A stretch of 64,000 nt of DNA from Mesorhizobium sp. 65-26 (GTDB lineage Bacteria; Pseudomonadota; Alphaproteobacteria; Rhizobiales; Rhizobiaceae): positions 62,001-126,000 of the forward strand of contig MKVL01000001.1 in assembly GCA_001899205.1 (NCBI GenBank), read 5' to 3'. Positions 1 through 64,000 of the stretch are shown piece by piece. Numbering within the stretch: the stretch's first letter is position 1; the number at the start of each line of letters is the position of its first letter. The notes beneath the pieces are model-generated. The model saw only the letters and a list, made by a program, of their open reading frames with translations. It did no database searches and had not been told where the DNA came from. Made by a program: the position numbers and the translations under genes.

Positions 1-886
1 TGGCGAAGCTGGGGGAACCGCGCACGGCGCCGCTGGAGACGCGCGGCCTGGCATCGAACGAGAACAGGCTGACGAGGTCGCCGCCTTTCAGCGCGATGAA
101 GGCCGAAAGCAGTGCCGCCGTCACGGCGCGGTCGACCTTCGGTACGCCGTCGACCGGCTCGCACATCAGCCGGCCGCTATCGATGGCGAGCACGATGTTG
201 TTGTTCTCCTCGATCCGGAACTCGCGCGCCAGGAGCTTGCCGTGACGGGCGCTGCGTTTCCAGTCGATCATGCGCCGGCCCATGCCGGGCTGGTAGTCCT
301 TCAGCGCCTCGAACTCGCGTCCCTGGCCGGCGCGCTTCTGCGCATGGCCGTCGGCAAGTGCCGAGCGTTGCAGCAGCGTGATCGCCTCGTCGCGCGCGCT
401 GCTGACGTCGGGCAGCACCGCCACCTTGCGGTCCATCGGCAGCACGACCTGGTTCCAGGTCAGCCCGAACGGTCCCTGCCAGCGCAGCCAGAGCCGGTCG
501 AAACTCGCGATGCCGCGCCGGATGGCATCGAATTCGAGGTCGAGCGTTCCGCCATGCGCCGGCAGCGCGCCGCCGGTGCCGTTCACCGGCGCCAGCCGTT
601 GGTCGTGCCCGACGCGGGCCTGCAGCCGGCGCGGACGTGTGCCGAGGCCGGCCGCGATGTGGAGGGTGAAGCGTCCGCCGACACCGACCTGCGGCGGCGC
701 CGTCAGTGTTGCGCTGAGCGAGGCACGTCCACGCCCCGCCGCCGCGTCGACCGCGAGGAAGGCGAGCAGGGTGCATATCCACAGCAGGCCGAGATACCAG
801 ACATGCGGCAGCACGAGCGCGATCAGGAAGGCGGGGATCGCCCCCGCCGCCGCGGCCCACACAGCTCTGCCGCTGGGATAGATCAA
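1..886 (-). CDS. DUF58 domain protein, 3' end beyond the window
   Basis: Translation of the minus strand from the TTG at 886 stays open to base 1. It begins with a short N-terminus containing two hydrophobic segments and later carries the DUF58 hallmark around FEALKDYQPGMGRRMIDWK, followed by ARHGKLLAREF and ENNNIVLAIDSGR. DUF58 proteins are membrane-anchored with a VWA-like fold and are almost always encoded next to a MoxR AAA+ ATPase; the pair is thought to act in envelope-related assembly or metal insertion, but the substrate is unknown. The TTG start overlaps the moxR stop by 4 nt, indicating translational coupling, and no ATG fits as well. The gene is cut by the window edge, so the C-terminus is unseen. 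Confidence 0.85.
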   Translation of the reverse strand, partial: MIYPSGRAVWAAAAGAIPAFLIALVLPHVWYLGLLWICTLLAFLAVDAAAGRGRASLSATLTAPPQVGVGGRFTLHIAAGLGTRPRRLQARVGHDQRLAPVNGTGGALPAHGGTLDLEFDAIRRGIASFDRLWLRWQGPFGLTWNQVVLPMDRKVAVLPDVSSARDEAITLLQRSALADGHAQKRAGQGREFEALKDYQPGMGRRMIDWKRSARHGKLLAREFRIEENNNIVLAIDSGRLMCEPVDGVPKVDRAVTAALLSAFIALKGGDLVSLFSFDARPRVSSGAVRGSPSFA

Positions 887-1839
887 CGCGGCGCTTCCGT
901 CTGGTCGACGAGGTCGGAGACGATCTGCTCGACCAGCCGTCCGTCGATCTGCGCCGCCGGGGAAAGGATGACGCGATGGCGCAACGCCGGCACGGCAAGC
1001 GCCTTGACATCGTCGGGGATGACGTAGTTGCGGCCGTCGAGCGCCGCGCGGGCCCTTGCCGCGCGCGCCAGCATGGCGCCCGCGCGCGGGCTCGCGCCCA
1101 CCTCGAGGTCCGCGCTTTCGCGCGTTCCGCGCACAAGCGCCGCTATGTAGCCGACCACGTCGTCGACCAGCGTGACATCGCCGACCGTGGCCAGCGCGGC
1201 TTCGAGCGTCGCCCGGTCGGTCCGCGCCTTGATGCCGTATTGCTCGATGTCGTGCGAAGCCGAGCCGCCGCCGTGATGGATGATGATGGCGCGCTCCTCC
1301 TGTGCGTCGGGATAGCTCACGCGGTGCTTGAACAGGAACCGGTCCAGCTGCGCCTCGGGAAGCGGATAGACGCCCTGGTGCTCGATCGGGTTCTGCGTCG
1401 CCACCACCATGAAGTTCCGCCCGAGCGAATGGGTTGTGCCGTCGAAGGTTACGGCATGCTCCTGCATGGCTTCCAGAAGCGCGGCCTGTGTCTTCGGCGG
1501 CGTACGGTTGATTTCGTCGGCGAGCAGCAGATCGCAGAAGATCGGGCCGCGCGTCAGCGTGAACTGCCCGGTCTGGAAATTGTAGATGTTGGAGCCGACG
1601 ATATCGCCGGGCATCAGGTCGGGCGTGAACTGGATGCGCCCGTAGGTGACGCCCAGCGCTTGCGCGAAGCAGCGCGCCGTCATGGTCTTGGCGGTGCCTG
1701 GCGGACCTTCGAGAAGGATATGGCCGCCCGCGAACAGCGCCGTCAGCATCAGATCGAGCGTGTCGCGCTGTCCGGTGATCGCCTTCGCCACTTCTTCCCT
1801 GATCTCGCTCGCCAGGGCCTTTACATCATCGACGTTCAC
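883..1839 (-). CDS. MoxR family AAA+ ATPase
   Basis: A 318-residue MoxR-type AAA+ ATPase. Visible motifs are Walker A (GPPGTAKT), Walker B (LLADEINRTPPKTQAALLEAM) and the sensor region VATQNPIEHQGVYPLPEAQLDRF, all in canonical order. MoxR ATPases act as chaperones with VWA/DUF58 partners. I chose the GTG at 1839 because AAGGAGG stands four bases upstream; the longer reading to 1884 has no such site and would overlap the preceding gene further. The start overlaps the 3' end of the DUF4350 fragment by 14 nt and the stop overlaps the DUF58 start by 4 nt, so the three were one operon. The promoter of the original operon may have been lost with the 5' part of the upstream gene. Confidence 0.9.
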   Translation of the reverse strand: MNVDDVKALASEIREEVAKAITGQRDTLDLMLTALFAGGHILLEGPPGTAKTMTARCFAQALGVTYGRIQFTPDLMPGDIVGSNIYNFQTGQFTLTRGPIFCDLLLADEINRTPPKTQAALLEAMQEHAVTFDGTTHSLGRNFMVVATQNPIEHQGVYPLPEAQLDRFLFKHRVSYPDAQEERAIIIHHGGGSASHDIEQYGIKARTDRATLEAALATVGDVTLVDDVVGYIAALVRGTRESADLEVGASPRAGAMLARAARARAALDGRNYVIPDDVKALAVPALRHRVILSPAAQIDGRLVEQIVSDLVDQTEAPR

Positions 1840-2485
1840 CGAGCCTCCTTGCCGTCCAGTCGTGCAGCTTTTCCGCCGCATCATGCATTCCGGTCAAACT
1901 GTTGGAATCCTTCGTTGCCTTGAACCGCGCGGTGAAGCTGTTGGCTTCGCCTTTGTCGCGGGAATCCAGCCAGCGATCGAGCGCTTCGCCCTGCAGGCCT
2001 TGCGGCGCGCCGAGCAGCGTGCCGGCGCGTTGCCGCATCAGCGCCGCGTAGCGCCCGCCGAGTTCGCCCAGCCTGCCGGCGCGCTTGAGCAGCGTCGCGG
2101 TCGTGTCGACCAGCGCGCGCTTGCCGAAGGCGATCGCGCGGCCCTCGGCGCGCGGCGGACCGAACCGGCCGAGCCCATGCAGGAAGGCCAGCGCCGCCGC
2201 CGCCAGAATCGACAAGGTGAGCGCGAGGAACGGGGGCTCGATCAGCAGCTTGGCGAGATCGTGTTTCCGCCCGGCGCCGTGCAGCGTCAGGTCGAACGCC
2301 ACGGCCCCCTTGCTCGGTTCGAGCATGGCGATCATGTCCAGCGCGGCTGCGGCCTTCTGCGGGTCCTTCAGCGCCGCATTGTTGATCAGATCGGGGTCGG
2401 TCAGGATATAGAACGGCTCGTCGTCGAGCTCGGTGAGGACGGCCTTGTCGTTGCCGACGGCGATCAGCGGATGTTCGTCGGCCAC
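1826..2485 (-). pseudogene. DUF4350 domain protein, C-terminal part only
   Basis: The reading frame encodes about 219 residues starting VADEHPLIAVGNDKAVL, then a single transmembrane segment near residues 85-105 (PPFLALTLSILAAAALAFL) and a charged C-terminal tail. This matches the C-terminal half of DUF4350 proteins that lie upstream of moxR in rhizobia. The N-terminal membrane segment and most of the first domain expected of the family are absent. Directly upstream, in another frame, is the start of an unrelated TPR gene. The GTG at 2485 is only the first start-like codon after the break and has no ribosome binding site I can see. I infer a truncation by deletion or rearrangement close to 2485-2500; a product is unlikely to be functional. 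Confidence 0.75.
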
Positions 2486-2729
2486 CCATTGCCTCTTCCT
2501 TGCCGTGTTCCTTCCAGGTCAGATTGTAGAAGGGGCCGGCGGCATAGGCGATGCCCCAATGCGCCATGGCGCAATCGGGGTCGGTCTCCAGCGCCTTCTC
2601 GAAGCACTTGATGCCTTCGTCATGATTGAAGCCGTAGCACCAGTTCAGCCCGACATCGAACCAGCTCTGCGTTTGCGCCGAGGACGTCGAGATGGGGCGG
2701 CGGTAGGCGCCGAGGTCGAAACGGTCCAT
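2486..2729 (-). pseudogene. TPR-repeat protein, N-terminal remnant
   Basis: The ATG at 2729 opens about 80 sensible residues (MDRFDLGAYRRPIS, FDVGLNWCYGFNHDEGIKCF, DPDCAMAHWGIAYAAGPFYN). They look like the first repeats of a cytoplasmic tetratricopeptide protein of several hundred residues. After TWKEHGKEEA the frame runs into out-of-frame DUF4350 sequence. The fragment is therefore the 5' end of a gene fused to the 3' part of another gene on the same strand. What the full protein does is unknown. The roughly 100 bp between this remnant and the sugar permease (2730-2834) holds no gene. Confidence 0.7.
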
Positions 2730-2834
2730 GCCGGCTTTCTTTCACCAGGGTTGCTCGGCCGATCGCCTGGCGGGAATCGGCGACGCATGGTGGGCCGAAC
2801 ACGTGCGGGTTGGCAACGCCGGTGACGAAACGGC

Positions 2835-3844
2835 TCAGGTCCGCACGCCGCCCTCCAGCCGGAAGCGATCCAGCGCCACGGCGCCGATGATGATGAGGCC
2901 CTTGATGATGTATTGCCACACGTCGGGCACCCCGGTCAGGATCAGCCCGTTCGACAGCACCGCGATGATCAGCGCGCCGACCAGCGTTCCCCAGATCGAG
3001 CCGATGCCGCCAACGAACGAGGTGCCACCAAGGATGACCGCCGCGATGGCGTCCAGCTCATAGGCCTGGCCAAGCTGCAATCCATTGGCGGCATAAAGGC
3101 GCGCCGACGCCATGACACCGCCCACAGACCCGCGAGCAGACCTGACATCGCATAGACGAAGACCAGCACCAGGCCGACCTTGATACCGGCAAGACGCGCC
3201 GCGTCCGGGTTGCCGCCGATGGCGTAGATATGCACGCCGAGCACCGTGCGCCGCAGGACGAACCACGACACGAGCACCACGCCGAGGGCGATGATGACCA
3301 GCCATGGGATACCCGCGATACTGCCGTTGCCGATGACGGCGTAGGCAAGGTCGGGATTGAAGACCGTCGTGTCCTTGCCCATCAGCCGAGCCGCGCCTCG
3401 TATGGCCGTCAGCGCGCCGAGTGTGACGATGAAGGGTGGCAGGCGTATGGCTGCGATCAGCATGCCGTTGACGAGGCCGAAGCCCAGGCCGCAGGCAAGG
3501 GCCGCCGGTATGGCCAGGATCGCGTAGGTCGGATCGAGGGAAACGATGAGCGCCGCCATGGCCGCCGCGGCCAGGATCGAGCCGATCGACAGATCGATGC
3601 CGGCGGTCAGGATCACGAAAGTCATGCCGCAGGCCAGCACCAGGTTGATCGATGCCTGCTGCATGACGATCAGGAGGTTGCCGACGGATGCGAAGCGGTC
3701 GCTGGCGATCGCGAAAGCGGCGCACAACACCACCAGTACGGGCAACATGCCGAGCGCCCGCACCAAGGCACGTGTCGCCTGTGCCCTGTTCGAAGCCGGG
3801 CCTTGCCCAGTGGCGGCTTGCACCTGTCTGTCGATCTGGCTCAT
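2835..3844 (-). pseudogene. Sugar ABC transporter permease (RbsC type), frameshifted
   Basis: Together two frames encode one RbsC-like inner-membrane permease. Frame one runs from the ATG at 3844 through the signature [20 protein letters not shown] to [10 protein letters not shown]; frame two resumes with [38 protein letters not shown] and ends GGVRT at 2835. The switch lies near 3110-3130, where the strand reads CTGTGGGCGGTGTCATG; relative to the usual AGLAGVMAS this is a net +2 or -1. Either the gene is inactivated, which would disable the importer, or the base call is wrong. The start overlaps the ATPase stop in an ATGA arrangement, so it is the last gene of the operon. Confidence 0.8.
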
Positions 3845-5367
3845 CCCGTCGCGTCCGTCCCGTCGTTTCCGGTAGCGATTTCGATGATCGCCTCCTGTGT
3901 TATCTCGGCGCCGCGCAGGGCGCCCGCGATATGTCCATCGCGCATCACCAGCACCCGGTCCGCGAGGCCGATCATCTCTGGCAACTCGCTCGATATCATC
4001 AGCACCGCCGCTCCATTGGCCGCGAGCTTGTCGATGAGCCTGTAGATGTCGGACTTGGCGCCGATGTCGACGCCGCGCGTCGGCTCGTCCAGGATCAGCA
4101 CCTTCGGCGAGGTCTCGAGCAGCCTCGCCAGCAAGACTTTCTGCTGGTTGCCGCCCGAAAGGCTGCCGACTGGCGTTCGCGATGAATTTGCCTTGATCGA
4201 AAGGCCGGAGATGGCGCGGGACACGCGCTCGCGCGCGCGGGTAAAACGTCTGAGGCCGAAAGGCCCGGCGTCGCGTCCCATGACCCCGATATTGACGTTG
4301 TCGTCGATGCTCATGTCGAGGAACAGGCCCTGGCCCTTGCGGTCCTCGGTCAGATAGACGATGCCCGCGGCAATCGCGTCAGCCGGGCCGCTGATCGCTA
4401 CCGGCTGTCCTGAAACGGTGAGCGCTCCGCCACTCGGCCTGTCGGCGCCGTAGATCAGGCGCGCGAGCTCGGTCCGGCCCGAGCCGACGAGGCCGGAAAG
4501 CCCCAGCACCTCGCCGGCATGGACTTCCAGGGAGCAGGGGCCGATGCGCCAGCCGTCCGCGATATTCTTCACCGCAAGCACCGGCTCGGCCGGTCCGTGA
4601 TCCGCCCGATGTTCCTTCTTGTAGAAGTCCGACAGGTCGCGACCGACCATCATGCGCACCAGCGTGCGGGAGGACAGCTCGTCGCGGGTCAGAGTGCCGA
4701 CATAGCGACCGTCGCGCAGCACCGAGCAGCGATCGGCGAGCTCGTACACCTCTGCCATGCGGTGAGAGATATAGATGATGGCAAGACCCTCGCCGCGAAG
4801 CTGGCGCACGAGCTCGAAGAGCTTGTCCGTCTCGCGTGACGACAACGCGGTCGTCGGCTCGTCCATGACCAGCACCTTTGCCCGAACAGACAGGGCGCGG
4901 GCGATCTCGACAAGCTGGCGCTGGGCAATGGAAAGGCCTGAAACCTTGGAATCCGGCCCGAAAGGCGCTCCGAGGCGCTTGAGGATCTCCGCGCACTCGC
5001 GCCGCATCGCGGCACGATCGATGAGGCCGCCAAGCCTGGCCTCCCTGCCGAGGGCGACGTTCTCCGACACCGTCAGGTTGGGCGCGAGCGAGAGCTCCTG
5101 GTAGATGACGGCGATGCCCAGCCGCCGCGCATCCTTGGGACCCGCGATCGCGACGGCCTCGCCGTCGAAGATCAGCTCGCCGCCGGCATCGGCCTGCAGG
5201 GCGCCCGAAAGGATCTTCATCAGCGTCGACTTGCCAGCGCCATTTTCGCCCATCAGGGCGTGGATTTCTCCCGGCCAAACCTTGAGTTCGACGCCACGCA
5301 GCGCCTTCACGGCGCCGAATGTCTTGGCGATGCCGCGCATCTCGAGAAGCGGCGCCGCCTCAACCAT
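3841..5367 (-). CDS. Sugar ABC transporter ATP-binding protein (RbsA/MglA type)
   Basis: A 508-residue double ABC ATPase of the CUT2 ribose/galactoside class. The N-terminal half has Walker [10 protein letters not shown] and Walker [12 protein letters not shown] with the relaxed signature [11 protein letters not shown]. The C-terminal half has a degenerate P-loop (GLVGSGRTE), the classic signature [15 protein letters not shown] and Walker [13 protein letters not shown]. This asymmetry is normal for the family. It energises import together with the frameshifted permease downstream and the periplasmic binding protein encoded at 7853-8803. The start overlaps the kinase 3' end by 8 nt. The substrate cannot be read from the ATPase. 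Confidence 0.93.
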
Positions 5368-6883
5368 TGTGGACCTCGTCTTGCGCGGAGCGCAGATGGT
5401 CCGCGATCGACGGCGTCAGGTCACGATAGGCCGAGGCCAGCGCCGCGTCCGGCTCGATCACTTTCCAGTCGACGTCGGAAAGCCGCGCGGCCTCGGAGGC
5501 ATCGGCGAACACTCCCGTTGCCAGACCCGCGACAAGCGCCGCGCCGACGCCGGCCGCCTCGTCTGTGTCCGGCACGGCGAAACGTCGCTCGAGCATGGCA
5601 GCCTTGATCTGGTTGGCAAGGGTGTTGCGCGCCCCGCCGCCCGTAAGCGTCAGCGTGTCGGGTCGCGTTCCGGTGATCGCCTCGAACCGCTCCAGGTTCA
5701 GGCCGAGCCAGCCAGCCAGCCCTTCGAGCGCGCCTCGCAGGATAGCGCCGGGCGTCGACTGCGCGTTGAGAAACGAGATGTCGGCGCGTCGGCCGCGATC
5801 GTTCCACGGCGCGCCCGTACCCTCGAGGAAAGGACCGACCCTGACCCCGCCGGAACCGGGTGGCGTGGCGGCAGCCTCGTGCCATAGCAGCGCGGCCGTC
5901 TCGGCGGAGGGATTGGGTCCGGACAGCGTCCGCACCAGCCAATCGATCATGCCGCCGGAAGAGGGGATGTGCCCCGATAGCAGGAAGCGCCCGGGCACCA
6001 CATGCGGATAGCAATCATACCGTCCGTCGCCGACGTCGCCGAAGCCGAGCGGCCTGTCGACGACGGTCTTCAGCGCCTCCGACGTGCCGGTCGAATCGAT
6101 CATCCGACCAGGGTCGACCAACCCGCAACCGAGGCCGGCGCAGGGATGGTCATGCCCGGCATTGGTGACAGGGGTGCCCGCCGCGATGCCCGTGACGGAT
6201 GCGATGTCCGCCAGCAGGCCTCCCGCAATGCTTGCCGATGGTTTCAATACGCCCAGCGAGTCCTCGGAAAGGCCGAGCGGATCGAGAATGTGGTGGGACC
6301 ATTTTCCGGTGCGCCGGTCGGCCATGCCGCTGCGCGCCGCCAGGGACGGGCTGGCTACTTTTTTTCCCGACAACAGGAAAGTCGCATAGTCGGCGACCAT
6401 CAGCCACGTCGTGACCTTGCTGAACCAGTCGACGCCGGCCCGCCGCCACCAGTCGATGCGATAGGCGGTGTAGATATCGTCATCGACCATTCCAGTGATG
6501 TCGAACCAGTCGGCGGCGCCAAGGCCCCAATCGGCGCGGCGCTTGGCGGTTCGGCGATCGTACCAGGTGGGGCAGGGCGTCACGCGTCGGTCCTGGCCGT
6601 CGAGGCCGACGAAGCTCTCGCCGATGCTGGCGATGCCGATGCCGCTTATGGCGCCAGCATCGATGCCGCGGCCGGCAAGCACTTTGACGAGGTCGGCCAA
6701 GGACGAGACCAGATCGCGATCCAGCGCGCCCAGATTGAATTCCGCCGCCCCGACGGCAGGCCGGTCGATCGTCATCGGCCGCCGCACCACGGCCTCGACA
6801 CGGCCGCCAGGCCGCGCCGCCACAACCTTCAGGTTGGTCGTGCCGATGTCGATGCCGACGAGCAGGGCGGCGGAAGCGCGCAT
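5360..6883 (-). CDS. FGGY-family carbohydrate kinase
   Basis: A 507-residue sugar kinase with the N-terminal phosphate motif [15 protein letters not shown], the substrate/adenosine region [13 protein letters not shown] and DSTGTSEAL, and the C-terminal FGGY signature around [22 protein letters not shown] kinases phosphorylate pentoses, hexoses, polyols or ketoses. Its place between an aldolase and a CUT2 importer indicates that the imported sugar or polyol is phosphorylated here and then cleaved by the aldolase, but the sequence alone does not show which one. The start overlaps the aldolase stop by one base (TGATG). Confidence 0.9.
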
Positions 6884-7770
6884 CAGGCCGCCGATGTCCT
6901 CAGCCAGGCGGCAAAGGCGCTGGCCTGTCCTGCCGAGCCGAGATCGTCCATTTTCTCCTCGATGACCGCCTGTGCGGCATGCTGGGCCGGCACCAGCGCG
7001 TCGATGATCGCGATGCCGATGGAGTTCTCGTCCAGCACGCGCTTCAATTGCCCGTTGTAGGCGGTGATGATGTCGGAAAACAGGATGACGAGCGCCACGC
7101 CGGCGTCGGTCGCGGCGCGCATCTGCTCGCGCGGCGTGCCGGAACCGCCGTGCATGCAGATCGGCACGCCGGTGGCTTCACGCAATTCACGGATGCGCTC
7201 GATGGCGAGATTTGGTTTCGCCTTGACCTCGCCATGCGCCGAACCGTGGACGTTGCCGATGGCGGGCGCGAGGATCGTCGCGCCGCTTTCGCGCACAAGG
7301 CGAACCGCCTGCTCGACATTGGCGAGGTCGTCGTCCGTCTGCACCGCGCCATGTTCCATGTGCCCGATCGCGGCCTCGACCATGATGCCGAGCGGCTCTG
7401 CCACCTCGACCACCTGTTTGACGCGGCGGATGTTTTCCTCCAGCGGCTCCTCCGCGGCGTCGAGCATGACGCTGGTGCAGCCGGCGCGAATGGCGTCTAC
7501 CGTGTCCGCGAGCGTGTTGCCGTGATCGAGGCTGAGCCCAACCGGAACGGATGCCTCCGCCGCCAGCTTGCGGGCGACGCCCGTCAGCGTGTCGAAGCGG
7601 GTGATCTGCCGCGAATCCGGATGGATACGAATGATGACGGGCGAGTTCTTCTTCTCCGCGGCGGCGATGGCCGCCTGGATGATTTCGATGTTCATCGAGA
7701 CGAAGGCGCCCACAGCGTATTTGTTGTCGGAAGCATGTTGCAGGAGACGGTCCAGGGAGGCAATTGGCAT
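6883..7770 (-). CDS. Class II fructose/tagatose-bisphosphate-type aldolase
   Basis: A 295-residue Zn-dependent class II aldolase. Recognisable elements are VGLSLDHGNTL (metal His and Asp), VEAAIGHMEHG, AIGNVHGSAHG (metal His) and CMHGGSGTP (metal/phosphate region). The stretch usually reading MIDGS is MLDAAEEPLEEN here, and the protein is shorter than the long-form enzyme, so the substrate is probably not simply fructose-1,6-bisphosphate; ketose phosphates such as tagatose-, sorbose- or other 1-phosphates are possible. It is co-transcribed with the kinase and importer. A start at the ATG at 7770 gives the normal N-terminus IASLDRLLQHA. Confidence 0.87.
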   Translation of the reverse strand: MPIASLDRLLQHASDNKYAVGAFVSMNIEIIQAAIAAAEKKNSPVIIRIHPDSRQITRFDTLTGVARKLAAEASVPVGLSLDHGNTLADTVDAIRAGCTSVMLDAAEEPLEENIRRVKQVVEVAEPLGIMVEAAIGHMEHGAVQTDDDLANVEQAVRLVRESGATILAPAIGNVHGSAHGEVKAKPNLAIERIRELREATGVPICMHGGSGTPREQMRAATDAGVALVILFSDIITAYNGQLKRVLDENSIGIAIIDALVPAQHAAQAVIEEKMDDLGSAGQASAFAAWLRTSAA

Positions 7771-7852
7771 GGGTTATCCTTGCGGGCGAGCGCTTTCTTG
7801 AGGGGACGATGTGCCAGCCGGACAGGCCGGCCGGCACGACTTTCGGATTGGC

Positions 7853-8803
7853 CTATTGGGCGCTGTTCCAGCCCTTGTAGCTTCCGATATTCTCGCGCGT
7901 GATGAGTTCGGGCGCGACGAGGATGGAGGGTTCGGCGAGCTTCTCGCCCTTGAGCAGCGAAACGCCGGCCTTCACCGCGGCCGCCGCGAGTGCCGACGGC
8001 AACTGCGCGGAGGAGGCTTCGATCATCGTGTTGCCCTTGAGCGCGGCCTCGATGTCCGGTGAGCCGTCGACGGTGGTGATCACGATGCCGGTGCGGTTGA
8101 GCTGCTTGGCGGCAAGGTCTGCGCCGATGGCGGACGGGTCGTTAATGGTGAAGATGGCGTTGACGTTGTCGTTGGCCGTCAGCAGCCCGGTCGTCACATT
8201 GAGGCCGCCCTCGCGCGTGCCGATGCCGTTCTGGTTGTCGGACAGGATCTTGATGTCCGGGCTCTTGGAGAGCACGTCCTTGCAACCCGCGACCCGGTCG
8301 ATCACGCCGGAGACCGGTGGACCGTTGACGATGAGGAGGTTGCCCTTGCCGCCCAGCTTGGTGGCGATGTATTCGCACGCCTGCTTGCCTGCGGTCACAT
8401 TGTCCGTTGTGATCGTAGCCTGCGCGCCATCTGCGGTGTTGTCGATGGCGACAACCGGGATGCCGGCGGCCTCGGCGCGCTTGATCGCGGCGCCAATGGC
8501 CCTGGAATCGACGGCGGACACGATGATCAGGTCGACGCCGGCCTGGATGAAGTTGTCGAACTGGGTCGACTGCTTGCCGAGGTCGTAATCACCCGAGACG
8601 ACCAGGGTCTTGGCATCCGGCCCGGCTGCCTGCTTGACCTGAGCCTCGATGCTCTTGGCGATGGCGCCGAAGAAGGGATTGCCGAGGTCGACGACGGTGA
8701 CGCCCACCGATTTCAGGTCCTTCGCCGATGCGGCCTGCGGCAGCATTCCGGCCGTTGTGGCCATAAGGCAGGCGAGCAAGGCCCTTGACGCAAAATGTCT
8801 CAT
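7853..8803 (-). CDS. Sugar ABC transporter periplasmic substrate-binding protein
   Basis: A 316-residue periplasmic-binding protein of the Peripla_BP_4 (RbsB-like) class. An N-terminal signal peptide (MRHFASRALLACLMATTAG...AASA) precedes the mature start KDLKSVGVTVVDLGNPFFG. Hinge and ligand-contact segments VDLIIVSAVDSRAIG, IPVVAIDNTADG, and FTINDPSAIGADLA follow. I start at the ATG at 8803, preceded by GAGGAAATC; an in-frame ATG seven codons earlier lacks a comparable site. It is the promoter-proximal gene of the 8803-2835 operon, consistent with high expression of the binding protein, and faces the RpiR gene across the repeat-bearing control region. Confidence 0.92.
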   Translation of the reverse strand: MRHFASRALLACLMATTAGMLPQAASAKDLKSVGVTVVDLGNPFFGAIAKSIEAQVKQAAGPDAKTLVVSGDYDLGKQSTQFDNFIQAGVDLIIVSAVDSRAIGAAIKRAEAAGIPVVAIDNTADGAQATITTDNVTAGKQACEYIATKLGGKGNLLIVNGPPVSGVIDRVAGCKDVLSKSPDIKILSDNQNGIGTREGGLNVTTGLLTANDNVNAIFTINDPSAIGADLAAKQLNRTGIVITTVDGSPDIEAALKGNTMIEASSAQLPSALAAAAVKAGVSLLKGEKLAEPSILVAPELITRENIGSYKGWNSAQ

Positions 8804-8885
8804 GATGATTTCCTCCGAATGCATCGATGTGGTCTTGTTGTGGCTGGATACGGCATGTTGCCGTCGATGTGAAAGCTAGTATGAT

Positions 8886-8936
8886 ACAAAATGTCTCGCA
8901 AGAGGGCATTTTGTAAAATTTCATGGGGCATTTTGT
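8886..8936. promoter_or_regulatory. RpiR-type operator cluster, three CATTTTGT half-sites
   Basis: The divergent intergenic region contains ACAAAATG at 8886-8893 and CATTTTGT at 8907-8914, an exact 8-bp inverted pair, plus another CATTTTGT at 8929-8936. The two direct copies are 22 bp apart, two helical turns. CAAAATGTCTC at 8887-8897 is repeated exactly at 8791-8801, over the first codons of the binding-protein gene. The position between the RpiR gene and the operon it should control makes this the likely operator; that it binds this RpiR is inference. Confidence 0.6.
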
Positions 8937-8955
8937 CCCTTGAGTGGAGGCGGTG

Positions 8956-9825
8956 TTGAGCGCGGACAAACCGATCGATTTCGATGAGGATCTGCCATTC
9001 CGGGACCGGACGGCAGCCGTGAACCTGTTTCCCGCCGAGCGCCGCATCGTCGATCATTTGCTCGCGATCCCGGCCTATGAGCTCGGCATCATGACGTCAT
9101 CCGATCTGTCGGAGCATTCGGGCGCCAGTCGCTCGAGCATAGATCGGCTGTCGCGCAAGCTCGGCTACCCCGGCCTCAAGGAAATGCGCAAGGCGCTGCT
9201 GTTGCAGGAGGCTCGCCAAGCCGGTTTTACCCGCAGGGAAGGGGGCGCCGAACGCGCCGGCGATATCGCCAGGCGGGTCATGTCGGCGATTGCTGCCCGC
9301 TCCGAGGCGATGGCGCGCAGCCTGGGCGACAGCGCGGATCTCGACCGCCTTGTCGACTGGCTTGTCGATGCCCGCGCGATAAATCTGTTTGGTGCCGGCG
9401 AGTCGGCTGCCACATGCAGCGCCATCTATATGCGCCTGGTTAGGCTCGGCTTGCCCGTCAATTTCGCCGACGAATACCATACGCAGGTAACCCTGGCCTC
9501 GTTGATGAAGCCGGGCGATGTCGCCCTGGCGGTGTCCTTTTCCGGCGGTACAAAGTCGACCATCTGGGCATCGCAGACCGCAAGGCACAACGGCGCCAGG
9601 CTGGTGACGATCACCGGCGCGCCACATTCCGTCCTGGCGAAGCAGGCCGATGTCAACATATCCTTGCCTACCGGCGGAGGGTTGCCAGGCAGCGCCGAGG
9701 TTCTGGACAGGGTCGTGGCCGCCGGCATCGCCGAGGTCCTGTTCCAATGCCTGGTGGCCAGGGTGCCTGACCTGCTCGCCAATTCCGTCAGGATCGATGA
9801 TACGTTCAACGAGGCGCGGATCTGA
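8956..9825 (+). CDS. RpiR family transcriptional regulator (HTH + SIS domain)
   Basis: About 289 residues. The N-terminal HTH_6 domain covers roughly residues 25-100 (FPAERRIVDHLLAIPAYELG, SEHSGASRSSIDRLSRKLGY), followed by a SIS sugar-phosphate isomerase-like domain (INLFGAGESAATCS, VALAVSFSGGTKSTI, LVTITG). RpiR proteins sense phosphosugars, which suits control of the divergent kinase/aldolase operon: the effector may be the phosphorylated sugar made by that kinase. The TTG at 8956 follows GGAGG by five bases and is preferred over the upstream GTGs at 8944 and 8953, but the exact start is uncertain. Confidence 0.88.
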   Translation: MSADKPIDFDEDLPFRDRTAAVNLFPAERRIVDHLLAIPAYELGIMTSSDLSEHSGASRSSIDRLSRKLGYPGLKEMRKALLLQEARQAGFTRREGGAERAGDIARRVMSAIAARSEAMARSLGDSADLDRLVDWLVDARAINLFGAGESAATCSAIYMRLVRLGLPVNFADEYHTQVTLASLMKPGDVALAVSFSGGTKSTIWASQTARHNGARLVTITGAPHSVLAKQADVNISLPTGGGLPGSAEVLDRVVAAGIAEVLFQCLVARVPDLLANSVRIDDTFNEARI

Positions 9826-9938
9826 GCATCAGCCGGCCAGGCGTGATTGGTTGCCGGACGAAGCTCCATACCCATCAATTCCGCTTTGGCTAGATGGATC
9901 GTTCAGCCGGCTGGCGATAATCGCAATATCCTTTCTGC

Positions 9939-9958
9939 ATTAATTCTACAAAATTAAT
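9939..9958. promoter_or_regulatory. AT-rich inverted repeat upstream of the sulfonate operon
   Basis: ATTAATT at 9939-9945 and AATTAAT at 9952-9958 form an exact 7-bp inverted repeat with a 6-bp spacer, about 70 bp ahead of the tauA-like start in an otherwise GC-rich genome. It could be part of a promoter or a regulator site for the operon (CysB/Cbl-like LysR proteins control such operons elsewhere). No regulator gene is nearby. Confidence 0.4.
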
Positions 9959-10029
9959 AGAGTTATCCCTTGCAGCGGCCGTCGCTGGGCTTCGAGGCCG
10001 GACGGCTTCGAACAGGAAGGGGTAATGAC

Positions 10030-11040
10030 ATGCGCAAAGTTCTAACTGCCGCCCTCGTGGGGCTTTCCCTGGCGGCTTCGCTCTCTTTCGCTGGCGCCGC
10101 CGAGGACAAGAAGGTGGTGATCGCCTATCAGACTGGCGCCAATCCGTATTTCGTAGGCATCGCCGACGGCGCCTTCGCCAAGAAGACCGGCTGGAACATC
10201 GAGTTCCGGCGCTTCAATTCCGGCGCCGAGATTTTTGCCGCGATAGCTTCCGGCGACGTGCAGATCGGCGACGTCGGCTCGAGCCCGTTCGCTGCGGCCG
10301 TCAGCAAGGGGCTCGACGTCAAGGCCTTCTACATCTCGTCCGTCTCCCGCGATGGAGAGGCGCTGGTGGTGCGCCCCGAAATCGCCAGCCCGGCCGACCT
10401 GCGCGGCAAGAAGCTTGCCGCCGCTCCGGTGTCCACCGACCATTACCAGCTGCTCGCGGTGCTGAAGCAGGAAGGTATTTCGGAGAAGGAGACGCAGGTC
10501 ATCGCCATCCCGCAGCCGGAGATCGTGGCGGCCTGGAAGCGCGGCGACATCGATGGCGCCTTCGTCTGGGATCCGGCGCTCGCCGAACTGAAGAAGAATG
10601 GCAAGGTGCTGCTGACCGCCGGCCAGGTGGCCGACCGCGGAGCTCCCACCTTCAGCGCGCTGGTGGCCACCGGCGCTTTCGCCAAGGAGCATCCTGATTT
10701 CCTCGCGCAGTATGTGCGCCAGGTCGACGGCTACTTCACCTCCTTCGCCACCGACAAGCAGGCCTGGGGGCCGGATTCGGAAAACGCCAAGCTGATCGCC
10801 AAGCTTCAGGGCGGCACGCCGGCGGAGAACGCCGAACAGTTGAAGTCGACGGTCGTGCCCCCGCTGGCGGAACAGATCTCCGACAAGTGGCTCGGCGGCG
10901 GCGACAAGGGCGGCGTGGCCAGGATCCTGAAGGACACGGCGGCCTTCCTCAAGGATCAGCGCAAGATCACCGCGGTGAAGGATAGCTACGGCGATTTCTC
11001 CGATCCGCAATACGCCGAGGCGGCCAAGGCCTCCAACTGA
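10030..11040 (+). CDS. Taurine/sulfonate ABC transporter substrate-binding protein (TauA-like)
   Basis: A 336-residue periplasmic protein with a signal peptide (MRKVLTAALVGLSLAASLSFAGAA) and the NitT/TauT-family fold. Segments VVIAYQTGANPYF, FNSGAEIFAAIASGDVQIGDVGSSP and AAWKRGDIDGAFVWDP closely follow E. coli TauA in pattern. It captures organosulfonates in the periplasm for the ATPase and permease encoded next. The ATG at 10030 follows AGGAAGGGG. Although TauA-like, the downstream enzymes are of the SsuD/FMN-reductase type and no tauD is present, so the ligand may be a broader alkanesulfonate range. Confidence 0.88.
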   Translation: MRKVLTAALVGLSLAASLSFAGAAEDKKVVIAYQTGANPYFVGIADGAFAKKTGWNIEFRRFNSGAEIFAAIASGDVQIGDVGSSPFAAAVSKGLDVKAFYISSVSRDGEALVVRPEIASPADLRGKKLAAAPVSTDHYQLLAVLKQEGISEKETQVIAIPQPEIVAAWKRGDIDGAFVWDPALAELKKNGKVLLTAGQVADRGAPTFSALVATGAFAKEHPDFLAQYVRQVDGYFTSFATDKQAWGPDSENAKLIAKLQGGTPAENAEQLKSTVVPPLAEQISDKWLGGGDKGGVARILKDTAAFLKDQRKITAVKDSYGDFSDPQYAEAAKASN

Positions 11041-11100
11041 TCGCCAGGGATGGCAGGAGCGTGGGCTGATCCGCCCACGCTTGCGCGGAGAAAAGCCGAC

Positions 11101-11889
11101 ATGCTTCGAATTCAGGACGCCAGCGTCACCTTCCCGGCATCCGACGGCAGCGCGGTCCATGCGCTCGATCGGGTCAATCTCGATATAGCGCCCAATTCGA
11201 TCGTCGTGGCCGTGGGCGCGTCCGGCTGTGGGAAGTCGACGCTGCTCAACGCGATCGCGGGTTTCCTGCCTCTCACCGAGGGCTCGATAACACTCGATGG
11301 CAAGCCCATAGACAAGCCCGGCAGCGAACGGGGTGTGGTGTTCCAGAAGGACACGCTGCTGCCTTGGGCGAACGTTCTGGACAATGTTGCTCTCGGCCTC
11401 AAGTTCCAGGGCGTGTCCAGGGCCGAGCGTCACGAGCGGGCGAGAGGGCTGCTTGCCCTCGTCGGGCTTTCCGATTTTGCCGACAAGCCACCCTATGAAC
11501 TGTCAGGCGGCATGCGCCAGCGTGTCGGCATCGCGCGTGCGCTCGCCACGGACCCGAAGATACTGTTGATGGATGAGCCGTTCGGCGCGCTCGACAGTCT
11601 GACGCGAGAAACCATGCAGCAGCTGCTTGCCGGCATTTGGGCCGAGACCGGCAAGCAGGTGCTCTTCATCACCCATTCGATCGAGGAAGCGCTCATCCTC
11701 GGCACGACCATCGTGGTCATGTCGCCTCGACCGGGACGCATCATCGCGCGCTTCGACGCAGCTTTCGTGCGGGATTTTGCTGAATACGGCGACATCGGAC
11801 CCATCCAGTCCGCCCCGCGTTTCATCGAGCTGCGGGAAGAGATCCGCGCGCTCATCCATCAACCCGCAAGGTCCGGAGCGCTGCAATGA
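11101..11889 (+). CDS. Taurine/sulfonate ABC transporter ATP-binding protein (TauB/SsuB-like)
   Basis: A 262-residue single-domain ABC ATPase: Walker [10 protein letters not shown] at about residues 39-47, Q-loop [10 protein letters not shown], signature [16 protein letters not shown], Walker [13 protein letters not shown] and switch His in FITHSIEEA. These are typical of the nitrate/sulfonate/taurine importer group. The start at 11101 follows CGGAGAAAAG; an ATG at 11050 would add 17 unlikely residues. The stop overlaps the permease start by 4 nt. It is the second gene of the five-gene sulfonate operon. Confidence 0.92.
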
Positions 11890-12731
11890 CGCTAGCCGCC
11901 AACAGCCAGGAAGTGTTGCCCCTTTCGCCCAACCGCCATGCGCGGCTGCCGGGCGTCGCAAGGCCGAGGATAGGAACCAGGACGATCAGCGTCGCCACCC
12001 TGGCCGCGCTGCTCGCCCTCTGGTTCACGGCCGCGCGCCTGGGCTGGGCCACACCACTGTTCCTGCCGTCTCCCGCCGACGTCTTCAACCAGTTCGGCGT
12101 CGTGCTGAACGACGGCTATGCCGAAGGCACCTTGCTGGAGCATGCGCTCGCCAGCCTTGGCCGCATCGGCGCCGCGCTCGGTATCGGCATAGTGCTCGGC
12201 GTGCCCGTCGGTCTGCTGATGGGGTTGAACCGCTGGGTGAGGGGCGTCTTCACCGTGCCCATCGATCTCTATTGGGGGCTGCCGCCGCTCGCCTATCTGC
12301 CGCTGCTCATCATCTGGCTGGGCATCGGCGAAAGCTCCAAGATCGTCCTCCTGGCGCTCTCCACCTTTGCCCCGATCTGCTTCTCCGCCCAGGCCGGCGT
12401 GCGCTCCGTGCCCGTTGAACGGGTCAACGCCGCGCTGTCGCTCGGGGCCAGCCGACTGCAGCTCTTTACGGGCATCATCCTGCCGTCGGCACTCCCCGAA
12501 ATACTGACCGGGTTGAGGATTGCCGTCGGCGCCGGCCTCTCGACGCTGGTGGCGGCCGAACTGATCGCCGCGCGTTCCGGCCTGGGCTACATGATCATGT
12601 CCGCCGCGAATTTCCTCGCCACCGATGTGGTCTTCGTCGGGCTGATCGTCATCGCCGCGCTCGCCTTCGCCTTCTCCGCCGGCCTGCGCTGGCTGGAACG
12701 GCGGCTCGTGCCCTGGAAGGGCAAGCTCTGA
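11886..12731 (+). CDS. Taurine/sulfonate ABC transporter permease (TauC/SsuC-like)
   Basis: A 281-residue inner-membrane permease of the BPD_transp_1 family. A basic N-terminal tail precedes about six hydrophobic segments. The EAA loop is visible as [30 protein letters not shown]-type sequence near residues 180-205, where the ATPase docks. ATGA overlap with the ATPase gene couples their translation. With the neighbouring SBP and ATPase it forms a complete sulfonate importer. Confidence 0.92.
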
Positions 12732-12758
12732 ACCCACCGCATCTGGAAGGAAATCGAA

Positions 12759-13913
12759 ATGCCTGCCACGCAAGCTCCCGACCTTTTCTGGTACCTGCCG
12801 ACCCACGGTGACGGCCCCTATCTCGGCACCGACCTGCGTCATCGCACGGCCACCTTCGGCTATCTCAAGGAGATCGCCCAGGCGGCCGACCGGCTTGGCT
12901 TCAAGGGTGTCCTCCTGCCGACCGGAACGCGCTGCGAGGACGCCTGGATCGTCGCCGCCGCCTTGGCGCCGCTGACCGAGCGGCTGCGCTTCCTGGTGGC
13001 GCTGCGGCCAGGAAGCGGCACGCCGGCTTCGTTTGCACGCCACGCCGCCACGCTCGATCGCATCTCCAACGGCCGCGCCCTGCTGAATGTAGTGACCGGC
13101 GCCGACCCGGCTGACCTTGCCGGCGACGGCATCAAGCTCGGCCATGCCGAACGCTATGCGCAGACGGATGAATTCCTGACCATCTGGAGGCGCATTCTCT
13201 CAGGCGCGCCGGCGGATTTCGAAGGCAACTACCTTTCCGCGCACGGGACGGACCTGTCGTTCCCGCCTGTCCAGCGGCCTTATCCGCCGCTCTGGTTCGG
13301 CGGATCGTCGGATGCCGGCATCGAAGTGGCCGCCAGACATGTCGACGTCTATCTGAGCTGGGGCGAGCCGGTCGACCAACTGGCAGAGAAGCTCGACCGC
13401 GTGCGCGCGGCGGCGGCCGCGCAGGGCCGAAGGATCCGCTTCGGGCTGCGCATTCACCTTATCGTGCGCGAAACAGAGGAAGAGGCATGGGCGGCGGCCG
13501 ACAGGCTGATCAGCCATGTGACCGACGAGGTCATCGCCGAGGCCCAGCACAGCTTCCGCAATATATCCGAGTCGGTTGGCCAGCAGCGTATGGCGGCCCT
13601 GCATCAGGGGCGTCGCGACAAGTTGGTCGTCGGTCCGAACCTCTGGGCCGGCTTGGGCCTCGTGCGCGGCGGCGCGGGAACCGCCCTGGTTGGCAATCCC
13701 GATAACGTCGCCGCACGCATCCGCGAATATCAGGCGATCGGCATCGAAACCATCATCGCCTCGGCCTATCCGCATCTGGAAGAGGCCTTCAACGTCGCCG
13801 AACTGCTGTTTCCGAAGCTCGGCATCCAGGGCGAGCAGGCGCCGGCGGAGCGGGGATGGGACGTCGAGTTCGGACGCGGCGTCGCGCCCGGCGCGGTCGC
13901 CTCGGCCTCCTGA
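12759..13913 (+). CDS. ssuD: FMNH2-dependent alkanesulfonate monooxygenase
   Basis: A 384-residue bacterial-luciferase-like flavin monooxygenase in the SsuD subgroup: [15 protein letters not shown] near the N-terminus, [36 protein letters not shown], and [12 protein letters not shown]. SsuD uses FMNH2 and O2 to cleave the C-S bond of alkanesulfonates, releasing sulfite and an aldehyde in the cytoplasm, normally under sulfur limitation. Reduced flavin must come from the FMN reductase encoded 27 bp downstream. The C-terminal tail after [14 protein letters not shown] is family-typical. Confidence 0.9.
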
Positions 13914-13940
13914 AATCTGCGCAACAAGAAGGATCCCGCC

Positions 13941-14501
13941 ATGTCGCAATCGACCGTCGTCGGCTTCTCCGGCAACATAACCCGCCCGTCGAAGACGTTC
14001 GCCTTCGTCGATCACATCGCCCGCGACATCGCGGCGGCCACTGGCCTTGCCGCGCTGAGCTATGACATCGAGGATCTCGGCCCGTCACTGCTGCAGGCGC
14101 GAAGGGCGAGCGATCTCGACGATGGCGCTCACCGGATCCTGTCGGTGATCGTCGAGGCCGACATACTCGTGGTCGGCTCGCCGACCTACAAGGGTAGCTA
14201 TTCAGGCCTGTTCAAGCACTTCTTCGACCTTGTCGATCCCGCGGCGCTGCGCGGCAAGCCGGTGCTGTTGACTGCGACGGGCGGTGGCGAACGCCACGCG
14301 CTGATCGCCGAGCATTCGCTGAGGCCGCTCTTCGGCTTCTTCGAGGCATTCACGTTGCCGACGGCGATCTATGCCACCGACCGTGATTTCGCCGAGGGAA
14401 GGCTGACATCAGAGCCGATCCTGCGGCGCGTCGCCCAGGCGGTCGGCGAGGCCGCGACGGTCATCGGACGCCGCGCCCCGCTGGCGATCGCGGCGGAGTA
14501 G
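13941..14501 (+). CDS. NAD(P)H-dependent FMN reductase (SsuE/MsuE type)
   Basis: A 186-residue flavodoxin-like reductase: phosphate-binding start VVGFSGNITRPSKT, central ADILVVGSPTYKGSYSGLFKHFFDL and LLTATGGGERHALIAEH. It supplies FMNH2 to the SsuD enzyme as the other half of the two-component system. An AAGAAGGATC site precedes the ATG. The last gene of the sulfonate operon; its C-terminal codons (VAQAVGEAATVIGRRAPLA...) reappear in diverged form as an isolated fragment at 34729-34803. Confidence 0.9.
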   Translation: MSQSTVVGFSGNITRPSKTFAFVDHIARDIAAATGLAALSYDIEDLGPSLLQARRASDLDDGAHRILSVIVEADILVVGSPTYKGSYSGLFKHFFDLVDPAALRGKPVLLTATGGGERHALIAEHSLRPLFGFFEAFTLPTAIYATDRDFAEGRLTSEPILRRVAQAVGEAATVIGRRAPLAIAAE

Positions 14502-14543
14502 GGAGCTGGATATTTCCGGCTTTGTGAAGAACGCGAGGCCTTG

Positions 14544-14565
14544 AGGCGCCGCGGCACGGGCGCCT
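14544..14565. terminator. Hairpin between convergent ssuE and pyridoxal dehydrogenase genes
   Basis: AGGCGCC (14544-14550) pairs exactly with GGCGCCT (14559-14565) around an 8-nt loop. It sits between two convergent genes but has no clear T-run on either side, so it is at best a weak bidirectional terminator. Confidence 0.4.
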
Positions 14566-14601
14566 CCGCCTCTCGGGTTCGATATCCCGCCGTCCCCGGA
14601 A

Positions 14602-15387
<786 letters not shown>

Positions 15388-16566
15388 TCAGGCGTCTGCG
15401 TCGATGACGCCCAGCGCTGCTTCGATGCCCTTGCCGACCGCAAGCTTCTGCCCGGCCGCGTTCATGGCGCCGCCAAGCGCCGTCAGCGCGGCGATCGCGT
15501 AGATCGGTTGCGCGGTCGGGCCCATGTGGCCGACGCGCGTCAGCTTGCCCAGCGTTTCGCCACGGCCGGACGAGAACACCACGCCGTAGCGGGCGCGTGC
15601 GGCCGCCCGAAGCGCCTTCTCGTCGATGCCATCGGGCGTGCGAACCGACGTGGTCGTGGGCGAGGCGATCGCGTCGCTGGCGGGCCAGATCGACAGGCCC
15701 ATGGCAACGACACCGGCGCGCATCGCCTTGGCCGTCAACGCATGACGCGCCCAGACCGCCTCCGGCCCTTCGTTGAGGTAGAGATCCAGCGCCACGTCGA
15801 GGCCATTCATCTCGGCAACCGAGGGCGTGAAGGGGAACGGTTTGTCGCGCGACCAGGCGTCCTCCCAATCGACGATGCTCAGCATCGAGGCTCGAGGCGC
15901 CGCCTTGTTGGCTTTCATCTTGGCCCAGGCGCGATCGCTCACCCCCATCATGGTGAGGCCGGGAGGCGCTCCGAGGCATTTGTTGGGGCCGGTGACGTAG
16001 ATATCGGCCTTGCAGTCCTCGGGATGGGTCTTCATGCCGCCAAAGGACGAAACCGCGTCGACGATCAGGTAGCCGCCATGAGCCGCGACCACGGCCCCGA
16101 TGGCATCGATCGGATTGATCGTGCCCGACGGGGTGTCGTGATGGCAGACGGAGACGATGGTGATTTCGGGATGCGCCTTCAGCATATCGGCGACGGCCTG
16201 CGGATCGATCGCCTCGTTGTAGGGCACTTCGATTTCGAGGAGATTGGGCGAGTAGCGCTTTGCCCAGTAGCCGAAGCCCTTGCCATAGACGCCGGAGGCG
16301 AGGTTTAGCACCACGTCGTCCGACGTGATCAGCGATGCCGCCGCCGCCTCAAGGCCCAGCACCGGCTCGCCATGCAGGATGACGGGTCGGCTGGAAAGCC
16401 GCATCGCCTTTTGCGCCTTGCCGACCACTTTCTCGTAGAACAGCTGGAAAGCCGGGTCGTAGTCATAGAGCACGGTACGGCCGAGACCGCGCAGCACGTC
16501 GGCATAGGCGTTGACCGGTCCCGCGGTCAGGGTGATGACCGGATCGGCGTGATCGGAATAGCGCAT
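15388..16566 (-). CDS. Pyridoxamine-pyruvate aminotransferase (PPAT)
   Basis: A 392-residue fold-type I aminotransferase of the small-domain class V type that uses pyridoxamine as substrate, not as a bound cofactor: pyridoxamine + pyruvate gives pyridoxal + alanine. Recognised by its near match to the characterised M. loti enzyme, including TAGPVNAYADVLRGLGRTV, VCHHDTPSGTINPIDAIG, IVDAVSSFGGMKTHPEDC and the lysine region TGPNKCLGAPPGL. I start at the ATG at 16566, preceded by GGGAGACAA; upstream in-frame sequence to 17097 is antisense-like and belongs to the lactonase gene in another frame. It feeds pyridoxal to the dehydrogenase encoded next. Confidence 0.94.
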   Translation of the reverse strand: MRYSDHADPVITLTAGPVNAYADVLRGLGRTVLYDYDPAFQLFYEKVVGKAQKAMRLSSRPVILHGEPVLGLEAAAASLITSDDVVLNLASGVYGKGFGYWAKRYSPNLLEIEVPYNEAIDPQAVADMLKAHPEITIVSVCHHDTPSGTINPIDAIGAVVAAHGGYLIVDAVSSFGGMKTHPEDCKADIYVTGPNKCLGAPPGLTMMGVSDRAWAKMKANKAAPRASMLSIVDWEDAWSRDKPFPFTPSVAEMNGLDVALDLYLNEGPEAVWARHALTAKAMRAGVVAMGLSIWPASDAIASPTTTSVRTPDGIDEKALRAAARARYGVVFSSGRGETLGKLTRVGHMGPTAQPIYAIAALTALGGAMNAAGQKLAVGKGIEAALGVIDADA

Positions 16567-16592
16567 GGTGTTGTCTCCCGGATTGGCGGCGG

Positions 16593-17408
<816 letters not shown>

Positions 17409-17446
17409 CTATCTTTGCGCGGCTCCCGTCCGCGCGTCCGGTTTCT

Positions 17447-18382
17447 TCAGCGCGCGCCGCGCTCGTATGGAATGCCCAGTGCCGCAGGCAGGCTGGCTCG
17501 CCGGCCGAACAGCACGAGCATGATCATGACCGCCAGGAACGGCAGCATCTGGATGACGTCGGTCGGAATGTTGATGCCCGCCACCTGCATGGCCGTGGTC
17601 AGCGACAGGCAGACGCCGAACAGCAGCGCGCCGAACAGCACCCAGACGGGACGACCGCGCGCCAGCATGGCCAGCACGATGCCGAGAAAGCCGGCGCCGT
17701 TGGTGATGAATGGAATGAACAGGCCGGCTCCGACATTGGCGAGATAAGCGCCGCCGAGCCCCGCCATCGCGCCCGTCGTCAGCACCGCGATGGTGCGTGT
17801 CCTCATGACGTCGATGCCGGCGACGTCGAGCGCGGCCGGCTTGTCGCCGGCGGCCTGCAGGTTGAGGCCAAGCTGGGTGCGTCGGTAGAGATATGTCATC
17901 CCGAAGACCAGCGCGACCGCCAGATAGACGATGAGGTGATGTTTGAAGAAGGCCGGGCCGACGATCGGGATATCCGACAGAAGCGGAATGACGGTCGCGT
18001 CCGCTGCCGGCAGGCGGGGATAGCTGCGCGAGAACTGGAAATGGTGGAGAAGCGCCGTCAGGCCTTCGAGGCCGAGCGTCAGCGCGATGCCGATGACGAT
18101 CTGGTTGAGGCCGATGCGCACACATAGCAGCGCCATGATGGCCGCCACGGCGACGCCGCCGGCGATGCCCGTGAGGAAGCCCAGCCACAGGGATCCGGAG
18201 TAGAAGGCGCCGACGAAACCGAGATAGGCGCCGGCCAGCATCATGCCCTCGATGCCGATGTTGAGCACGCCGGCTTTTTCCGACATCTGCTCGCCCAGCC
18301 CGGCAAGCAGCAGCGGGATGGCGGCGGTGACGGCGCCGAACAGAAGCGCGCTGAGAAAGACTTCACTGAAGAGCCCGGTCAT
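17447..18382 (-). CDS. BMP-type ABC transporter permease, second subunit
   Basis: A 311-residue polytopic permease of the BPD_transp_2 family (YufQ/NupQ-like): GAVTAAIPLLLAGLGEQMSEKAGVLNIGIEGMMLAGA near the N-terminus and FITNGAGFLGIVLAMLARGRPVW near the C-terminus. Partner permease, ATPase and binding protein genes lie directly upstream. Such systems import nucleosides or other small bases; sitting immediately before the three B6-vitamer enzymes, this one is the likely importer of pyridoxine, pyridoxal or pyridoxamine (inference). Confidence 0.88.
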   Translation of the reverse strand: MTGLFSEVFLSALLFGAVTAAIPLLLAGLGEQMSEKAGVLNIGIEGMMLAGAYLGFVGAFYSGSLWLGFLTGIAGGVAVAAIMALLCVRIGLNQIVIGIALTLGLEGLTALLHHFQFSRSYPRLPAADATVIPLLSDIPIVGPAFFKHHLIVYLAVALVFGMTYLYRRTQLGLNLQAAGDKPAALDVAGIDVMRTRTIAVLTTGAMAGLGGAYLANVGAGLFIPFITNGAGFLGIVLAMLARGRPVWVLFGALLFGVCLSLTTAMQVAGINIPTDVIQMLPFLAVMIMLVLFGRRASLPAALGIPYERGAR

Positions 18383-18385
18383 GCT

Positions 18386-19483
18386 CTAGGCCTTTCTCGA
18401 CTGGTTGTAACGGTGGTCGACATATTCGGCGAGAGCGAGCACGATCAGCACGATGGAGACCAGCACCAGCGTGAAATGATTGGGCACGCCAAGCCTGCGC
18501 GCGGCGCTCTCGCCGCCGATCGACAGCACCGAAAGCAGGAACACGAAGCCTATCGCGGCAAAGCCGTTCATGCGGGCGAGGAACACCGCGGGGATGACCG
18601 CCAATCCATAGGCGGGATTCCAGTCGGCGCGGACATTGCCCTGCACGCCGATGATGTCGACGGCGCCGGCAAGGCCGGCGAGGCCCGCCGAAATGGCGAA
18701 GACGGCAATGGTCAGGCCAGGCACGCCCAGCCCGGCATGGACCGCCGCGCGCGGATTGGCGCCTACGATCCTCAGTTTCAGCCCGAATGCCGTACGCGTC
18801 ATCACCAGGTGCACGATGATGATCGCCGCCAGGCCGAGCAGCAGGCCGCTGGTGATCGTCGTGTCGAAGAGACGCGGCAACCTGTCTTCCACGGGTAGGG
18901 TACGGGTCTGCGGTACGGTTGTTCCGGGATCGCGGAACACCAGCTTGACCAGCACATTGGCGAGCGAAGTGCCGAGGAACGTCATCATCAAGGTGGTGAT
19001 GATCTCGTTGACGCCCTGGTAGGCGCGCAGCAGCGCCGGCACCAGCGACCAGATCATGGCCACTGCCATCGCGATCAGGAACGAGCAGACGAGCGCCAGC
19101 CATGCGGGCAGGATCTGCACCAGCACGGGCGCGCTTGCGGCGGCCGTCACCGCCCCGAGCAGGAACTGGCCGTCGCCGCCCAGGTTCCACATGCCGGCGC
19201 GGAACGCCACGATCAACCCTGCCGCGAGAAACAGCAGCGGCGCCATGCGCGTCAGAGTCTGCTGGATGCCGAGCGGCGAGAGCAGCCCTTTCTCCAGCAC
19301 GTAGCCGTAATAGGCGAGCGGGTCGACGCCGACCGCAAGCAGGATGCAGCCGGCGATGACGAGGGCGACAAGGATCGGCCCAAGGGTCATCAGCAGCCGG
19401 CGCAGTATGTCGCGGCGCGTCGCGGCGCTGCTCGTGGCGTCGAGCGAGGTGGCGCTGACGGTGGGGGCGGTATCGATGCTCAT
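18386..19483 (-). CDS. BMP-type ABC transporter permease, first subunit
   Basis: A 365-residue YufP/NupP-like permease. An N-terminal cytoplasmic stretch (MSIDTAPTVSATSLDAT) is followed by many hydrophobic segments, including the family motif AGLIVAFRAGMWNLGGDGQFLLGA and AYQGVNEIITTLMM. The ATG at 19483 overlaps the ATPase stop as ATGA, so I discard the longer reading to 19588. Forms the channel with the permease encoded 3 bp downstream. Confidence 0.88.
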   Translation of the reverse strand: MSIDTAPTVSATSLDATSSAATRRDILRRLLMTLGPILVALVIAGCILLAVGVDPLAYYGYVLEKGLLSPLGIQQTLTRMAPLLFLAAGLIVAFRAGMWNLGGDGQFLLGAVTAAASAPVLVQILPAWLALVCSFLIAMAVAMIWSLVPALLRAYQGVNEIITTLMMTFLGTSLANVLVKLVFRDPGTTVPQTRTLPVEDRLPRLFDTTITSGLLLGLAAIIIVHLVMTRTAFGLKLRIVGANPRAAVHAGLGVPGLTIAVFAISAGLAGLAGAVDIIGVQGNVRADWNPAYGLAVIPAVFLARMNGFAAIGFVFLLSVLSIGGESAARRLGVPNHFTLVLVSIVLIVLALAEYVDHRYNQSRKA

Positions 19484-21048
19484 GCTGCAAGTCCGATCAT
19501 CAGGCGACCGACCCTGGTGCGGGCGTCGTCTGTATTCGCGACGGTTCCGACAAGCGATCCGTTGGCGATGACGGCGATGCGGTGGCACATGCTGAGCAAC
19601 TCCTCGAGGTCGGTGGAGATCAGCAGTACGGCCAGGCCGCGCGCCGCCGTGTCGCGGATGCGCTGGCGTGAGGCCAGCGTGTTGGCGAGGTCGAGCCCAT
19701 AGGTCGGCTTGTTGAAGATCACCACCTTGGCGCCTTCGGCCAGCTCGCGCGCCAGAAGCACCTTCTGGATGTTGCCTCCCGAAAGCCGCGCGACGGGTGT
19801 CTTCAGGCTTGGGGTGCGCACGTCGTATTCGCGCACGAGCTCGCTCGCGCGCCTGTCGATCTCGGCGCGCTGCTCGACGCCGCCGCGCCAGAAGGGCGCC
19901 GCGCCGACCTGCTTGAGGAAGAAGTTGATGGAGACGGGGAACGTGCCGACAGTGCCTTCGCCAAGCCGGTCGTCGGTCAGGTAGCGAAGGCCGCGCTGGC
20001 GACGTTCGCCGACGCTCAGCGCCTCGATCGGGGTGTCCTCCAGCCGTACCGAACCGCCGGTTGCCGCGCGTTGGCCGGCCAGTGCCTCTGCCAACTGCTT
20101 CTGACCGTTGCCGTCAATGCCGGCGATGCCAAGTATCTCGCCCGGGCGAATGTCGAACGAGATCGACGACAGGCCGGGCGCGTTGTCGGTCGGCGCCACG
20201 GCAAGGTCGACAACCCTGAGCAGCGGCGCCGCTTCGGCCTGGACCGCGCGGGCAGGGCGTTCGACCGCTTCGGGATCGCCCTTCTGCTGGCCAAACATCA
20301 GTTCCACGATCTCCGAGATGATCTCCTGCTCGCCGAGCGCCCGAAACCGCTCGGGCGGAATTTCACCGACCTTGCGGCCGAGCTTGAGCACCGAGATACG
20401 GTCTCCGAAGGCCGCAGCCTCCTTCAGCTTGTGGGTGATGAAGACGATCGCCAGTCCCTGTTCGACGAGGCGGCGCATCAGCGCGCCAAGCTCCTCGATG
20501 CCTTTTGGCGTCAGCATCGACGTGGATTCATCGAGGATAAGGAGGCGGCTGTTGCGCACCATGGCGCGCAGGATTTCGACCTGCTGCTGCTCGCCGAGCG
20601 AGAGTTCCGAAACCTTGGCATGCAGCTTCACCGTGATGCCGAGGCTGCTGGTTATCTCCGCGACGCGGGCCTCGAGTTCCTCGGTCTTGGGCCGCTGCCA
20701 CCAGGGCCCGCCGAGAAGGAGGTTCTCCGCCACGGTCAGGGTTGGCACCAGCATCATATGCTGGAAGACCGTTCCGATGCCGAGCGCCAGCGCATGGCGT
20801 GGCGATGTGATCGGCATCGGCTTGCCGTCGACGAGTATGCGTCCTTCATCCGGCTGCTGCAGGCCTGACAGCATGCCGATCAAGGTGGATTTCCCAGCGC
20901 CGTTCTCGCCGAGCAGCACGTGCACCTCGCCGGGTCGGATCGACAGGTCGACGCTGTCGTTGGCGACGATGCCGGGAAATCGTTTGGTCACGCCTTCAAG
21001 CGCGACGATGTCGCGCCTGTCGGCGGGCGATGAAGAAAGATTGCTCAT
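19480..21048 (-). CDS. BMP-type ABC transporter ATP-binding protein
   Basis: About 522 residues, a tandem ABC ATPase of the sugar/nucleoside (YufO/NupO) type. The first half has Walker [10 protein letters not shown], signature LSLGEQQQVEILRAM and Walker B LLILDESTSML. The second half has GIDGNGQKQ, signature LSGGNIQKVLLAREL and an altered Walker B, VVIFNKPTYGLD, in which the catalytic Glu position is Lys; the second site is often degenerate in this family. I choose the ATG at 21048 over a GTG at 21069; neither has a strong ribosome binding site. Confidence 0.88.
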   Translation of the reverse strand: MSNLSSSPADRRDIVALEGVTKRFPGIVANDSVDLSIRPGEVHVLLGENGAGKSTLIGMLSGLQQPDEGRILVDGKPMPITSPRHALALGIGTVFQHMMLVPTLTVAENLLLGGPWWQRPKTEELEARVAEITSSLGITVKLHAKVSELSLGEQQQVEILRAMVRNSRLLILDESTSMLTPKGIEELGALMRRLVEQGLAIVFITHKLKEAAAFGDRISVLKLGRKVGEIPPERFRALGEQEIISEIVELMFGQQKGDPEAVERPARAVQAEAAPLLRVVDLAVAPTDNAPGLSSISFDIRPGEILGIAGIDGNGQKQLAEALAGQRAATGGSVRLEDTPIEALSVGERRQRGLRYLTDDRLGEGTVGTFPVSINFFLKQVGAAPFWRGGVEQRAEIDRRASELVREYDVRTPSLKTPVARLSGGNIQKVLLARELAEGAKVVIFNKPTYGLDLANTLASRQRIRDTAARGLAVLLISTDLEELLSMCHRIAVIANGSLVGTVANTDDARTRVGRLMIGLAA

Positions 21049-21125
21049 GACAGCCCAGCACTGGAACACAGGTATCTGCCGGAAGGGCGAACCGGTCGCC
21101 CTTCCGGCAGTCGACTTCGGATCGC

Positions 21126-22154
21126 TTACTTCGCGACACTCGTCATCAGCGCCCTGACGGCGGCGGCATCATAGACCGGATCGACCTTGATCTTGCCGGA
21201 AATGATGTCCTCGCGCACCGCCTGGATTTCGGACCAGACCTTGTCCGGGATCGCGGCGGTCTTCAGCAGCTTCACGGAATCGTCCTTGAGGCCGATCGCA
21301 TAGTGCTTGGTGCCGAAGGTATCGGCCTTCAGGTCGGCGATCATCGCCGCGTAGACAGGCTCGATGTTCCACACCACCGACGACAGCAGGAAGCCCTTGT
21401 CGATCGGCGACTTGTCGCCGATGACGTCGATGAAATAGACCTTGCCGCCATCCGCGGCCTTGGTCGTCTCGACCGCCTGCAGCATGCCGAAGCTGGAACC
21501 GTTGCCCTGGCCGAAGATGATGTCGGCGCCAGAGGCGATCACGCTTTCGGTGACGCGCTTGCCGCCGGCCGCATCGCTGTAGGCGGCCGGGCCGATCACC
21601 GCGTAGGTGATCTTGACGTCCGGGTTCTCCGCCTTCACGCCCTGGGCGAACGCCGCCGACTGCGAGTTCCATGACGGAGGTTCGCCCGACACGACGATGC
21701 CCACGGACTTCGAGCGCGACATCTTGGCGGCCAGACGACCGGCAAGATAGGCGCCCTGGTGGCCGCTCAGCGTGTAGTCTGCGACGAGGCCCTTCTCCAG
21801 GCCGTTCGGCGTATCGACGATCGCCACCGGAACCTTCAGCTCCTTGGCGATTTCAGGCGCCGAGGTGTTGTAGCCGCTGGCATGCGCGATCAGCAGGCTG
21901 GCGCCGTCGGAGGCGAGTTCCCGCAGGGTGGGGCGAACGTCGCCATAGCCGAGGCCCTGGGCCACGACCACTTCGACGCCGGCGGCCTTGCCGGCCGCCT
22001 TGGCGGCGTCGATACCTTGCTGGTTCCAGCCGTAGTCGGTGCCTTCCTCTGGTGTCAGGATGGCGATCGACTTTACTTCGCCGGCAATGGCGCTGCCGAG
22101 CAAGACGCTGCTCAGAATAACTGCACTTACACTGCTCTTCAGAAGCTTTAACAT
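21126..22154 (-). CDS. BMP-family (PnrA/Med-like) ABC transporter substrate-binding protein
   Basis: A 342-residue periplasmic protein with a signal peptide (MLKLLKSSVSAVILSSVLLGSAIAG) and the BMP domain: KSIAILTPEEGTDYGWNQQGIDA, IAHASGYNTSAPEIAKEL, ADYTLSGHQGAYLAGRLAAKMS, IIFGQGNGSSFGMLQAVE. BMP proteins bind nucleosides and related heterocycles. It heads the operon that continues through the ATPase, two permeases, lactonase, PPAT and pyridoxal dehydrogenase, which is the argument for a B6 vitamer as ligand. GAGGG stands just upstream of the ATG at 22154. Confidence 0.9.
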   Translation of the reverse strand: MLKLLKSSVSAVILSSVLLGSAIAGEVKSIAILTPEEGTDYGWNQQGIDAAKAAGKAAGVEVVVAQGLGYGDVRPTLRELASDGASLLIAHASGYNTSAPEIAKELKVPVAIVDTPNGLEKGLVADYTLSGHQGAYLAGRLAAKMSRSKSVGIVVSGEPPSWNSQSAAFAQGVKAENPDVKITYAVIGPAAYSDAAGGKRVTESVIASGADIIFGQGNGSSFGMLQAVETTKAADGGKVYFIDVIGDKSPIDKGFLLSSVVWNIEPVYAAMIADLKADTFGTKHYAIGLKDDSVKLLKTAAIPDKVWSEIQAVREDIISGKIKVDPVYDAAAVRALMTSVAK

Positions 22155-22253
22155 GTTACCCTCTTTGTTTAGATTCCCAGGTAATATTCTTATTGTTATT
22201 GCGCAAAAGCGAGATAGACTGCCTGATCAAAACAAGTATGGAGTTCAGGCAAA

Positions 22254-22679
22254 GTGAAAATCCGTTATGCCCTCCCGGTGGTTCTGGCGTTCACGTCCCT
22301 CGCCAACGCGGTTGAGTTGCACCATGTGATTGTCCGGAAGGGCACTGATGGGCTCGACATGGTGCCGCTGACGATTTCGAATGCGGGCAAGGAAGGCGTT
22401 TCCTGCAACGCCGATTTCGCCCACTGGTATTCGGCCGGGATCGCCACGGTGGAGCCGGGCAAGAGCGCCCGCGTCGAACTGTGGTTCGATCCCAAGACCG
22501 GCACCTTCACCATTCTCAACGACAAGCGCGAGAACCTGCCGATCGAGCGGCTGTGGTGCGGCCTTTCGGGCCGTGCATACGCGACCCGCGTACAGATCGC
22601 CCTCGACCGCACCGATGCGGCCAAGGGAACGCGCGCGGTCGCCTGCGACGTGGAGCAGGAAAGCCTGGTGTGCCGGTAG
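22254..22679 (+). CDS. Small secreted cysteine-containing protein of unknown function
   Basis: A 141-residue protein starting at GTG 22254 with a short signal peptide (MKIRYALPVVLAFTSLANA). The mature part has four cysteines (VSCNAD, RLWCGLSG, AVACDVE, LVCR), enough for two disulfides in the periplasm. I do not recognise the family. It is divergent from the BMP binding-protein gene and convergent with the NMT1-type binding-protein gene, so it is wedged between the two B6 operons and is the only plus-strand gene in 14.6-32.3 kb. Codon use looks native. A role in the B6 system is possible only by position. Confidence 0.75.
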   Translation: MKIRYALPVVLAFTSLANAVELHHVIVRKGTDGLDMVPLTISNAGKEGVSCNADFAHWYSAGIATVEPGKSARVELWFDPKTGTFTILNDKRENLPIERLWCGLSGRAYATRVQIALDRTDAAKGTRAVACDVEQESLVCR

Positions 22680-22713
22680 GCGCGCATCGATCCGTCCGCT
22701 CGCGTCATAGAGC

Positions 22714-23724
22714 CTATTCCTTCGCCAGGAACTTGTCGGTGAAGACGCCGTCAGCGGGCAGGGCCGTCTTGAGCACGCCCTGGTCGGTGAGCGTCTTCAG
22801 TGTTTCTTCCCACTGAGTCTTGGTCATCCAGCCAAGGCCGTGTTCCTTGGTGTCCGGGCTGGTGAAGGTCGATGCGATGTCGGCGTTGATCTGCGCCAGC
22901 AGCACGTCCTTCTTGTCGGCATAGCCGGGCGCCGCCTTGGCGGTGATCTCGGCCGCCTCTTCCGGATGGGCAACGACATAATCGAAGGCCTCCCGATACG
23001 CCTTGACGAAGCGGGCGACGACCTCCGGCTTGTCCTTGATCATCTTCTCCGAGGTGAACAGGCCCGAGCCGTAGGCCTTCCAGCCATGGTCCGCGCCCAT
23101 CATGATGCTGAGCGAGCCGGGACCGCCCGCCTTGGCCTCCAGTTCGGGAACCTCGGCGTCGACATAGCCGACAACCGTCTGGACCCGGCCCAGCAGCAGG
23201 TAGCTTTCATAGGGCGGCGAGACGCTGTTCAGCGTCATGTCCTTCTCGGTCAGGCCATTGGCCGCCAGGAAGCCCTTGAAGAAGATGTAGGTCGAGCCTG
23301 CCGGATGAATGCCGATGGTGAGGCCCTTGAGGTCTGCGGGCTTGGCGAGCTTCACCGTCTTGGCCAGCGAGATGATCGCCAGCGGCGAGTGCTGGTTGAC
23401 GGCGGCCAGGGCCACCACCGGGACATTCTGCGAGCGCGCGACTGCGAGGGTGGGGAGATCGCCGAAGCCGAAATCGGCGTTTTCGTTGCCGACCAGCCGC
23501 ATGGCATCGGGCGAACCCGAACCCTTGCGGATCTCGGCGACGTCGATGTCGTTCTTGGCGAAGAAGCCTTTTTCCTTGCCGACGAAGAACATGGCGTGGT
23601 TGCCGCGCACCACCCAGTCGAGCTGAACGTTGACCTTGTCCGCCGCCAGGGCAGCGCTCGAAAGGCCGAGTGTCCCGACACACGCCGCGAGCGCGGCTGC
23701 CTTGATGAGTGAGCGTCTCAGCAT
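22714..23724 (-). CDS. NMT1/THI5-like ABC transporter substrate-binding protein
   Basis: A 336-residue periplasmic protein with a signal peptide (RRSLIKAAALAACVGTLG...ALAA) and an NMT1/THI5 domain: VNVQLDWVVRGNHAMFFVGKEKG, DPxxx-type substitutions and KGLTIGIHPAGSTYIFFKGFL. The family binds thiamin-precursor pyrimidines, riboflavin and similar heterocycles. As the last gene of the operon carrying 4-pyridoxate to succinic-semialdehyde enzymes, a pyridine ligand such as 4-pyridoxate or a B6 vitamer is the best guess. The ATG at 23724 is preceded by AGGAAGGATC; the frame upstream belongs to the permease region. Confidence 0.87.
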   Translation of the reverse strand: MLRRSLIKAAALAACVGTLGLSSAALAADKVNVQLDWVVRGNHAMFFVGKEKGFFAKNDIDVAEIRKGSGSPDAMRLVGNENADFGFGDLPTLAVARSQNVPVVALAAVNQHSPLAIISLAKTVKLAKPADLKGLTIGIHPAGSTYIFFKGFLAANGLTEKDMTLNSVSPPYESYLLLGRVQTVVGYVDAEVPELEAKAGGPGSLSIMMGADHGWKAYGSGLFTSEKMIKDKPEVVARFVKAYREAFDYVVAHPEEAAEITAKAAPGYADKKDVLLAQINADIASTFTSPDTKEHGLGWMTKTQWEETLKTLTDQGVLKTALPADGVFTDKFLAKE

Positions 23725-23762
23725 TGATCGATCCTTCCTGACGTTGGCTGTCCCAGGAAACC

Positions 23763-24575
23763 CTAGGCGTGGCTGAATTTCGGTGCCCACGGCACCACGA
23801 TGCGTTCGAGAATCTCGGCCGCGTAGTAGAAAGCGATGCCCAGCACCGAAACGAGGAGCAGGGCGGCGAAGACCAGCGCGGTGTCGAGCTGTGTCGAGGC
23901 AAACTGGATAACGTAGCCCAACCCGTCCGAGGCACCGGCGAATTCGCCGACAATGGCGCCGATCACGCTCAGCGTGGCGGCGATCTTGGTTCCGGCCATC
24001 AGGCTCGGCAGCGAATGCGGAACGCGGATCCTGAACAGGATCTGCGTCTGACTGGCGCCGACCGAATTCATCAGCGACAGCAGCGAGCGGTCGACCGACT
24101 GCATGCCCGCCAGCATCGACAGCGTCACCGGAAAGAAGGCGATGACCAGGATCAGGCCGATCTTGGGCGCCAGCCCGTAGCCGAACCAGAGGATGAAGAT
24201 CGGCGCAAGCGCCACCTTGGGCACGTTCTGGAACAGGACCACCAGCGGATAAAGCGCCCGCCCCAGCCAGTCGAAGCGCACGATGACCAGCGCGATGACG
24301 ACGCCGACCACGACGGAGACGAGGAAGCCGAACAGGATTTCGCCGGCCGTCACCAGCGTGGCCTGCATCAAGGTCCCCCATTGCGCGACAAGCGATTGTG
24401 CGATCTCGGAGGGGGCGGGGATGATGAAGGCGGATATGGCGAAAATCCGCACCACGGCTTCCCACACCACGATCGTGGCCAGCAGAAGGATGACCGCCGG
24501 CAGCCAACTGCCGGTCGCAGCGCCCCAGTTAGAGGCGAACCGCGACTCCGAGAGATTGATGGGCTGGTCGCTCAT
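23763..24575 (-). CDS. ABC transporter permease (ThiX/SsuC type)
   Basis: A 270-residue inner-membrane permease, BPD_transp_1 family, about six hydrophobic segments. The coupling loop reads LMNSVGASQTQILFRIRVPHSLPSLMAG, in the usual place. It partners the ATPase (overlapping by 4 nt) and the NMT1-type binding protein 38 bp downstream. The permease gives no substrate information beyond membership in the nitrate/sulfonate/thiamin-precursor group. Confidence 0.9.
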   Translation of the reverse strand: MSDQPINLSESRFASNWGAATGSWLPAVILLLATIVVWEAVVRIFAISAFIIPAPSEIAQSLVAQWGTLMQATLVTAGEILFGFLVSVVVGVVIALVIVRFDWLGRALYPLVVLFQNVPKVALAPIFILWFGYGLAPKIGLILVIAFFPVTLSMLAGMQSVDRSLLSLMNSVGASQTQILFRIRVPHSLPSLMAGTKIAATLSVIGAIVGEFAGASDGLGYVIQFASTQLDTALVFAALLLVSVLGIAFYYAAEILERIVVPWAPKFSHA

Positions 24576-25405
24576 GACGCGCCTCCCGGCTGATGGCTGG
24601 CGCGCAGCATCGTGCGAAGCTGGACGACCAGCCTGACGAATTCAGGATCCTCGGTCACCGACAGGTCGCGCGGGTAGGGCAGGCCGATATCGAGGCTCTC
24701 GGTGATCCGCCCCGGCTTGATGCCCAGCACATGGACATGCCGCGACAGGTGAATGGCCTCGTCGATGGAGTGGGTGACGAGCACGATGGTCTTGCCGGTG
24801 CGCTGCCAGATCTCCAGCAGCGACTGGCCCATGGAATCGCGGGTGATGGCGTCGAGCGCGCCGAACGGCTCGTCCATCAGCAGCACCGCCGGATCGAGCG
24901 CGAGCGCCCGCGCGATGGCAACGCGCTGGCGCATGCCGCCGGACAATTCATGGGGGCGCTTGTGGGCGCTGTCGCCCAGTCCCACCAGCTCCAGCATTTC
25001 CTGTCCCCGCGACCGCAGCTCCGCGCGCGAGAGCGACTTGTCGGCAATGCTGAGCAGCATCGACGCGTTGTCGACGGCGTTCTTCCACGGCAGCAGGTTG
25101 GCGTCCTGGAAGACGAGGCCGATCATGCGCTTGCGCGCAGCCTCGACCGGCGAAAGCCCGGCGATCGAAACGCTGCCGCTTGTCGGGTTCACGAGCCCCG
25201 CCAGCACCTTCAGCAAGGTGCTCTTGCCACAGCCCGATGGACCAATGAGCGAGACGAACGATCCTTTCGGAATCGACAGATCGATGTTCTGCAGAACCAG
25301 TTGCTTGGCCATGACCACCGAAACGCCCTTGGCCAGGATCAGGTCGTCGTCGTGGCGGATATGGGCCGGACGGCCGCCGGCTGCTCGAATGGGTTCAATG
25401 CGCAT
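24572..25405 (-). CDS. ABC transporter ATP-binding protein (ThiZ/SsuB type)
   Basis: A 277-residue ATPase: Walker A GPSGCGKST, Q-loop VFQDANLLPW, signature [17 protein letters not shown], Walker [13 protein letters not shown], switch His in VTHSIDEAIHL. The ATG at 25405 has GGAG ten bases upstream, so it is preferred to the ATG at 25420. It follows the FHMPC dehydrogenase gene after a gap of about 115 bp, wider than elsewhere in the operon; a separate promoter is possible but not seen. Confidence 0.9.
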   Translation of the reverse strand: MRIEPIRAAGGRPAHIRHDDDLILAKGVSVVMAKQLVLQNIDLSIPKGSFVSLIGPSGCGKSTLLKVLAGLVNPTSGSVSIAGLSPVEAARKRMIGLVFQDANLLPWKNAVDNASMLLSIADKSLSRAELRSRGQEMLELVGLGDSAHKRPHELSGGMRQRVAIARALALDPAVLLMDEPFGALDAITRDSMGQSLLEIWQRTGKTIVLVTHSIDEAIHLSRHVHVLGIKPGRITESLDIGLPYPRDLSVTEDPEFVRLVVQLRTMLRASHQPGGAS

Positions 25406-25520
25406 GGCTTGCCGCTCCATTCGCTGGCGTCAACCGAGCGAGGCAGGCGCGCCCGGCACAAACCGCCGTCGCGACGAACTCCCCAATCCGGCCGACACTG
25501 TGGGGAAGACGCGTCATCGT

Positions 25521-26450
25521 CTATTCCCGCCCTTCCAGGATGCGCCGCACCGCGACGAGCTTGCGCGCGCGGTCGGCTTGCAGCGCCTTGGTCTGCTCCG
25601 GCGTATAGGAGAACATGCCTTCGCCCGACTTGATGCCGAATTTCGAGGCGTTGGTCCTCTCCAGCACCATCGGCGCGACATCGTCGCGGTTGGAGAGATC
25701 GGCGTTGAGGAAGGACGAGACGGACTTGTAGATATCCAGGCCCGCCATATCGAGCAGGGCCATCGGCCCGATCACCGCGATCTTGTAGCCGATGCCCCAG
25801 GAGACGCATGTGTCGAGATCTTCCGGCTCGATGACGCCGCGCTCGACAAGGTCGACCGCCTCGCGCAGCAGTGCATAGAGAACACGGTTCTCGACGAAGC
25901 CCGGAACGTCCTTCTTCACCACCACCGGCAGAAGGCCGATCGAGCGGATCAGGTCGCGGATCGTCGCCACGGTCTGCGGCGCTGTCTTCTCGCCGGCGAT
26001 CACCTCGATCATCGGGATGATGTGCGGCGGGTTCGACCAGTGCATGCCCACCATCCGCTCGGGATGCGAGATATGCGCCTGCAGCTTGGTGATTGGGATG
26101 CCGGAGGTGTCGGACGCTACGATCGTGTCCGACGGGATCAGCCCATCGATCGCGCGATAGACTTCAGCCTTGATCGAAATGTTCTCGGGCACGTTCTCGA
26201 TGACGAGGTCGGCGCCCGCCACCGCATCGCCGATATCGTCGGTGAAGCGGACCGATCCGGCGCCGGCCGACGGGGCCGCGACGCCGAGGGAATCGAGAAC
26301 AGTCTCGGCTATGCCCAGCATCGATCGAGCACGCTCGATCGCGGCTGGCGCGACGTCGTAGGCGGTCACATGCAGGCCGCCCCTGGCAAGCCTCGCGGCC
26401 ATGCCCGGCCCCATCGTGCCCAGACCTATGATGGCGATACGCTGGATCAT
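25521..26450 (-). CDS. 5-Formyl-3-hydroxy-2-methylpyridine-4-carboxylate 5-dehydrogenase (FHMPCDH)
   Basis: A 309-residue NAD-dependent enzyme of the 3-hydroxyacyl-CoA dehydrogenase family: dinucleotide motif IIGLGTMGPGMAARLARGG, DLVIENVPENISIKAEV, the His region MVGMHWSNPPHIIPMIEV, and KKDVPGFVENRVL. Length and sequence match the M. loti enzyme, which, unusually for this fold, oxidises an aldehyde to the 4,5-dicarboxylate. The ATG overlaps the GMC dehydrogenase stop by one base (TGATG), so the enzymes for both steps of 5-substituent oxidation are coupled. Longer in-frame sequence to 26981 is antisense-like inside the neighbouring gene. Confidence 0.93.
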   Translation of the reverse strand: MIQRIAIIGLGTMGPGMAARLARGGLHVTAYDVAPAAIERARSMLGIAETVLDSLGVAAPSAGAGSVRFTDDIGDAVAGADLVIENVPENISIKAEVYRAIDGLIPSDTIVASDTSGIPITKLQAHISHPERMVGMHWSNPPHIIPMIEVIAGEKTAPQTVATIRDLIRSIGLLPVVVKKDVPGFVENRVLYALLREAVDLVERGVIEPEDLDTCVSWGIGYKIAVIGPMALLDMAGLDIYKSVSSFLNADLSNRDDVAPMVLERTNASKFGIKSGEGMFSYTPEQTKALQADRARKLVAVRRILEGRE

Positions 26451-28084
26451 CACGCTGCCCTGCTTTCCGTTGCTGCTTTCGATGCCGCGATGAGGTCGGC
26501 GGCTTTCTCGGCGATCATGATCACTGCCGCATTGATGTTGCCGCAGACCAGGTCGGGCATGACGGAGGCGTCCACCACGCGCAGGCCGTCGACGCCGCGA
26601 AGGCGCAGTTCCGGGTCGACCACCGAGGCCGCGTCGACGCCCATGCGGCAGGTCCCGGCCGGATGGTGCACCGTGATGGAGGTCTTGCGGATATGCTCGT
26701 CGATCTCGTCGTCGCTCTGGCACTTGGGGCCGGGAAAGAACTCCGCCTGGATGAAGGGCTGCATGGAGGGTTGCGCAGCGAGGTCCCTTGCCACCCGGAA
26801 GCCGGCGCGCAGCGATTGCCAGTCCTTCGGCGAGGCGAGGAAATTCTGGTGGATCAGCGGCGCCGCCGACGGATCGGCCGAAGCTAGTTTCACCGATCCG
26901 CGGCTTTCGGGTTGGGTCGCCACGATCCGTGTCGCGAACCCATCCGGGAAGGGGGCCTTGAACGGCTTGAAATAGGGCCATGCGGCGAGCGGAGCCGCAG
27001 TGAAGAGCAGTTGCACGTCCGGCAATGGCCGCTCCGGGCCGCTTTTCAGGAAGGCGACGACCCCGCCGGGCACATCTCCCGAAAAACCGCGTCCCGTGAG
27101 GTAGGTCTTGGCGAAGTCCAGGCCAATCCGGTCCGCGCGCATGTTGTGCAGGAACGGGCCAGGATCGCGGCGCCGATACATGAGGATGACCGAGACGTGA
27201 TCCTGCAGGTTCTTGCCGACCGCCGGCAGGCCGACCCGCGTCTGGATGCCATGCGCGGCGAGCTCGTCCGGCGCCCCGATGCCGGACAGCATCAGCAGTT
27301 GCGGCGTGTTGATCACGCCGCCCGAGAGCAGGACTTCCCTCCGGGCGATGACCGTCCGTTCGCTGCCCTGATGGCTTATCGTGACGCCGGTGGCGCGCGT
27401 GCCTTCCAGGACGATGTTCGTCGCCATCGCCTCCGTCAGGACGGTCAGGTTGGGCCGCTTCAGCACCGGCCGCAGATAGGCGGACGCGGTGGAACTGCGC
27501 CGGCCTTTCGAGATCGTCATCTGGAGACGGCCGAAACCTTCCTGCCGCTCGCCATTGTAATCATCCGTCTGCGGGTAACCTGCCTGGACGCTGGCCTGCG
27601 CAAACGCCTCGATCAGCGTGTCCTTGTAGCGGCAGAACTGCGTGCTCACCGGGCCGGAGCCGCCCCGGAAACGGCTCTCGCCGCCTTCCCAGCTTTCCTG
27701 CTTGCGGAAATAGGGAAGCACCCTGTCATACGACCAGTCGCTGAGCCCATTGGCGGCCCAGCGGTCGTAATCCCCGCGATTTCCGCGCACATAGGCCATG
27801 GCGTTGGTCGACGACGATCCGCCGATGACCTTGCCGCGCGCGCATTCGACCTTGCGCCCGCCGACATTGTCCTCCGGCTCGCAGAAATACATCCAGTCGT
27901 GACGACGCTCGGTCAGGATCTTGCCCCACCCGAGTGGTATGTGGATCATCGGGTCGCGATCCCAGCCGCCGGCCTCGAGCAACAGCACCGAACATGCAGG
28001 ATCGGCGCTCAGCCGATTGGCCAGCACGCAACCGGCCGATCCGGCCCCGACGATGATGTAATCGTAGCTTTGTGCGTGCGGCAT
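26450..28084 (-). CDS. 4-Pyridoxate dehydrogenase (GMC oxidoreductase, FAD)
   Basis: A 544-residue GMC flavoprotein: FAD motif [39 protein letters not shown] signature [16 protein letters not shown] and the C-terminal catalytic region [12 protein letters not shown]. In the B6 pathway it oxidises the 5-hydroxymethyl of 4-pyridoxate to the aldehyde; the M. loti enzyme is reported as membrane-associated. Assignment rests on operon position directly before FHMPCDH and on overall match; the general fold would also allow choline or alcohol dehydrogenase. Start at the ATG at 28084 gives the normal N-terminus. A second, distinct GMC gene (pyridoxine oxidase) is at 33160. Confidence 0.9.
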
Positions 28085-28194
28085 GGTTCTACTGCTTTCG
28101 CCTGACGCTCTGGCCCCGGAGAGTTTTCGAGATCCGGGCTGGATGTCCCGGCAAGGATCGCGCCCTGCCAGGGGTGTTCGAAGACTCGCCGGCG

Positions 28195-28917
28195 CTAGGC
28201 CAGGCCGGCCTCCCTGAGACGCTGCGACCAGTGATCCCATCCCCGGTCGATCTGCTTGCCGACGAGTTTTCCGGCCGTCTTGACCTCGCCCGGCGACAGA
28301 TACTTGACGTTGCCGATCCGCAGGCCAGCCGTAAGCGCCGCCGCTTCCTGCTCGAGATAGAAGGCGCGGAAGACGACCTCTCGCACCGAATTGCCGACGT
28401 TGACGACGCCGTGGCGTGCCATGAGGACAACGGTCTGGTTGCCGAGACTCTCGGCGATGTCGGCGCAGACATCGTGGCCGCCGCCGAAGAGATCCGTCTC
28501 GTCGCCGCGCTTGTCGCGGATTTCATAGACCGGCACGCTTTCGCCCATGAAAGCGCCCATATGGGTCACCGGCCGCAACGGCTGGTCGACGAAGCAATAG
28601 GGCAGGACAGCCGGAGAATGGCTGTGGAGCACGCACTGGACGTCGGGGCGCGCCTTGTAAATCTCGCTGTGGATGTAGCGTTCCAGATAGGACGGCCGAT
28701 TGTCCGTCGTCTCACCCTCGAGGTTGAAACGCTGGATGTCGTTGACCGTTATCAGGCTTGGCGCAAGCTTCTGCGCCAGGAAGAAGCTTGCTGGGTCTTC
28801 CGGATCGCGGGCGCTGATATGCCCGAACGTATCCAGGATGCCTTCGTTCAGAAGGATTTTCGTGGCGGTTACGAGTTCCTCGAAAACCGTGTCACGAGCG
28901 GAACTGTTCTTGGTCAC
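28195..28917 (-). CDS. 3-Hydroxy-2-methylpyridine-4,5-dicarboxylate 4-decarboxylase (HMPDdc)
   Basis: A 240-residue class II aldolase/adducin-fold protein: [16 protein letters not shown] near the N-terminus, metal-binding [13 protein letters not shown] and [12 protein letters not shown]. Family members include sugar-phosphate aldolases, but this one matches the M. loti decarboxylase that converts the pyridine dicarboxylate to 2-methyl-3-hydroxypyridine-5-carboxylate, and its operon supplies both the substrate-forming and the product-using enzymes. The start is the GTG at 28917, with GGGAG 10-14 bases upstream. A 72-bp gap to the preceding gene contains an AT-rich stretch that may hold an internal promoter. 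Confidence 0.92.
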
Positions 28918-28989
28918 TCTCGAATTCTCCCATTACACGGCGCCTGCGATCATTTTTATTGTTGTTATCGATCGCCGGCGCCGGGAATT

Positions 28990-29448
28990 TCAGTGGTTCT
29001 GGTAGATGCCGACGATCCGGTTCTGCTCGATGATGTTGCCGGCGTATTTCTGCAGGAACTCTTCCCTGTTGGGCGTGCCCTCGACCTTGGTGTCCAGCGC
29101 ATAGACCCAGAAATAGTAGTGATGCTCGCCATGGCCCGCGGGCGGCTGGGGGCCGTAATATTGCATGTGGCCGGCGCCGTTGGGGCCGACGCGGAACTTT
29201 TCCTGCGCGTCCGAAAGGTCTGTCGTCGACGGATCGATGCCGTACACCACCCAGTGCGTAAAGCCGTTGGCCAGGGGCGCGTCCGGATCGTGGCAGATCA
29301 CCGCGAGCTCCTTCGTGCCGGCCGGGACGCCGCTGACCGTGAGTTTCGGCAGGACGTTGCCCTTGTCGCCGGCGTGCTCGTCGCGGAGCTTCCCAAGCGG
29401 CTGGAAATCCGACGAGGTAATCTTGAGGTCCTTGATGTTCAGGGGCAT
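28990..29448 (-). CDS. YbhB/YbcL family (PEBP-like) protein
   Basis: A 152-residue cytoplasmic protein of the phosphatidylethanolamine-binding-protein fold: AVICHDPDAPLANGFTHWVVYGI and GPQPPAGHGEHHYYFWVYAL are the two conserved PEBP anion-pocket segments. No signal peptide. The ATG at 29448 follows GGAAG. It lies between the DUF1185 gene and HMPDdc inside the B6 ring-degradation operon, yet no step of the known pathway requires it. It could bind a pathway intermediate or act as a chaperone or regulator; nothing in the sequence decides. Confidence 0.88.
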   Translation of the reverse strand: MPLNIKDLKITSSDFQPLGKLRDEHAGDKGNVLPKLTVSGVPAGTKELAVICHDPDAPLANGFTHWVVYGIDPSTTDLSDAQEKFRVGPNGAGHMQYYGPQPPAGHGEHHYYFWVYALDTKVEGTPNREEFLQKYAGNIIEQNRIVGIYQNH

Positions 29449-29479
29449 GAAAATCTTCCTTACAGAAACGTCAATCGAA

Positions 29480-30070
29480 CTAGACGGCGGTTTCGAGGTC
29501 GGCGACCGTCTTGCCGCCGACGCGCTGGTGCACACGCGAACCGGAGGCGACCGCGACACAGATCAGCAGCTCGTCCGGGCGTGGGCCATCCGGCACCGAG
29601 AAGGTGACGGCATCATAGTGCGAGCGGATGTAGAGCTCGTCCTTGTGGGCGAGCGGAATATCGATAGCCGTGCCGGCCGCCGCAACCTTGCTGGCGGACG
29701 ATATCCAGGCCTTGCCGCCACCCACCTGCTGGCGAAGCGGATCGCCGAACACCGTGGTGATGCAGGCGACGACATGTTCCTGTTCGCCGGCCGTGCCGGC
29801 GATGCCGCCCTTGCCGTAGCTCTCGACCGGTCGGTTGCCCAGCAGCGCCACGGCGCGTTCGCCGAGCGCGTGGCCAATGGCCGGGCTGGGCTTCGTCAGC
29901 TCCGACAGGTCGGCCACGAACTTGCCGGCGTAAGGATTGCGTATGACGACGCCAACCGCGACCTTGATGAGGCTGTCGCCCGGCTTTCCGCCGTCATGCC
30001 GGATCTCATGAACGGTGGAAAACCAACCCCGCACATCATAGTTTTTTTCAACTTCCACCGAATGATCCAT
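29480..30070 (-). CDS. DUF1185 (amino acid synthesis-like) family protein
   Basis: A 196-residue protein of the DUF1185/AA_synth family, seen in EIRHDGGKP, VAVGVVIRNPYAGKFVADLSEL, GIAGTAGEQEHVVACITTVFG and LAHKDELYIRSHYDAVTF. The family is common in catabolic operons of rhizobia and its reaction has not been established to my knowledge. Located between the MHPC oxygenase and YbhB-like genes; no step of the published B6 pathway is missing, so its role is accessory. Spacing to neighbours is short (31 and 67 bp), indicating the same transcript. Confidence 0.85.
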   Translation of the reverse strand: MDHSVEVEKNYDVRGWFSTVHEIRHDGGKPGDSLIKVAVGVVIRNPYAGKFVADLSELTKPSPAIGHALGERAVALLGNRPVESYGKGGIAGTAGEQEHVVACITTVFGDPLRQQVGGGKAWISSASKVAAAGTAIDIPLAHKDELYIRSHYDAVTFSVPDGPRPDELLICVAVASGSRVHQRVGGKTVADLETAV

Positions 30071-30137
30071 TCCCGTCTCCCGAGGAGAGCGCGACTTTTG
30101 TCGCGCCTATTGATTTTCTTGCCCGGTTTGCCCGGCT

Positions 30138-31277
30138 TTACTGCGGCCACGAAAAGACGCGGCGCAGCGGGTCGTATCGCGCTGCCTCCAGCGCGGCCGG
30201 CGTGAACATGTTGCCCTTCGAAAGCGAGCGGTTCGCGGCGTAATCGCCGGAAAGGGCCTGGCAGCGATCGGTGATCGGGCGGATGCGCTTCTCCCATGCG
30301 ACAAGCGCGTCCTCGACCGAAGAACCTGCCTCCAGGTCCTGCGACAGGCTGAAGGCGTTGACCATCGCGCAGCCGGCGCCCTGGGCAAGGGCCGGACACA
30401 TGGCATGCGCGGCATCGCCCACGAGGGCGACCTTGCCTCTCGTCCAACTGTCCAGCTTGGTCGTCTCGTACTTGTCGTAGCGCGCGGTCTTCAGCTTCGC
30501 CGCCTCGACCAGGCACGGCTCCAGGAAAGGGAACATCTCGACCCAGACCTCGAGATCGATCGGGACGCTCGACCCGCGTGGATCGGCGGCTGGAGCCATG
30601 AGGCCAAGATAGAGCTCGTTCTCGTTGCAGGGCGAGTAGAGGATACGCTGGACGCGCGGCCAGAAGTTCCACATGTCGATGGTGTTGTCCCACTCGCCGT
30701 GGCCGAGTTCCTTCTTCTTGCGCGGAACGATCAGCCGGATGAGTCCGTCTTTCGAAATCCACCGATCCTGCTTGAAACCGATGGAATCCCTGACCTTGGA
30801 ACCGACACCGTCGGCGCCGACGATCAGGTCGGCTTCGAGAACCTCGCCGGTCTGGAGGGTCAGGCGGCCCTCGGGGTCGGCGGCGACCGCTTCCGAATTG
30901 ACTGATATGTCGACACCCAGCGCGCGGGCGCGGTTGACCAGCGCGTCATGCAGGTGGCTGCGGGTCATGATGCGCCAGGGGAGGCCGTTGAACGTCTCCT
31001 TGGAGACGGACTTGTTGTGCATCCAGGTCTCGTAGGTCGGAGGCGTGTGCGACCCCTGGAGAACCTCGTCCAGCGCGCCCAGCCCTTCGAGGACGCGAAG
31101 GCCGTTGTGCCAGAGATAGATGCCTGCGCCGAATGCCCGCAGTTCGGAGCTTTTTTCGTGCAGTCTGACGTCCCAGCCGTTCTGCCGCAGGGCGATGGCG
31201 GCTGTCAGGCCGGCAAAGCCGCCGCCGGCGACTTCGGCACGACGCGCTTTGCCCGGGGTTTTGTTTACATTGGCCAT
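30138..31277 (-). CDS. 2-Methyl-3-hydroxypyridine-5-carboxylate oxygenase (MHPCO)
   Basis: A 379-residue FAD-dependent monooxygenase of the para-hydroxybenzoate hydroxylase class: N-terminal AEVAGGGFAGLTAAIALRQNG, DLIVGADGVGSKVRDSI, and the FAD motif KVALVGDAAHAMCPALAQGAG. It inserts both oxygen atoms of O2 and opens the pyridine ring, giving (E)-2-(acetamidomethylene)succinate. Length, the N-terminus MANVNKTPGKARR and the whole sequence agree closely with the structurally studied M. loti protein, so this is one of the firmest calls in the window. Generic labels such as salicylate hydroxylase would be wrong. Confidence 0.95.
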   Translation of the reverse strand: MANVNKTPGKARRAEVAGGGFAGLTAAIALRQNGWDVRLHEKSSELRAFGAGIYLWHNGLRVLEGLGALDEVLQGSHTPPTYETWMHNKSVSKETFNGLPWRIMTRSHLHDALVNRARALGVDISVNSEAVAADPEGRLTLQTGEVLEADLIVGADGVGSKVRDSIGFKQDRWISKDGLIRLIVPRKKKELGHGEWDNTIDMWNFWPRVQRILYSPCNENELYLGLMAPAADPRGSSVPIDLEVWVEMFPFLEPCLVEAAKLKTARYDKYETTKLDSWTRGKVALVGDAAHAMCPALAQGAGCAMVNAFSLSQDLEAGSSVEDALVAWEKRIRPITDRCQALSGDYAANRSLSKGNMFTPAALEAARYDPLRRVFSWPQ

Positions 31278-31320
31278 TTTCTATCCTGCTGCTGCGTACA
31301 AGAAGACGGCGTGGAAGCCG

Positions 31321-32151
31321 TCAGGCGTCGATGAAATTGGTGATGGCTTTCAGGGTGATCTCCGGAGAGACCTCGTTGACGTAATGGTCGGCGCCGGGGA
31401 CGACGACGACGGGCAGGTCGGGCCGCAGCCGGCTGGTCTTTGCCAGCGCCTCCGCCGAAACCAGCTTGCTCTGTTCGCCGCGCACGATGAGGACGGGCTT
31501 CGTCACGTCGCGATAGGCCTGTGAGAGATCCGCGCGCAGGCCCCTGGCGGTCTGGGCCATCGCCGTCGGCGACGCCAGCGGGCGCAGTCCGCCCTCGACC
31601 GGCCTGTAGCCGCTCTCGGCCCTGATCCTGATGGCGTCGGCGGGAATGTTGGGATAGCGGCCCGCGAGATATGCCTGGACGGCTTCGACATCCCTGAAAA
31701 CCTGGTCCCCGGCATTCACCCGGCTCTCCAGGGCGTCAAGTGCGTCGGTCTCGATATAGGGCGTGAAGTCGATTGCTATAACCGACCGCACCAGGTCCGG
31801 GTTTCTCGCCGCCGCGGTGACGGAATTCCTCGCGCCGAGCGAATGCCCGACGAGGATGGCGGGGCCCCGGTCGAGCGTGCGTATGAGATGGGCGATGTCG
31901 TCCGCGTAGTCGTTCGCCTCATAGCCGCTTTCCGGCTTGTCGCTCAGGCCGTGGCCGCGCTGGTCGACCGCTATCGTCGTGAAGCGATCCGAGAGCCTTG
32001 CCATCAGCGGTGCGAAAACCGCGGAGTTGGAGGTGATGCCATGGAAGAACAGCATCAGCGGGCCGTTGCCCGTCTGACGGACATTCAGGGAGATGCGATC
32101 CGTGTCGATGCGTCGCGAGCTCGGCCGACCGGAAAGCACGTCTGTCGCCAT
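31321..32151 (-). CDS. (E)-2-(acetamidomethylene)succinate hydrolase (AAMS amidohydrolase)
   Basis: A 276-residue alpha/beta hydrolase: oxyanion-side FFHGITSNSAVF, nucleophile elbow LVGHSLGARNS, acid region VIAIDFTPYIETD, and the catalytic His in VVPGADHYVNEV. It catalyses the last pathway step, hydrolysing the ring-opening product to succinic semialdehyde, acetate, ammonia and CO2. It is the first gene of the operon running leftwards to 22714, facing the divergent GntR gene across a 187-bp control region. Sequence matches the M. loti enzyme of known structure. Confidence 0.93.
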   Translation of the reverse strand: MATDVLSGRPSSRRIDTDRISLNVRQTGNGPLMLFFHGITSNSAVFAPLMARLSDRFTTIAVDQRGHGLSDKPESGYEANDYADDIAHLIRTLDRGPAILVGHSLGARNSVTAAARNPDLVRSVIAIDFTPYIETDALDALESRVNAGDQVFRDVEAVQAYLAGRYPNIPADAIRIRAESGYRPVEGGLRPLASPTAMAQTARGLRADLSQAYRDVTKPVLIVRGEQSKLVSAEALAKTSRLRPDLPVVVVPGADHYVNEVSPEITLKAITNFIDA

Positions 32152-32219
32152 GTCTAGGGATCCTCACCTGCTGCTCGTCTGTCGCAAGAGGATCATACAA
32201 TCACGGGGTCCGTCAACAG

Positions 32220-32258
32220 GATTGTCTGACATTCTTGCAATCTTCAGAATTGACAATC
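32220..32258. promoter_or_regulatory. Candidate GntR operator between the B6 operon and its regulator
   Basis: TGTCTGACA at 32223-32231 is a perfect odd palindrome within ATTGTCTGACATT. A wider exact inverted pair, GATTGTC (32220-32226) and GACAATC (32252-32258), flanks it with the centre between. TTGACA at 32250-32255 could be a -35 for the plus-strand GntR gene, though I see no convincing -10 at normal spacing. FCD-type GntR proteins bind short palindromes in divergent regions like this; binding by the adjacent protein is inference. Confidence 0.5.
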
Positions 32259-32338
32259 TGGCTGTTCCTGCTGTCCAATATCCTTGGCGTCGCCTATGAT
32301 GCGCTGGATTGTGACCCATAGCCCATGAGACGTGACCG

Positions 32339-33010
32339 ATGCGGCCCGATCTGAATTTGCGGATTTCGCCACGAACAGTGCAGCAGGAGACTGTCGACAA
32401 GCTGCGGCTCGCCATCCTGTCCGGCCTGTTCCAGCCGGGAAGCCGCCTCATCGAAAGCCAGTTGTGCACGCAGCTGGGCGTCAGTCGCCCCTCGCTGAGG
32501 GAGGCATTGCGCAGTCTCGAGGCCGAGCGCCTGATCGAGATCGTGCCCAATCGCGGGCCAGCGATACCGGCGCTCTCATGGGAAGAGGCGACGGCGATCT
32601 ACGAGGTGCGGGAGCTGGTGGAAGTCGAGGCAGCCGGACGGTGCGCGTCGAGAATTCCGGCGGAACAGTTGCGGGAGCTCGAGAAATCCCTGTCCGCCTT
32701 CGAAGAGGCGGCCTCCAGCAATGACAGCCTTGCGCAGGTCATGACCGCGGCCGACTTCTATTCGATCATCCTGGCCAACTGCGGCAACCCCATCCTCGAG
32801 GAGGTCCATCGCGGCCTTGTGGCCAGGATCAGCTTCTTTCGAGGAAGGTCGATGTCTCTCAAGGGCAGGGCGCAAAGCAGCCTGGCGGAGATGCGGGAGA
32901 TATATGAATCGATCGCCGCCGGCGACGAGAAGGCCGCCCGAAAGGCGTCGAAAAGACACCTTCTGAAGGCGAAGGCGGCGGCCAAGATATCCATGGACAG
33001 CGGGGTCTAG
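32339..33010 (+). CDS. GntR family (FCD) transcriptional regulator of the B6 genes
   Basis: A 223-residue GntR/FadR-type regulator. The winged helix covers about residues 10-75 (VDKLRLAILSGLFQPGSRLIESQLCTQ, RPSLREALRSLEAERLIE), followed by the all-helical FCD ligand domain (EATAIYEVRELVEVEAAG, ADFYSIILANCGNPILEEV). It is divergent from the AAMS hydrolase operon and upstream of the pyridoxine oxidase gene, so it probably represses both directions until a B6 compound or intermediate binds. The effector is not known from the sequence. Confidence 0.88.
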   Translation: MRPDLNLRISPRTVQQETVDKLRLAILSGLFQPGSRLIESQLCTQLGVSRPSLREALRSLEAERLIEIVPNRGPAIPALSWEEATAIYEVRELVEVEAAGRCASRIPAEQLRELEKSLSAFEEAASSNDSLAQVMTAADFYSIILANCGNPILEEVHRGLVARISFFRGRSMSLKGRAQSSLAEMREIYESIAAGDEKAARKASKRHLLKAKAAAKISMDSGV

Positions 33011-33159
33011 GTTTCGAAGCTGGACTACCGTCCGGGAACCGAAATCCTTGATGACGTCTGGGCTTCCATGACGTTTGGGATTGGGTAGCCGCCGAACGTG
33101 GATCGGCGCGCTGGCGCTTTGCCGTGCCGCTGTCGAAGGCAAGAGCGATGGGAGTGACG

Positions 33160-34719
33160 ATGACCGGGGTGAAGGTGGAGCGCGAACCGAATGCCGACGT
33201 CGTCATCGTCGGCGGCGGCTCGGCTGGCGCGTTGCTTGCAGCGCGGCTGAGCGAGGAACCGGCCCGCCGCGTACTGCTGATCGAGGCGGGCGGGGAGGCG
33301 AAAGATCCGGACATCTGGAACCCCGCCGCCTGGCCGGCGCTCCAGGGTCGCAGCTACGACTGGGACTATCACACGGAGCCGCAGGTCGGCACGGCGGGCA
33401 GGGTGCATCGGTGGGCGCGCGGTCGGTTGGTCGGCGGCTCGAGCTGCCTGCACGCGATGGGCTACATGCGCGGCCATCCGTCGGATTTCCAGGCGTGGGT
33501 CGAGGCGACCGGCGACAGCCGGTGGAGTTGGGATAGCCTGCTGCCCGCGTTCCAGGCGCTTGAGGATCACCCGCTCGGCGGCAATGGCCTTTACGGCAGG
33601 GGCGGGCCGATGCCCGTCTATCTGCCGGGCGACGAAGTAAGCCCGGTCGCGCGCGCCTACATAGAGGCCGGCGCATCCCTGGGGTTGCCGCGCCTCGAAG
33701 GCCACAATAGCGGGCAGATGATCGGCGTTACCCCGAACTCGCTCAACATTCGCGACGGGCGGCGGGTCACCGTGGCCGATGCATGGCTCACGCCGGCTGT
33801 TCGAAGCCGTCCGAACCTGACGATCCTGGGAGAAACGCGGGTGCGGCGGCTTGTCGTTAACGCCAACCATGTTCGCGGCCTCGAAATCGTGCGGCGGGAC
33901 GGTAGCCCTGCGCAGGTCCTTGCGGATCAAGTGGTGCTATGCGCCGGCGCGCTGGAGACGCCGGCCTTGCTGATGCGCTCCGGCATCGGCCCCGAGCACA
34001 CACTCGACGCCGCTGGTGTCGCTTGCCTGATCGATGTGCCGGAAATCGGTCGCAACGTTCAGGACCATCTGCTGGGAGCGGGCAATCTCTATGCGGCCCG
34101 CAGGCCCGTTCCACCGTCGCGCCTCCAGCATTCCGAGTCGATGGCCTACATGCGCGCCGGCAGCTTCACTGCTGGAGGCCAGCCCGAGATCGTCGTCGGC
34201 TGCGGCGTCGCCCCGATCGTCTCCGAGTGCTTCCAGGCGCCGGCGGCCGGCTCGGCCTACTCGTTGCTGTTCGGAATCACGCATCCGACGAGCCGCGGCA
34301 GCCTGCGCATCAGCGGACCGGAACTCGGCGACCGCCTGATCATCGATCCCGCCTATCTACAAACCGGCCGCGACAGGGACTTGTTTCGTCGAGCCCTGGA
34401 AGCAGCAAGAGAGATCGGGCATCGGGAAGAACTCGCCGATTGGAGGGAGCGCGAACTGCTACCCGGTCCCCTGAACGGTGAGGCGGAGATCGACAGTTTC
34501 ATAGCGCGGTCGGTCATCACCCATCATCACCCCTGCGGCACCTGCAGGATGGGCAAGGACACGGACGCCCCGGTCGATGCGAATCTTCGGTTCAAGGCGC
34601 TCGACAATCTCTTCATCGTCGACGCTTCGGTTCTGCCCAGTCTTACAGCGGGACCGATTCACGCGGCGGTTCTGGCTGTTGCCGAGAGCTTCGCCCGGTG
34701 GATGACTGCCGCGGATTGA
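33160..34719 (+). CDS. Pyridoxine 4-oxidase (GMC oxidoreductase, FAD)
   Basis: A 519-residue GMC flavoprotein oxidising pyridoxine with O2 to pyridoxal and H2O2, the entry step of the pathway. FAD motif DVVIVGGGSAGALLAARLSEE, GRLVGGSSCLHAMGYMRG, GMC signature GALETPALLMRSGIGPE and the catalytic C-terminus ITHHHPCGTCRMG. It matches the M. loti oxidase from its N-terminus MTGVKVEREPNAD onwards. The ATG at 33160 has GGGAGTGA upstream; the GTG at 33124 would add 12 unrelated residues. It lies about 150 bp after the GntR gene on the same strand. Confidence 0.93.
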   Translation: MTGVKVEREPNADVVIVGGGSAGALLAARLSEEPARRVLLIEAGGEAKDPDIWNPAAWPALQGRSYDWDYHTEPQVGTAGRVHRWARGRLVGGSSCLHAMGYMRGHPSDFQAWVEATGDSRWSWDSLLPAFQALEDHPLGGNGLYGRGGPMPVYLPGDEVSPVARAYIEAGASLGLPRLEGHNSGQMIGVTPNSLNIRDGRRVTVADAWLTPAVRSRPNLTILGETRVRRLVVNANHVRGLEIVRRDGSPAQVLADQVVLCAGALETPALLMRSGIGPEHTLDAAGVACLIDVPEIGRNVQDHLLGAGNLYAARRPVPPSRLQHSESMAYMRAGSFTAGGQPEIVVGCGVAPIVSECFQAPAAGSAYSLLFGITHPTSRGSLRISGPELGDRLIIDPAYLQTGRDRDLFRRALEAAREIGHREELADWRERELLPGPLNGEAEIDSFIARSVITHHHPCGTCRMGKDTDAPVDANLRFKALDNLFIVDASVLPSLTAGPIHAAVLAVAESFARWMTAAD

Positions 34720-34728
34720 GGTTCTGGC

Positions 34729-34803
34729 GTCGTCGCCCAGGCGGCCGGCAAGCCCGCGACAGTCATAGGGCGCCGTGCCCCACCGGCCACTGCGGCTGAG
34801 TGA
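34729..34803 (+). pseudogene. 3' remnant of an SsuE/MsuE-type FMN reductase gene
   Basis: These 75 bp read in frame as VVAQAAGKPATVIGRRAPP...AAE-stop, which parallels the C-terminus of the intact FMN reductase at 13941-14501 (VAQAVGEAATVIGRRAPL...AAE-stop). By hand alignment about 80% of bases agree, so it is a diverged homologue, not a recent copy. No 5' part exists: the sequence directly upstream is the end of the pyridoxine oxidase gene. The intact gene and this fragment bracket the entire B6 block. Confidence 0.7.
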
Positions 34804-34895
34804 GGCACACCTCGCAGGAGGTACCCGGTGGGCGCGTGCGCACCGACAAGGCGCAGTCCGTCTTGGCGCAGTTCGAGTCGCCGCCTCAGGAGACT

Positions 34896-35357
34896 TTATT
34901 TTGCCGGACCGGAGACGATGTAATACCCCTCGGACACGCTTTTGCCGCGCTTCGTCAGGGTCAGGCTGGCTGCATAATGCGCTTCGGCGTTTCCGGCATA
35001 GATGTCGTGCTGAACGACGCCGCCGGCCACATTTTCGGCGTTGTCGACAACATATTGAGCGTTAACAGAATTCTGCGCACAGTAAACTGTAACGAGCGGA
35101 TGGTCTGTTAGTTTGTGAACTGGAGCAACCGCATCTGGCTGTCCATTTGTCCCCTGACCCACCTGCCATATTCCTGAAGTAATCACCGATCCTTTTGGCA
35201 TATTGGCGACTGCTTGGTGCAAAAGTATTTCTAAAGCGGCTCTACTTGGTACTTGATTTCTTTGGGCGTGGTGATGATGCAGTTTCGCATATGCAGGCAT
35301 TGAAAAAAATGTAAGCGAGAAGAGAATGGCAGCAGCTTTAATCGATCGGGTCCCCAT
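34896..35357 (-). CDS. Small secreted protein of unknown function, AT-rich
   Basis: A 153-residue protein with a signal peptide (MGTRSIKAAAILFSLTFFSMPAYA) followed by a His-rich mature start (KLHHHHAQRNQ). A single Cys (VTVYCAQNS) and the end GYYIVSGPAK are visible; I do not recognise the family. The gene and its upstream region are strikingly AT-rich: three 60-base lines I counted are 40-48% GC in a surrounding of well over 60%. That suggests recent transfer. It lies between the ssuE remnant and the tRNA-Gln gene. The upstream 35358-35571 is also AT-rich and shows no gene. Confidence 0.7.
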   Translation of the reverse strand: MGTRSIKAAAILFSLTFFSMPAYAKLHHHHAQRNQVPSRAALEILLHQAVANMPKGSVITSGIWQVGQGTNGQPDAVAPVHKLTDHPLVTVYCAQNSVNAQYVVDNAENVAGGVVQHDIYAGNAEAHYAASLTLTKRGKSVSEGYYIVSGPAK

Positions 35358-35571
35358 CTAGGCCTCCTATCCCAGAAATAGGTATTCATTAGGCACTCCT
35401 AAAATCTATGCTAAGGGCAGAAAATACAACGGCCTTCTACATGAAATCCGTACTGCACACGGAAATGTGAACAATAAAGCGTCGATAGGTTGAGGCTGGC
35501 ATGGCTACTCTCCAATAGATCGTCGAAATGAAAAGCTTTTCGCCGCAAGCCGGAGATGCTTTGAAAGAAAC

Positions 35572-35645
35572 TGGCTGGGGAACCTGGATTCGAACCAGGA
35601 CTAACGGAGTCAGAGTCCGTGGGTCTACCGTTAACCTATTCCCCA
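35572..35645 (-). tRNA. tRNA-Gln (anticodon CTG)
   Basis: The minus strand reads a full cloverleaf: acceptor TGGGGAA paired with TTCCCCA, discriminator G and encoded CCA at the 3' end (35574-35572). The anticodon arm is ACGGA-CTCTGAC-TCCGT, giving anticodon CUG, and the T-arm is CCTGG-TTCGAAT-CCAGG. The acceptor with a U1-A72 pair is typical of tRNA-Gln. Its 3' end points toward the accessory block, the usual orientation for an island insertion site. Confidence 0.95.
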
Positions 35646-35649
35646 GCAG

Positions 35650-35668
35650 GCGCGGTCATGAACCGCGC
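35650..35668 (-). terminator. Hairpin between the flippase-like gene and tRNA-Gln
   Basis: GCGCGGT (35650-35656) pairs exactly with ACCGCGC (35662-35668) around a 5-nt loop, just upstream of the tRNA and downstream of the minus-strand membrane-protein gene at 35780. No T-run follows. It may end the flippase-like transcript or separate it from the tRNA. Confidence 0.35.
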
Positions 35669-35779
35669 GGGCCGAGCGGCGAGCCGCTGTGAGCGCTGCC
35701 TTGTAGCCGTCACTGGAAAATAGTCAAGCCTGCTTGGCCATTCAACCGCAAGGTTTCTGATCGTTGGTCGGCGTGGCGT

Positions 35780-36712
35780 TCAACCACGGCTGCGGCTGAA
35801 CTGCGAACGCTCGAAAAACAGCACCACGCCCAGCCCGATGATCAATGGCGCGATCAGGTAGAACAGGCGGAACACCAGCAGCGCGGCGAGCACCGCGACC
35901 GGGTCCATGTCGGACATCCCAGCCAGGAACACCACTTCGAAGACGCCGAGGCCGCCTGGCGCGTGCGAGATCTGAGCGACCGAGAACGACACCAGGAACA
36001 CGCCGAGCACGACGAAATAGCCAGGGTTATGTGCGGCGGGCAGGGCGAAATAGATGATGGCGGCCGCCGCGATGAGCTCCACCGGCCCGATCAGCAATTG
36101 CCGGGCAACGATCGGCAACGCCGGGTAGTGGATCTGGAAGGAGCCGATCTTGAGCGGGCGCAGGTGCAGCCAACTGCCGAAGGCATAGGCGACAATCAGC
36201 AGCAGCATGGCGATGCCAGCCGCTTCGGAGAGGCCGTGATGCTCCATGCCCGAAAAGCGATCGAGGATCTGCGGTTCGAGCACCAGCACCAGCCCAAGCA
36301 TCAGGATGGTGGAGAGGATGAAGGTGATCCAGCAGATCGCCACCAGCACGCCGACATCCTGGCCGCTCAGGCCGCGCGTGCCGTAGGCGCGGTAGCGAAT
36401 CACCGCGCCCGAAAACACCGAGCCGCCGATGTTGTGCGACAGCGCATAGGTGGTGAAGGAGCACAGGGTGACGAATAGCCATGACACCCTCTTGCCGATG
36501 TGCAGCAGGGCGATGTGGTCGTAGCCGGCAAGCGCCGCATAGGCGAGCACCGAACTCAGCGCGGCGAGTATCCAGCCCTTGGCGGGGATCGCCGTGATGC
36601 CGTCCCAGACATCGTCCAGCGATACGCCGCGCAGCTCGTGCCAGAGGAGCAGGATCGAGAAGATGACCGCCGCGATGCCGACGACCGGCCAGAAGTAGCG
36701 CCTCCAGTTCAT
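35780..36712 (-). CDS. Flippase-like / lysylphosphatidylglycerol synthetase TM-domain membrane protein
   Basis: A 310-residue polytopic protein of the UPF0104/LPG_synthase_TM family, about eight hydrophobic segments, with ALSHNIGGSVFSGAVIRYRAYGTRGLSG and the C-terminal SFSVAQISHAPGGLGVFEVVFL characteristic of MprF-type flippase domains. The cytoplasmic aminoacyl-phospholipid synthase domain of full MprF is absent, so it may flip or transport a lipid on its own. Monocistronic, divergent from the Ppx/GppA gene; 36713-36968 between them holds promoters but no gene. Confidence 0.85.
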   Translation of the reverse strand: MNWRRYFWPVVGIAAVIFSILLLWHELRGVSLDDVWDGITAIPAKGWILAALSSVLAYAALAGYDHIALLHIGKRVSWLFVTLCSFTTYALSHNIGGSVFSGAVIRYRAYGTRGLSGQDVGVLVAICWITFILSTILMLGLVLVLEPQILDRFSGMEHHGLSEAAGIAMLLLIVAYAFGSWLHLRPLKIGSFQIHYPALPIVARQLLIGPVELIAAAAIIYFALPAAHNPGYFVVLGVFLVSFSVAQISHAPGGLGVFEVVFLAGMSDMDPVAVLAALLVFRLFYLIAPLIIGLGVVLFFERSQFSRSRG

Positions 36713-36968
36713 TGCCTTGCCGCCATGCGCTGCGATCCGTTCCTTTCTGCTGAGATCGGGGTGATTTAGGAACCCGCCCGTCTTTCAGCAATGCCTCATT
36801 GAAGCCGGCTATTCAACCGCCAAGACGGGTTGGCGGAGCCGCCGGCAAAATTCGCCGCACCCGCTCTTGGTGATACGGAACGGCGCTGCTAGTCTGTCGC
36901 CAACTTGAAACACACAGAGTGCCTGCTGCGTCCGTCCTCGGGTTCGCGCGGCGCCGGAAGGAACGACA

Positions 36969-38330
36969 GTGGAAGACCACGACACCGGCGCCGGCGCGTC
37001 GGATGTGGGTGAATCCAGCCATTCCGCGACGTCATCGGGCGCGCGGAACCGGAACGCCGGACGGCGGCCGAGCCATCAGGCGCGGCATCGGCCGGGTGGC
37101 GCCGAGGCTGGCGAAGCATCCGCAAATCAGAAGACCAGGGGCAAGAAGCGCCGCAAGCGAAGGCGCGGGCGCAAGGTTTTCGCGCGCGATGACGCGCGTC
37201 CCGGCACGGAGCCGGTAACGGGTTCCCCGCCGCCGGACAACGCTCCCCAGCCGGAGCATGTCGCACCCCCGGCCGTCATCTCGGTGCCGCAACGATCCCA
37301 CCAGGAACAGCGCCGTCCCTTCGTGCAGGAGCTGCCGGTCTTTGCGGCGCTCGATCTCGGCACCAACAACTGCCGCCTGCTGATCGCCGTGCCCGGCCGA
37401 CACGGCCAGTTCCGGGTGGTGGACGCGTTCTCGCGCATCGTCAGGCTGGGCGAAGGCCTTTCGGCCACCGGCCGTCTCGGGCAGGCGGCGATGGACCGCG
37501 CGGTCGAGGCGCTCAAGGTCTGCGGCGACAAGCTGCGCAACCGCAGGATCAGGAAGGCGAGGCTGATCGCCACGGAGGCCTGCCGTTCCGCCGAAAACGG
37601 CGTCGAGTTCCTGGAGCGGGTCGAGCGCGAGGCCGGGCTGAAGCTGGAGATCATCGACCGCCGCACCGAGGCGCGCCTGGCGGTTTCCGGCTGCGGCTCG
37701 CTGGTGGAGCGCGAGACGCAAGGCGTCGTGCTGTTCGACATTGGCGGCGGCTCGTCCGAGATCGCGCTCATCGACCTGACGGGTCGCCGCTCTGCCCGGC
37801 TGGCCAACCACATCGTCTCCTGGACATCGCTGCCGGTGGGGGTCGTCTCGCTGGCGGAGCGTTTCGGTGGGCGCACCGTGACGCCCGAGACCTTCGCCGC
37901 GATGGTCGACGATGTCGCCGGGCGGCTTGCCGCTTTCGATGGCCGCGACCGGCTGAGCCATCTCCTGGCCAGCCCGAATTTCCATCTGCTGGGCACGTCG
38001 GGCACGGTCACGACCCTGGCCGGCGTCCATCTCGATCTTGAACGCTACGACCGCCGGCGCGTCGACGGGCTGTGGATGGATCGCCATAGCGTCGATCGCA
38101 TGATCGAGAAGCTGATCGGCTGGGATTTCCAGCAGCGTGTGGCCAATCCTTGCATTGGCGCCGACCGTGCCGACCTCGTGCTCGCGGGTTGCGCCATCCT
38201 GCAGGCGATCCGGGATGTCTGGCCGTCCGAGCGCCTGCGCGTCGCCGATCGTGGCCTGCGCGAGGGCATATTGAGCGAACTGATGGCCGACGACGGCGTC
38301 TGGCGCGGCAACGGGCGGGGCAGGGCATGA
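36969..38330 (+). CDS. Ppx/GppA family phosphatase (exopolyphosphatase-like)
   Basis: A 453-residue protein. Residues 1-115 are a low-complexity, very basic extension (for example RGKKRRKRRRGRK). The catalytic ASKHA domain follows: FAALDLGTNNCRLLI, ATEACRSAENG, VVLFDIGGGSSEIALIDL and HLLGTSGTVTTLAGV. Ppx/GppA enzymes hydrolyse polyphosphate or pppGpp; which is used here is not evident. The short length after the domain suits the rhizobial form. Start is the GTG at 36969 behind GGAAGGAACG. The stop codon falls inside the first palindromic repeat unit (38325-38370). RlmE follows on the same strand. Confidence 0.88.
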   Translation: MEDHDTGAGASDVGESSHSATSSGARNRNAGRRPSHQARHRPGGAEAGEASANQKTRGKKRRKRRRGRKVFARDDARPGTEPVTGSPPPDNAPQPEHVAPPAVISVPQRSHQEQRRPFVQELPVFAALDLGTNNCRLLIAVPGRHGQFRVVDAFSRIVRLGEGLSATGRLGQAAMDRAVEALKVCGDKLRNRRIRKARLIATEACRSAENGVEFLERVEREAGLKLEIIDRRTEARLAVSGCGSLVERETQGVVLFDIGGGSSEIALIDLTGRRSARLANHIVSWTSLPVGVVSLAERFGGRTVTPETFAAMVDDVAGRLAAFDGRDRLSHLLASPNFHLLGTSGTVTTLAGVHLDLERYDRRRVDGLWMDRHSVDRMIEKLIGWDFQQRVANPCIGADRADLVLAGCAILQAIRDVWPSERLRVADRGLREGILSELMADDGVWRGNGRGRA

Positions 38331-38432
38331 TCCCGAAAAGTGGAGACCGGTTTTCGGGAGAGATCATGCCCCGACAGGAAAACCACGCATGATCCCGAAA
38401 AGTGGAAGCCGGTTGTCGGGAGAGATCATGCC
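38325..38432. repeat. Two tandem 46-bp palindromic intergenic repeats
   Basis: Units at 38325-38370 and 38387-38432 each begin GCATGATCCCGAAAAGTGG and end AGATCATGCC. The ends (GCATGATC/GATCATGC) and inner parts (CCCGAAAA/TTTTCGGG in unit 1) are inverted, so each can fold into a long hairpin; the second unit has TTGTCGGG instead. They are separated by 16 bp. I recall similar GATCATGC-type palindromes in rhizobial intergenic spaces. They lie between ppx/gppA and rlmE, overlapping the ppx stop. Confidence 0.85.
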
Positions 38433-38450
38433 GCAACGAGATATCAGGCC

Positions 38451-39146
38451 ATGACCAAGAAGCCGGGAAAGCCGGGCTCGGCAGGCATTCGCGTGCTGAA
38501 GACCAGGATCAAGAAGAAGAGCGGGCTGAAGGAATCGTCGCGCCGCTGGCTCGAACGCCACATGAACGACCCCTATGTTCAGCGCTCCAAGGCCGACGGC
38601 TACAGGTCGCGCGCGGCCTACAAGCTGATCGAGATCGACGACAAGCATCATCTCCTGAAGCCGGGCATGAAGGTGATCGATCTCGGCGCGGCCCCGGGCG
38701 GCTGGTGCCAGGTCGCCGCGGCCCGCACCAGGTCGACGGCCGAAAACCCGCATGTCGTCGGCATCGACTATCTCGAGATGGATGCCGTGCCCGGCGCTCC
38801 CGTGCTGTTGCTGGATTTCCTCGACCCCGACGCGCCGCAGAAACTGTCCGAGACTCTTGGTGGCCAGCCGGACGTCGTGCTGTCGGACATGGCCGCGCCG
38901 ACCACGGGCCATCGCCGGACCGACCATCTGCGCACCATGCATTTGTGCGAGGTGGCGGCCGACTTCGCGTTGCAGGTGTTGAAACCGGGCGGCCATTTCC
39001 TGGCCAAGACCTTCCAGGGTGGCGCGGAAAACGAATTGCTGGCCCGGCTGAAGCAGAATTTCCGCACGGTGCAGCACATCAAGCCGCCGGCCTCTCGCGA
39101 CGAGTCCGTGGAGCTCTACCTCCTCGCCAAGGATTTCAAGGGGTGA
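38451..39146 (+). CDS. rlmE: 23S rRNA (uridine2552-2'-O)-methyltransferase RlmE/FtsJ
   Basis: A 231-residue Rossmann methyltransferase acting on U2552 of 23S rRNA in the assembled 50S subunit. The SAM site is [16 protein letters not shown], and the K-D-K-E tetrad is placed in [38 protein letters not shown] and [13 protein letters not shown] basic N-terminal stretch ([16 protein letters not shown]) is typical of alphaproteobacterial forms. The ATG at 38451 starts right after the repeat pair; upstream in-frame sequence is repeat DNA. Confidence 0.94.
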
Positions 39147-39150
39147 GAAC

Positions 39151-39315
39151 CCGTTCCGCCGAGGCGGATCAGAACGTCCACTGGACGTTCTGAAGGGTTC
39201 GAACGCCCGGAGCTATAGCGAAGGGCAGGGCCTGGCCGTTCCGCCGAAGGCGGACCAGAACGTCAGGTGGACGTTCTGAAGGGTTCGAACGCCCGGAGCC
39301 TTAGCGGAGGGCAGG
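39151..39315. repeat. Direct repeat of two 80-bp hairpin-bearing units
   Basis: CCGTTCCGCCGA at 39151 and again at 39236 open two units of about 80 bp that share AGAACGTC...GGACGTTCTGAAGGG, TTCGAACGCCCGGAGC and GCGxAGGGCAGG. Each contains AGAACGTCC/GGACGTTCT, an inverted repeat able to form a hairpin, and CCGCC/GGCGG. The pair fills the space between rlmE (+) and the convergent MFS gene, so the hairpins may also stop transcription. Type unnamed to me; distinct from the 38325 repeats. Confidence 0.85.
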
Positions 39316-39328
39316 CTTCACGGAACGC

Positions 39329-40750
39329 CTACTTCCCGGGCGTGCTGACGGTTTCCAGCGTCTTGGGCGTCGCCAGCCTGCCATGGCCGGACACAGCGCT
39401 GCCGGCATCCGGCGCGAGCCGCAGGAATGTCAGCGATGCCGTCGCCGAGACCGCCGCGACGATGAAGAAGGCGGTGTGGAAATCGCTCAGCGTCAGCGGC
39501 CCGCCATGCACGGCGGTCGACACTTCCAGTATGCCGCCCGCAAGCGACACGCCGAGCGCGATCGACAGTTGCTGGAACACGGCGGTGATCGGCGTCGCCT
39601 TGCTGGTGTCGGCGGGCGCGATATCGGCGTAGGAGAGAGCGTTGACGCCGGTGAAGAACATCGACCGGATGAAGCCGCCGACCAGCAGGATCGAGAGCAT
39701 CAGCACATAAGGGGTCTGCGGCGTGAAGAAGCCGTAGATGGCGATCGAGCCGGCGGCGACGAGCGAGCCCGAGATCAGGACCCGGCGGAAGCCGACGAGA
39801 CGGAAGATCAGGGCGGTGACGAATTTCATGCCGATGGCGCCGATCGCCGAGACGAAGGTGATCATGCCGGACTGGAAGGGCGTCAGCCCGAAGCCGATCT
39901 GAAACATCAGCGGCAGCAGGAAGGGCACCGCGCCGATGCCGATGCGAAACAGCGAACCGCCGAGAACGGAGGAGCGGAACACCTGATTGCGGAACAGATC
40001 GAGCGCCAGCAGCGGGTTGGCGGCGCGCCGCGCATGCAAAAGGTAGAGCACGCCGCAGACGATGCCGGTCGCCACCGTGATGAAGCCGACCATTGGTGGC
40101 AGGGCTGGCAGGCTGACCACGGAGAGACCGAAGACGACGCCGGATGCCGCGAGCCCGCTCAGCAGGAAGCCGGGCACGTCGAGCGGCGGGGTCTCGATGG
40201 ATTCCGTCTCAGGCAGAAAGCGCGTCGCGAGCCAGATGCCGATGAGGCCGATCGGCACGTTGATGAGGAAGATCCAGTGCCAGGTGAAATAGGTGGTGAT
40301 GAAGCCGCCGATCGGCGGCCCGACCAGTGGTCCGACGAGGGCCGGCACGGTGAGCCAGGACATTGCCGCGACGAGGTCGCTCTTGGGCGTCGCCCGCACC
40401 AGCACCAGGCGCCCGACCGGCGTCATCATGGCGCCGCCCATGCCCTGCAGGAAGCGGGATATGACGAAGGCCGTCAACGAATTGGAGAAGGCGCAGGCCA
40501 CAGATCCCGCGATGAAGACGGCGATTGCCGCGCGAAACACGTTCTTGGCGCCAAACCGGTCGGCCATCCAGCCGCTGATCGGAATGAAAATCGCCAACGA
40601 GACCAGATAGGCCGTCAGCGCCAGCTTCAGCGCGATCGGGCTGGTATGGATATCGACGGCGATCGCCGGCAGCGACGTCGCGATCACGGTCGAATCCATG
40701 TTCTCCATGAAAAGAGCGACCGCCAGGATGAGCGGAATGATGCGGTTCAA
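39329..40750 (-). CDS. DHA2-type MFS multidrug efflux transporter
   Basis: A 473-residue inner-membrane protein with about 14 hydrophobic segments, the count for the EmrB/QacA (DHA2) class. Visible are TM1 with LFMENMDSTVIATSLPAIA (motif D1), the loop GWMADRFGAKNVFRAA (motif A), FLQGMGGAMMTPVGRLVLV and VGPPIGGFI (motif C). It would expel hydrophobic compounds using the proton gradient. No EmrA-like partner or regulator lies beside it. Confidence 0.9.
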   Translation of the reverse strand: MNRIIPLILAVALFMENMDSTVIATSLPAIAVDIHTSPIALKLALTAYLVSLAIFIPISGWMADRFGAKNVFRAAIAVFIAGSVACAFSNSLTAFVISRFLQGMGGAMMTPVGRLVLVRATPKSDLVAAMSWLTVPALVGPLVGPPIGGFITTYFTWHWIFLINVPIGLIGIWLATRFLPETESIETPPLDVPGFLLSGLAASGVVFGLSVVSLPALPPMVGFITVATGIVCGVLYLLHARRAANPLLALDLFRNQVFRSSVLGGSLFRIGIGAVPFLLPLMFQIGFGLTPFQSGMITFVSAIGAIGMKFVTALIFRLVGFRRVLISGSLVAAGSIAIYGFFTPQTPYVLMLSILLVGGFIRSMFFTGVNALSYADIAPADTSKATPITAVFQQLSIALGVSLAGGILEVSTAVHGGPLTLSDFHTAFFIVAAVSATASLTFLRLAPDAGSAVSGHGRLATPKTLETVSTPGK

Positions 40751-41047
40751 GGAAAACGCCCTGTTTGGTCTTCGCGATTCGGAACCAGGCTTGGGGGCGA
40801 GCCGGCAGGAGGCGCGGTTATCACGCCTAGGCCCAAAAGTCGCATTAAATCCCTGTCACGTTTGTGCGAGCGGCAACTGCTGGTAGCATCTTTCTCCCAA
40901 AGCCCCATAGTTTGTGGCTGCGACGCAAGGATCGGCTTTTCATTGCCGGCGGGACGTGGTACCAGCCACCGCCAATCCTGAAAGGGAAGAACGAGTCGGC
41001 GCTGTCCATTCCGGTCCAGCGCTTTTTCCGTATTCAAAGGGCTGGCC
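40751..41047. other. Intergenic region between MFS gene and guaB
   Basis: About 300 bp between divergent genes. It must hold the guaB promoter and the MFS promoter. I see no tRNA, riboswitch or long repeat. Reading frames across it are poor in coding character. AAAGGG five bases ahead of the guaB ATG is its ribosome binding site. Confidence 0.6.
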
Positions 41048-42550
41048 ATGGCAAAAATCATCGAAACGTCCACCGGCGCGCTGGCGCTGACCTTCGACGA
41101 CGTGCTGCTTCAGCCCGGTCATTCCGAGGTCATGCCCGGCCAGACCGACATCCGCGCGCGCATCGCCGGCGACATCGACCTCAACGTGCCGATCCTGTCG
41201 GCGGCAATGGATACCGTCACCGAGGCCCGCCTCGCCATCGCCATGGCCCAGGCCGGCGGCATCGGCGTCATTCATCGTAATTTCTCGCCGGCCGAGCAGG
41301 CCGAGCAGGTGCGGCAGGTGAAGAAGTTCGAATCCGGCATGGTCGTCAATCCGGTCACCATCGGCCCCGACGCCACGCTCGCCGACGCCCTGTCACTGAT
41401 GCGCATCAACGGCATATCGGGCATTCCGGTGGTCGAGAATGGCGGCACCGGCGGCCACAAGGTCGGCCGGCTGGTCGGCATCCTCACCAATCGCGACGTG
41501 CGCTTTGCTTCGGATCCCGCGCAGAAGGTCTATGAGTTGATGACCCGTGAGAACCTCATCACGGTCAAGGAGAATGTCGACCAGGACGAGGCCAAGCGGC
41601 TCCTGCACCAGCACCGCATCGAAAAGCTCGTCGTCGTCGACAAGAAGGGCAACTGCGTCGGCCTGATCACGGTCAAGGACATCGAGAAGTCGCAGCTCAA
41701 CCCGCACGCCACCAAGGACGCGCAGGGCCGCCTGCGCGCGGCGGCGGCCACCAGCGTCGGCGACGACGGTTTCGAGCGTGCCGAACGGCTGATCGATGCG
41801 GGCGTCGACCTGCTGGTGATCGATACCGCGCATGGCCACTCGCAGCGCGTGCTGGACGCGGTGACGCGGGCCAAGAAGCTCTCGAATTCGGTGCGTATCC
41901 TGGCCGGCAACGTCGCGACCGCCGAAGGCACCCAGGCGTTGATCGACGCGGGCGCCGATGCCGTCAAGGTCGGCATCGGGCCGGGCTCGATCTGCACGAC
42001 GCGAATCGTTGCCGGTGTCGGCGTGCCGCAGCTTTCGGCCATCATGTCGGCGGTGGAGACCGCGCACAAATCCGGCGCTTCGGTGATTGCCGACGGCGGC
42101 ATCAAATATTCCGGCGATCTCGCCAAGGCGCTCGCCGCCGGCGCCAGCGCCGCGATGATCGGCTCGCTGCTGGCCGGAACCGACGAGAGCCCGGGCGAGG
42201 TTTACCTGCATCAGGGCCGCTCGTTCAAGGCTTACCGGGGCATGGGTTCGGTCGGCGCGATGGCGCGCGGCTCGGCCGATCGCTACTTCCAGGCCGAGGT
42301 TCGCGACACGCTGAAACTCGTTCCGGAAGGCATCGAAGGGCAGGTTCCCTACAAAGGACCTGTGTCTGGTGTGCTTCACCAGCTTGCGGGCGGCCTGAAA
42401 GCCGCTATGGGTTATGTTGGCGCGCGCGATCTTGCTGACTTCCGCGAGCGTGCCACCTTTGTGCGCATATCCAACGCCGGACTTCGTGAAAGCCACGCCC
42501 ATGACGTCACGATTACCCGCGAAAGCCCGAACTATCCCGGCGGAGTCTGA
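41048..42550 (+). CDS. guaB: Inosine-5'-monophosphate dehydrogenase
   Basis: A 500-residue IMPDH, converting IMP to XMP with NAD+, the committed step of guanine nucleotide synthesis in the cytoplasm. N-terminal [15 protein letters not shown], two CBS domains between about residues 95 and 205 ([36 protein letters not shown]), [25 protein letters not shown] with the catalytic Cys, and the flap [20 protein letters not shown]. Normal length and complete. Confidence 0.97.
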
Positions 42551-42581
42551 CTCCTCCAGCCTCGCGCTGAACCTGACCACC

Positions 42582-43121
42582 ATGGTTCTGCGGCTGTCGC
42601 GCCATGCGGTGGCGCTGTGCTTTGCCTCAGCGACGGTATTCGTCGCCATGACGTTGCTGGAGTTTCTCTATTTTCGCGATCTGAGCGGCGGGCTGGCGTC
42701 GCTCGACATGCGCGTCACCGGCTTCAGCCCCGACGAAGGCATGGCCTGGCTGACCGCGCTCGGCCGGCGCGGCGGCGAGATCATCCTCGTCTGGCACTAC
42801 CTGACTTTCGATCTTCTGTTCCCGGCGTTGCTGTCGGTCACACTGGCCAGCCTGATTCTGGCCACGGGGCGGCGGCTGCCGGGATTTCGGGCGTTGCCAG
42901 CCCAGGCGCAGGCTCTCGTCGCGGTCGTTCTGGTGCTGCCCTACATGATCGCCGACTATTCGGAGAACATCATGGTGGCGCGGCTTCTATCGGATTTCCA
43001 GGCGGCCAATCCGGACTCGCTGTCCTTCGCGTCGGCGCTCATCGTCACCAAATTCGCGCTTCTGGCGATCCCGTTGATCGTCATCCCGGCCTTCTACCTG
43101 GCGGGCCAGAGGGGGCGCTGA
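42582..43121 (+). CDS. Small polytopic membrane protein of unknown function
   Basis: A protein of about 179 residues with four hydrophobic segments: HAVALCFASATVFVAMTLLEF, LLFPALLSVTLASLILA, AQALVAVVLVLPYMIADY and IVTKFALLAIPLIVIPAFYLAG. I do not recognise a named family. The start is unclear: I use the ATG at 42582, 32 bp after guaB; an ATG at 42501 would overlap guaB and add a charged stretch. It may be transcribed with guaB. Confidence 0.65.
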   Translation: MVLRLSRHAVALCFASATVFVAMTLLEFLYFRDLSGGLASLDMRVTGFSPDEGMAWLTALGRRGGEIILVWHYLTFDLLFPALLSVTLASLILATGRRLPGFRALPAQAQALVAVVLVLPYMIADYSENIMVARLLSDFQAANPDSLSFASALIVTKFALLAIPLIVIPAFYLAGQRGR

Positions 43122-43144
43122 ATTCCTGCCTGTTCCGGTTGCTG

Positions 43145-43163
43145 CAGGCGGCTACGCCGCCTG
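43145..43163. terminator. Hairpin between convergent membrane-protein and rnd genes
   Basis: CAGGCGGC (43145-43152) and GCCGCCTG (43156-43163) form a perfect 8-bp stem with loop TAC. It is placed between convergent genes and is a plausible bidirectional terminator, though no T-tract follows. Confidence 0.5.
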
Positions 43164-43197
43164 GGGACGCCGTTCATCCGCTGCCGTCGGCTAATCG

Positions 43198-44349
43198 TCA
43201 AAGGTCGAACAGCGCGATCTTGCGTTTGTCGAACTTGATTCCCATTTCGCCGCGCACGAGCTTCAGGGCCTGCTCTCCAAACACAGCGCGCCGCCAACCC
43301 TGAAGCGCCGGCACGTCGGCCGCTTCACCCTCGGCCGCGATCCGGTCGATATCGTCGCTTGAGGCGAGCACCTTGGTCGCGACGCCTTCCTTCTCCGCAA
43401 CGATCCTGAGCAGGACTTTCAGCAATTCGGCGGCGGCGCTCGATCCCTCGGGTGGCTGGAAGGTCTTGGGCAGCTTCGGCATGGCGTCGCGCGGCAGGGC
43501 GAGCGCGCCGTTGACCGTGCCGAGCAGCGAGGTTGCCGTCGCCGACCGCTCCCAACCTTTCGGCGTGGTGCGCAGCTTGCCGAGCGCGGCGGCATCGCGC
43601 GGCGCCTGCTGGGCAATCTCATAGATCGCGTCGTCCTTCAGCACCCGGCCGCGCGGCACGTCGCGCTCGCGCGCCTCGCGTTCGCGCCACGCCGCCACGG
43701 CCTGTACGACCGCCAGTTCCTGCGGCTTGCGCAACCGCATCTTGAGCCGCTTCCAGGCGTCTTCCGGATGAGGATCGTAGGTCTCGCGCGAGGTGAGAAC
43801 CTCCATCTCCTCGTTCAGCCAATGGCCGCGGTTCTCGCGCTTGAGCTCGGCGCTGAGGTGCTGGTAGACCTCGATGAGGTGGGTGACGTCGGCGAGCGCG
43901 TAATCGAGCTGCTTGTCCGAAAGCGGGCGATGGCGCCAGTCCGTGAAGCGCGACGACTTGTCGAGCCGCGCGCCGGTAACCTTCTGGACAAGCTGGTCAT
44001 AGGAGACGCTGTCGCCGAAACCGCAGACCATCGCTGCAACCTGCGTATCGAACACGGGGTGCGGCACGAGATCGCCGAGATGGACGATGATTTCGATGTC
44101 CTGTCGCGCCGCGTGGAAGACCTTGGTGACGGCCTCGTTGGCCATCAGCCGGAAGAAGGAGCGCAGGTCGAGATCGGGCGAGAGGGGGTCGATGAGCGCG
44201 GTGATTCCCGGAGCCGCCATCTGGATCAGGCAGAGGATCGGCCAGAAGGTCGTTTCGCGGATGAACTCGGTGTCGACGGTTACGAAGTCCGACTTTTCGA
44301 AAGCGGCGATTGCGGTTTCGAGTTCTTTCTGAGTGGTGATGACGTGCAT
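43198..44349 (-). CDS. rnd: Ribonuclease D
   Basis: A 383-residue DEDDy 3'-5' exoribonuclease that trims tRNA and other small RNA 3' ends. Motif I is FVTVDTEFIRE, motif II VFHAARQDIEIIVH, and motif III LDYALADVTHLIEVY, with metal-binding acids in place. HRDC domain(s) follow from about residue 210 (PQELAVVQAVAAWREREAR). The ATG at 44349 is preferred to the TTG just before it. Together with aspS (inserted MFS gene between) this is a common alphaproteobacterial neighbourhood. Confidence 0.94.
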   Translation of the reverse strand: MHVITTQKELETAIAAFEKSDFVTVDTEFIRETTFWPILCLIQMAAPGITALIDPLSPDLDLRSFFRLMANEAVTKVFHAARQDIEIIVHLGDLVPHPVFDTQVAAMVCGFGDSVSYDQLVQKVTGARLDKSSRFTDWRHRPLSDKQLDYALADVTHLIEVYQHLSAELKRENRGHWLNEEMEVLTSRETYDPHPEDAWKRLKMRLRKPQELAVVQAVAAWREREARERDVPRGRVLKDDAIYEIAQQAPRDAAALGKLRTTPKGWERSATATSLLGTVNGALALPRDAMPKLPKTFQPPEGSSAAAELLKVLLRIVAEKEGVATKVLASSDDIDRIAAEGEAADVPALQGWRRAVFGEQALKLVRGEMGIKFDKRKIALFDL

Positions 44350-44376
44350 CAAATCGCTTTTGGCAAGAGTACGGAC

Positions 44377-45669
44377 CTATTCAATTTCAGCCGGTGGCGT
44401 TTTCGTCAAGCGCCGGGAGTCCCGATCATGGTGCCGTTCCGTCGAGAGTTCGGCATTCTTTCCGGCAAGGCGTGCAAAGATGGTCGATGTGCGCAAAAGC
44501 GCGGTGAAGCGGCCGCGGTTCCCGGCGGGCACACCTGATCGGACCCGCATCCGGTAGAGGATCACCAGGATGAAGATCGCGTAGACGAGCGCGCTGAACA
44601 TGAACAGCGCGCTGGGTCCGAACAATTGCATCACGGTCGACGCGGCGAGGGGACCGCCAATGGCGCCGAAGGAGTAGAACAGCATCAGCGCCGCGTTGAT
44701 CAGCACGAATTCGCCCTTGTCGGCGCGGTCGTTCGAGTGCGCCGCAGAAAGCGAATAGAGCGGCATGGCGAAGCTGCCGAAGACGAAGACCATGATGAAG
44801 TTGAGGCCCGGATCACCCCGCGCGACGAAGGCCAGGCCCAGCGCGGCGACCATGGCGCAGCAGGTCGTCGTCAGCAGCACCGCGCGCCGGTCCCAGCGGT
44901 CGGACAGGTAGCCGAGCGGATACTGGATGAGCGCGCCGCCGAAGATGCCGACGCTGACGAAGGTGACGACGTCGGCGACGGACATGCCGATCTGCTCGGC
45001 ATAGACCGGCGACAGCGTGCGGAAGGCGCTGTTGGTTATGCCGACGGCGATGCAGCCGATGGAACCGAGCGGCGAGATCCGCCAGACGTGCGCAAGATCG
45101 AGCTTGACCTCCTCCGGTGGCGCCGGGTTGGTGCGATCCGCCAGCGAAACCGGCACCAGGGAGAGGGTGATCATCATCGACATCACGGCGAAGATGGCGA
45201 ATCCGCCGGCGCCGAAGAGCGGGATGAGGAACTGCGCGCTTGTCACCGAGCCGATGTCGACCATCCGATAGATGGCGAGCACGCTGGCGCGATCCTTGTT
45301 GCCTACGCCGGAGTTCAGCCAGGCCTCGATGACCGTGAACAGCCCCGCGAAGCAGAAGCCGCCGGCAAAGCGGATCAGGCACCACATCCATGGATCGATG
45401 ACCAGCACCAGTAGCAGCGTGCCGATCGAGGCGATCGCCGCGAGCGCCGAAAAGGTCCGGACATGGCCGACCGCCTTCAGGATGCGCGTGACGGCGAGGC
45501 AGCCGAGCAGGAAACCGGCGAAGTAGAATGTCCCCATCAGCCCGATGGTCGAGGCGGAGAAGCCTTCCTCCGCGCCGCGCAGCGCAATCAGCGTGCCCTG
45601 CAGCCCGTTGCCGCCGAGCAGAATGCCAGCGGCAAGCAGAAGCGGAATCAGCGGGCGGATGGAAGACAT
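44377..45669 (-). CDS. MFS transporter
   Basis: A 430-residue 12-segment major facilitator protein. Loop motifs such as FLLGCLAVTRILKAVGHVRTF and LGYLSDRWDRRAVLL are visible. A roughly 45-residue polar C-terminal tail follows the last segment (RSGVPAGNRG...TPPAEIE). The pattern resembles YcaD/YfkF-type transporters of unknown substrate. It ends 27 bp before rnd on the same strand and starts divergently from aspS. Confidence 0.85.
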   Translation of the reverse strand: MSSIRPLIPLLLAAGILLGGNGLQGTLIALRGAEEGFSASTIGLMGTFYFAGFLLGCLAVTRILKAVGHVRTFSALAAIASIGTLLLVLVIDPWMWCLIRFAGGFCFAGLFTVIEAWLNSGVGNKDRASVLAIYRMVDIGSVTSAQFLIPLFGAGGFAIFAVMSMMITLSLVPVSLADRTNPAPPEEVKLDLAHVWRISPLGSIGCIAVGITNSAFRTLSPVYAEQIGMSVADVVTFVSVGIFGGALIQYPLGYLSDRWDRRAVLLTTTCCAMVAALGLAFVARGDPGLNFIMVFVFGSFAMPLYSLSAAHSNDRADKGEFVLINAALMLFYSFGAIGGPLAASTVMQLFGPSALFMFSALVYAIFILVILYRMRVRSGVPAGNRGRFTALLRTSTIFARLAGKNAELSTERHHDRDSRRLTKTPPAEIE

Positions 45670-45862
45670 GAAAAAACGCGATCAATCAGGCAATAAGCTT
45701 TATTGAAGCATCCAGCGCGCCAAGGCCAGCGGCAATTGACCCGGCTCTTGGGCCACAGCCGCCCACTTGCCTTGACAAAGCGGGCCTCTCATGCGCTTTT
45801 CGCGCCAATTTCGAGCGGGCCGGAAGGCCCGCCCAACCACTATCCGGACACCACTCATGACC

Positions 45863-47653
45863 ATGCATCGTTACCGCAGCCACACTTGTGCCCAGTTGAG
45901 GAAAAGCGACGTCGGCAACAGCGTCCGTCTGTCGGGCTGGGTGCATCGCGTCCGCGACCATGGCGGCCTGCTGTTCATCGATCTGCGCGACCACTACGGC
46001 CTGACCCAGATCGTCGCCGATCCGGATTCGCCCGCCTTCAAGGTGGCCGAGACCGTGCGCGGCGAATGGGTGATCCGTGTCGACGGCGAGGTCAAGGCGC
46101 GCCTCCCGGAGACCGTCAACGCCAACCTGCCGACCGGCGAGGTCGAGATTTTCGCGCGCGAGATCGAAGTGCTCTCGGCGGCCAAGGAACTGCCGCTGCC
46201 GGTGTTCGGCGAACCGGACTACCCGGAAGACATCCGCCTGAAGTACCGCTTCCTCGACCTGCGCCGCGAGACGCTGCACAAGAACATCGTGGCGCGCACC
46301 AGGATCATCGCCGAGATGCGCAAGCGCATGGGCGAGGTGGGTTTCACCGAATTCTCGACGCCGATCCTGACCGCGTCGTCGCCAGAAGGCGCGCGCGACT
46401 TCCTGGTCCCGTCACGTATCCATCCAGGCACCTTCTACGCGCTGCCGCAGGCGCCGCAGCAGTACAAGCAGCTGATCATGGTTTCCGGTTTCGACCGCTA
46501 TTTCCAGATCGCGCCCTGCTTCCGTGACGAGGACCCGCGCGCCGATCGCCTGCCGGGCGAATTCTATCAGCTCGACCTCGAGATGAGCTTCGTCGAGCAG
46601 GATGACGTGCTCTCGACCATGGAGCCGGTGCTTCGTGGTGTCTTCGAGACTTTTGCCGCCGGCAAGCCGGTGACGCAGAAGTTCCGCCGCATCGCTTACG
46701 ACGATGCGATGCGCACCTATGGCTCCGACAAGCCGGATCTGCGCAACCCCATCGAGATGCAGGCTGTCTCGGATCATTTCCGCGAGTCCGGCTTCAAGGT
46801 CTTCGCCAACATCCTGGCCAACGACCCGAAGGCGGAAGTCTGGGCCATCCCGGCCAAGACAGGCGGCAGCCGCGCTTTCTGCGACCGCATGAACTCCTGG
46901 GCGCAGGGAGAGGGCCAGCCCGGACTGGGCTACATCTTCTGGCGCAAGGAGGGCGACAAGCTCGAGGGCGCCGGTCCGATTGCCAAGAACATCGGCGAGG
47001 AGCGCACCGAGGCGGTCCGCCAGCAGCTCGGCCTTGCCGATGGCGACGCCGCCTTCTTCGTTGCCGGCGACCCGAAGAAGTTCGTCTCCTTCGCGGGCGC
47101 GGCGCGTACACGCGCCGGCGAGGAGCTTAACCTGGTCGACCGCGACCGTTTCGAACTGTGCTGGATCGTCGACTTCCCGTTCTTCGAGTGGAACGAGGAT
47201 GAGAAGAAGATCGATTTCGCCCACAACCCGTTCTCGATGCCACAGGGCGGTATCGACGCACTGAACGGCAAGGAGCCGCTCGGCATCAAGGCTTTCCAGT
47301 ACGACATGGTCTGCAACGGTTTTGAGATCGCCTCCGGCGGCATCCGCAACCATCTGCCGGAAACCATGGTCAAGGCCTTCGAGATGGTCGGCCTGGATCG
47401 CGCCACCGTGGAAGAGCGCTTCGGCGGTCTCTACCGCGCCTTCCAGTACGGCGCGCCGCCGCATGGCGGCATGGCGGCAGGCGTCGACCGCATCGTCATG
47501 CTGCTCGTCGGCGCGAAGAACCTGCGCGAGATCACCATGTTCCCGATGAACCAGCAGGCCTACGACCTGCTGATGAACGCGCCTTCGGAAGCGACGCCGC
47601 AGCAATTGCGCGAGCTTTCGCTGCGGGTCGCGGCGACCAAGAAAGAAGGCTAG
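45863..47653 (+). CDS. aspS: Aspartyl-tRNA synthetase
   Basis: A 596-residue bacterial-type class II synthetase. The N-terminal OB anticodon domain ([23 protein letters not shown]) is followed by class II motif 1 ([19 protein letters not shown]), motif 2 ([20 protein letters not shown]), the GAD insertion (about residues 290-420) and motif 3 ([23 protein letters not shown]). It charges tRNA-Asp; many alphaproteobacterial enzymes of this type also charge tRNA-Asn for GatCAB. I start at MHRYRSH (45863); two in-frame ATGs lie just upstream, at 45791 and 45857. Confidence 0.96.
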
Positions 47654-47800
47654 GACTCAGGGCCAAGCCTTTCTTTCCTATCGATGAATCGACCTTATCG
47701 GCGGGCGAGCCCCCAACTCGCTCGCTGAAACCGGGGCTCGTTGCCAAATTTATCATGCGCAGATATGTTGGGTATTACGTAAATGCCAACGGGGATGGTC

Positions 47801-48763
47801 ATGACGTATCTGGCGGAGGTGGGGATTCTGGCGCTGGGAAGCAGGCTCCGGGCAGTGAGCGAACAGCTCTATGCGATGGCCGACGAGGTCTATGCGGCGT
47901 ACGGGATTGAGATCGAGGCGAGATGGTTTCCGGTGCTCAGGACCATTCACGATCATGGGCCGCAATCAGTCGGTGACTTGGCCAAGGCGGTGACCCTTAC
48001 GCATTCGTCGATCAGTCAGCTCGCGTCACGGCTGGAGAAGGATGGCTGGCTGACATCGTTGCCAGGCAAGAAAGATGGCCGGGTGCGCGAACTGGCGCTT
48101 ACGGGCAAGGCTGAGGCTGCACTGCGCAGGGCCAAGCCTTTGTGGCGCGCCCTGCGGGACGAGCTGGACGCCCGTTGCCAGGAGGGTGGGATCGACTTGA
48201 TGGCGGCCATCGGAGGGCTGGAGCGAATGCTCGATGGCACGATGGCCACGGCCGTCACCGAGCGGGCGCGCAGATTGGGAGCCGATGTAATCGAGATTGT
48301 GCCGTTCACGCCATCGCTGCGGGACCACTTTTATCGGCTGAACGCCGAGTGGCTGAAACGGCACTTCTATATGGAAGAAGGCGATCACGCCGTTCTTTCA
48401 GCGCCCGAAAAGCACATCCTGGAACGTGGCGGCAGCATCTATTTTGCCTTGCATGGCGAGGAGGTCGTGGGGACCTGCGCGCTTTTGCTGGTGAGCGAAA
48501 AGGAGGTCGAACTCACAAAGATGGCGGTCGATCCGGCAGCGCGAGGGCTGGGGATCGGACGGCTCCTGCTTGAGCATGCGGTCCGTGTGTTCGAGAGGCT
48601 GGGCCGCGACACACTGTTTCTGGAAACCAATACCAAGCTCGCTCCGGCCATTCGCATGTACGAGAGTGTGGGCTTCGAGCATCAGCCGGCGACACGGGCG
48701 GATACGCACTACCAGCGCGCGAACGTCTATATGGTGTGGAAGGGATGGCCGAGGTCGAACTGA
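47801..48763 (+). CDS. MarR-family regulator fused to a GNAT acetyltransferase
   Basis: About 320 residues. An N-terminal MarR winged helix (residues about 5-140: RWFPVLRTIHDHGPQSVGDLAKAV, SSISQLASRLEKDGWL) is joined to a C-terminal GNAT domain (residues about 160-315) with HGEEVVGTCALLLV, VDPAARGLGIGRLLLEHAV (acetyl-CoA site) and ETNTKLAPAIRMYESVGF. Such fusions occur in proteobacteria; the acetyl target is unknown. The ATG at 47801 has GGGG six bases before it, but ATGs at 47783 and 47795 are possible. Confidence 0.87.
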   Translation: MTYLAEVGILALGSRLRAVSEQLYAMADEVYAAYGIEIEARWFPVLRTIHDHGPQSVGDLAKAVTLTHSSISQLASRLEKDGWLTSLPGKKDGRVRELALTGKAEAALRRAKPLWRALRDELDARCQEGGIDLMAAIGGLERMLDGTMATAVTERARRLGADVIEIVPFTPSLRDHFYRLNAEWLKRHFYMEEGDHAVLSAPEKHILERGGSIYFALHGEEVVGTCALLLVSEKEVELTKMAVDPAARGLGIGRLLLEHAVRVFERLGRDTLFLETNTKLAPAIRMYESVGFEHQPATRADTHYQRANVYMVWKGWPRSN

Positions 48764-48841
48764 GGCGCATTGCGTTCAGCGATCGTTCCTGACGGGGGAC
48801 TGCCATGGCGCGACGTGATCGATTTTTGTGACCGCAAAGCA

Positions 48842-48869
48842 AAAGGCCCGGCATCGCTGCCGGGCCTTT
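48842..48869. terminator. Strong bidirectional rho-independent terminator
   Basis: AAAGGCCCGGCA (48842-48853) pairs over 12 bp with TGCCGGGCCTTT (48858-48869) around loop TCGC, followed by CGTTTT on the plus strand and TTGC-TTTGC on the minus strand. It separates the convergent MarR-GNAT gene and the exported-protein gene. Confidence 0.9.
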
Positions 48870-48889
48870 CGTTTTGAGCTTCCGCTCGA

Positions 48890-50077
48890 TCAGTTCTCGT
48901 TGGCCTTGACTGTGACGCCCAGCGTCTTGGGCAGGTCGAGCGGATTGGACATCGCGCCGGCCATGATCAGCGCGAACGGCACCGAGGACGGCGGCTGGGC
49001 CGAGATTTCGAGGCTCTTCGGGTCGTCGAGGAACTTGCCCACGGCAGCCGACACCTGCGCGGTCAGCTCGGGATTGTTGAGCTGCGACATGCCGAAGGGA
49101 ACGATCGCCTTGGCCTGGTTGGCGATGTCCTTCGCCGACATGCCCTGCTGCTTGCCGGCGAACTCCAGAACCTTGTTGGTCAGAGAGGCATCCGTGAAGC
49201 GGATCGACGCGCTGTTGAAGGAAAGCTGCTGCAGCAGGCCGAGCATCGCCATGCCCTGCGCGGAATTGTCGGCACCCTCGGGCTGCTCCGCCATCTTCTT
49301 CTGCATGGCCTGGAGCGACTTGATGAAGTCGGTCGTATAACCCCCGAGGCTGAACGTCAGGCCGAGCGTGCCGGCGTTGTCGACCGTGATGTCGTATTTC
49401 GACAGCTCCATCTTGCCGTCGCTCGGCTGCCAGCTGCCGGCCAAGGCAAAGTTGCCGGAAATCTGCTGGTAGCCGAGGGCGTCGATGGCCTCCTTCGACT
49501 TCGGGTCGTCAACCAGCGTCAGGTCGGCGTTGAAGGCCTTGGTCGTGCCCGAGAATTCCATCGCCTTGCCGTCGGCCGGCGGCGTGATCTGGATGTTCAG
49601 GCCGTCCATCGAGAATGCCGTCTTATCGCCCTTCTTGACGGTCATGTTGGAAAGCTCTGCCGATTTGTACATCAGCAGCGAACCCGTCGGGCCGGAAGCG
49701 TTCTCGGCGGGAACCGTCATGTCGTGGATGACAAACGGCGTGAGCGTGAGGGTGACGCCCTCCTTGCTGTGCTCGAAGGCCGTGGTCGAGACGGTCGCGA
49801 TATCAAAGCCGCCATTGGCTTCGGTCACGCCTTCCAGCTTGACGTCGCCGATCTTCAGAGCTTCCTTCTCGCCCGCCGGCTTGATGGAAACACCCTGCAG
49901 CACCATGCTGGACGCATCGCCGGTCACACCCGTCCAGGACAGGTCTACGCCTTGTCCAGCGAAGGCCGCTTTCAACCGATCGGCGACCACGGTGTCCTGC
50001 GCCAGCGCGGCGTTCAGCGGCAGGGTGAGCAGGAAGGTTGAAAAGGCGAGCTTGTGGAGAGTCGAGCGTTTGATCAT
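48890..50077 (-). CDS. Conserved exported protein of unknown function
   Basis: A 395-residue protein with a signal peptide (TLHKLAFSTFLLTLPLNAALA). The mature part is rich in alternating beta-like patterns (VVLQGVSIKP-type, DVKLEGVTEANGG, YDITVDNAGTLGLTFSLGG) reminiscent of repeated beta-strand outer-envelope or AsmA-like folds, but I cannot assign a family. No cysteines are seen after the signal. Monocistronic; its stop lies just after the strong terminator. Confidence 0.8.
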   Translation of the reverse strand: MIKRSTLHKLAFSTFLLTLPLNAALAQDTVVADRLKAAFAGQGVDLSWTGVTGDASSMVLQGVSIKPAGEKEALKIGDVKLEGVTEANGGFDIATVSTTAFEHSKEGVTLTLTPFVIHDMTVPAENASGPTGSLLMYKSAELSNMTVKKGDKTAFSMDGLNIQITPPADGKAMEFSGTTKAFNADLTLVDDPKSKEAIDALGYQQISGNFALAGSWQPSDGKMELSKYDITVDNAGTLGLTFSLGGYTTDFIKSLQAMQKKMAEQPEGADNSAQGMAMLGLLQQLSFNSASIRFTDASLTNKVLEFAGKQQGMSAKDIANQAKAIVPFGMSQLNNPELTAQVSAAVGKFLDDPKSLEISAQPPSSVPFALIMAGAMSNPLDLPKTLGVTVKANEN

Positions 50078-50411
50078 CGCGATGTCCCTGACAATGTCCT
50101 GAGTATCGTTGTTTCCGTTCGTTTCGCCATCACCATTCCGTGACGAACTGGACGGGAAAAAGGCATGGCAGCACTATGGTCGGATTTCGCCGGGAAAGAC
50201 GAATCCGAGCCGGGGGTCTTTGCATGTCGCGGCGACTTTGTCATCTGCACAGGCCCCGCGCGCCATACGCCTCGCCATAAGGCTGTTTTGTAACAGGTTG
50301 ATGTTGAGCGGGATTGCCGGCCTTGCTGGCGCTGTTGCGCAAGCCTGTCTCCCGCGCCACATTACAGCCGCGCCTCTTGCCGCGAATCACCCGCTCGGCT
50401 AGTCCAGCCCC
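50078..50411. other. Intergenic region between exported-protein gene and parC
   Basis: A 334-bp spacer between divergent genes. It should carry both promoters. I see no RNA gene, repeat or credible small gene in it; open frames here lack a coding pattern. Confidence 0.6.
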
Positions 50412-52667
50412 ATGGGTAAGAGGCTTTTGCCGCCTGAAGAAAGTGGCGGCGACCACATTGAACCGGTCGATCTGAAGAAAGCGCTTGAAGAGCGCTATCT
50501 CGCCTATGCGCTATCGACCATCATGCACCGGGCACTGCCCGACGTGCGCGACGGGCTGAAACCGGTCCATCGCCGCATCATGCATGCCATGCGCCTGCTC
50601 AGGCTCAACCCCGATCAGGGCTTCGCCAAATGCGCGCGCATCGTCGGCGAGGTGATGGGCAAGTTCCACCCGCACGGCGACCAGTCGATCTACGACGCGC
50701 TGGTGCGCCTGGCGCAGGATTTCTCGATGCGCTACCCGCTGGTCGACGGGCAGGGCAATTTCGGCAACATCGACGGCGATAACGCCGCCGCCATGCGTTA
50801 CACCGAAGCGCGCATGACGGATGTGGCGACCGAACTGCTCGCCGGCATCACCGAGGACGCGGTCGACTATCGGCCCACCTACAACGAGGAAGACGAGGAG
50901 CCGGTCGTGCTCCCCGGCGCTTTCCCGAACCTGCTCGCAAACGGCTCCTCCGGCATCGCCGTCGGCATGGCGACGTCGATACCGCCGCACAATGCCGCCG
51001 AGCTTTGCGATGCCGCGCTGCATCTGATCGAGCATCCGGAAGCGCCCGTGGCGAAGCTGATGGATTTCGTCCAGGGACCGGACTTCCCGACCGGCGGCAT
51101 CATCGTCGACAGTCGCGCCTCGATCCTCGAGGCCTATGAGACGGGTCGCGGCGGTTTCCGGGTCCGCTCCAAATGGAGCCAGGAAGACCAGGGCAGGGGC
51201 ACCTGGAGCATCGTCGTCACCGAAATTCCCTATGGTGTGCAGAAGGCGCGGCTGATCGAGAAGATCGCCGAGCTGCTGATGGCGCGCAAGCTGCCGTTGC
51301 TTGAGGATATCAGGGACGAGAGCGCCGAGGACATCCGCGTCGTGCTGGTGCCGAAGAGCCGTACGGTCGATCCCGGCATCCTTATGGAATCGCTGTTCAA
51401 GCTGACCGAGCTCGAAAGCCGCTTCCCGCTCAATATGAACGTGCTGTCGCGCGGCAAGGTGCCCAACGTGCTCTCCCTCAAGGGCGTGCTGCGGGAGTGG
51501 CTCGATCACCGCCGCGACGTCCTGCTGCGCCGTTCCAGGCATCGCCTGGGCGAGATCGAGAAGCGGCTGGAGATCCTGGCCGGTTACCTGATCGCCTATC
51601 TGAACATCGACGAGGTGATCAAGATCATCCGCGAGGAGGATGAGCCGAAGCAGGTCATGATGGCCCGCTGGTCGCTCACCGACACCCAGGCCGAGGCCAT
51701 TCTCAACATGCGGCTGCGCGCCCTGCGCAAGCTGGAGGAGTTCGAGATCCGCAAGGAATTCGACGGGCTCACCACCGAAAAGAAGCAGATCGAGGCCTTG
51801 CTCGCCTCGGAGGCCAAGCAGTGGTCGACGATCAGGTGGGAAGTCGAGAACCTGCGCGACAAGTTCGGCCCGGAAACCGAGATCGGCAAGCGTCGTACCC
51901 AGTTTGCCGACGCGCCGGAGCATGACCTGACCGACATCGCCCATGCCATGATCGAGCGCGAGCCGGTCACGGTGGTGGTTTCGGAAAAGGGCTGGCTGCG
52001 GGCGATGAAGGGGCACCTCAGCGACCATTCCCAGCTCACCTTCAAGGAAGGTGACAGCCTGAAGCTCGCCTTCCACGCCCAGACCACGGACAAGATCCTG
52101 GTCTTCACCACCGGCGGCAAGTTCTACACGATCGGCGCCGACCGGCTGCCGGGCGGGCGCGGCCACGGCGAGCCGATCCGCATCATCGTCGACATGGACA
52201 ACGACCAGGACATCGTCACCGCCTTCGTCCACGATCCAAAGCGCAGGCTCCTGCTGGTATCATACGACGCCAACGGGTTCGTCGTGCCGGAAGCGGAGGT
52301 CGTCGCCAACACCCGCAAGGGCAAGCAGGTGATGAACGTCAAGGCGCCGGATGAAGCCAAGCGCTGTATTCCGGTCTCCGGCGACCACCTCGCCATCGTC
52401 GGCGAAAATCGCAAGATGCTGGTGTTCCCGCTCTCCGAGATACCGGAAATGACGCGCGGCAAAGGGGTGCGGCTACAGAAATACAAGGATGGCGGGGTCT
52501 TGGACCTGAAGCCCTTCGCGCTCGAAACCGGCCTGTCATGGCAGGATTCCGCGGACCGCACCTTCACCAAGTCGCGCGAGGAACTGGCCGAATGGATCGG
52601 CGCGCGCGCCTCGGCCGGCCGCATGGTGCCGAAGGGTTTCCCGCGCACCGGCAAGTTCGGACAATGA
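50412..52667 (+). CDS. parC: DNA topoisomerase IV subunit A
   Basis: A 751-residue type IIA topoisomerase subunit that with ParE decatenates daughter chromosomes. Key parts are [20 protein letters not shown], the [12 protein letters not shown] region (quinolone-determining), the active-site Tyr in [12 protein letters not shown], and a C-terminal beta-pinwheel from about residue 500. The length and the shorter CTD compared with GyrA indicate ParC. An acidic insertion ([13 protein letters not shown]) is family-typical. Confidence 0.95.
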
Positions 52668-52673
52668 TAAGCT

Positions 52674-52694
52674 GATCTCCCGCTAAGGGAGATC
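52674..52694 (+). terminator. Hairpin after parC
   Basis: GATCTCCC (52674-52681) and GGGAGATC (52687-52694) form a perfect 8-bp stem with a 5-nt loop immediately after the parC stop. There is no T-run, so its strength as a terminator is doubtful. Confidence 0.5.
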
Positions 52695-52906
52695 GCGGCG
52701 ACCAGCGCGTGCGCGATCGTCAACGGGTGCCGCCGTTTCAAGACCTTAGGCGGCGGTTGTCCGAGACGCCCGCCTCCGCGGCTCTTGGCGATTTCTCTCC
52801 TGGCCGGGGAGAGCATTCAAACATTTGGAATGTCGTCACGATTGCTGCACTATCATCGGCCATAAGGGTATTGGCGCAAGATTCAGGGGCTGGGAGAGAC
52901 GATCGT

Positions 52907-54121
52907 TTGAAGAAGGGTGAGATCCAGAAGTCGCAGCGGCAGCAACGTCTCTTCGGCGTATCGTCGCCTGTAAGGAGCGCGGTCATTCCGCCATTGTCGG
53001 CGGCGCGCTGGCTGTTGCTGCTGATCGTGGCTGCTGGTGTCTATTTCTTCCAGGGTTTCCTCTTTCCGGTACTGGCGGCGCTTGTCATCGCCTTTGCCAG
53101 TTGGCCGCTCTACCAGCGCCTGCTGGCCGGCGTTGGCGGCAATCGCACCATCGCCGCGACATTGGCCATTCTCTTCATCCTTGCCTTCCTCGTCGTGCCG
53201 ATCGCGCTCGCCGGCACCTACGCCATAAACGAGGTTCGCGAATGGGTGGGCTGGTCGATCGAGACCAACCGGCACGGGGCGCCGACGCCACAGTGGATCG
53301 CGACGTTGCCCGTGGTCGGCGACTGGCTGAATGAGCAATGGACGATCAATCTTGGTCATCCCGGCGGCATTGGCGAGTTGATCCAACTGATCAGCGGCGC
53401 CAACATCGGCAGCATCTACCGCGCCGTGCTCGCGGCCGGCGGCAGCGCCTTCGGCCTGCTGCTGACGCTCCTGTTCATGATGATCGCGCTGTTCTTCGCC
53501 TATCGCGACGGCGAGGCCTTCGCCGGCCAGATCGACCGCCTCGGCGAGCGTATCCTGCCGACGCGGTGGGAGCGCATATCGCGCGTCGTGCCGGCGACCA
53601 TTTCGTCCACCGTGACCGGGATGACCGTGATCGCCATCGGCGAAGGGCTGGTTCTGGGCATCGCCTACTGGTTGGCCGGCGTGCCTTCGCCGGTGACGCT
53701 CGGCGCGCTCACCGGCATCATGGCCCTGGTGCCGGGTGGCGCGCCGCTCTCCTTCACGCTGGTCTCGATCTACCTTGTCGCCAGGGGCTCGCCGTTTGCC
53801 GGGCTTGCGCTGTTCATCTGGGGATCGGTGGAGCTATTCATCGTCGACAAGACGCTGCGGCCGAAGCTGGTCGGCGGTCCGATAAAGCTGCCGTTCCTGC
53901 CGACCTTCTTCGGACTGATCGGCGGCGTCAAGACGATGGGTTTCCTCGGCCTTTTCATCGGCCCGGTGCTGATGGCGCTGCTGGTCGCCATCTGGCGCGA
54001 ATGGTTGCGCGAGGTGGAAATCGCCGACGAGCTCGCGTCGGGCGAAGTCCCGACCGCGAATCCGCCGCAACAGATCGAAGCGGTGGTCGAGCGCGGCGCG
54101 AAGGAAACTCAGGCAGGGTGA
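52907..54121 (+). CDS. AI-2E/PerM family transporter
   Basis: About 404 residues, a polytopic AI-2E (PerM/YdiK) family membrane protein: AGVYFFQGFLFPVLAALVIAF at TM1-2, GTGMTxIAIGEGLVLG-type region and the C-terminal FWGSVELFIVDKTLRPKLVGGP plus FFGLIGGVKTMGFLGLFIGP hallmark. The family includes Na+/H+ and signal exporters; the substrate here is not known. I choose TTG 52907, eight bases after GGGAGAG; the longer frame from 52709 crosses non-coding-looking sequence. The 3' end overlaps the convergent DMT gene by 13 bp. Confidence 0.85.
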   Translation: MKKGEIQKSQRQQRLFGVSSPVRSAVIPPLSAARWLLLLIVAAGVYFFQGFLFPVLAALVIAFASWPLYQRLLAGVGGNRTIAATLAILFILAFLVVPIALAGTYAINEVREWVGWSIETNRHGAPTPQWIATLPVVGDWLNEQWTINLGHPGGIGELIQLISGANIGSIYRAVLAAGGSAFGLLLTLLFMMIALFFAYRDGEAFAGQIDRLGERILPTRWERISRVVPATISSTVTGMTVIAIGEGLVLGIAYWLAGVPSPVTLGALTGIMALVPGGAPLSFTLVSIYLVARGSPFAGLALFIWGSVELFIVDKTLRPKLVGGPIKLPFLPTFFGLIGGVKTMGFLGLFIGPVLMALLVAIWREWLREVEIADELASGEVPTANPPQQIEAVVERGAKETQAG

Positions 54122-55002
54122 CTGACGGCCATCGCGCGGCGACGCCGCCCATGGTGCAACTGCCACAGCGAATGAGCGACCAGGGCGGTGATCAGGATGG
54201 CGCCGCCGATCAGGCTGTTGCGTGAAGGCGTCTCGGCGAAGATCATCCAGACCCATACCGGCGCCAGCACGGTCTCCAGCAGATAGAACATCGCCACCTC
54301 CGGCCCCGATATGTATTTCGGGCCTGCCGCCAGGCAGAAGAACGAGATCGGCATGATCACGGCGCCGTCGAAAATGATCCACCAGGGCACGCTGACATGC
54401 AGGCCTTCGCCCGAGACCATGAATAGGGCGAGCGCGAGCGGGAAGACCACGCCGATGAGGGCCGTGAAACCCATGTCCTTGCCACTGGCGCGGGAGATGG
54501 TGATGGCCATGGCGATGAAGAGCGCCGAGCACAGCGCCATGAAGTTGCCGAACAGGTGCCCGGTGCCGATCGATCCGCCGACGATGACCAGCACGCCGAC
54601 GATCATGACCAGCATAGTCGCCAGCGTCGCCGCGCGCGGCCTCTCCCTCAGGAAAAGCCAGGACAGAAGTGCTGCAAAGACAGTGTTGAAGGCCAGTATG
54701 AAGACGAGGTCGGCCGTCGACGTGTGGAAGACAGCGGTGACAAAGGTGATCGAGGTCATGCCGTAGCAGACGGCCGCGGCGAGCCCTGCCCAGCCCGGGA
54801 TGAGCTGCGGCGTCTTGCTGCTCAGCGCGCGCCAGACCGTCCAGATGATCATCGTCGCGATGAAGGTGGTTCCGGTGCGCAGCAGCAGGATTGACCACGC
54901 GCTGCCGTCGGCAAGCCGGATCAGCGGGATGTCGACGGTTAGCGTCAGGCCGCCAATAGCCGTTATCAGAAGGCCCTTTTGATGGTCGTTGTGGAGAGAC
55001 AT
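54109..55002 (-). CDS. EamA/DMT family transporter
   Basis: A 297-residue protein with ten hydrophobic segments arranged as two EamA repeats (GGLTLTVDIPLIRLADGSAW... and CSALFIAMAITISRASGKDM...). Repeat 2 ends with VLAPVWVWMIFAETPSRNSLIGGAILITAL, the typical DMT C-terminal motif. The family exports amino acids or metabolites. The ATG at 55002 (MSLHNDHQKG) is used; upstream in-frame residues to 55107 look non-coding. Confidence 0.88.
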   Translation of the reverse strand: MSLHNDHQKGLLITAIGGLTLTVDIPLIRLADGSAWSILLLRTGTTFIATMIIWTVWRALSSKTPQLIPGWAGLAAAVCYGMTSITFVTAVFHTSTADLVFILAFNTVFAALLSWLFLRERPRAATLATMLVMIVGVLVIVGGSIGTGHLFGNFMALCSALFIAMAITISRASGKDMGFTALIGVVFPLALALFMVSGEGLHVSVPWWIIFDGAVIMPISFFCLAAGPKYISGPEVAMFYLLETVLAPVWVWMIFAETPSRNSLIGGAILITALVAHSLWQLHHGRRRRAMAVSHPA

Positions 55003-55178
55003 GCGGTTACTTTCGCAATGATGGGTAAACAGCCCGCATCCAGCGCATGTCTCCGTCTCGAAACCGCTGCGCGCTTTCGGACGACACGCACCGACGCTAC
55101 GGCGCACTCACCAGCCGGAGAGCTGAAAGACCAGCGTCTCCTGCCTTGAAACAGTTTAAGCGTGGATCCTGGAAAAGC

Positions 55179-55943
55179 TCAGCGTGAAACCGCTTCGTGA
55201 TCGTAGCGTTCCCAGCCTTTCGGGCCGAGATGCTCCTGCGGCGTGAAACGCATCTTATAGCTCATCTTGCGCGAGCCGTTGACCCAGTAGCCGAGATAGA
55301 CGTGGGGCAGGCCCATCGCCTTGGCGCGGGCGATGTGGTCGAGGATCATGAATGTGCCGAGAGAGCGCTCATCCATGTCCGGATTGAAGTAGGAATAGAC
55401 CATCGACAGCCCGTCGGCCATCTTGTCGGTCAGCGCCACCGCGATCAGCTCGCCCTGGCCCTTGCCGGTTATGAAAGTGTCCGGGCCGCGCCGCCTGTAT
55501 TCAATGACCTTGGTGTCGACATGCGTGTCCTCGACCATCATGGCATAGTCGAGCACGGTCATGTCGGACATGCCGCCGCGGCGATGGCGGGCGTCGAGAT
55601 AGCTGCGGAACAGCGAGTACTGTTCGGTTGAAGGCTCAGCGTCATGCATGGCGCCGACCAGGTCGGAATTGTGTTGCAGGACGCGCCGCATGTTGCGGCT
55701 GGCCACGAACTCCTGGGCGAGGATCCGCACCGAGACGCAGGCCCGGCAGGTCTCGCATGCCGGCCGGTAGGCGATGTTCTGCGAACGGCGGAAGCCGCCT
55801 TGCGTCAGCAGGTCGTTCATCTCCGGTGCCTTGTCGCCGACAAGGTGCGTGAACACCTTGCGCTCGAACTGGCCGTCGAGATACGGGCACGGCGACGGCG
55901 CGGTCAGGAAGAACTGCGGCGACTGTGTCGGGTGCTGCGTCAT
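55179..55943 (-). CDS. bpt: Aspartate/glutamate leucyltransferase (Bpt)
   Basis: A 254-residue protein of the bacterial arginyl/leucyl-tRNA-protein transferase family that adds Leu to N-terminal Asp or Glu, marking proteins for ClpAP/ClpS degradation. The N-terminal CPYLDGQ and the Cys pair CETCRAC are conserved, and the C-terminal domain shows [27 protein letters not shown] and [15 protein letters not shown]. Older databases call it Ate. Standard length. Confidence 0.92.
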
Positions 55944-56076
55944 CGACTCTCGGAAACACTCCTGCGAATCGCCATACCTTTGGCGCGGACGCGGAAAAAT
56001 TCAACAGGATTGTGAGGCGCGCCACGTCGCGCGCCTTCACATTTGCGCCGCTGGGGCGCGGTGGCCCTGAAAAGGG

Positions 56077-56547
56077 TTAGCGGTAGGTGCGGCTGACCAC
56101 CGTGCCGAGCAGCAGGTCGTGCAGTGTGCGCTTGCGGTCGGAGAACAGCGTCACAAGGAGGACCAGCGGCGTCAGTATGACATTTCCGGCCCAGAACAGC
56201 ACCGAGTGCACGACCGCGGTCATGCCGTCGATCGGCCGTCCGTCGAGACGGTCGAGGCGGATGCCCATCATCTTCATGCCGGTGGTTGCCTGATCGCGAC
56301 TGCCCAGCGTGTTCCAGATGTACAGGATCGCGACGGCAGGGAGGAGGAAGGAGAACAGCATCCAGCCGAGACCCAGCGTCAGCAATCCGAGAAAGAAGAC
56401 CAGGATAGCGAACGGAATCGTCAGCAGGCCAACGATGATGTAGTCGATGACGAAGGCCAGGATGCGCCGCGTGCGCACGCCGTCATAGGCCCTGATATCG
56501 TCGAGCCTGGTGATGATGATGTCGCCGTCGAGAACGCGCGCGTTCAT
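56077..56547 (-). CDS. RDD family membrane protein
   Basis: A 156-residue protein with the RDD signature: RTRRILAFVIDYIIVGLL (Arg and Asp-Asp region) and a second half GSRDQATTGMKMMGIRLDRLDGR, plus three hydrophobic segments. RDD proteins are inner-membrane proteins of unclear function, sometimes transport-related. The ATG at 56547 follows GAGGAAATG and is preferred to a longer frame to 56625. It lies 133 bp upstream of bpt on the same strand. Confidence 0.88.
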   Translation of the reverse strand: MNARVLDGDIIITRLDDIRAYDGVRTRRILAFVIDYIIVGLLTIPFAILVFFLGLLTLGLGWMLFSFLLPAVAILYIWNTLGSRDQATTGMKMMGIRLDRLDGRPIDGMTAVVHSVLFWAGNVILTPLVLLVTLFSDRKRTLHDLLLGTVVSRTYR

Positions 56548-56716
56548 GTCATTTCCTCGTAATGTAAGCCGGAATAGTTTGCGACCGGCCGCGTTTGAAA
56601 TGGTGAAGCCGTCCGTCGGATTCAAGATGGGAGCTTGCCGATGCCGGGACAGCGGGCTTTAATCGGTTGAATTTTGCGGCTCGGATCGCGTTAGCGTGTC
56701 GGGGCGTCAGGCGGGG

Positions 56717-58117
56717 ATGGGCGACATGCAGGACTACGACATGCTGGTCATCGGCAGCGGCCCTTCCGGACGCCGCGCTGCCGTCCAGTCGGCCAAGCTC
56801 GGCAAATCGGCGCTGGTCGTCGACAGGGGACGGCGACTGGGCGGTGTGTCTGTCCACACCGGTACCATCCCGTCCAAGACGTTGCGCGAGACGGTGCTCA
56901 ACCTGTCGGGCTGGCGTGAGCGCGGTTTCTATGGCCGTGGCTACCGGGTCAAGCAGGACATCTCCATCGGCGACCTCATCGAGCGCCTGCACAAGACGCT
57001 CGATCACGAGGTCGAGGTGCTGCAGCACCAGTTCATGCGCAACACGGTCAAGAGCGCGCGGGCAACCGTAAAATTCCTCGGTCCCAACAAGGCGAGCCTG
57101 ACGACCGAGGGCGGCGAATACAGCGAGGTCGGTTTCGCCAACGCGCTCATCGCCGTCGGCACCAGGCCGCACCGGCCGGCAGAGGTTCCTTTCGACAAGA
57201 CCCGCATCTTCGACAGCGACGAAATGCTGGAACTCGACCGCCTGCCACGCACCCTGACGGTGATCGGCGCCGGCGTCATCGGTGTCGAGTATGCGACCAT
57301 ATTTTCGGCGCTCGATGTTCCCGTGACGCTGGTTGAGCCGCGAAACACGATACTGGATTTCGTCGACCGCGAGATCGTCGACGACTTCATCCATCAGATG
57401 CGCGATCGCGGCATGACGATCCGGCTGGGCAGCGCGGTCAAGGAAATCGCCTCGCGGCCGGACTACGCCGAGGTGGTGCTGGCCGACGGTCGCACCATCC
57501 GTTCCGAGATGGTGCTCTACGCCGCCGGCCGCTCGGGCAATGTCGGCAGCCTTGGCCTGGAGACGGTCGGCATCGAGGTCGACGGCAGGGGGCGCCTTAA
57601 GGTCGATCCCCATACATTCCAGACCAGCGTCTCGAACATCTACGCCGCCGGCGATGTGATCGGCTTCCCCAGCCTCGCCTCGACCTCGATGGAGCAGGGC
57701 AGGGTTGCGGCCTGTCACGCATTCGGCGTGCCGCTGCCGCCGCCGCCCGAGACGTTTCCGTACGGTATCTACGCGGTGCCCGAGATCTCTACCGTCGGCC
57801 AGTCCGAGGAGCAGGTGCGCGAAAGCGGCATCGCTTATGAGGTCGGCGTCGCGCGCTTCCGCGAGACCTCGCGCGGCCACATCATGGGCGTCAGCAGCGG
57901 CTTCCTGAAGCTTCTGTTTTCGATCGAAACGCGCCGCCTGCTCGGCGCGCATATCGTCGGCGAGGGGGCTACCGAACTGATCCATATCGGCCAGGCAGTC
58001 ATCAACCTCGGCGGCACGGTCGACTTCTTCGTCAACAACACTTTCAACTATCCGACACTGGCCGAGGCCTACAAGATCGCTGGCCTGGACGCCTGGAACC
58101 GGATGGGGCAGGGGTGA
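56717..58117 (+). CDS. sthA: Soluble pyridine nucleotide transhydrogenase
   Basis: About 466 residues, an FAD flavoprotein of the disulfide-reductase superfamily. The FAD motif DMLVIGSGPSGRRAAVQSAK is followed by GVSVHTGTIPSKTLRE, where the redox Cys pair of dihydrolipoamide dehydrogenase is replaced (V and T), as in SthA/UdhA. The NAD(P) motif is VIGAGVIGVEYATIF, and the C-terminal dimer domain has GEGATELIHIGQAVI. It equilibrates NADPH and NADH in the cytoplasm. Start uncertain between 56696 (GTG), 56717 and 56726. Confidence 0.93.
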   Translation: MGDMQDYDMLVIGSGPSGRRAAVQSAKLGKSALVVDRGRRLGGVSVHTGTIPSKTLRETVLNLSGWRERGFYGRGYRVKQDISIGDLIERLHKTLDHEVEVLQHQFMRNTVKSARATVKFLGPNKASLTTEGGEYSEVGFANALIAVGTRPHRPAEVPFDKTRIFDSDEMLELDRLPRTLTVIGAGVIGVEYATIFSALDVPVTLVEPRNTILDFVDREIVDDFIHQMRDRGMTIRLGSAVKEIASRPDYAEVVLADGRTIRSEMVLYAAGRSGNVGSLGLETVGIEVDGRGRLKVDPHTFQTSVSNIYAAGDVIGFPSLASTSMEQGRVAACHAFGVPLPPPPETFPYGIYAVPEISTVGQSEEQVRESGIAYEVGVARFRETSRGHIMGVSSGFLKLLFSIETRRLLGAHIVGEGATELIHIGQAVINLGGTVDFFVNNTFNYPTLAEAYKIAGLDAWNRMGQG

Positions 58118-58121
58118 ACGA

Positions 58122-58787
58122 TCAAGCCTGTGCCGGGCCGCCATCCCGCAGCCATCGCTTGGTGATGGCGACATCGGCGTCACCGAACTCGTGTCCCGCG
58201 GCGACGATGCGCGCGTCCACCTCCGCGCCATGGCTATCCAGCAGCGTCAGCAAGGCAGGCGCATAAGGGCCATAGGTCTCATCCCTCGCGCCGGCAATGA
58301 TCAGCACGCGCGTGCCCGACAGGTCCGTCGAGGGCACGCCATCCAACACGGGCATGGGACGAAGCAGGACGGCTCGCTGAATGAGCCCGGGATGCAGGAG
58401 CATGACGCTCGAGATCAGGTTGGCGCCGTTCGAATAGCCGAGAAAGGTCGTGCGGGAGAGGTCGATGCGGTGGAGAACGGCGGCATCCTTGACGAAGCGC
58501 GCGAACGCGTCCGCCTCGTGGCGGATGCTGTTTTGCTCGAAGCGTGTCGGCGTGATGCGCGTGAACCAGCGCATGCCGCCACCCTCCTGCGGAATCCGGC
58601 CCCGAGCCGCGACCAGGCTGGCGCGTTGGTCGATGCGCTGTCCCAGCGGCATCAAGGTGGTCTCGTCGACGCCCGATCCATGCAGCAGGAACAGGCAGTC
58701 ACCACTCGGATCCGCGGGCGCCAGGAAGCGATGCGCGAACATCGGGCCCTCGATCAACGCGGCGCTCCCGGCAGCCATTCGTTCCAT
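58122..58787 (-). CDS. Phospholipase/carboxylesterase family hydrolase
   Basis: A 221-residue alpha/beta hydrolase of the YpfH/carboxylesterase type: CLFLLHGSGVDETTLMPLG, nucleophile elbow FLGYSNGANL (Ser), Asp in IIAGARDETYG and His in AAGHEFGDAD. It hydrolyses esters; the natural substrate is unknown. The ATG at 58787 is behind AGGGAAAG; the long upstream extension to 59000 is not coding. Its 3' end is 4 bp from the convergent sthA stop. 58788-58992 is the control region shared with opgC. Confidence 0.85.
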   Translation of the reverse strand: MERMAAGSAALIEGPMFAHRFLAPADPSGDCLFLLHGSGVDETTLMPLGQRIDQRASLVAARGRIPQEGGGMRWFTRITPTRFEQNSIRHEADAFARFVKDAAVLHRIDLSRTTFLGYSNGANLISSVMLLHPGLIQRAVLLRPMPVLDGVPSTDLSGTRVLIIAGARDETYGPYAPALLTLLDSHGAEVDARIVAAGHEFGDADVAITKRWLRDGGPAQA

Positions 58788-58992
58788 TGTTTCTTTCCCT
58801 TGATGTCGTTGAAATTCCAAATCTTTTTTGCCGGCTTCAAAACGGAGTATTTTGTGCCTCCTATAAAGTTGATCGAACCAAGCGCATTTCAATCCGTTTA
58901 GGTTGGTATCGTTCCGTTTGGGAGGATTCGAGGAAGTGGTGCGCCGGGGGTCGCATTGCCGGATGTACAACCAGCTTTGAGGCCTTTTATCG

Positions 58993-60186
58993 ATGACCAC
59001 GCCAGTTTCGCCGGAGCGCGATACCCGTATCGATGTCTTCCGGGCACTTGCTCTGCTGACGATCTACATCGACCACGTGCCGGGCACTGCGTACGAATAT
59101 CTGACCTACAGGAATTTTGGCTTTTCCGACGCGGCTGAAGCCTTTGTACTGATCTCAGGAATATCGGTTGCTCTTGCCTATGGCACCAGGTTCCAGCCTG
59201 GGGGCCGCCTGCTGTCGACGCTGAAGATGTGGCGTCGCGCCGGCGTCCTCTATGTTTCCCACATCGTCACGACGATGGCCGTCCTGGCTATCTTCTGCGC
59301 CGCCGCGGTCTTTGCCAAACGGCCGGAGCTGGCGAATTTCATTAATATGGAACCGCTGATGCGGAACACGCCGGAGACGCTGATCGGCATCGTCCTGCTC
59401 GGGCACCAGCTCGGCTACAACAACATCCTGCCGGTCTATTCCGTGCTACTGCTCATCGCGCCGATGTTCCTCCTCCTGCTCAGCGCAAACATCTGGTTGG
59501 GCCTCTCCGTTTCCGCGGCCCTGTGGTTCCTCGCCGGCCTCTACCAGGTCGCCCCGCCGAATTATCCGGAGCCGGGGTTCTGGTTCCTCAATCCGCTTTC
59601 CTGGCAATTCCTGTTCAACATCGGCCTCGCGGGCATGCTTTATGTGCGCCGAGGCGGCACCATCCCGATCAACCGCTGGCTGGTCGGCGCAGCAGCGGTT
59701 TATGTCATCGGCGCGCTGATCTGGCTGCGCACGCCGCTGTGGGGACAGGTGTCGTGGTTCGGACTGCCGGTGGTGCTGGGAGGCTTCGACAAGACATTCC
59801 TGTCGCTGCCGAGGCTCGTGCATATCCTGGCCGTCTGCTACCTGGTGATCGCCATCCCGGCAATCTCGAACGTCTTCCGCACTGCGACCGACCATCCGCT
59901 GGCCATACTTGGCAAGCGTTCGCTGCCGGTCTTCATCGCCGGCACGGTGATCGCGATGGCGGCGCAGGTAATGAAGCAGATCAATCCCGGTGGCTTCACC
60001 TATGACAGCCTTCTCATCGCCGCCGGCATCGCCATGCAGTTCGCGCTCGCCTACTACCTTGAGTGGCTTGCCATCATGGGGTGGAGCGGGAAGGGAAAGC
60101 CGGTGCGCAAGATCCGGCCTGTGGAGGCTCAGGCGGTCAAGCCTTCGCTGGGCACGATCCCGCTGTTGACCGGCGCGGGGCGTTAG
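58993..60186 (+). CDS. opgC: OpgC domain protein (osmoregulated periplasmic glucan succinyltransferase-like)
   Basis: A 397-residue integral membrane acyltransferase-like protein with about ten segments and the OpgC signature in RIDVFRALALLTIYIDHVPG and RNFGFSDAAEAFVLISGISVALAYG. OpgC succinylates the periplasmic glucans important for osmotic adaptation and, in rhizobia, host interaction. Other members modify other glycans, so the precise acceptor is inferred. Complete; the C-terminal 40 residues are a soluble tail (RKIRPVEAQAVKPS). Confidence 0.87.
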   Translation: MTTPVSPERDTRIDVFRALALLTIYIDHVPGTAYEYLTYRNFGFSDAAEAFVLISGISVALAYGTRFQPGGRLLSTLKMWRRAGVLYVSHIVTTMAVLAIFCAAAVFAKRPELANFINMEPLMRNTPETLIGIVLLGHQLGYNNILPVYSVLLLIAPMFLLLLSANIWLGLSVSAALWFLAGLYQVAPPNYPEPGFWFLNPLSWQFLFNIGLAGMLYVRRGGTIPINRWLVGAAAVYVIGALIWLRTPLWGQVSWFGLPVVLGGFDKTFLSLPRLVHILAVCYLVIAIPAISNVFRTATDHPLAILGKRSLPVFIAGTVIAMAAQVMKQINPGGFTYDSLLIAAGIAMQFALAYYLEWLAIMGWSGKGKPVRKIRPVEAQAVKPSLGTIPLLTGAGR

Positions 60187-60214
60187 GGCGACGAGGCGGT
60201 CGCGGTGCTGGAAA

Positions 60215-61294
60215 TTATCCGGCCCGCGGGGCCTCGGAAGACGCCCTGACGATCAGATCGACGCCGAGTGTCTCGCGGCGAACCTGCCCGTCGAAATCGA
60301 GGATCGTCCTTGCCGCACGCCGGCCGATCTCGGCAATCGGCTGGGCGATCGTCGTGAGCGGCGGGCGCGACAGCGCCGCTTCGGGCACGCCGTCGAAACC
60401 GACCACCGAAACGTCGCCTGGGACATCGAGGCCGCGCTCGCGCAGCCAGTCCAGGGCGACCAGCGCCATGCGATCGGACATGGCGAGGATCGCCGTCGGC
60501 GGCGTCGGGGTCGCGAAGATCGTCTCGAGGCCGGCCCTGGTGGTGATCTCGTCATTGGCGGTCTCGAAGACCGGGATGGTGGCCGTATCGACACCGTGCC
60601 GCGACAGTTCATCGAAATAGCCGGCAAGGCGATCCCGCGTGCCTGTATAGACCGCCGCCTTGACCTGCTCCTCCGAGACGAGGCCGGTGCTCTCGTCGGC
60701 GAACTGCAGGGCCAGCACGGCGAAGCGGCGATGACCGAGGACTGCCAGATGGCGCGCGGCGAGCTTCGCGCCCGCTACGTTGTCGACGCCAATGGCCGAG
60801 ACCGTTTCGTCGCGAAATCCCAGTTCGAGCGCCACGAAAGGCAGCCTGCGCTCGCGCGTCAGTTCGACGAGGCGAAAGCCGCCTTCGATGCAGAACAGGA
60901 TGAAACCGTCGACCAGCGCGCTCTGGATGTTCCAGGCGAGCTTTTCCTCATTGCCCGCCGAGACCAGCGCGATGCCGGCGCCGGTGGCGTCACAGGCCTC
61001 GGAGATGCCGGCCATCATCGCGCGGGCGAAAGGGTCCTCGAAGAAATAGGAGAGGGGCTCTGTCGTGGCGACGCCGATGGCATTGACCTTGCCGGCGCGC
61101 AGGAGACGCCCTTTCGGGTCGGGGCCTGCGTAGCCGAGGGCTTCCGCGACCGCGCGCACGCGCTCACGGACTTCCTCGCGCACGATCTCAGGGCGGGCGA
61201 AGACGTTGGAAGCGGTGCCGTGCGAAACCCCGGCCGCCTTGGCGATATCGGCCAGCCTCACCGGCCGTGTCTTCCCCTCGATTGAAAGCGCCAT
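60215..61294 (-). CDS. LacI family transcriptional regulator
   Basis: A 359-residue LacI/GalR regulator: HTH and hinge at the N-terminus (RLADIAKAAGVSHGTASNVFARPEIVREEVRERV, residues about 13-50), then a periplasmic-binding-like effector domain (VNAIGVATTEPLSYFFEDPFARAMMAG, DGFILFCIEGG, AILAMSDRMALVALDWLRERG, VSVVGFDGVPEAALSRPPLTTIAQP). The ATG at 61294 is seven bases after GGAGG. It is divergent from two small genes, and palindromic sites TTGGATCGATTCAA lie 36-50 bp upstream of it and ahead of each small gene. The effector is unknown; no sugar-use genes are adjacent. Confidence 0.9.
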   Translation of the reverse strand: MALSIEGKTRPVRLADIAKAAGVSHGTASNVFARPEIVREEVRERVRAVAEALGYAGPDPKGRLLRAGKVNAIGVATTEPLSYFFEDPFARAMMAGISEACDATGAGIALVSAGNEEKLAWNIQSALVDGFILFCIEGGFRLVELTRERRLPFVALELGFRDETVSAIGVDNVAGAKLAARHLAVLGHRRFAVLALQFADESTGLVSEEQVKAAVYTGTRDRLAGYFDELSRHGVDTATIPVFETANDEITTRAGLETIFATPTPPTAILAMSDRMALVALDWLRERGLDVPGDVSVVGFDGVPEAALSRPPLTTIAQPIAEIGRRAARTILDFDGQVRRETLGVDLIVRASSEAPRAG

Positions 61295-61329
61295 TCCATA
61301 TCCTCCGGGCCTTTCAGGTAGCATCTTCC

Positions 61330-61343
61330 TTGGATCGATTCAA
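61330..61343. promoter_or_regulatory. LacI-type operator, copy 1
   Basis: TTGGATCGATTCAA, a near-perfect 14-bp palindrome with the central CG expected of LacI-family sites, 36 bp upstream of the LacI start. Its reverse complement is identical to copy 2 50 bp away, a spacing compatible with looping. Confidence 0.75.
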
Positions 61344-61379
61344 ATTTTTGCTTGATCGCAAGTGCGGGTCCGATTAGGA

Positions 61380-61393
61380 TTGAATCGATCCAA
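61380..61393. promoter_or_regulatory. LacI-type operator, copy 2
   Basis: TTGAATCGATCCAA, the exact reverse complement of copy 1. It lies 33 bp before the start codon of the 47-residue protein gene, where it would block the plus-strand promoter. Confidence 0.75.
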
Positions 61394-61426
61394 TTTCAGG
61401 GATCGTATTCGAGCAAGGAGGGAGCC

Positions 61427-61570
61427 ATGCATCCCGTCAACTTTCTGTTCGAGGATATTTATCGCAGCGACTGGGCCATCCGATCGCAGGCGAAGACCGA
61501 GGCCAGGCGGGGCCGGCATGGCCCCTGGGCGCGCGACCCACGCCTGCTTGTGGAGCGCAAGCGCGCCTGA
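61427..61570 (+). CDS. 47-residue protein of unknown function, paralogue A
   Basis: Starts at ATG 61427 behind AAGGAGGGAG, a strong ribosome binding site. The first 13 residues MHPVNFLFEDIYR are almost the same as those of the next small gene (MHPVGFLFEDIYR). The rest is polar and Arg-rich (EARRGRHGPWARDPRLL). No signal peptide or membrane segment. I do not recognise the family. Two similar genes in a row, each with its own operator, argue strongly that both are real and regulated. Confidence 0.75.
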   Translation: MHPVNFLFEDIYRSDWAIRSQAKTEARRGRHGPWARDPRLLVERKRA

Positions 61571-61585
61571 GCGGGCGCCGTTTTT
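61563..61585 (+). terminator. Terminator overlapping the end of paralogue A
   Basis: GCGCC (61563-61567) pairs with GGCGC (61574-61578) and is followed by CG and TTTTT at 61581-61585. It would end the paralogue A transcript before the operator and gene of paralogue B. Confidence 0.5.
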
Positions 61586-61597
61586 CGCGTCTTGGGA

Positions 61598-61611
61598 TTG
61601 GATCGATTCAA
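61598..61611. promoter_or_regulatory. LacI-type operator, copy 3
   Basis: TTGGATCGATTCAA, identical to copy 1, ends 20 bp before the start codon of paralogue B. It falls between the two small genes, after the putative terminator of the first. Confidence 0.75.
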
Positions 61612-61631
61612 AGCATATCACGAGGTCTGTC

Positions 61632-61781
61632 ATGCATCCCGTTGGCTTTCTGTTCGAAGACATCTATCGCAACTACTGGGGCATCTCGCCCGCCACCGAA
61701 AATCCGGAGGCGAGGCGGCTGAGGAAGCCGGCCTTGCGCGAACGCGAATTCCTTGCCCGTCGCGAACGGCGGAGAGGCTGA
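61632..61781 (+). CDS. 49-residue protein of unknown function, paralogue B
   Basis: ATG 61632, with GAGG upstream. The N-terminus MHPVGFLFEDIYR is shared with paralogue A; the remainder is again basic (RRLRKPALREREFLARRERR) with a proline/asparagine-rich middle (GISPATENPEAR). Unrecognised family. It follows the third operator and looks like a separately controlled copy. The remaining sequence to the convergent DUF423 gene is only 25 bp. Confidence 0.75.
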   Translation: MHPVGFLFEDIYRNYWGISPATENPEARRLRKPALREREFLARRERRRG

Positions 61782-61806
61782 CCCCGCAAGGCCTATCGAT
61801 GCAAGG

Positions 61807-62181
61807 TCAGGACCGCTGACGCGCAACCGCCGACGCGGCGATCGCCAGCCAGCCGACGATGAGCAGGGTGCCGCCGATCGGCGCCGACATCGGAAAGAGC
61901 CGCGAGCCGAGAAAGTCACGGGCGAGCAGGTCGCCGCAAAACAGCAGCAGACCGACGAGCAACACGACAGCACCCGTTCGCAACACCCGGTTCACCGCCA
62001 GCAGGCCGGCAGCGAGGAACACCGGCGCGTGCATCAGCAGGAATGAGGCGGCCGTGCCGGTGAACGCGCCGCCGCGATGCGCGGCCGCCGCCGATAACGC
62101 CACGCCGGCGGCGCCGCAAAGGCCGGCCATGAGCACGAGGAAGCGGCTGCCGCCGGTCGGCGATTGTTCGGCGAGGCTCAT
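61807..62181 (-). CDS. DUF423 family membrane protein
   Basis: A 124-residue protein with four hydrophobic segments and the DUF423 (YgdD) pattern GLCGAAGVALSAAAAHRG, FLLMHAPVFLAAGLLAV, VLLVGLLLFCGDLLARDFLG and FPMSAPIGGTLLIVGWLAIA. Function unknown. It is 39 bp upstream of the MFS gene's stop on the same strand. Confidence 0.9.
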   Translation of the reverse strand: MSLAEQSPTGGSRFLVLMAGLCGAAGVALSAAAAHRGGAFTGTAASFLLMHAPVFLAAGLLAVNRVLRTGAVVLLVGLLLFCGDLLARDFLGSRLFPMSAPIGGTLLIVGWLAIAASAVARQRS

Positions 62182-62220
62182 TCGGAGGGCTCCATGCTTC
62201 GTTCTCCGGTTTGCCCGCTA

Positions 62221-63474
62221 TCAGGGTTCGCCGGCTTCCAGCAGCATATGCCGTGTCCGACGCGTCTGAACAATCCAGTTATACGCCGCGCCCAGCGCCA
62301 TCAGCACGGACGTGCCGAGAAACACCGCGCGCATGCCGAAATGTCCGCCGACGAAACCGCCCGAGAGTGGCCCCAGCACCTGGCCGGCATACTGCGCCGA
62401 GATCGCCAGTCCCAGCACATTGCCGCCCACGCCGTCCGGGACATTGTGGCGGATGACGCTCGTGATGCAGGGCAGCAGGCCGCCGAGTGCCAGTCCCATC
62501 AGGAACCGCAGGCCGATGAGCTGCCAGCCTTCGGTGACGAAAGCCTGCGGGATGAGCAGCAGCGCCGAGACCGCCAGCGCTCCGATAACCACATTCCAGT
62601 GCCCGACGCGGTCGGCCAGCTTGCCGAGATGCGAGGCTGACAGGATGGCGCCGAGGGCCGCGGCCGACATGACGATGCCCGATACCATGGTCACCCGGCT
62701 CTGGTCCTCGATCAGTTGCTGGACATAGACCGTGATGATCGGCTCGATCGACATGGTGGCGAATGCGAGCAGCATGCCGGTCGTCAGCATGGCCACCACA
62801 GGCCGCTTGTCGGGGATCTGAGACCAGCCGCTTTTCGGTTTTCCCGCCGGATTGCTCTTTGCCGCCGTCGACCGCGGGTTTTCCTTGATCAGGAAGGTTG
62901 TCGCCAGGAAGGCCAGGAAGATGACGCCGCCCGACAGCAGGAAGGTGGCGCGGATGCCGATGATCGGGGGCAGCGCGCCGCCGAGCAGGGGGCCGACCAG
63001 CGAACCGGCGGTGATGCCAGCCGACAAAACGCCGAGCGCCCAGCCGGAGCGCTCCTTCGGCGTCTGCATGGCGACCAGGATGGTCGAACCCGAGGAGTAG
63101 CCGCCGGCAAAGCCGATCAACAGCCGCAACAGCACCAGTTGCCAGACCGATTGCACCATGCCGGTCAGCGACATGCAGATCGCCATGCCGAAGCTGGCGC
63201 GCACCAGCATCAGCTTGCGGCCGTAGCGGTCGCCCAGCCGCCCCCAAAGCGGCGCGACCAGCGCCGCGGCGAAGAAGGTCGCGCCGTAGGCGATGCCGGA
63301 CCATTGCACGATCGCCGCGTGGCCTTCGGCGCCGAGCTGTTCGACGTAGAGCGGCAGGAACGGCAGCAGCAGCGTCATGGCAATGAGGGTGCTGAACGAG
63401 CCGGCGAAGCAGACGGCGAGATTGCGCCGCCAATGGATATTGTAGCCGCTCTGTTCCGTGCCGTCCTGTGTCAT
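62221..63474 (-). CDS. MFS transporter (multidrug-type, DHA1-like)
   Basis: A 417-residue major facilitator with about 12 segments: LLPFLPLYVEQLGAEG, loop LWGRLGDRYGRKLMLVRA (motif A), GFAGGYSSGSTILVAMQTPKERSGWALG, a central loop (RSTAAKSNPAGKPKSG) and a second half with SHLGKLADRVGHWNVVI. Start at ATG 63474; an upstream ATG at 63543 lies inside the operator repeats. It is divergent from a GntR gene and probably under its control. Confidence 0.88.
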   Translation of the reverse strand: MTQDGTEQSGYNIHWRRNLAVCFAGSFSTLIAMTLLLPFLPLYVEQLGAEGHAAIVQWSGIAYGATFFAAALVAPLWGRLGDRYGRKLMLVRASFGMAICMSLTGMVQSVWQLVLLRLLIGFAGGYSSGSTILVAMQTPKERSGWALGVLSAGITAGSLVGPLLGGALPPIIGIRATFLLSGGVIFLAFLATTFLIKENPRSTAAKSNPAGKPKSGWSQIPDKRPVVAMLTTGMLLAFATMSIEPIITVYVQQLIEDQSRVTMVSGIVMSAAALGAILSASHLGKLADRVGHWNVVIGALAVSALLLIPQAFVTEGWQLIGLRFLMGLALGGLLPCITSVIRHNVPDGVGGNVLGLAISAQYAGQVLGPLSGGFVGGHFGMRAVFLGTSVLMALGAAYNWIVQTRRTRHMLLEAGEP

Positions 63475-63506
63475 GTCCTGCCTGCCGGGGATATCCGGGT
63501 TGTCGC

Positions 63507-63538
63507 GGATACCATTTTGGGATACCAAACTGGTATCC
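63507..63538. promoter_or_regulatory. GntR operator between MFS and GntR genes
   Basis: GGATACCA occurs at 63507-63514 and 63520-63527, and its complement TGGTATCC at 63531-63538. The last two form GGATACCA-AAC-TGGTATCC, a perfect 19-bp inverted repeat. It fits a GntR-family operator that would block both divergent promoters. Confidence 0.7.
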
Positions 63539-63591
63539 GTCATGGACGTCAACCACGCCGCTGTCAATGCGGCAGCGGAAAAGGATGCGCG

Positions 63592-64000
63592 ATGTCGCAG
63601 ATGCAGAATGTCGAACGCCAGCTTCGGGAGATGATCCTGGGGCTGGAAATCGGCCCGGGCGAGCGCCTGACGGAGCGCTGGATTGAAAGCCGCTTCGGTG
63701 CGTCGCGCACCCCGGTGCGGGCGGCGTTGCTGCGTCTGGAGACCGAGGGGCTGATCTGCCGCGACGGTCGGGGCTGGACGGTGTCGCCGATCAACCTGGC
63801 CGAGCTCGAGCAGATCGCGGTCTATCGCGAGGCGGTCGAGGTCGCCGCCGTCCGGCTGACAGCAGCGCTCGAGGACCGCGGCGCGGTCGAGGTCATCGCG
63901 GCGATGCTCGACTCCTGCGACGCCGGCACGCCGCGCGAGGAGTGGCATCGCGTCGGCATGGATTTCCACATTGAACTGGCGCGGCTTTCCGGAAATGAAT
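63592..64000 (+). CDS. GntR family (FCD) transcriptional regulator, truncated by window end
   Basis: The first 136 residues are visible. The winged helix (VERQLREMILGLEIGPGERLTERW, GASRTPVRAALLRLETEGLI) is followed by the start of an FCD domain (AELEQIAVYREAVEVAAVRL, and the metal-type DFHIELARLSGN at the edge). ATG 63592 is behind AAGGATG. It probably represses the divergent MFS gene and itself; the ligand is unknown. Confidence 0.88.
   Translation, partial: MSQMQNVERQLREMILGLEIGPGERLTERWIESRFGASRTPVRAALLRLETEGLICRDGRGWTVSPINLAELEQIAVYREAVEVAAVRLTAALEDRGAVEVIAAMLDSCDAGTPREEWHRVGMDFHIELARLSGNE

Follow-up and report, generated by a model that had tools for sequence, protein, structure and literature searches.

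A LacI-family repressor with two arginine-rich microproteins as candidate output in Mesorhizobium

Introduction

Small proteins are common and mostly unexplained for want of context. An example in which they are the key targets of a transcription factor is given by VtlR of Brucella and Agrobacterium, a LysR-type regulator that acts on DUF1127 small proteins linked to sugar use.

Of the LacI-family regulators covered in the relevant passages of a survey, nearly 90% control sugar utilisation pathways as local regulators (Ravcheev et al. 2014, PMC4052901), with operators that form an even palindrome with a central CG (PMC4052901). The same passages describe PckR as a global LacI-family regulator of central carbon metabolism in the Rhizobiales, whose regulons comprise 14-28 genes for three of the four families covered, and contain no description of a microprotein output for LacI regulators (PMC4052901). 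DUF1127 proteins (PF06568), of which the Agrobacterium SDPs and Rhodobacter CcaF1 are examples, are described in passages of a further paper as binding RNA (CcaF1) or sensor kinases (PhoR, SsrA) and as influencing carbon and phosphate metabolism, in Brucella fucose utilisation (PMC12501420). Among the matches listed for the open-licence literature in PMC, none dealt with the LacI regulator described here, its microproteins or a link between LacI and DUF1127; a single listed paper (PMC11089165) contains both DUF1127 and LacI.

Results

The lacI gene and its three operators

The locus lies in the window, by which we mean the whole analysed stretch of 64,000 nucleotides from Mesorhizobium sp. 65-26, and comprises the following features:

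60215..61294, minus strand: LacI-family repressor gene, probable start at 61294 (the longest ORF starts at 61324)
61315..61320, minus strand: possible lacI -10 element TACCTG, read from the sequence, with the presumed -35 element TTGAAT inside operator 1
61330..61343, no strand: operator 1, exact motif, overlapping the presumed lacI -35 element, 5 bp before the longest LacI ORF
61352..61357, plus strand: -35-like TTGATC of the putative A promoter, placed where 49 of 51 loci have TTGAC
61375..61380, plus strand: -10-like TAGGAT, with a 17-bp spacer to the -35-like hexamer, in contact with operator 2 and in the same relative place as at other loci
61380..61393, no strand: operator 2, exact motif, 50 bp from operator 1 and 33 bp before the ATG of A
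61427..61570, plus strand: microprotein A, 47 aa, 19% Arg, pI 11.2, assessed by dN/dS
61598..61611, no strand: operator 3, exact motif, 20 bp before the ATG of B
61632..61781, plus strand: microprotein B, 49 aa, 22% Arg, pI 11.1, assessed by dN/dS

The repressor is a typical member of the LacI family. It has a LacI HTH domain (PF00356, 41.9 bits, cut-off 27) and a Peripla_BP_3 sensor domain (PF13377, 111.8 bits, cut-off 26.5), and among solved structures it is best matched by 3h5t, a LacI-family regulator, with 157.5 bits. The gene probably starts at 61294 (MALSIEG..., 359 aa) and not at 61324, since the presumed promoter would overlap an ORF begun at the latter position. A generic promoter scan of the region gave no promoter-like site on either strand. 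No relative of this LacI was detected at E<=1e-60 in the plasmid collection.

The 14-bp sequence TTGGATCGATTCAA, an even palindrome with a central CG close to its own lacI gene, is present exactly or as the reverse complement at 61330-61343, 61380-61393 and 61598-61611. The motif search of the window thereby recovered, to the base, the three identical sites at 61330, 61380 and 61598 that the initial annotation had listed, together with its gaps of 33 bp to the ATG of A and 20 bp to that of B. Throughout the genome (6,840,467 bases in 42 contigs) the pattern TTGRATCGATYCAA has three sites at 0 mismatches, all of them at the lacI locus, and the looser TTGRAHCGDTYCAA at 0 mismatches likewise yields three sites there, while the reversed control pattern has 0 sites in the 6,840,467 bases. 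When up to three mismatches are allowed, seven matches are found in the window against a shuffled mean of 4.64, and because 21 of 100 shuffles reach seven, such loose matches are uninformative. A TTGRATCGATYCAA-matching site precedes B in 31 of 31 locus copies inspected, and three such sites are present in 30 of the 31 other Mesorhizobium loci of the A/B type, the remaining one (L027) having two.

Coding evidence for microproteins A and B

A and B share 43% identity, and the motif MHPV-x-FLFEDIYR is identical in both, which agrees with their initial description as paralogues. The window and 31 Mesorhizobium loci of the A/B type together provide 32 locus copies, among which B is present in 32 and A, by search pattern, in 31; the DNA of the copy missed by the A pattern (L058) reads MHLV instead of MHPV. 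Using these copies, and leaving out pairs that were identical, of unequal length, with dN <0 or with dS outside 0-2.5, the median dN/dS of A is 0.071 for the N-terminus, 0.403 for the tail and 0.248 for the whole, and that of B is 0.075 for the N-terminus and 0.145 for codons 2-28. Read in frames +1 and +2, dN/dS rises to 1.10 and 1.52 for codons 2-45 of A, and to 1.97 and 1.20 for codons 2-27 of B. A substitution pattern of the noncoding type, which had been named as an argument against the two ORFs, was thus not found, with about 0.07 in the N-terminal part in frame versus 1.10-1.97 out of frame. As the N-terminal dN/dS is low and variation there is concentrated at third codon positions (0.21 versus 0.03-0.08 at positions 1 and 2), the first 16 residues or so are the most strictly kept part. 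Judged by these substitutions, A and B look like real genes under purifying selection.

The same variation bears on the idea that the transcript is the active part, i.e. that the operators control an RNA regulator in the form of a dual-function small RNA which also encodes a peptide, like the carbon-linked SgrS/SgrT. Although a short transcript unit under its own repressor and this carbon-linked precedent would suit such an RNA, we regard it as very improbable: the high variation at third positions indicates that the N-terminal part is conserved only at the amino acid level, and a search of positions 60000-62500 against Rfam revealed no known RNA at E<=1.

The family to which A and B belong has the signature M-[HI]-P-x-x-Y-L-F-x-D-x-Y-R. 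Neither A nor B has a match in Pfam or NCBIfam at E<=1 or in PHROGs, and seven further members have no match in Pfam, so that the initial view of proteins with no recognisable family stands: the MIP/MHP microprotein family is absent from Pfam, NCBIfam and PHROGs, the libraries searched. The predicted structure of A is helical with low confidence (mean pLDDT 60.3).

Occurrence together with LacI

A pattern-based scan of 84,980 named species, each represented by one genome, led to 52 relatives of the LacI, and a microprotein was found at 49 of these loci. The three loci without it are L035, L046 and L062; at L035 LacI is kept, with no microprotein and no operators seen. Within the genus, 135 of 146 genomes carry both LacI and the microprotein, one (G592) carries LacI only, none the microprotein only, and ten carry neither (Fisher p 1.2e-14 for presence per genome, a value that ignores relatedness). 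LacI is thus present in 136 genomes, in one of which (G715) the match holds one stop codon, and among the 135 carriers of the microprotein 120 have two matches and 15 have one. The question of co-occurrence raised at the outset is therefore answered by 135 genomes with both and 0 with the microprotein alone, and a lack of conservation in relatives, named beforehand as a reason for doubt, was not observed, since 135 of 146 genus genomes carry the family.

Beyond the genus, 297 genomes drawn evenly from the order were searched with a 21-position microprotein profile and, for LacI, at E<=1e-75. This gave LacI in 33 genomes and 20 profile matches, 19 of them genuine, and all 19 microproteins lie on the same contig as the LacI match and within about 300 bases of it. 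The twentieth match (G133, 19.9 bits) was rejected as a chance frame, an Arg-rich stretch unlike the family. In a draw of 289 genomes of the class, a microprotein at E<=0.001 was found only in the window's own genome. An orthologous LacI divergent from a single microprotein ORF also occurs in Devosia, Labrys, Kaistia, Bosea and a strain labelled Mesorhizobium BR1-1-16. These ORFs outside the A/B type encode 57-85 aa (42 in L061) and begin with MIPASYLFKDVYRQHW or similar.

A tree was built from 43 LacI proteins, for which rows of <=240 residues were dropped and 10 of the 32 A/B rows were kept. The LacIs with a microprotein are spread through a supported clade of 36 (100/99), in which the A/B rows form one group (1 change, support 83/66), and one MHP-type match each is found in the sister genomes G248 and G265. 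Since the A/B rows group together and these sisters have only a single match, the A/B pair looks like a duplication within the genus. Altogether, the comparison supports the view of a conserved unit made up of LacI, the operators and the two microprotein paralogues.

Some observations concern the labels and surroundings of these loci. L061, assigned to an Opitutus sp. MAG (JANPZY010000001.1), has a Devosia-like LacI-microprotein module and is probably a mis-binned or mislabelled contig. The species label of L053 (Mesorhizobium sp. BR1-1-16) is doubtful, as its LacI groups with that of Kaistia soli and its neighbourhood resembles L055. By eye, LacI has a ThiF/MoeB-like gene next to it or close by at L051, L053, L055, L060, L120, L121 and L125, with a Fur-like gene nearby at some of these loci, a neighbourhood not seen at the Mesorhizobium locus L012. 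A Si-specific NAD(P)(+) transhydrogenase (635 bits, cut-off 465) is encoded at positions 56711-58114 of the window, a few genes from the switch.

Promoter-like element between the operators and the A-B spacer

At least two sites of a somewhat looser operator pattern are present at 57 of 61 LacI loci, and in 51 of these 57 the pair nearest lacI is 47-50 bp apart. Between the paired operators, reading away from lacI, TTGAC is found at 49 of the 51, the exceptions being the window and L037, and 47 of the 51 agree with a loose -35/-10 pattern that extends to the second operator. The corresponding element of the window, TTGATC-17 bp-TAGGAT, was missed by the generic promoter scan. To judge from this layout, the operator pair is the anatomy of a repressor that would close two divergent promoters at once.

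Beside operator 3, a separate promoter for B could not be recognised. The initial annotation had placed a terminator-like hairpin between A and B, but this could not be upheld, because one hairpin was found where 0.7 are expected in shuffles of the region. Moreover, the fold z-score is -0.31, and the consensus fold of 31 aligned copies reaches -0.95 kcal/mol, which is also attained by 16 of 200 column shuffles. Given that operator 3 comes with no recognisable promoter and that the A-B spacer shows no terminator beyond chance expectation, transcription from the A promoter may extend into B, and operator 3 may act as a roadblock.

The spacer is also the place where A and B could be taken for leader peptides or remnants, so that translation of A would decide on read-through into B or genes further downstream, whereas the peptides would have no function of their own. 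The ORFs are indeed very short, their C-terminal tails vary (dN/dS of 0.40 for the tail of A), and a run of at least four T follows A in 27 of 31 copies. However, strong purifying selection acts on the N-terminal residues, and those of other genera, in which a single copy was found, are similar; there is neither a stable hairpin nor an Rfam match, and the next recognised gene past B, a DUF423 gene at 61807-62181, lies on the opposite strand. With no terminator hairpin and no controlled downstream gene, the locus was not assigned to the leader peptide/attenuator class, and we consider this explanation to be highly doubtful.

Other proteins in the divergent slot

Within the clade of 36, at L046, L119 and L124 (support 98/99) as well as at L123, a different small protein occupies the divergent slot next to the same type of operator. 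Those of L046 and L124 match DUF1127 above the Pfam cut-off of 23.3 (26.2 and 24.3 bits), that of L123 remains below it with 19.7 bits, and that of L119 has no DUF1127 match, yet it aligns with the proteins of L046, L123 and L124. Two further unrelated small ORFs, which are candidate genes, fill the slot at L120 and L125, and in Pelagibacterium (L062) the divergent gene codes for an MFS transporter and is accompanied by two operators. Among the order genomes, 14 have LacI with no microprotein match, and eleven of these were inspected (all except G228, G260 and G292): five (G127, G158, G202, G155, G261) have one of these alternative small ORFs in the slot, one (G182) has two operators and no clear slot protein, and G010, G203, G243, G223 and G180 have neither an operator pair nor a clear slot protein. 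The latter also applies to the outgroup clade, where four of five tree loci (L116, L118, L121, L122) have neither operators near lacI nor a clear slot protein.

An assignment of A and B themselves to DUF1127 (PF06568) was rejected, as A, B and the seven other family members have no Pfam match, and so was homology of the MIP/MHP family to DUF1127, because hhalign gave a probability of 0.1% against the four DUF1127-type slot proteins.

The exchange of proteins in the slot also bears on a possible feedback, in which the microprotein would act back on LacI as a co-regulator or anti-repressor and for this reason would never be found without LacI. The strict co-occurrence in the genomes examined speaks for such a role; tight linkage alone, however, explains it as well, a specific contact would not easily allow unrelated slot proteins beside the same LacI, and four of the five outgroup tree loci lack operators near lacI and a clear slot protein. 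We therefore judge feedback on LacI to be unlikely.

Further candidate targets

With a looser pattern, 71 sites were found in 24 genomes compared to 6 for the reversed control, 53 of them at the LacI locus and 18 elsewhere (hand count). Eight of the 18 are of the TTGGAACG(T/A)TCCAA type, probably represent another motif and were excluded as targets. The remaining ten correspond to about five independent cases, as they come from two pairs of close relatives. Perfect sites precede a ThuA gene in G225, G130, G265 and G248; furthermore, off-locus sites are located before an MFS gene and a PQ-loop/SWEET-type gene in G265 and G248, and before an aldo/keto reductase gene in G225 and G130. Pfam, applied to one member each, identified MFS_1, ThuA and Aldo_ket_red, with GFO_IDH_MocA for the gene after ThuA, and the PQ-loop target matches PQ-loop with 29.4 bits (cut-off 22) and MtN3_slv with 21.9, just under its 23.7. 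Palindromes of the TTGGAACGTTCCAA type, which are probably operators of a different regulator, form clusters of four within 13.2 kb (G293:C8:37023-50203) and of two within 11.8 kb (G155:C19:69799-81540).

In the window's own genome, the one-mismatch site TTGAATCGATCTAA is located 52 bp before the orthologous distant MFS transporter gene. A target scan with a weight matrix built only from LacI-locus operators placed this site 49-53 bp before the gene in all eight same-genus genomes tested, found none for seven more distant MFS matches, and found perfect sites before 4 of 26 ThuA matches; before the ThuA gene of the own genome (L156) no site was found, and its regulation by this LacI was dismissed. 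All 14 bases of the MFS site are invariant in the eight genomes, compared to 2 of 60 and 3 of 66 in the flanks (ungapped). The sharpness of this footprint depends on the two more distant genomes, as in the six closest genomes the invariant flanking bases are 10 of 60 upstream, 12 of the 20 that directly follow the site and 1 of the 46 after those. The site is asymmetric, and it could belong to a paralogous LacI. The MFS transporter beside LacI in Pelagibacterium is 52% identical to the site-bearing one of Mesorhizobium, so that two lines, the conserved upstream site and the divergent homologue in Pelagibacterium, tie the same transporter to LacI. A role like that of SgrT, with a small protein that binds and blocks a co-regulated sugar transporter, would have a candidate partner in the MFS transporter of Mesorhizobium, but no MFS match at E<=1e-60 was obtained in 10 of 25 genomes tested.

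Two other one-mismatch sites of the own genome may be mentioned. One, TTGAATCGATCCAT (G000:C35:81990-82003; L137:1991), is followed after 12 bp by the likely ATG of another MFS gene, whose ORF matches MFS_1 with 156 bits and Sugar_tr with 29 bits in Pfam; the other, on C38, is apparently inside a coding region.

The initial annotation had noted that no metabolic genes are adjacent. The idea of a LacI with no transporter or metabolic targets is not supported, given the conserved site before the distant MFS gene in the own genome and the perfect sites before ThuA, PQ-loop and aldo/keto reductase genes in relatives, and the regulon seems larger than had been thought. Its proposal that the microproteins are the regulated output holds insofar as they belong to a conserved unit and are the most constant target seen for this LacI, perhaps its main output.

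Discussion

Proposed mechanism

We consider it likely that the locus is an autoregulated divergent LacI switch with a sugar-like inducer and with the two microproteins and, in Mesorhizobium, a distant MFS transporter as outputs. A dimer of the LacI-family repressor would bind two operators about 49 bp apart that bracket the microprotein promoter, one touching the microprotein -10/start region and the other overlapping the presumed lacI -35 element, and would so shut off its own gene and the microprotein together. Operator 3 would block the second copy, B, which is probably on the same transcript as A. A small, probably sugar-like ligand would then release the repressor, leading to a burst of two Arg-rich microproteins, plus one distant MFS transporter in Mesorhizobium. 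The microproteins could act in the manner of DUF1127 small proteins, through contact with RNA or with a protein partner, and retune carbon metabolism post-transcriptionally.

Comparison of the loci brings out the apparently coding nature of A and B, the operators with their spacing, the promoter-like element in relatives, the co-occurrence with LacI and the conserved MFS site; what we infer is the binding of the sites by this LacI, the repression and the response to a sugar. LacI-family regulators take a sugar or a nucleoside as effector, and the extra candidate targets (MFS, ThuA, PQ-loop, aldo/keto reductase) would, indirectly, suit a sugar-like signal. The least certain step is the post-transcriptional role of the microproteins, which is drawn by analogy; a similar role is taken as the most likely one because DUF1127 proteins stand in for the microproteins.

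A wider reading, which we put forward tentatively and hold to be possible rather than probable, is that the conserved purpose of this LacI across several families of the Hyphomicrobiales is the release of a microprotein and not of a catabolic pathway, that the slot has been refilled by unrelated, interchangeable effectors, and that MIP/MHP constitutes a new class of regulatory microproteins in bacteria. If this is true, MIP/MHP, DUF1127 and at least two other slot proteins could replace one another in passing on a carbon signal at the post-transcriptional level.

Comparison with known systems

Compared to the local LacI regulators of sugar utilisation, as far as they are described in the passages of PMC4052901, the locus shares the central-CG palindrome, the site at its own gene, the divergent target and the tandem operators, and a sugar regulon would also accommodate its off-locus sites upstream of genes for transporters, ThuA, PQ-loop proteins and reductases. 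It differs from them in that the constant target is a microprotein, accompanied by few scattered extra targets. With PckR it has the LacI family and the bacterial order in common, but the regulon size sets both apart, since the three exact sites found here are all at the lacI locus. A global regulator of the PckR type was taken to have more than 15 targets in at least seven operons, and as the strong sites amount to three exact ones at one locus and one conserved one-mismatch MFS site, this LacI is not counted among them.

Like A and B, DUF1127 proteins are small, Arg-rich and predicted to be helical (the model of A being of low confidence), and they occupy the slot beside the same LacI in relatives of the A/B loci. 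In contrast to them, neither A and B nor the MIP-type proteins tested match a Pfam model, and the profile comparison gave a probability of 0.1%. The likeness to VtlR is that of a transcription factor with small proteins as main output; VtlR is, however, of the LysR and not of the LacI type, and its small proteins are DUF1127 proteins.

The LacI itself is thus of a known kind, and new are the microprotein family, the operator pair around the promoter and the exchangeable microprotein output, which suggests that LacI repressors can be built around such an output. Here, a family absent from the libraries searched comes with a linked repressor, a clear operator and indirect clues to a sugar-type signal, and its natural replacement by DUF1127 proteins, for which binding partners have been published, makes the function of both kinds of protein testable together.
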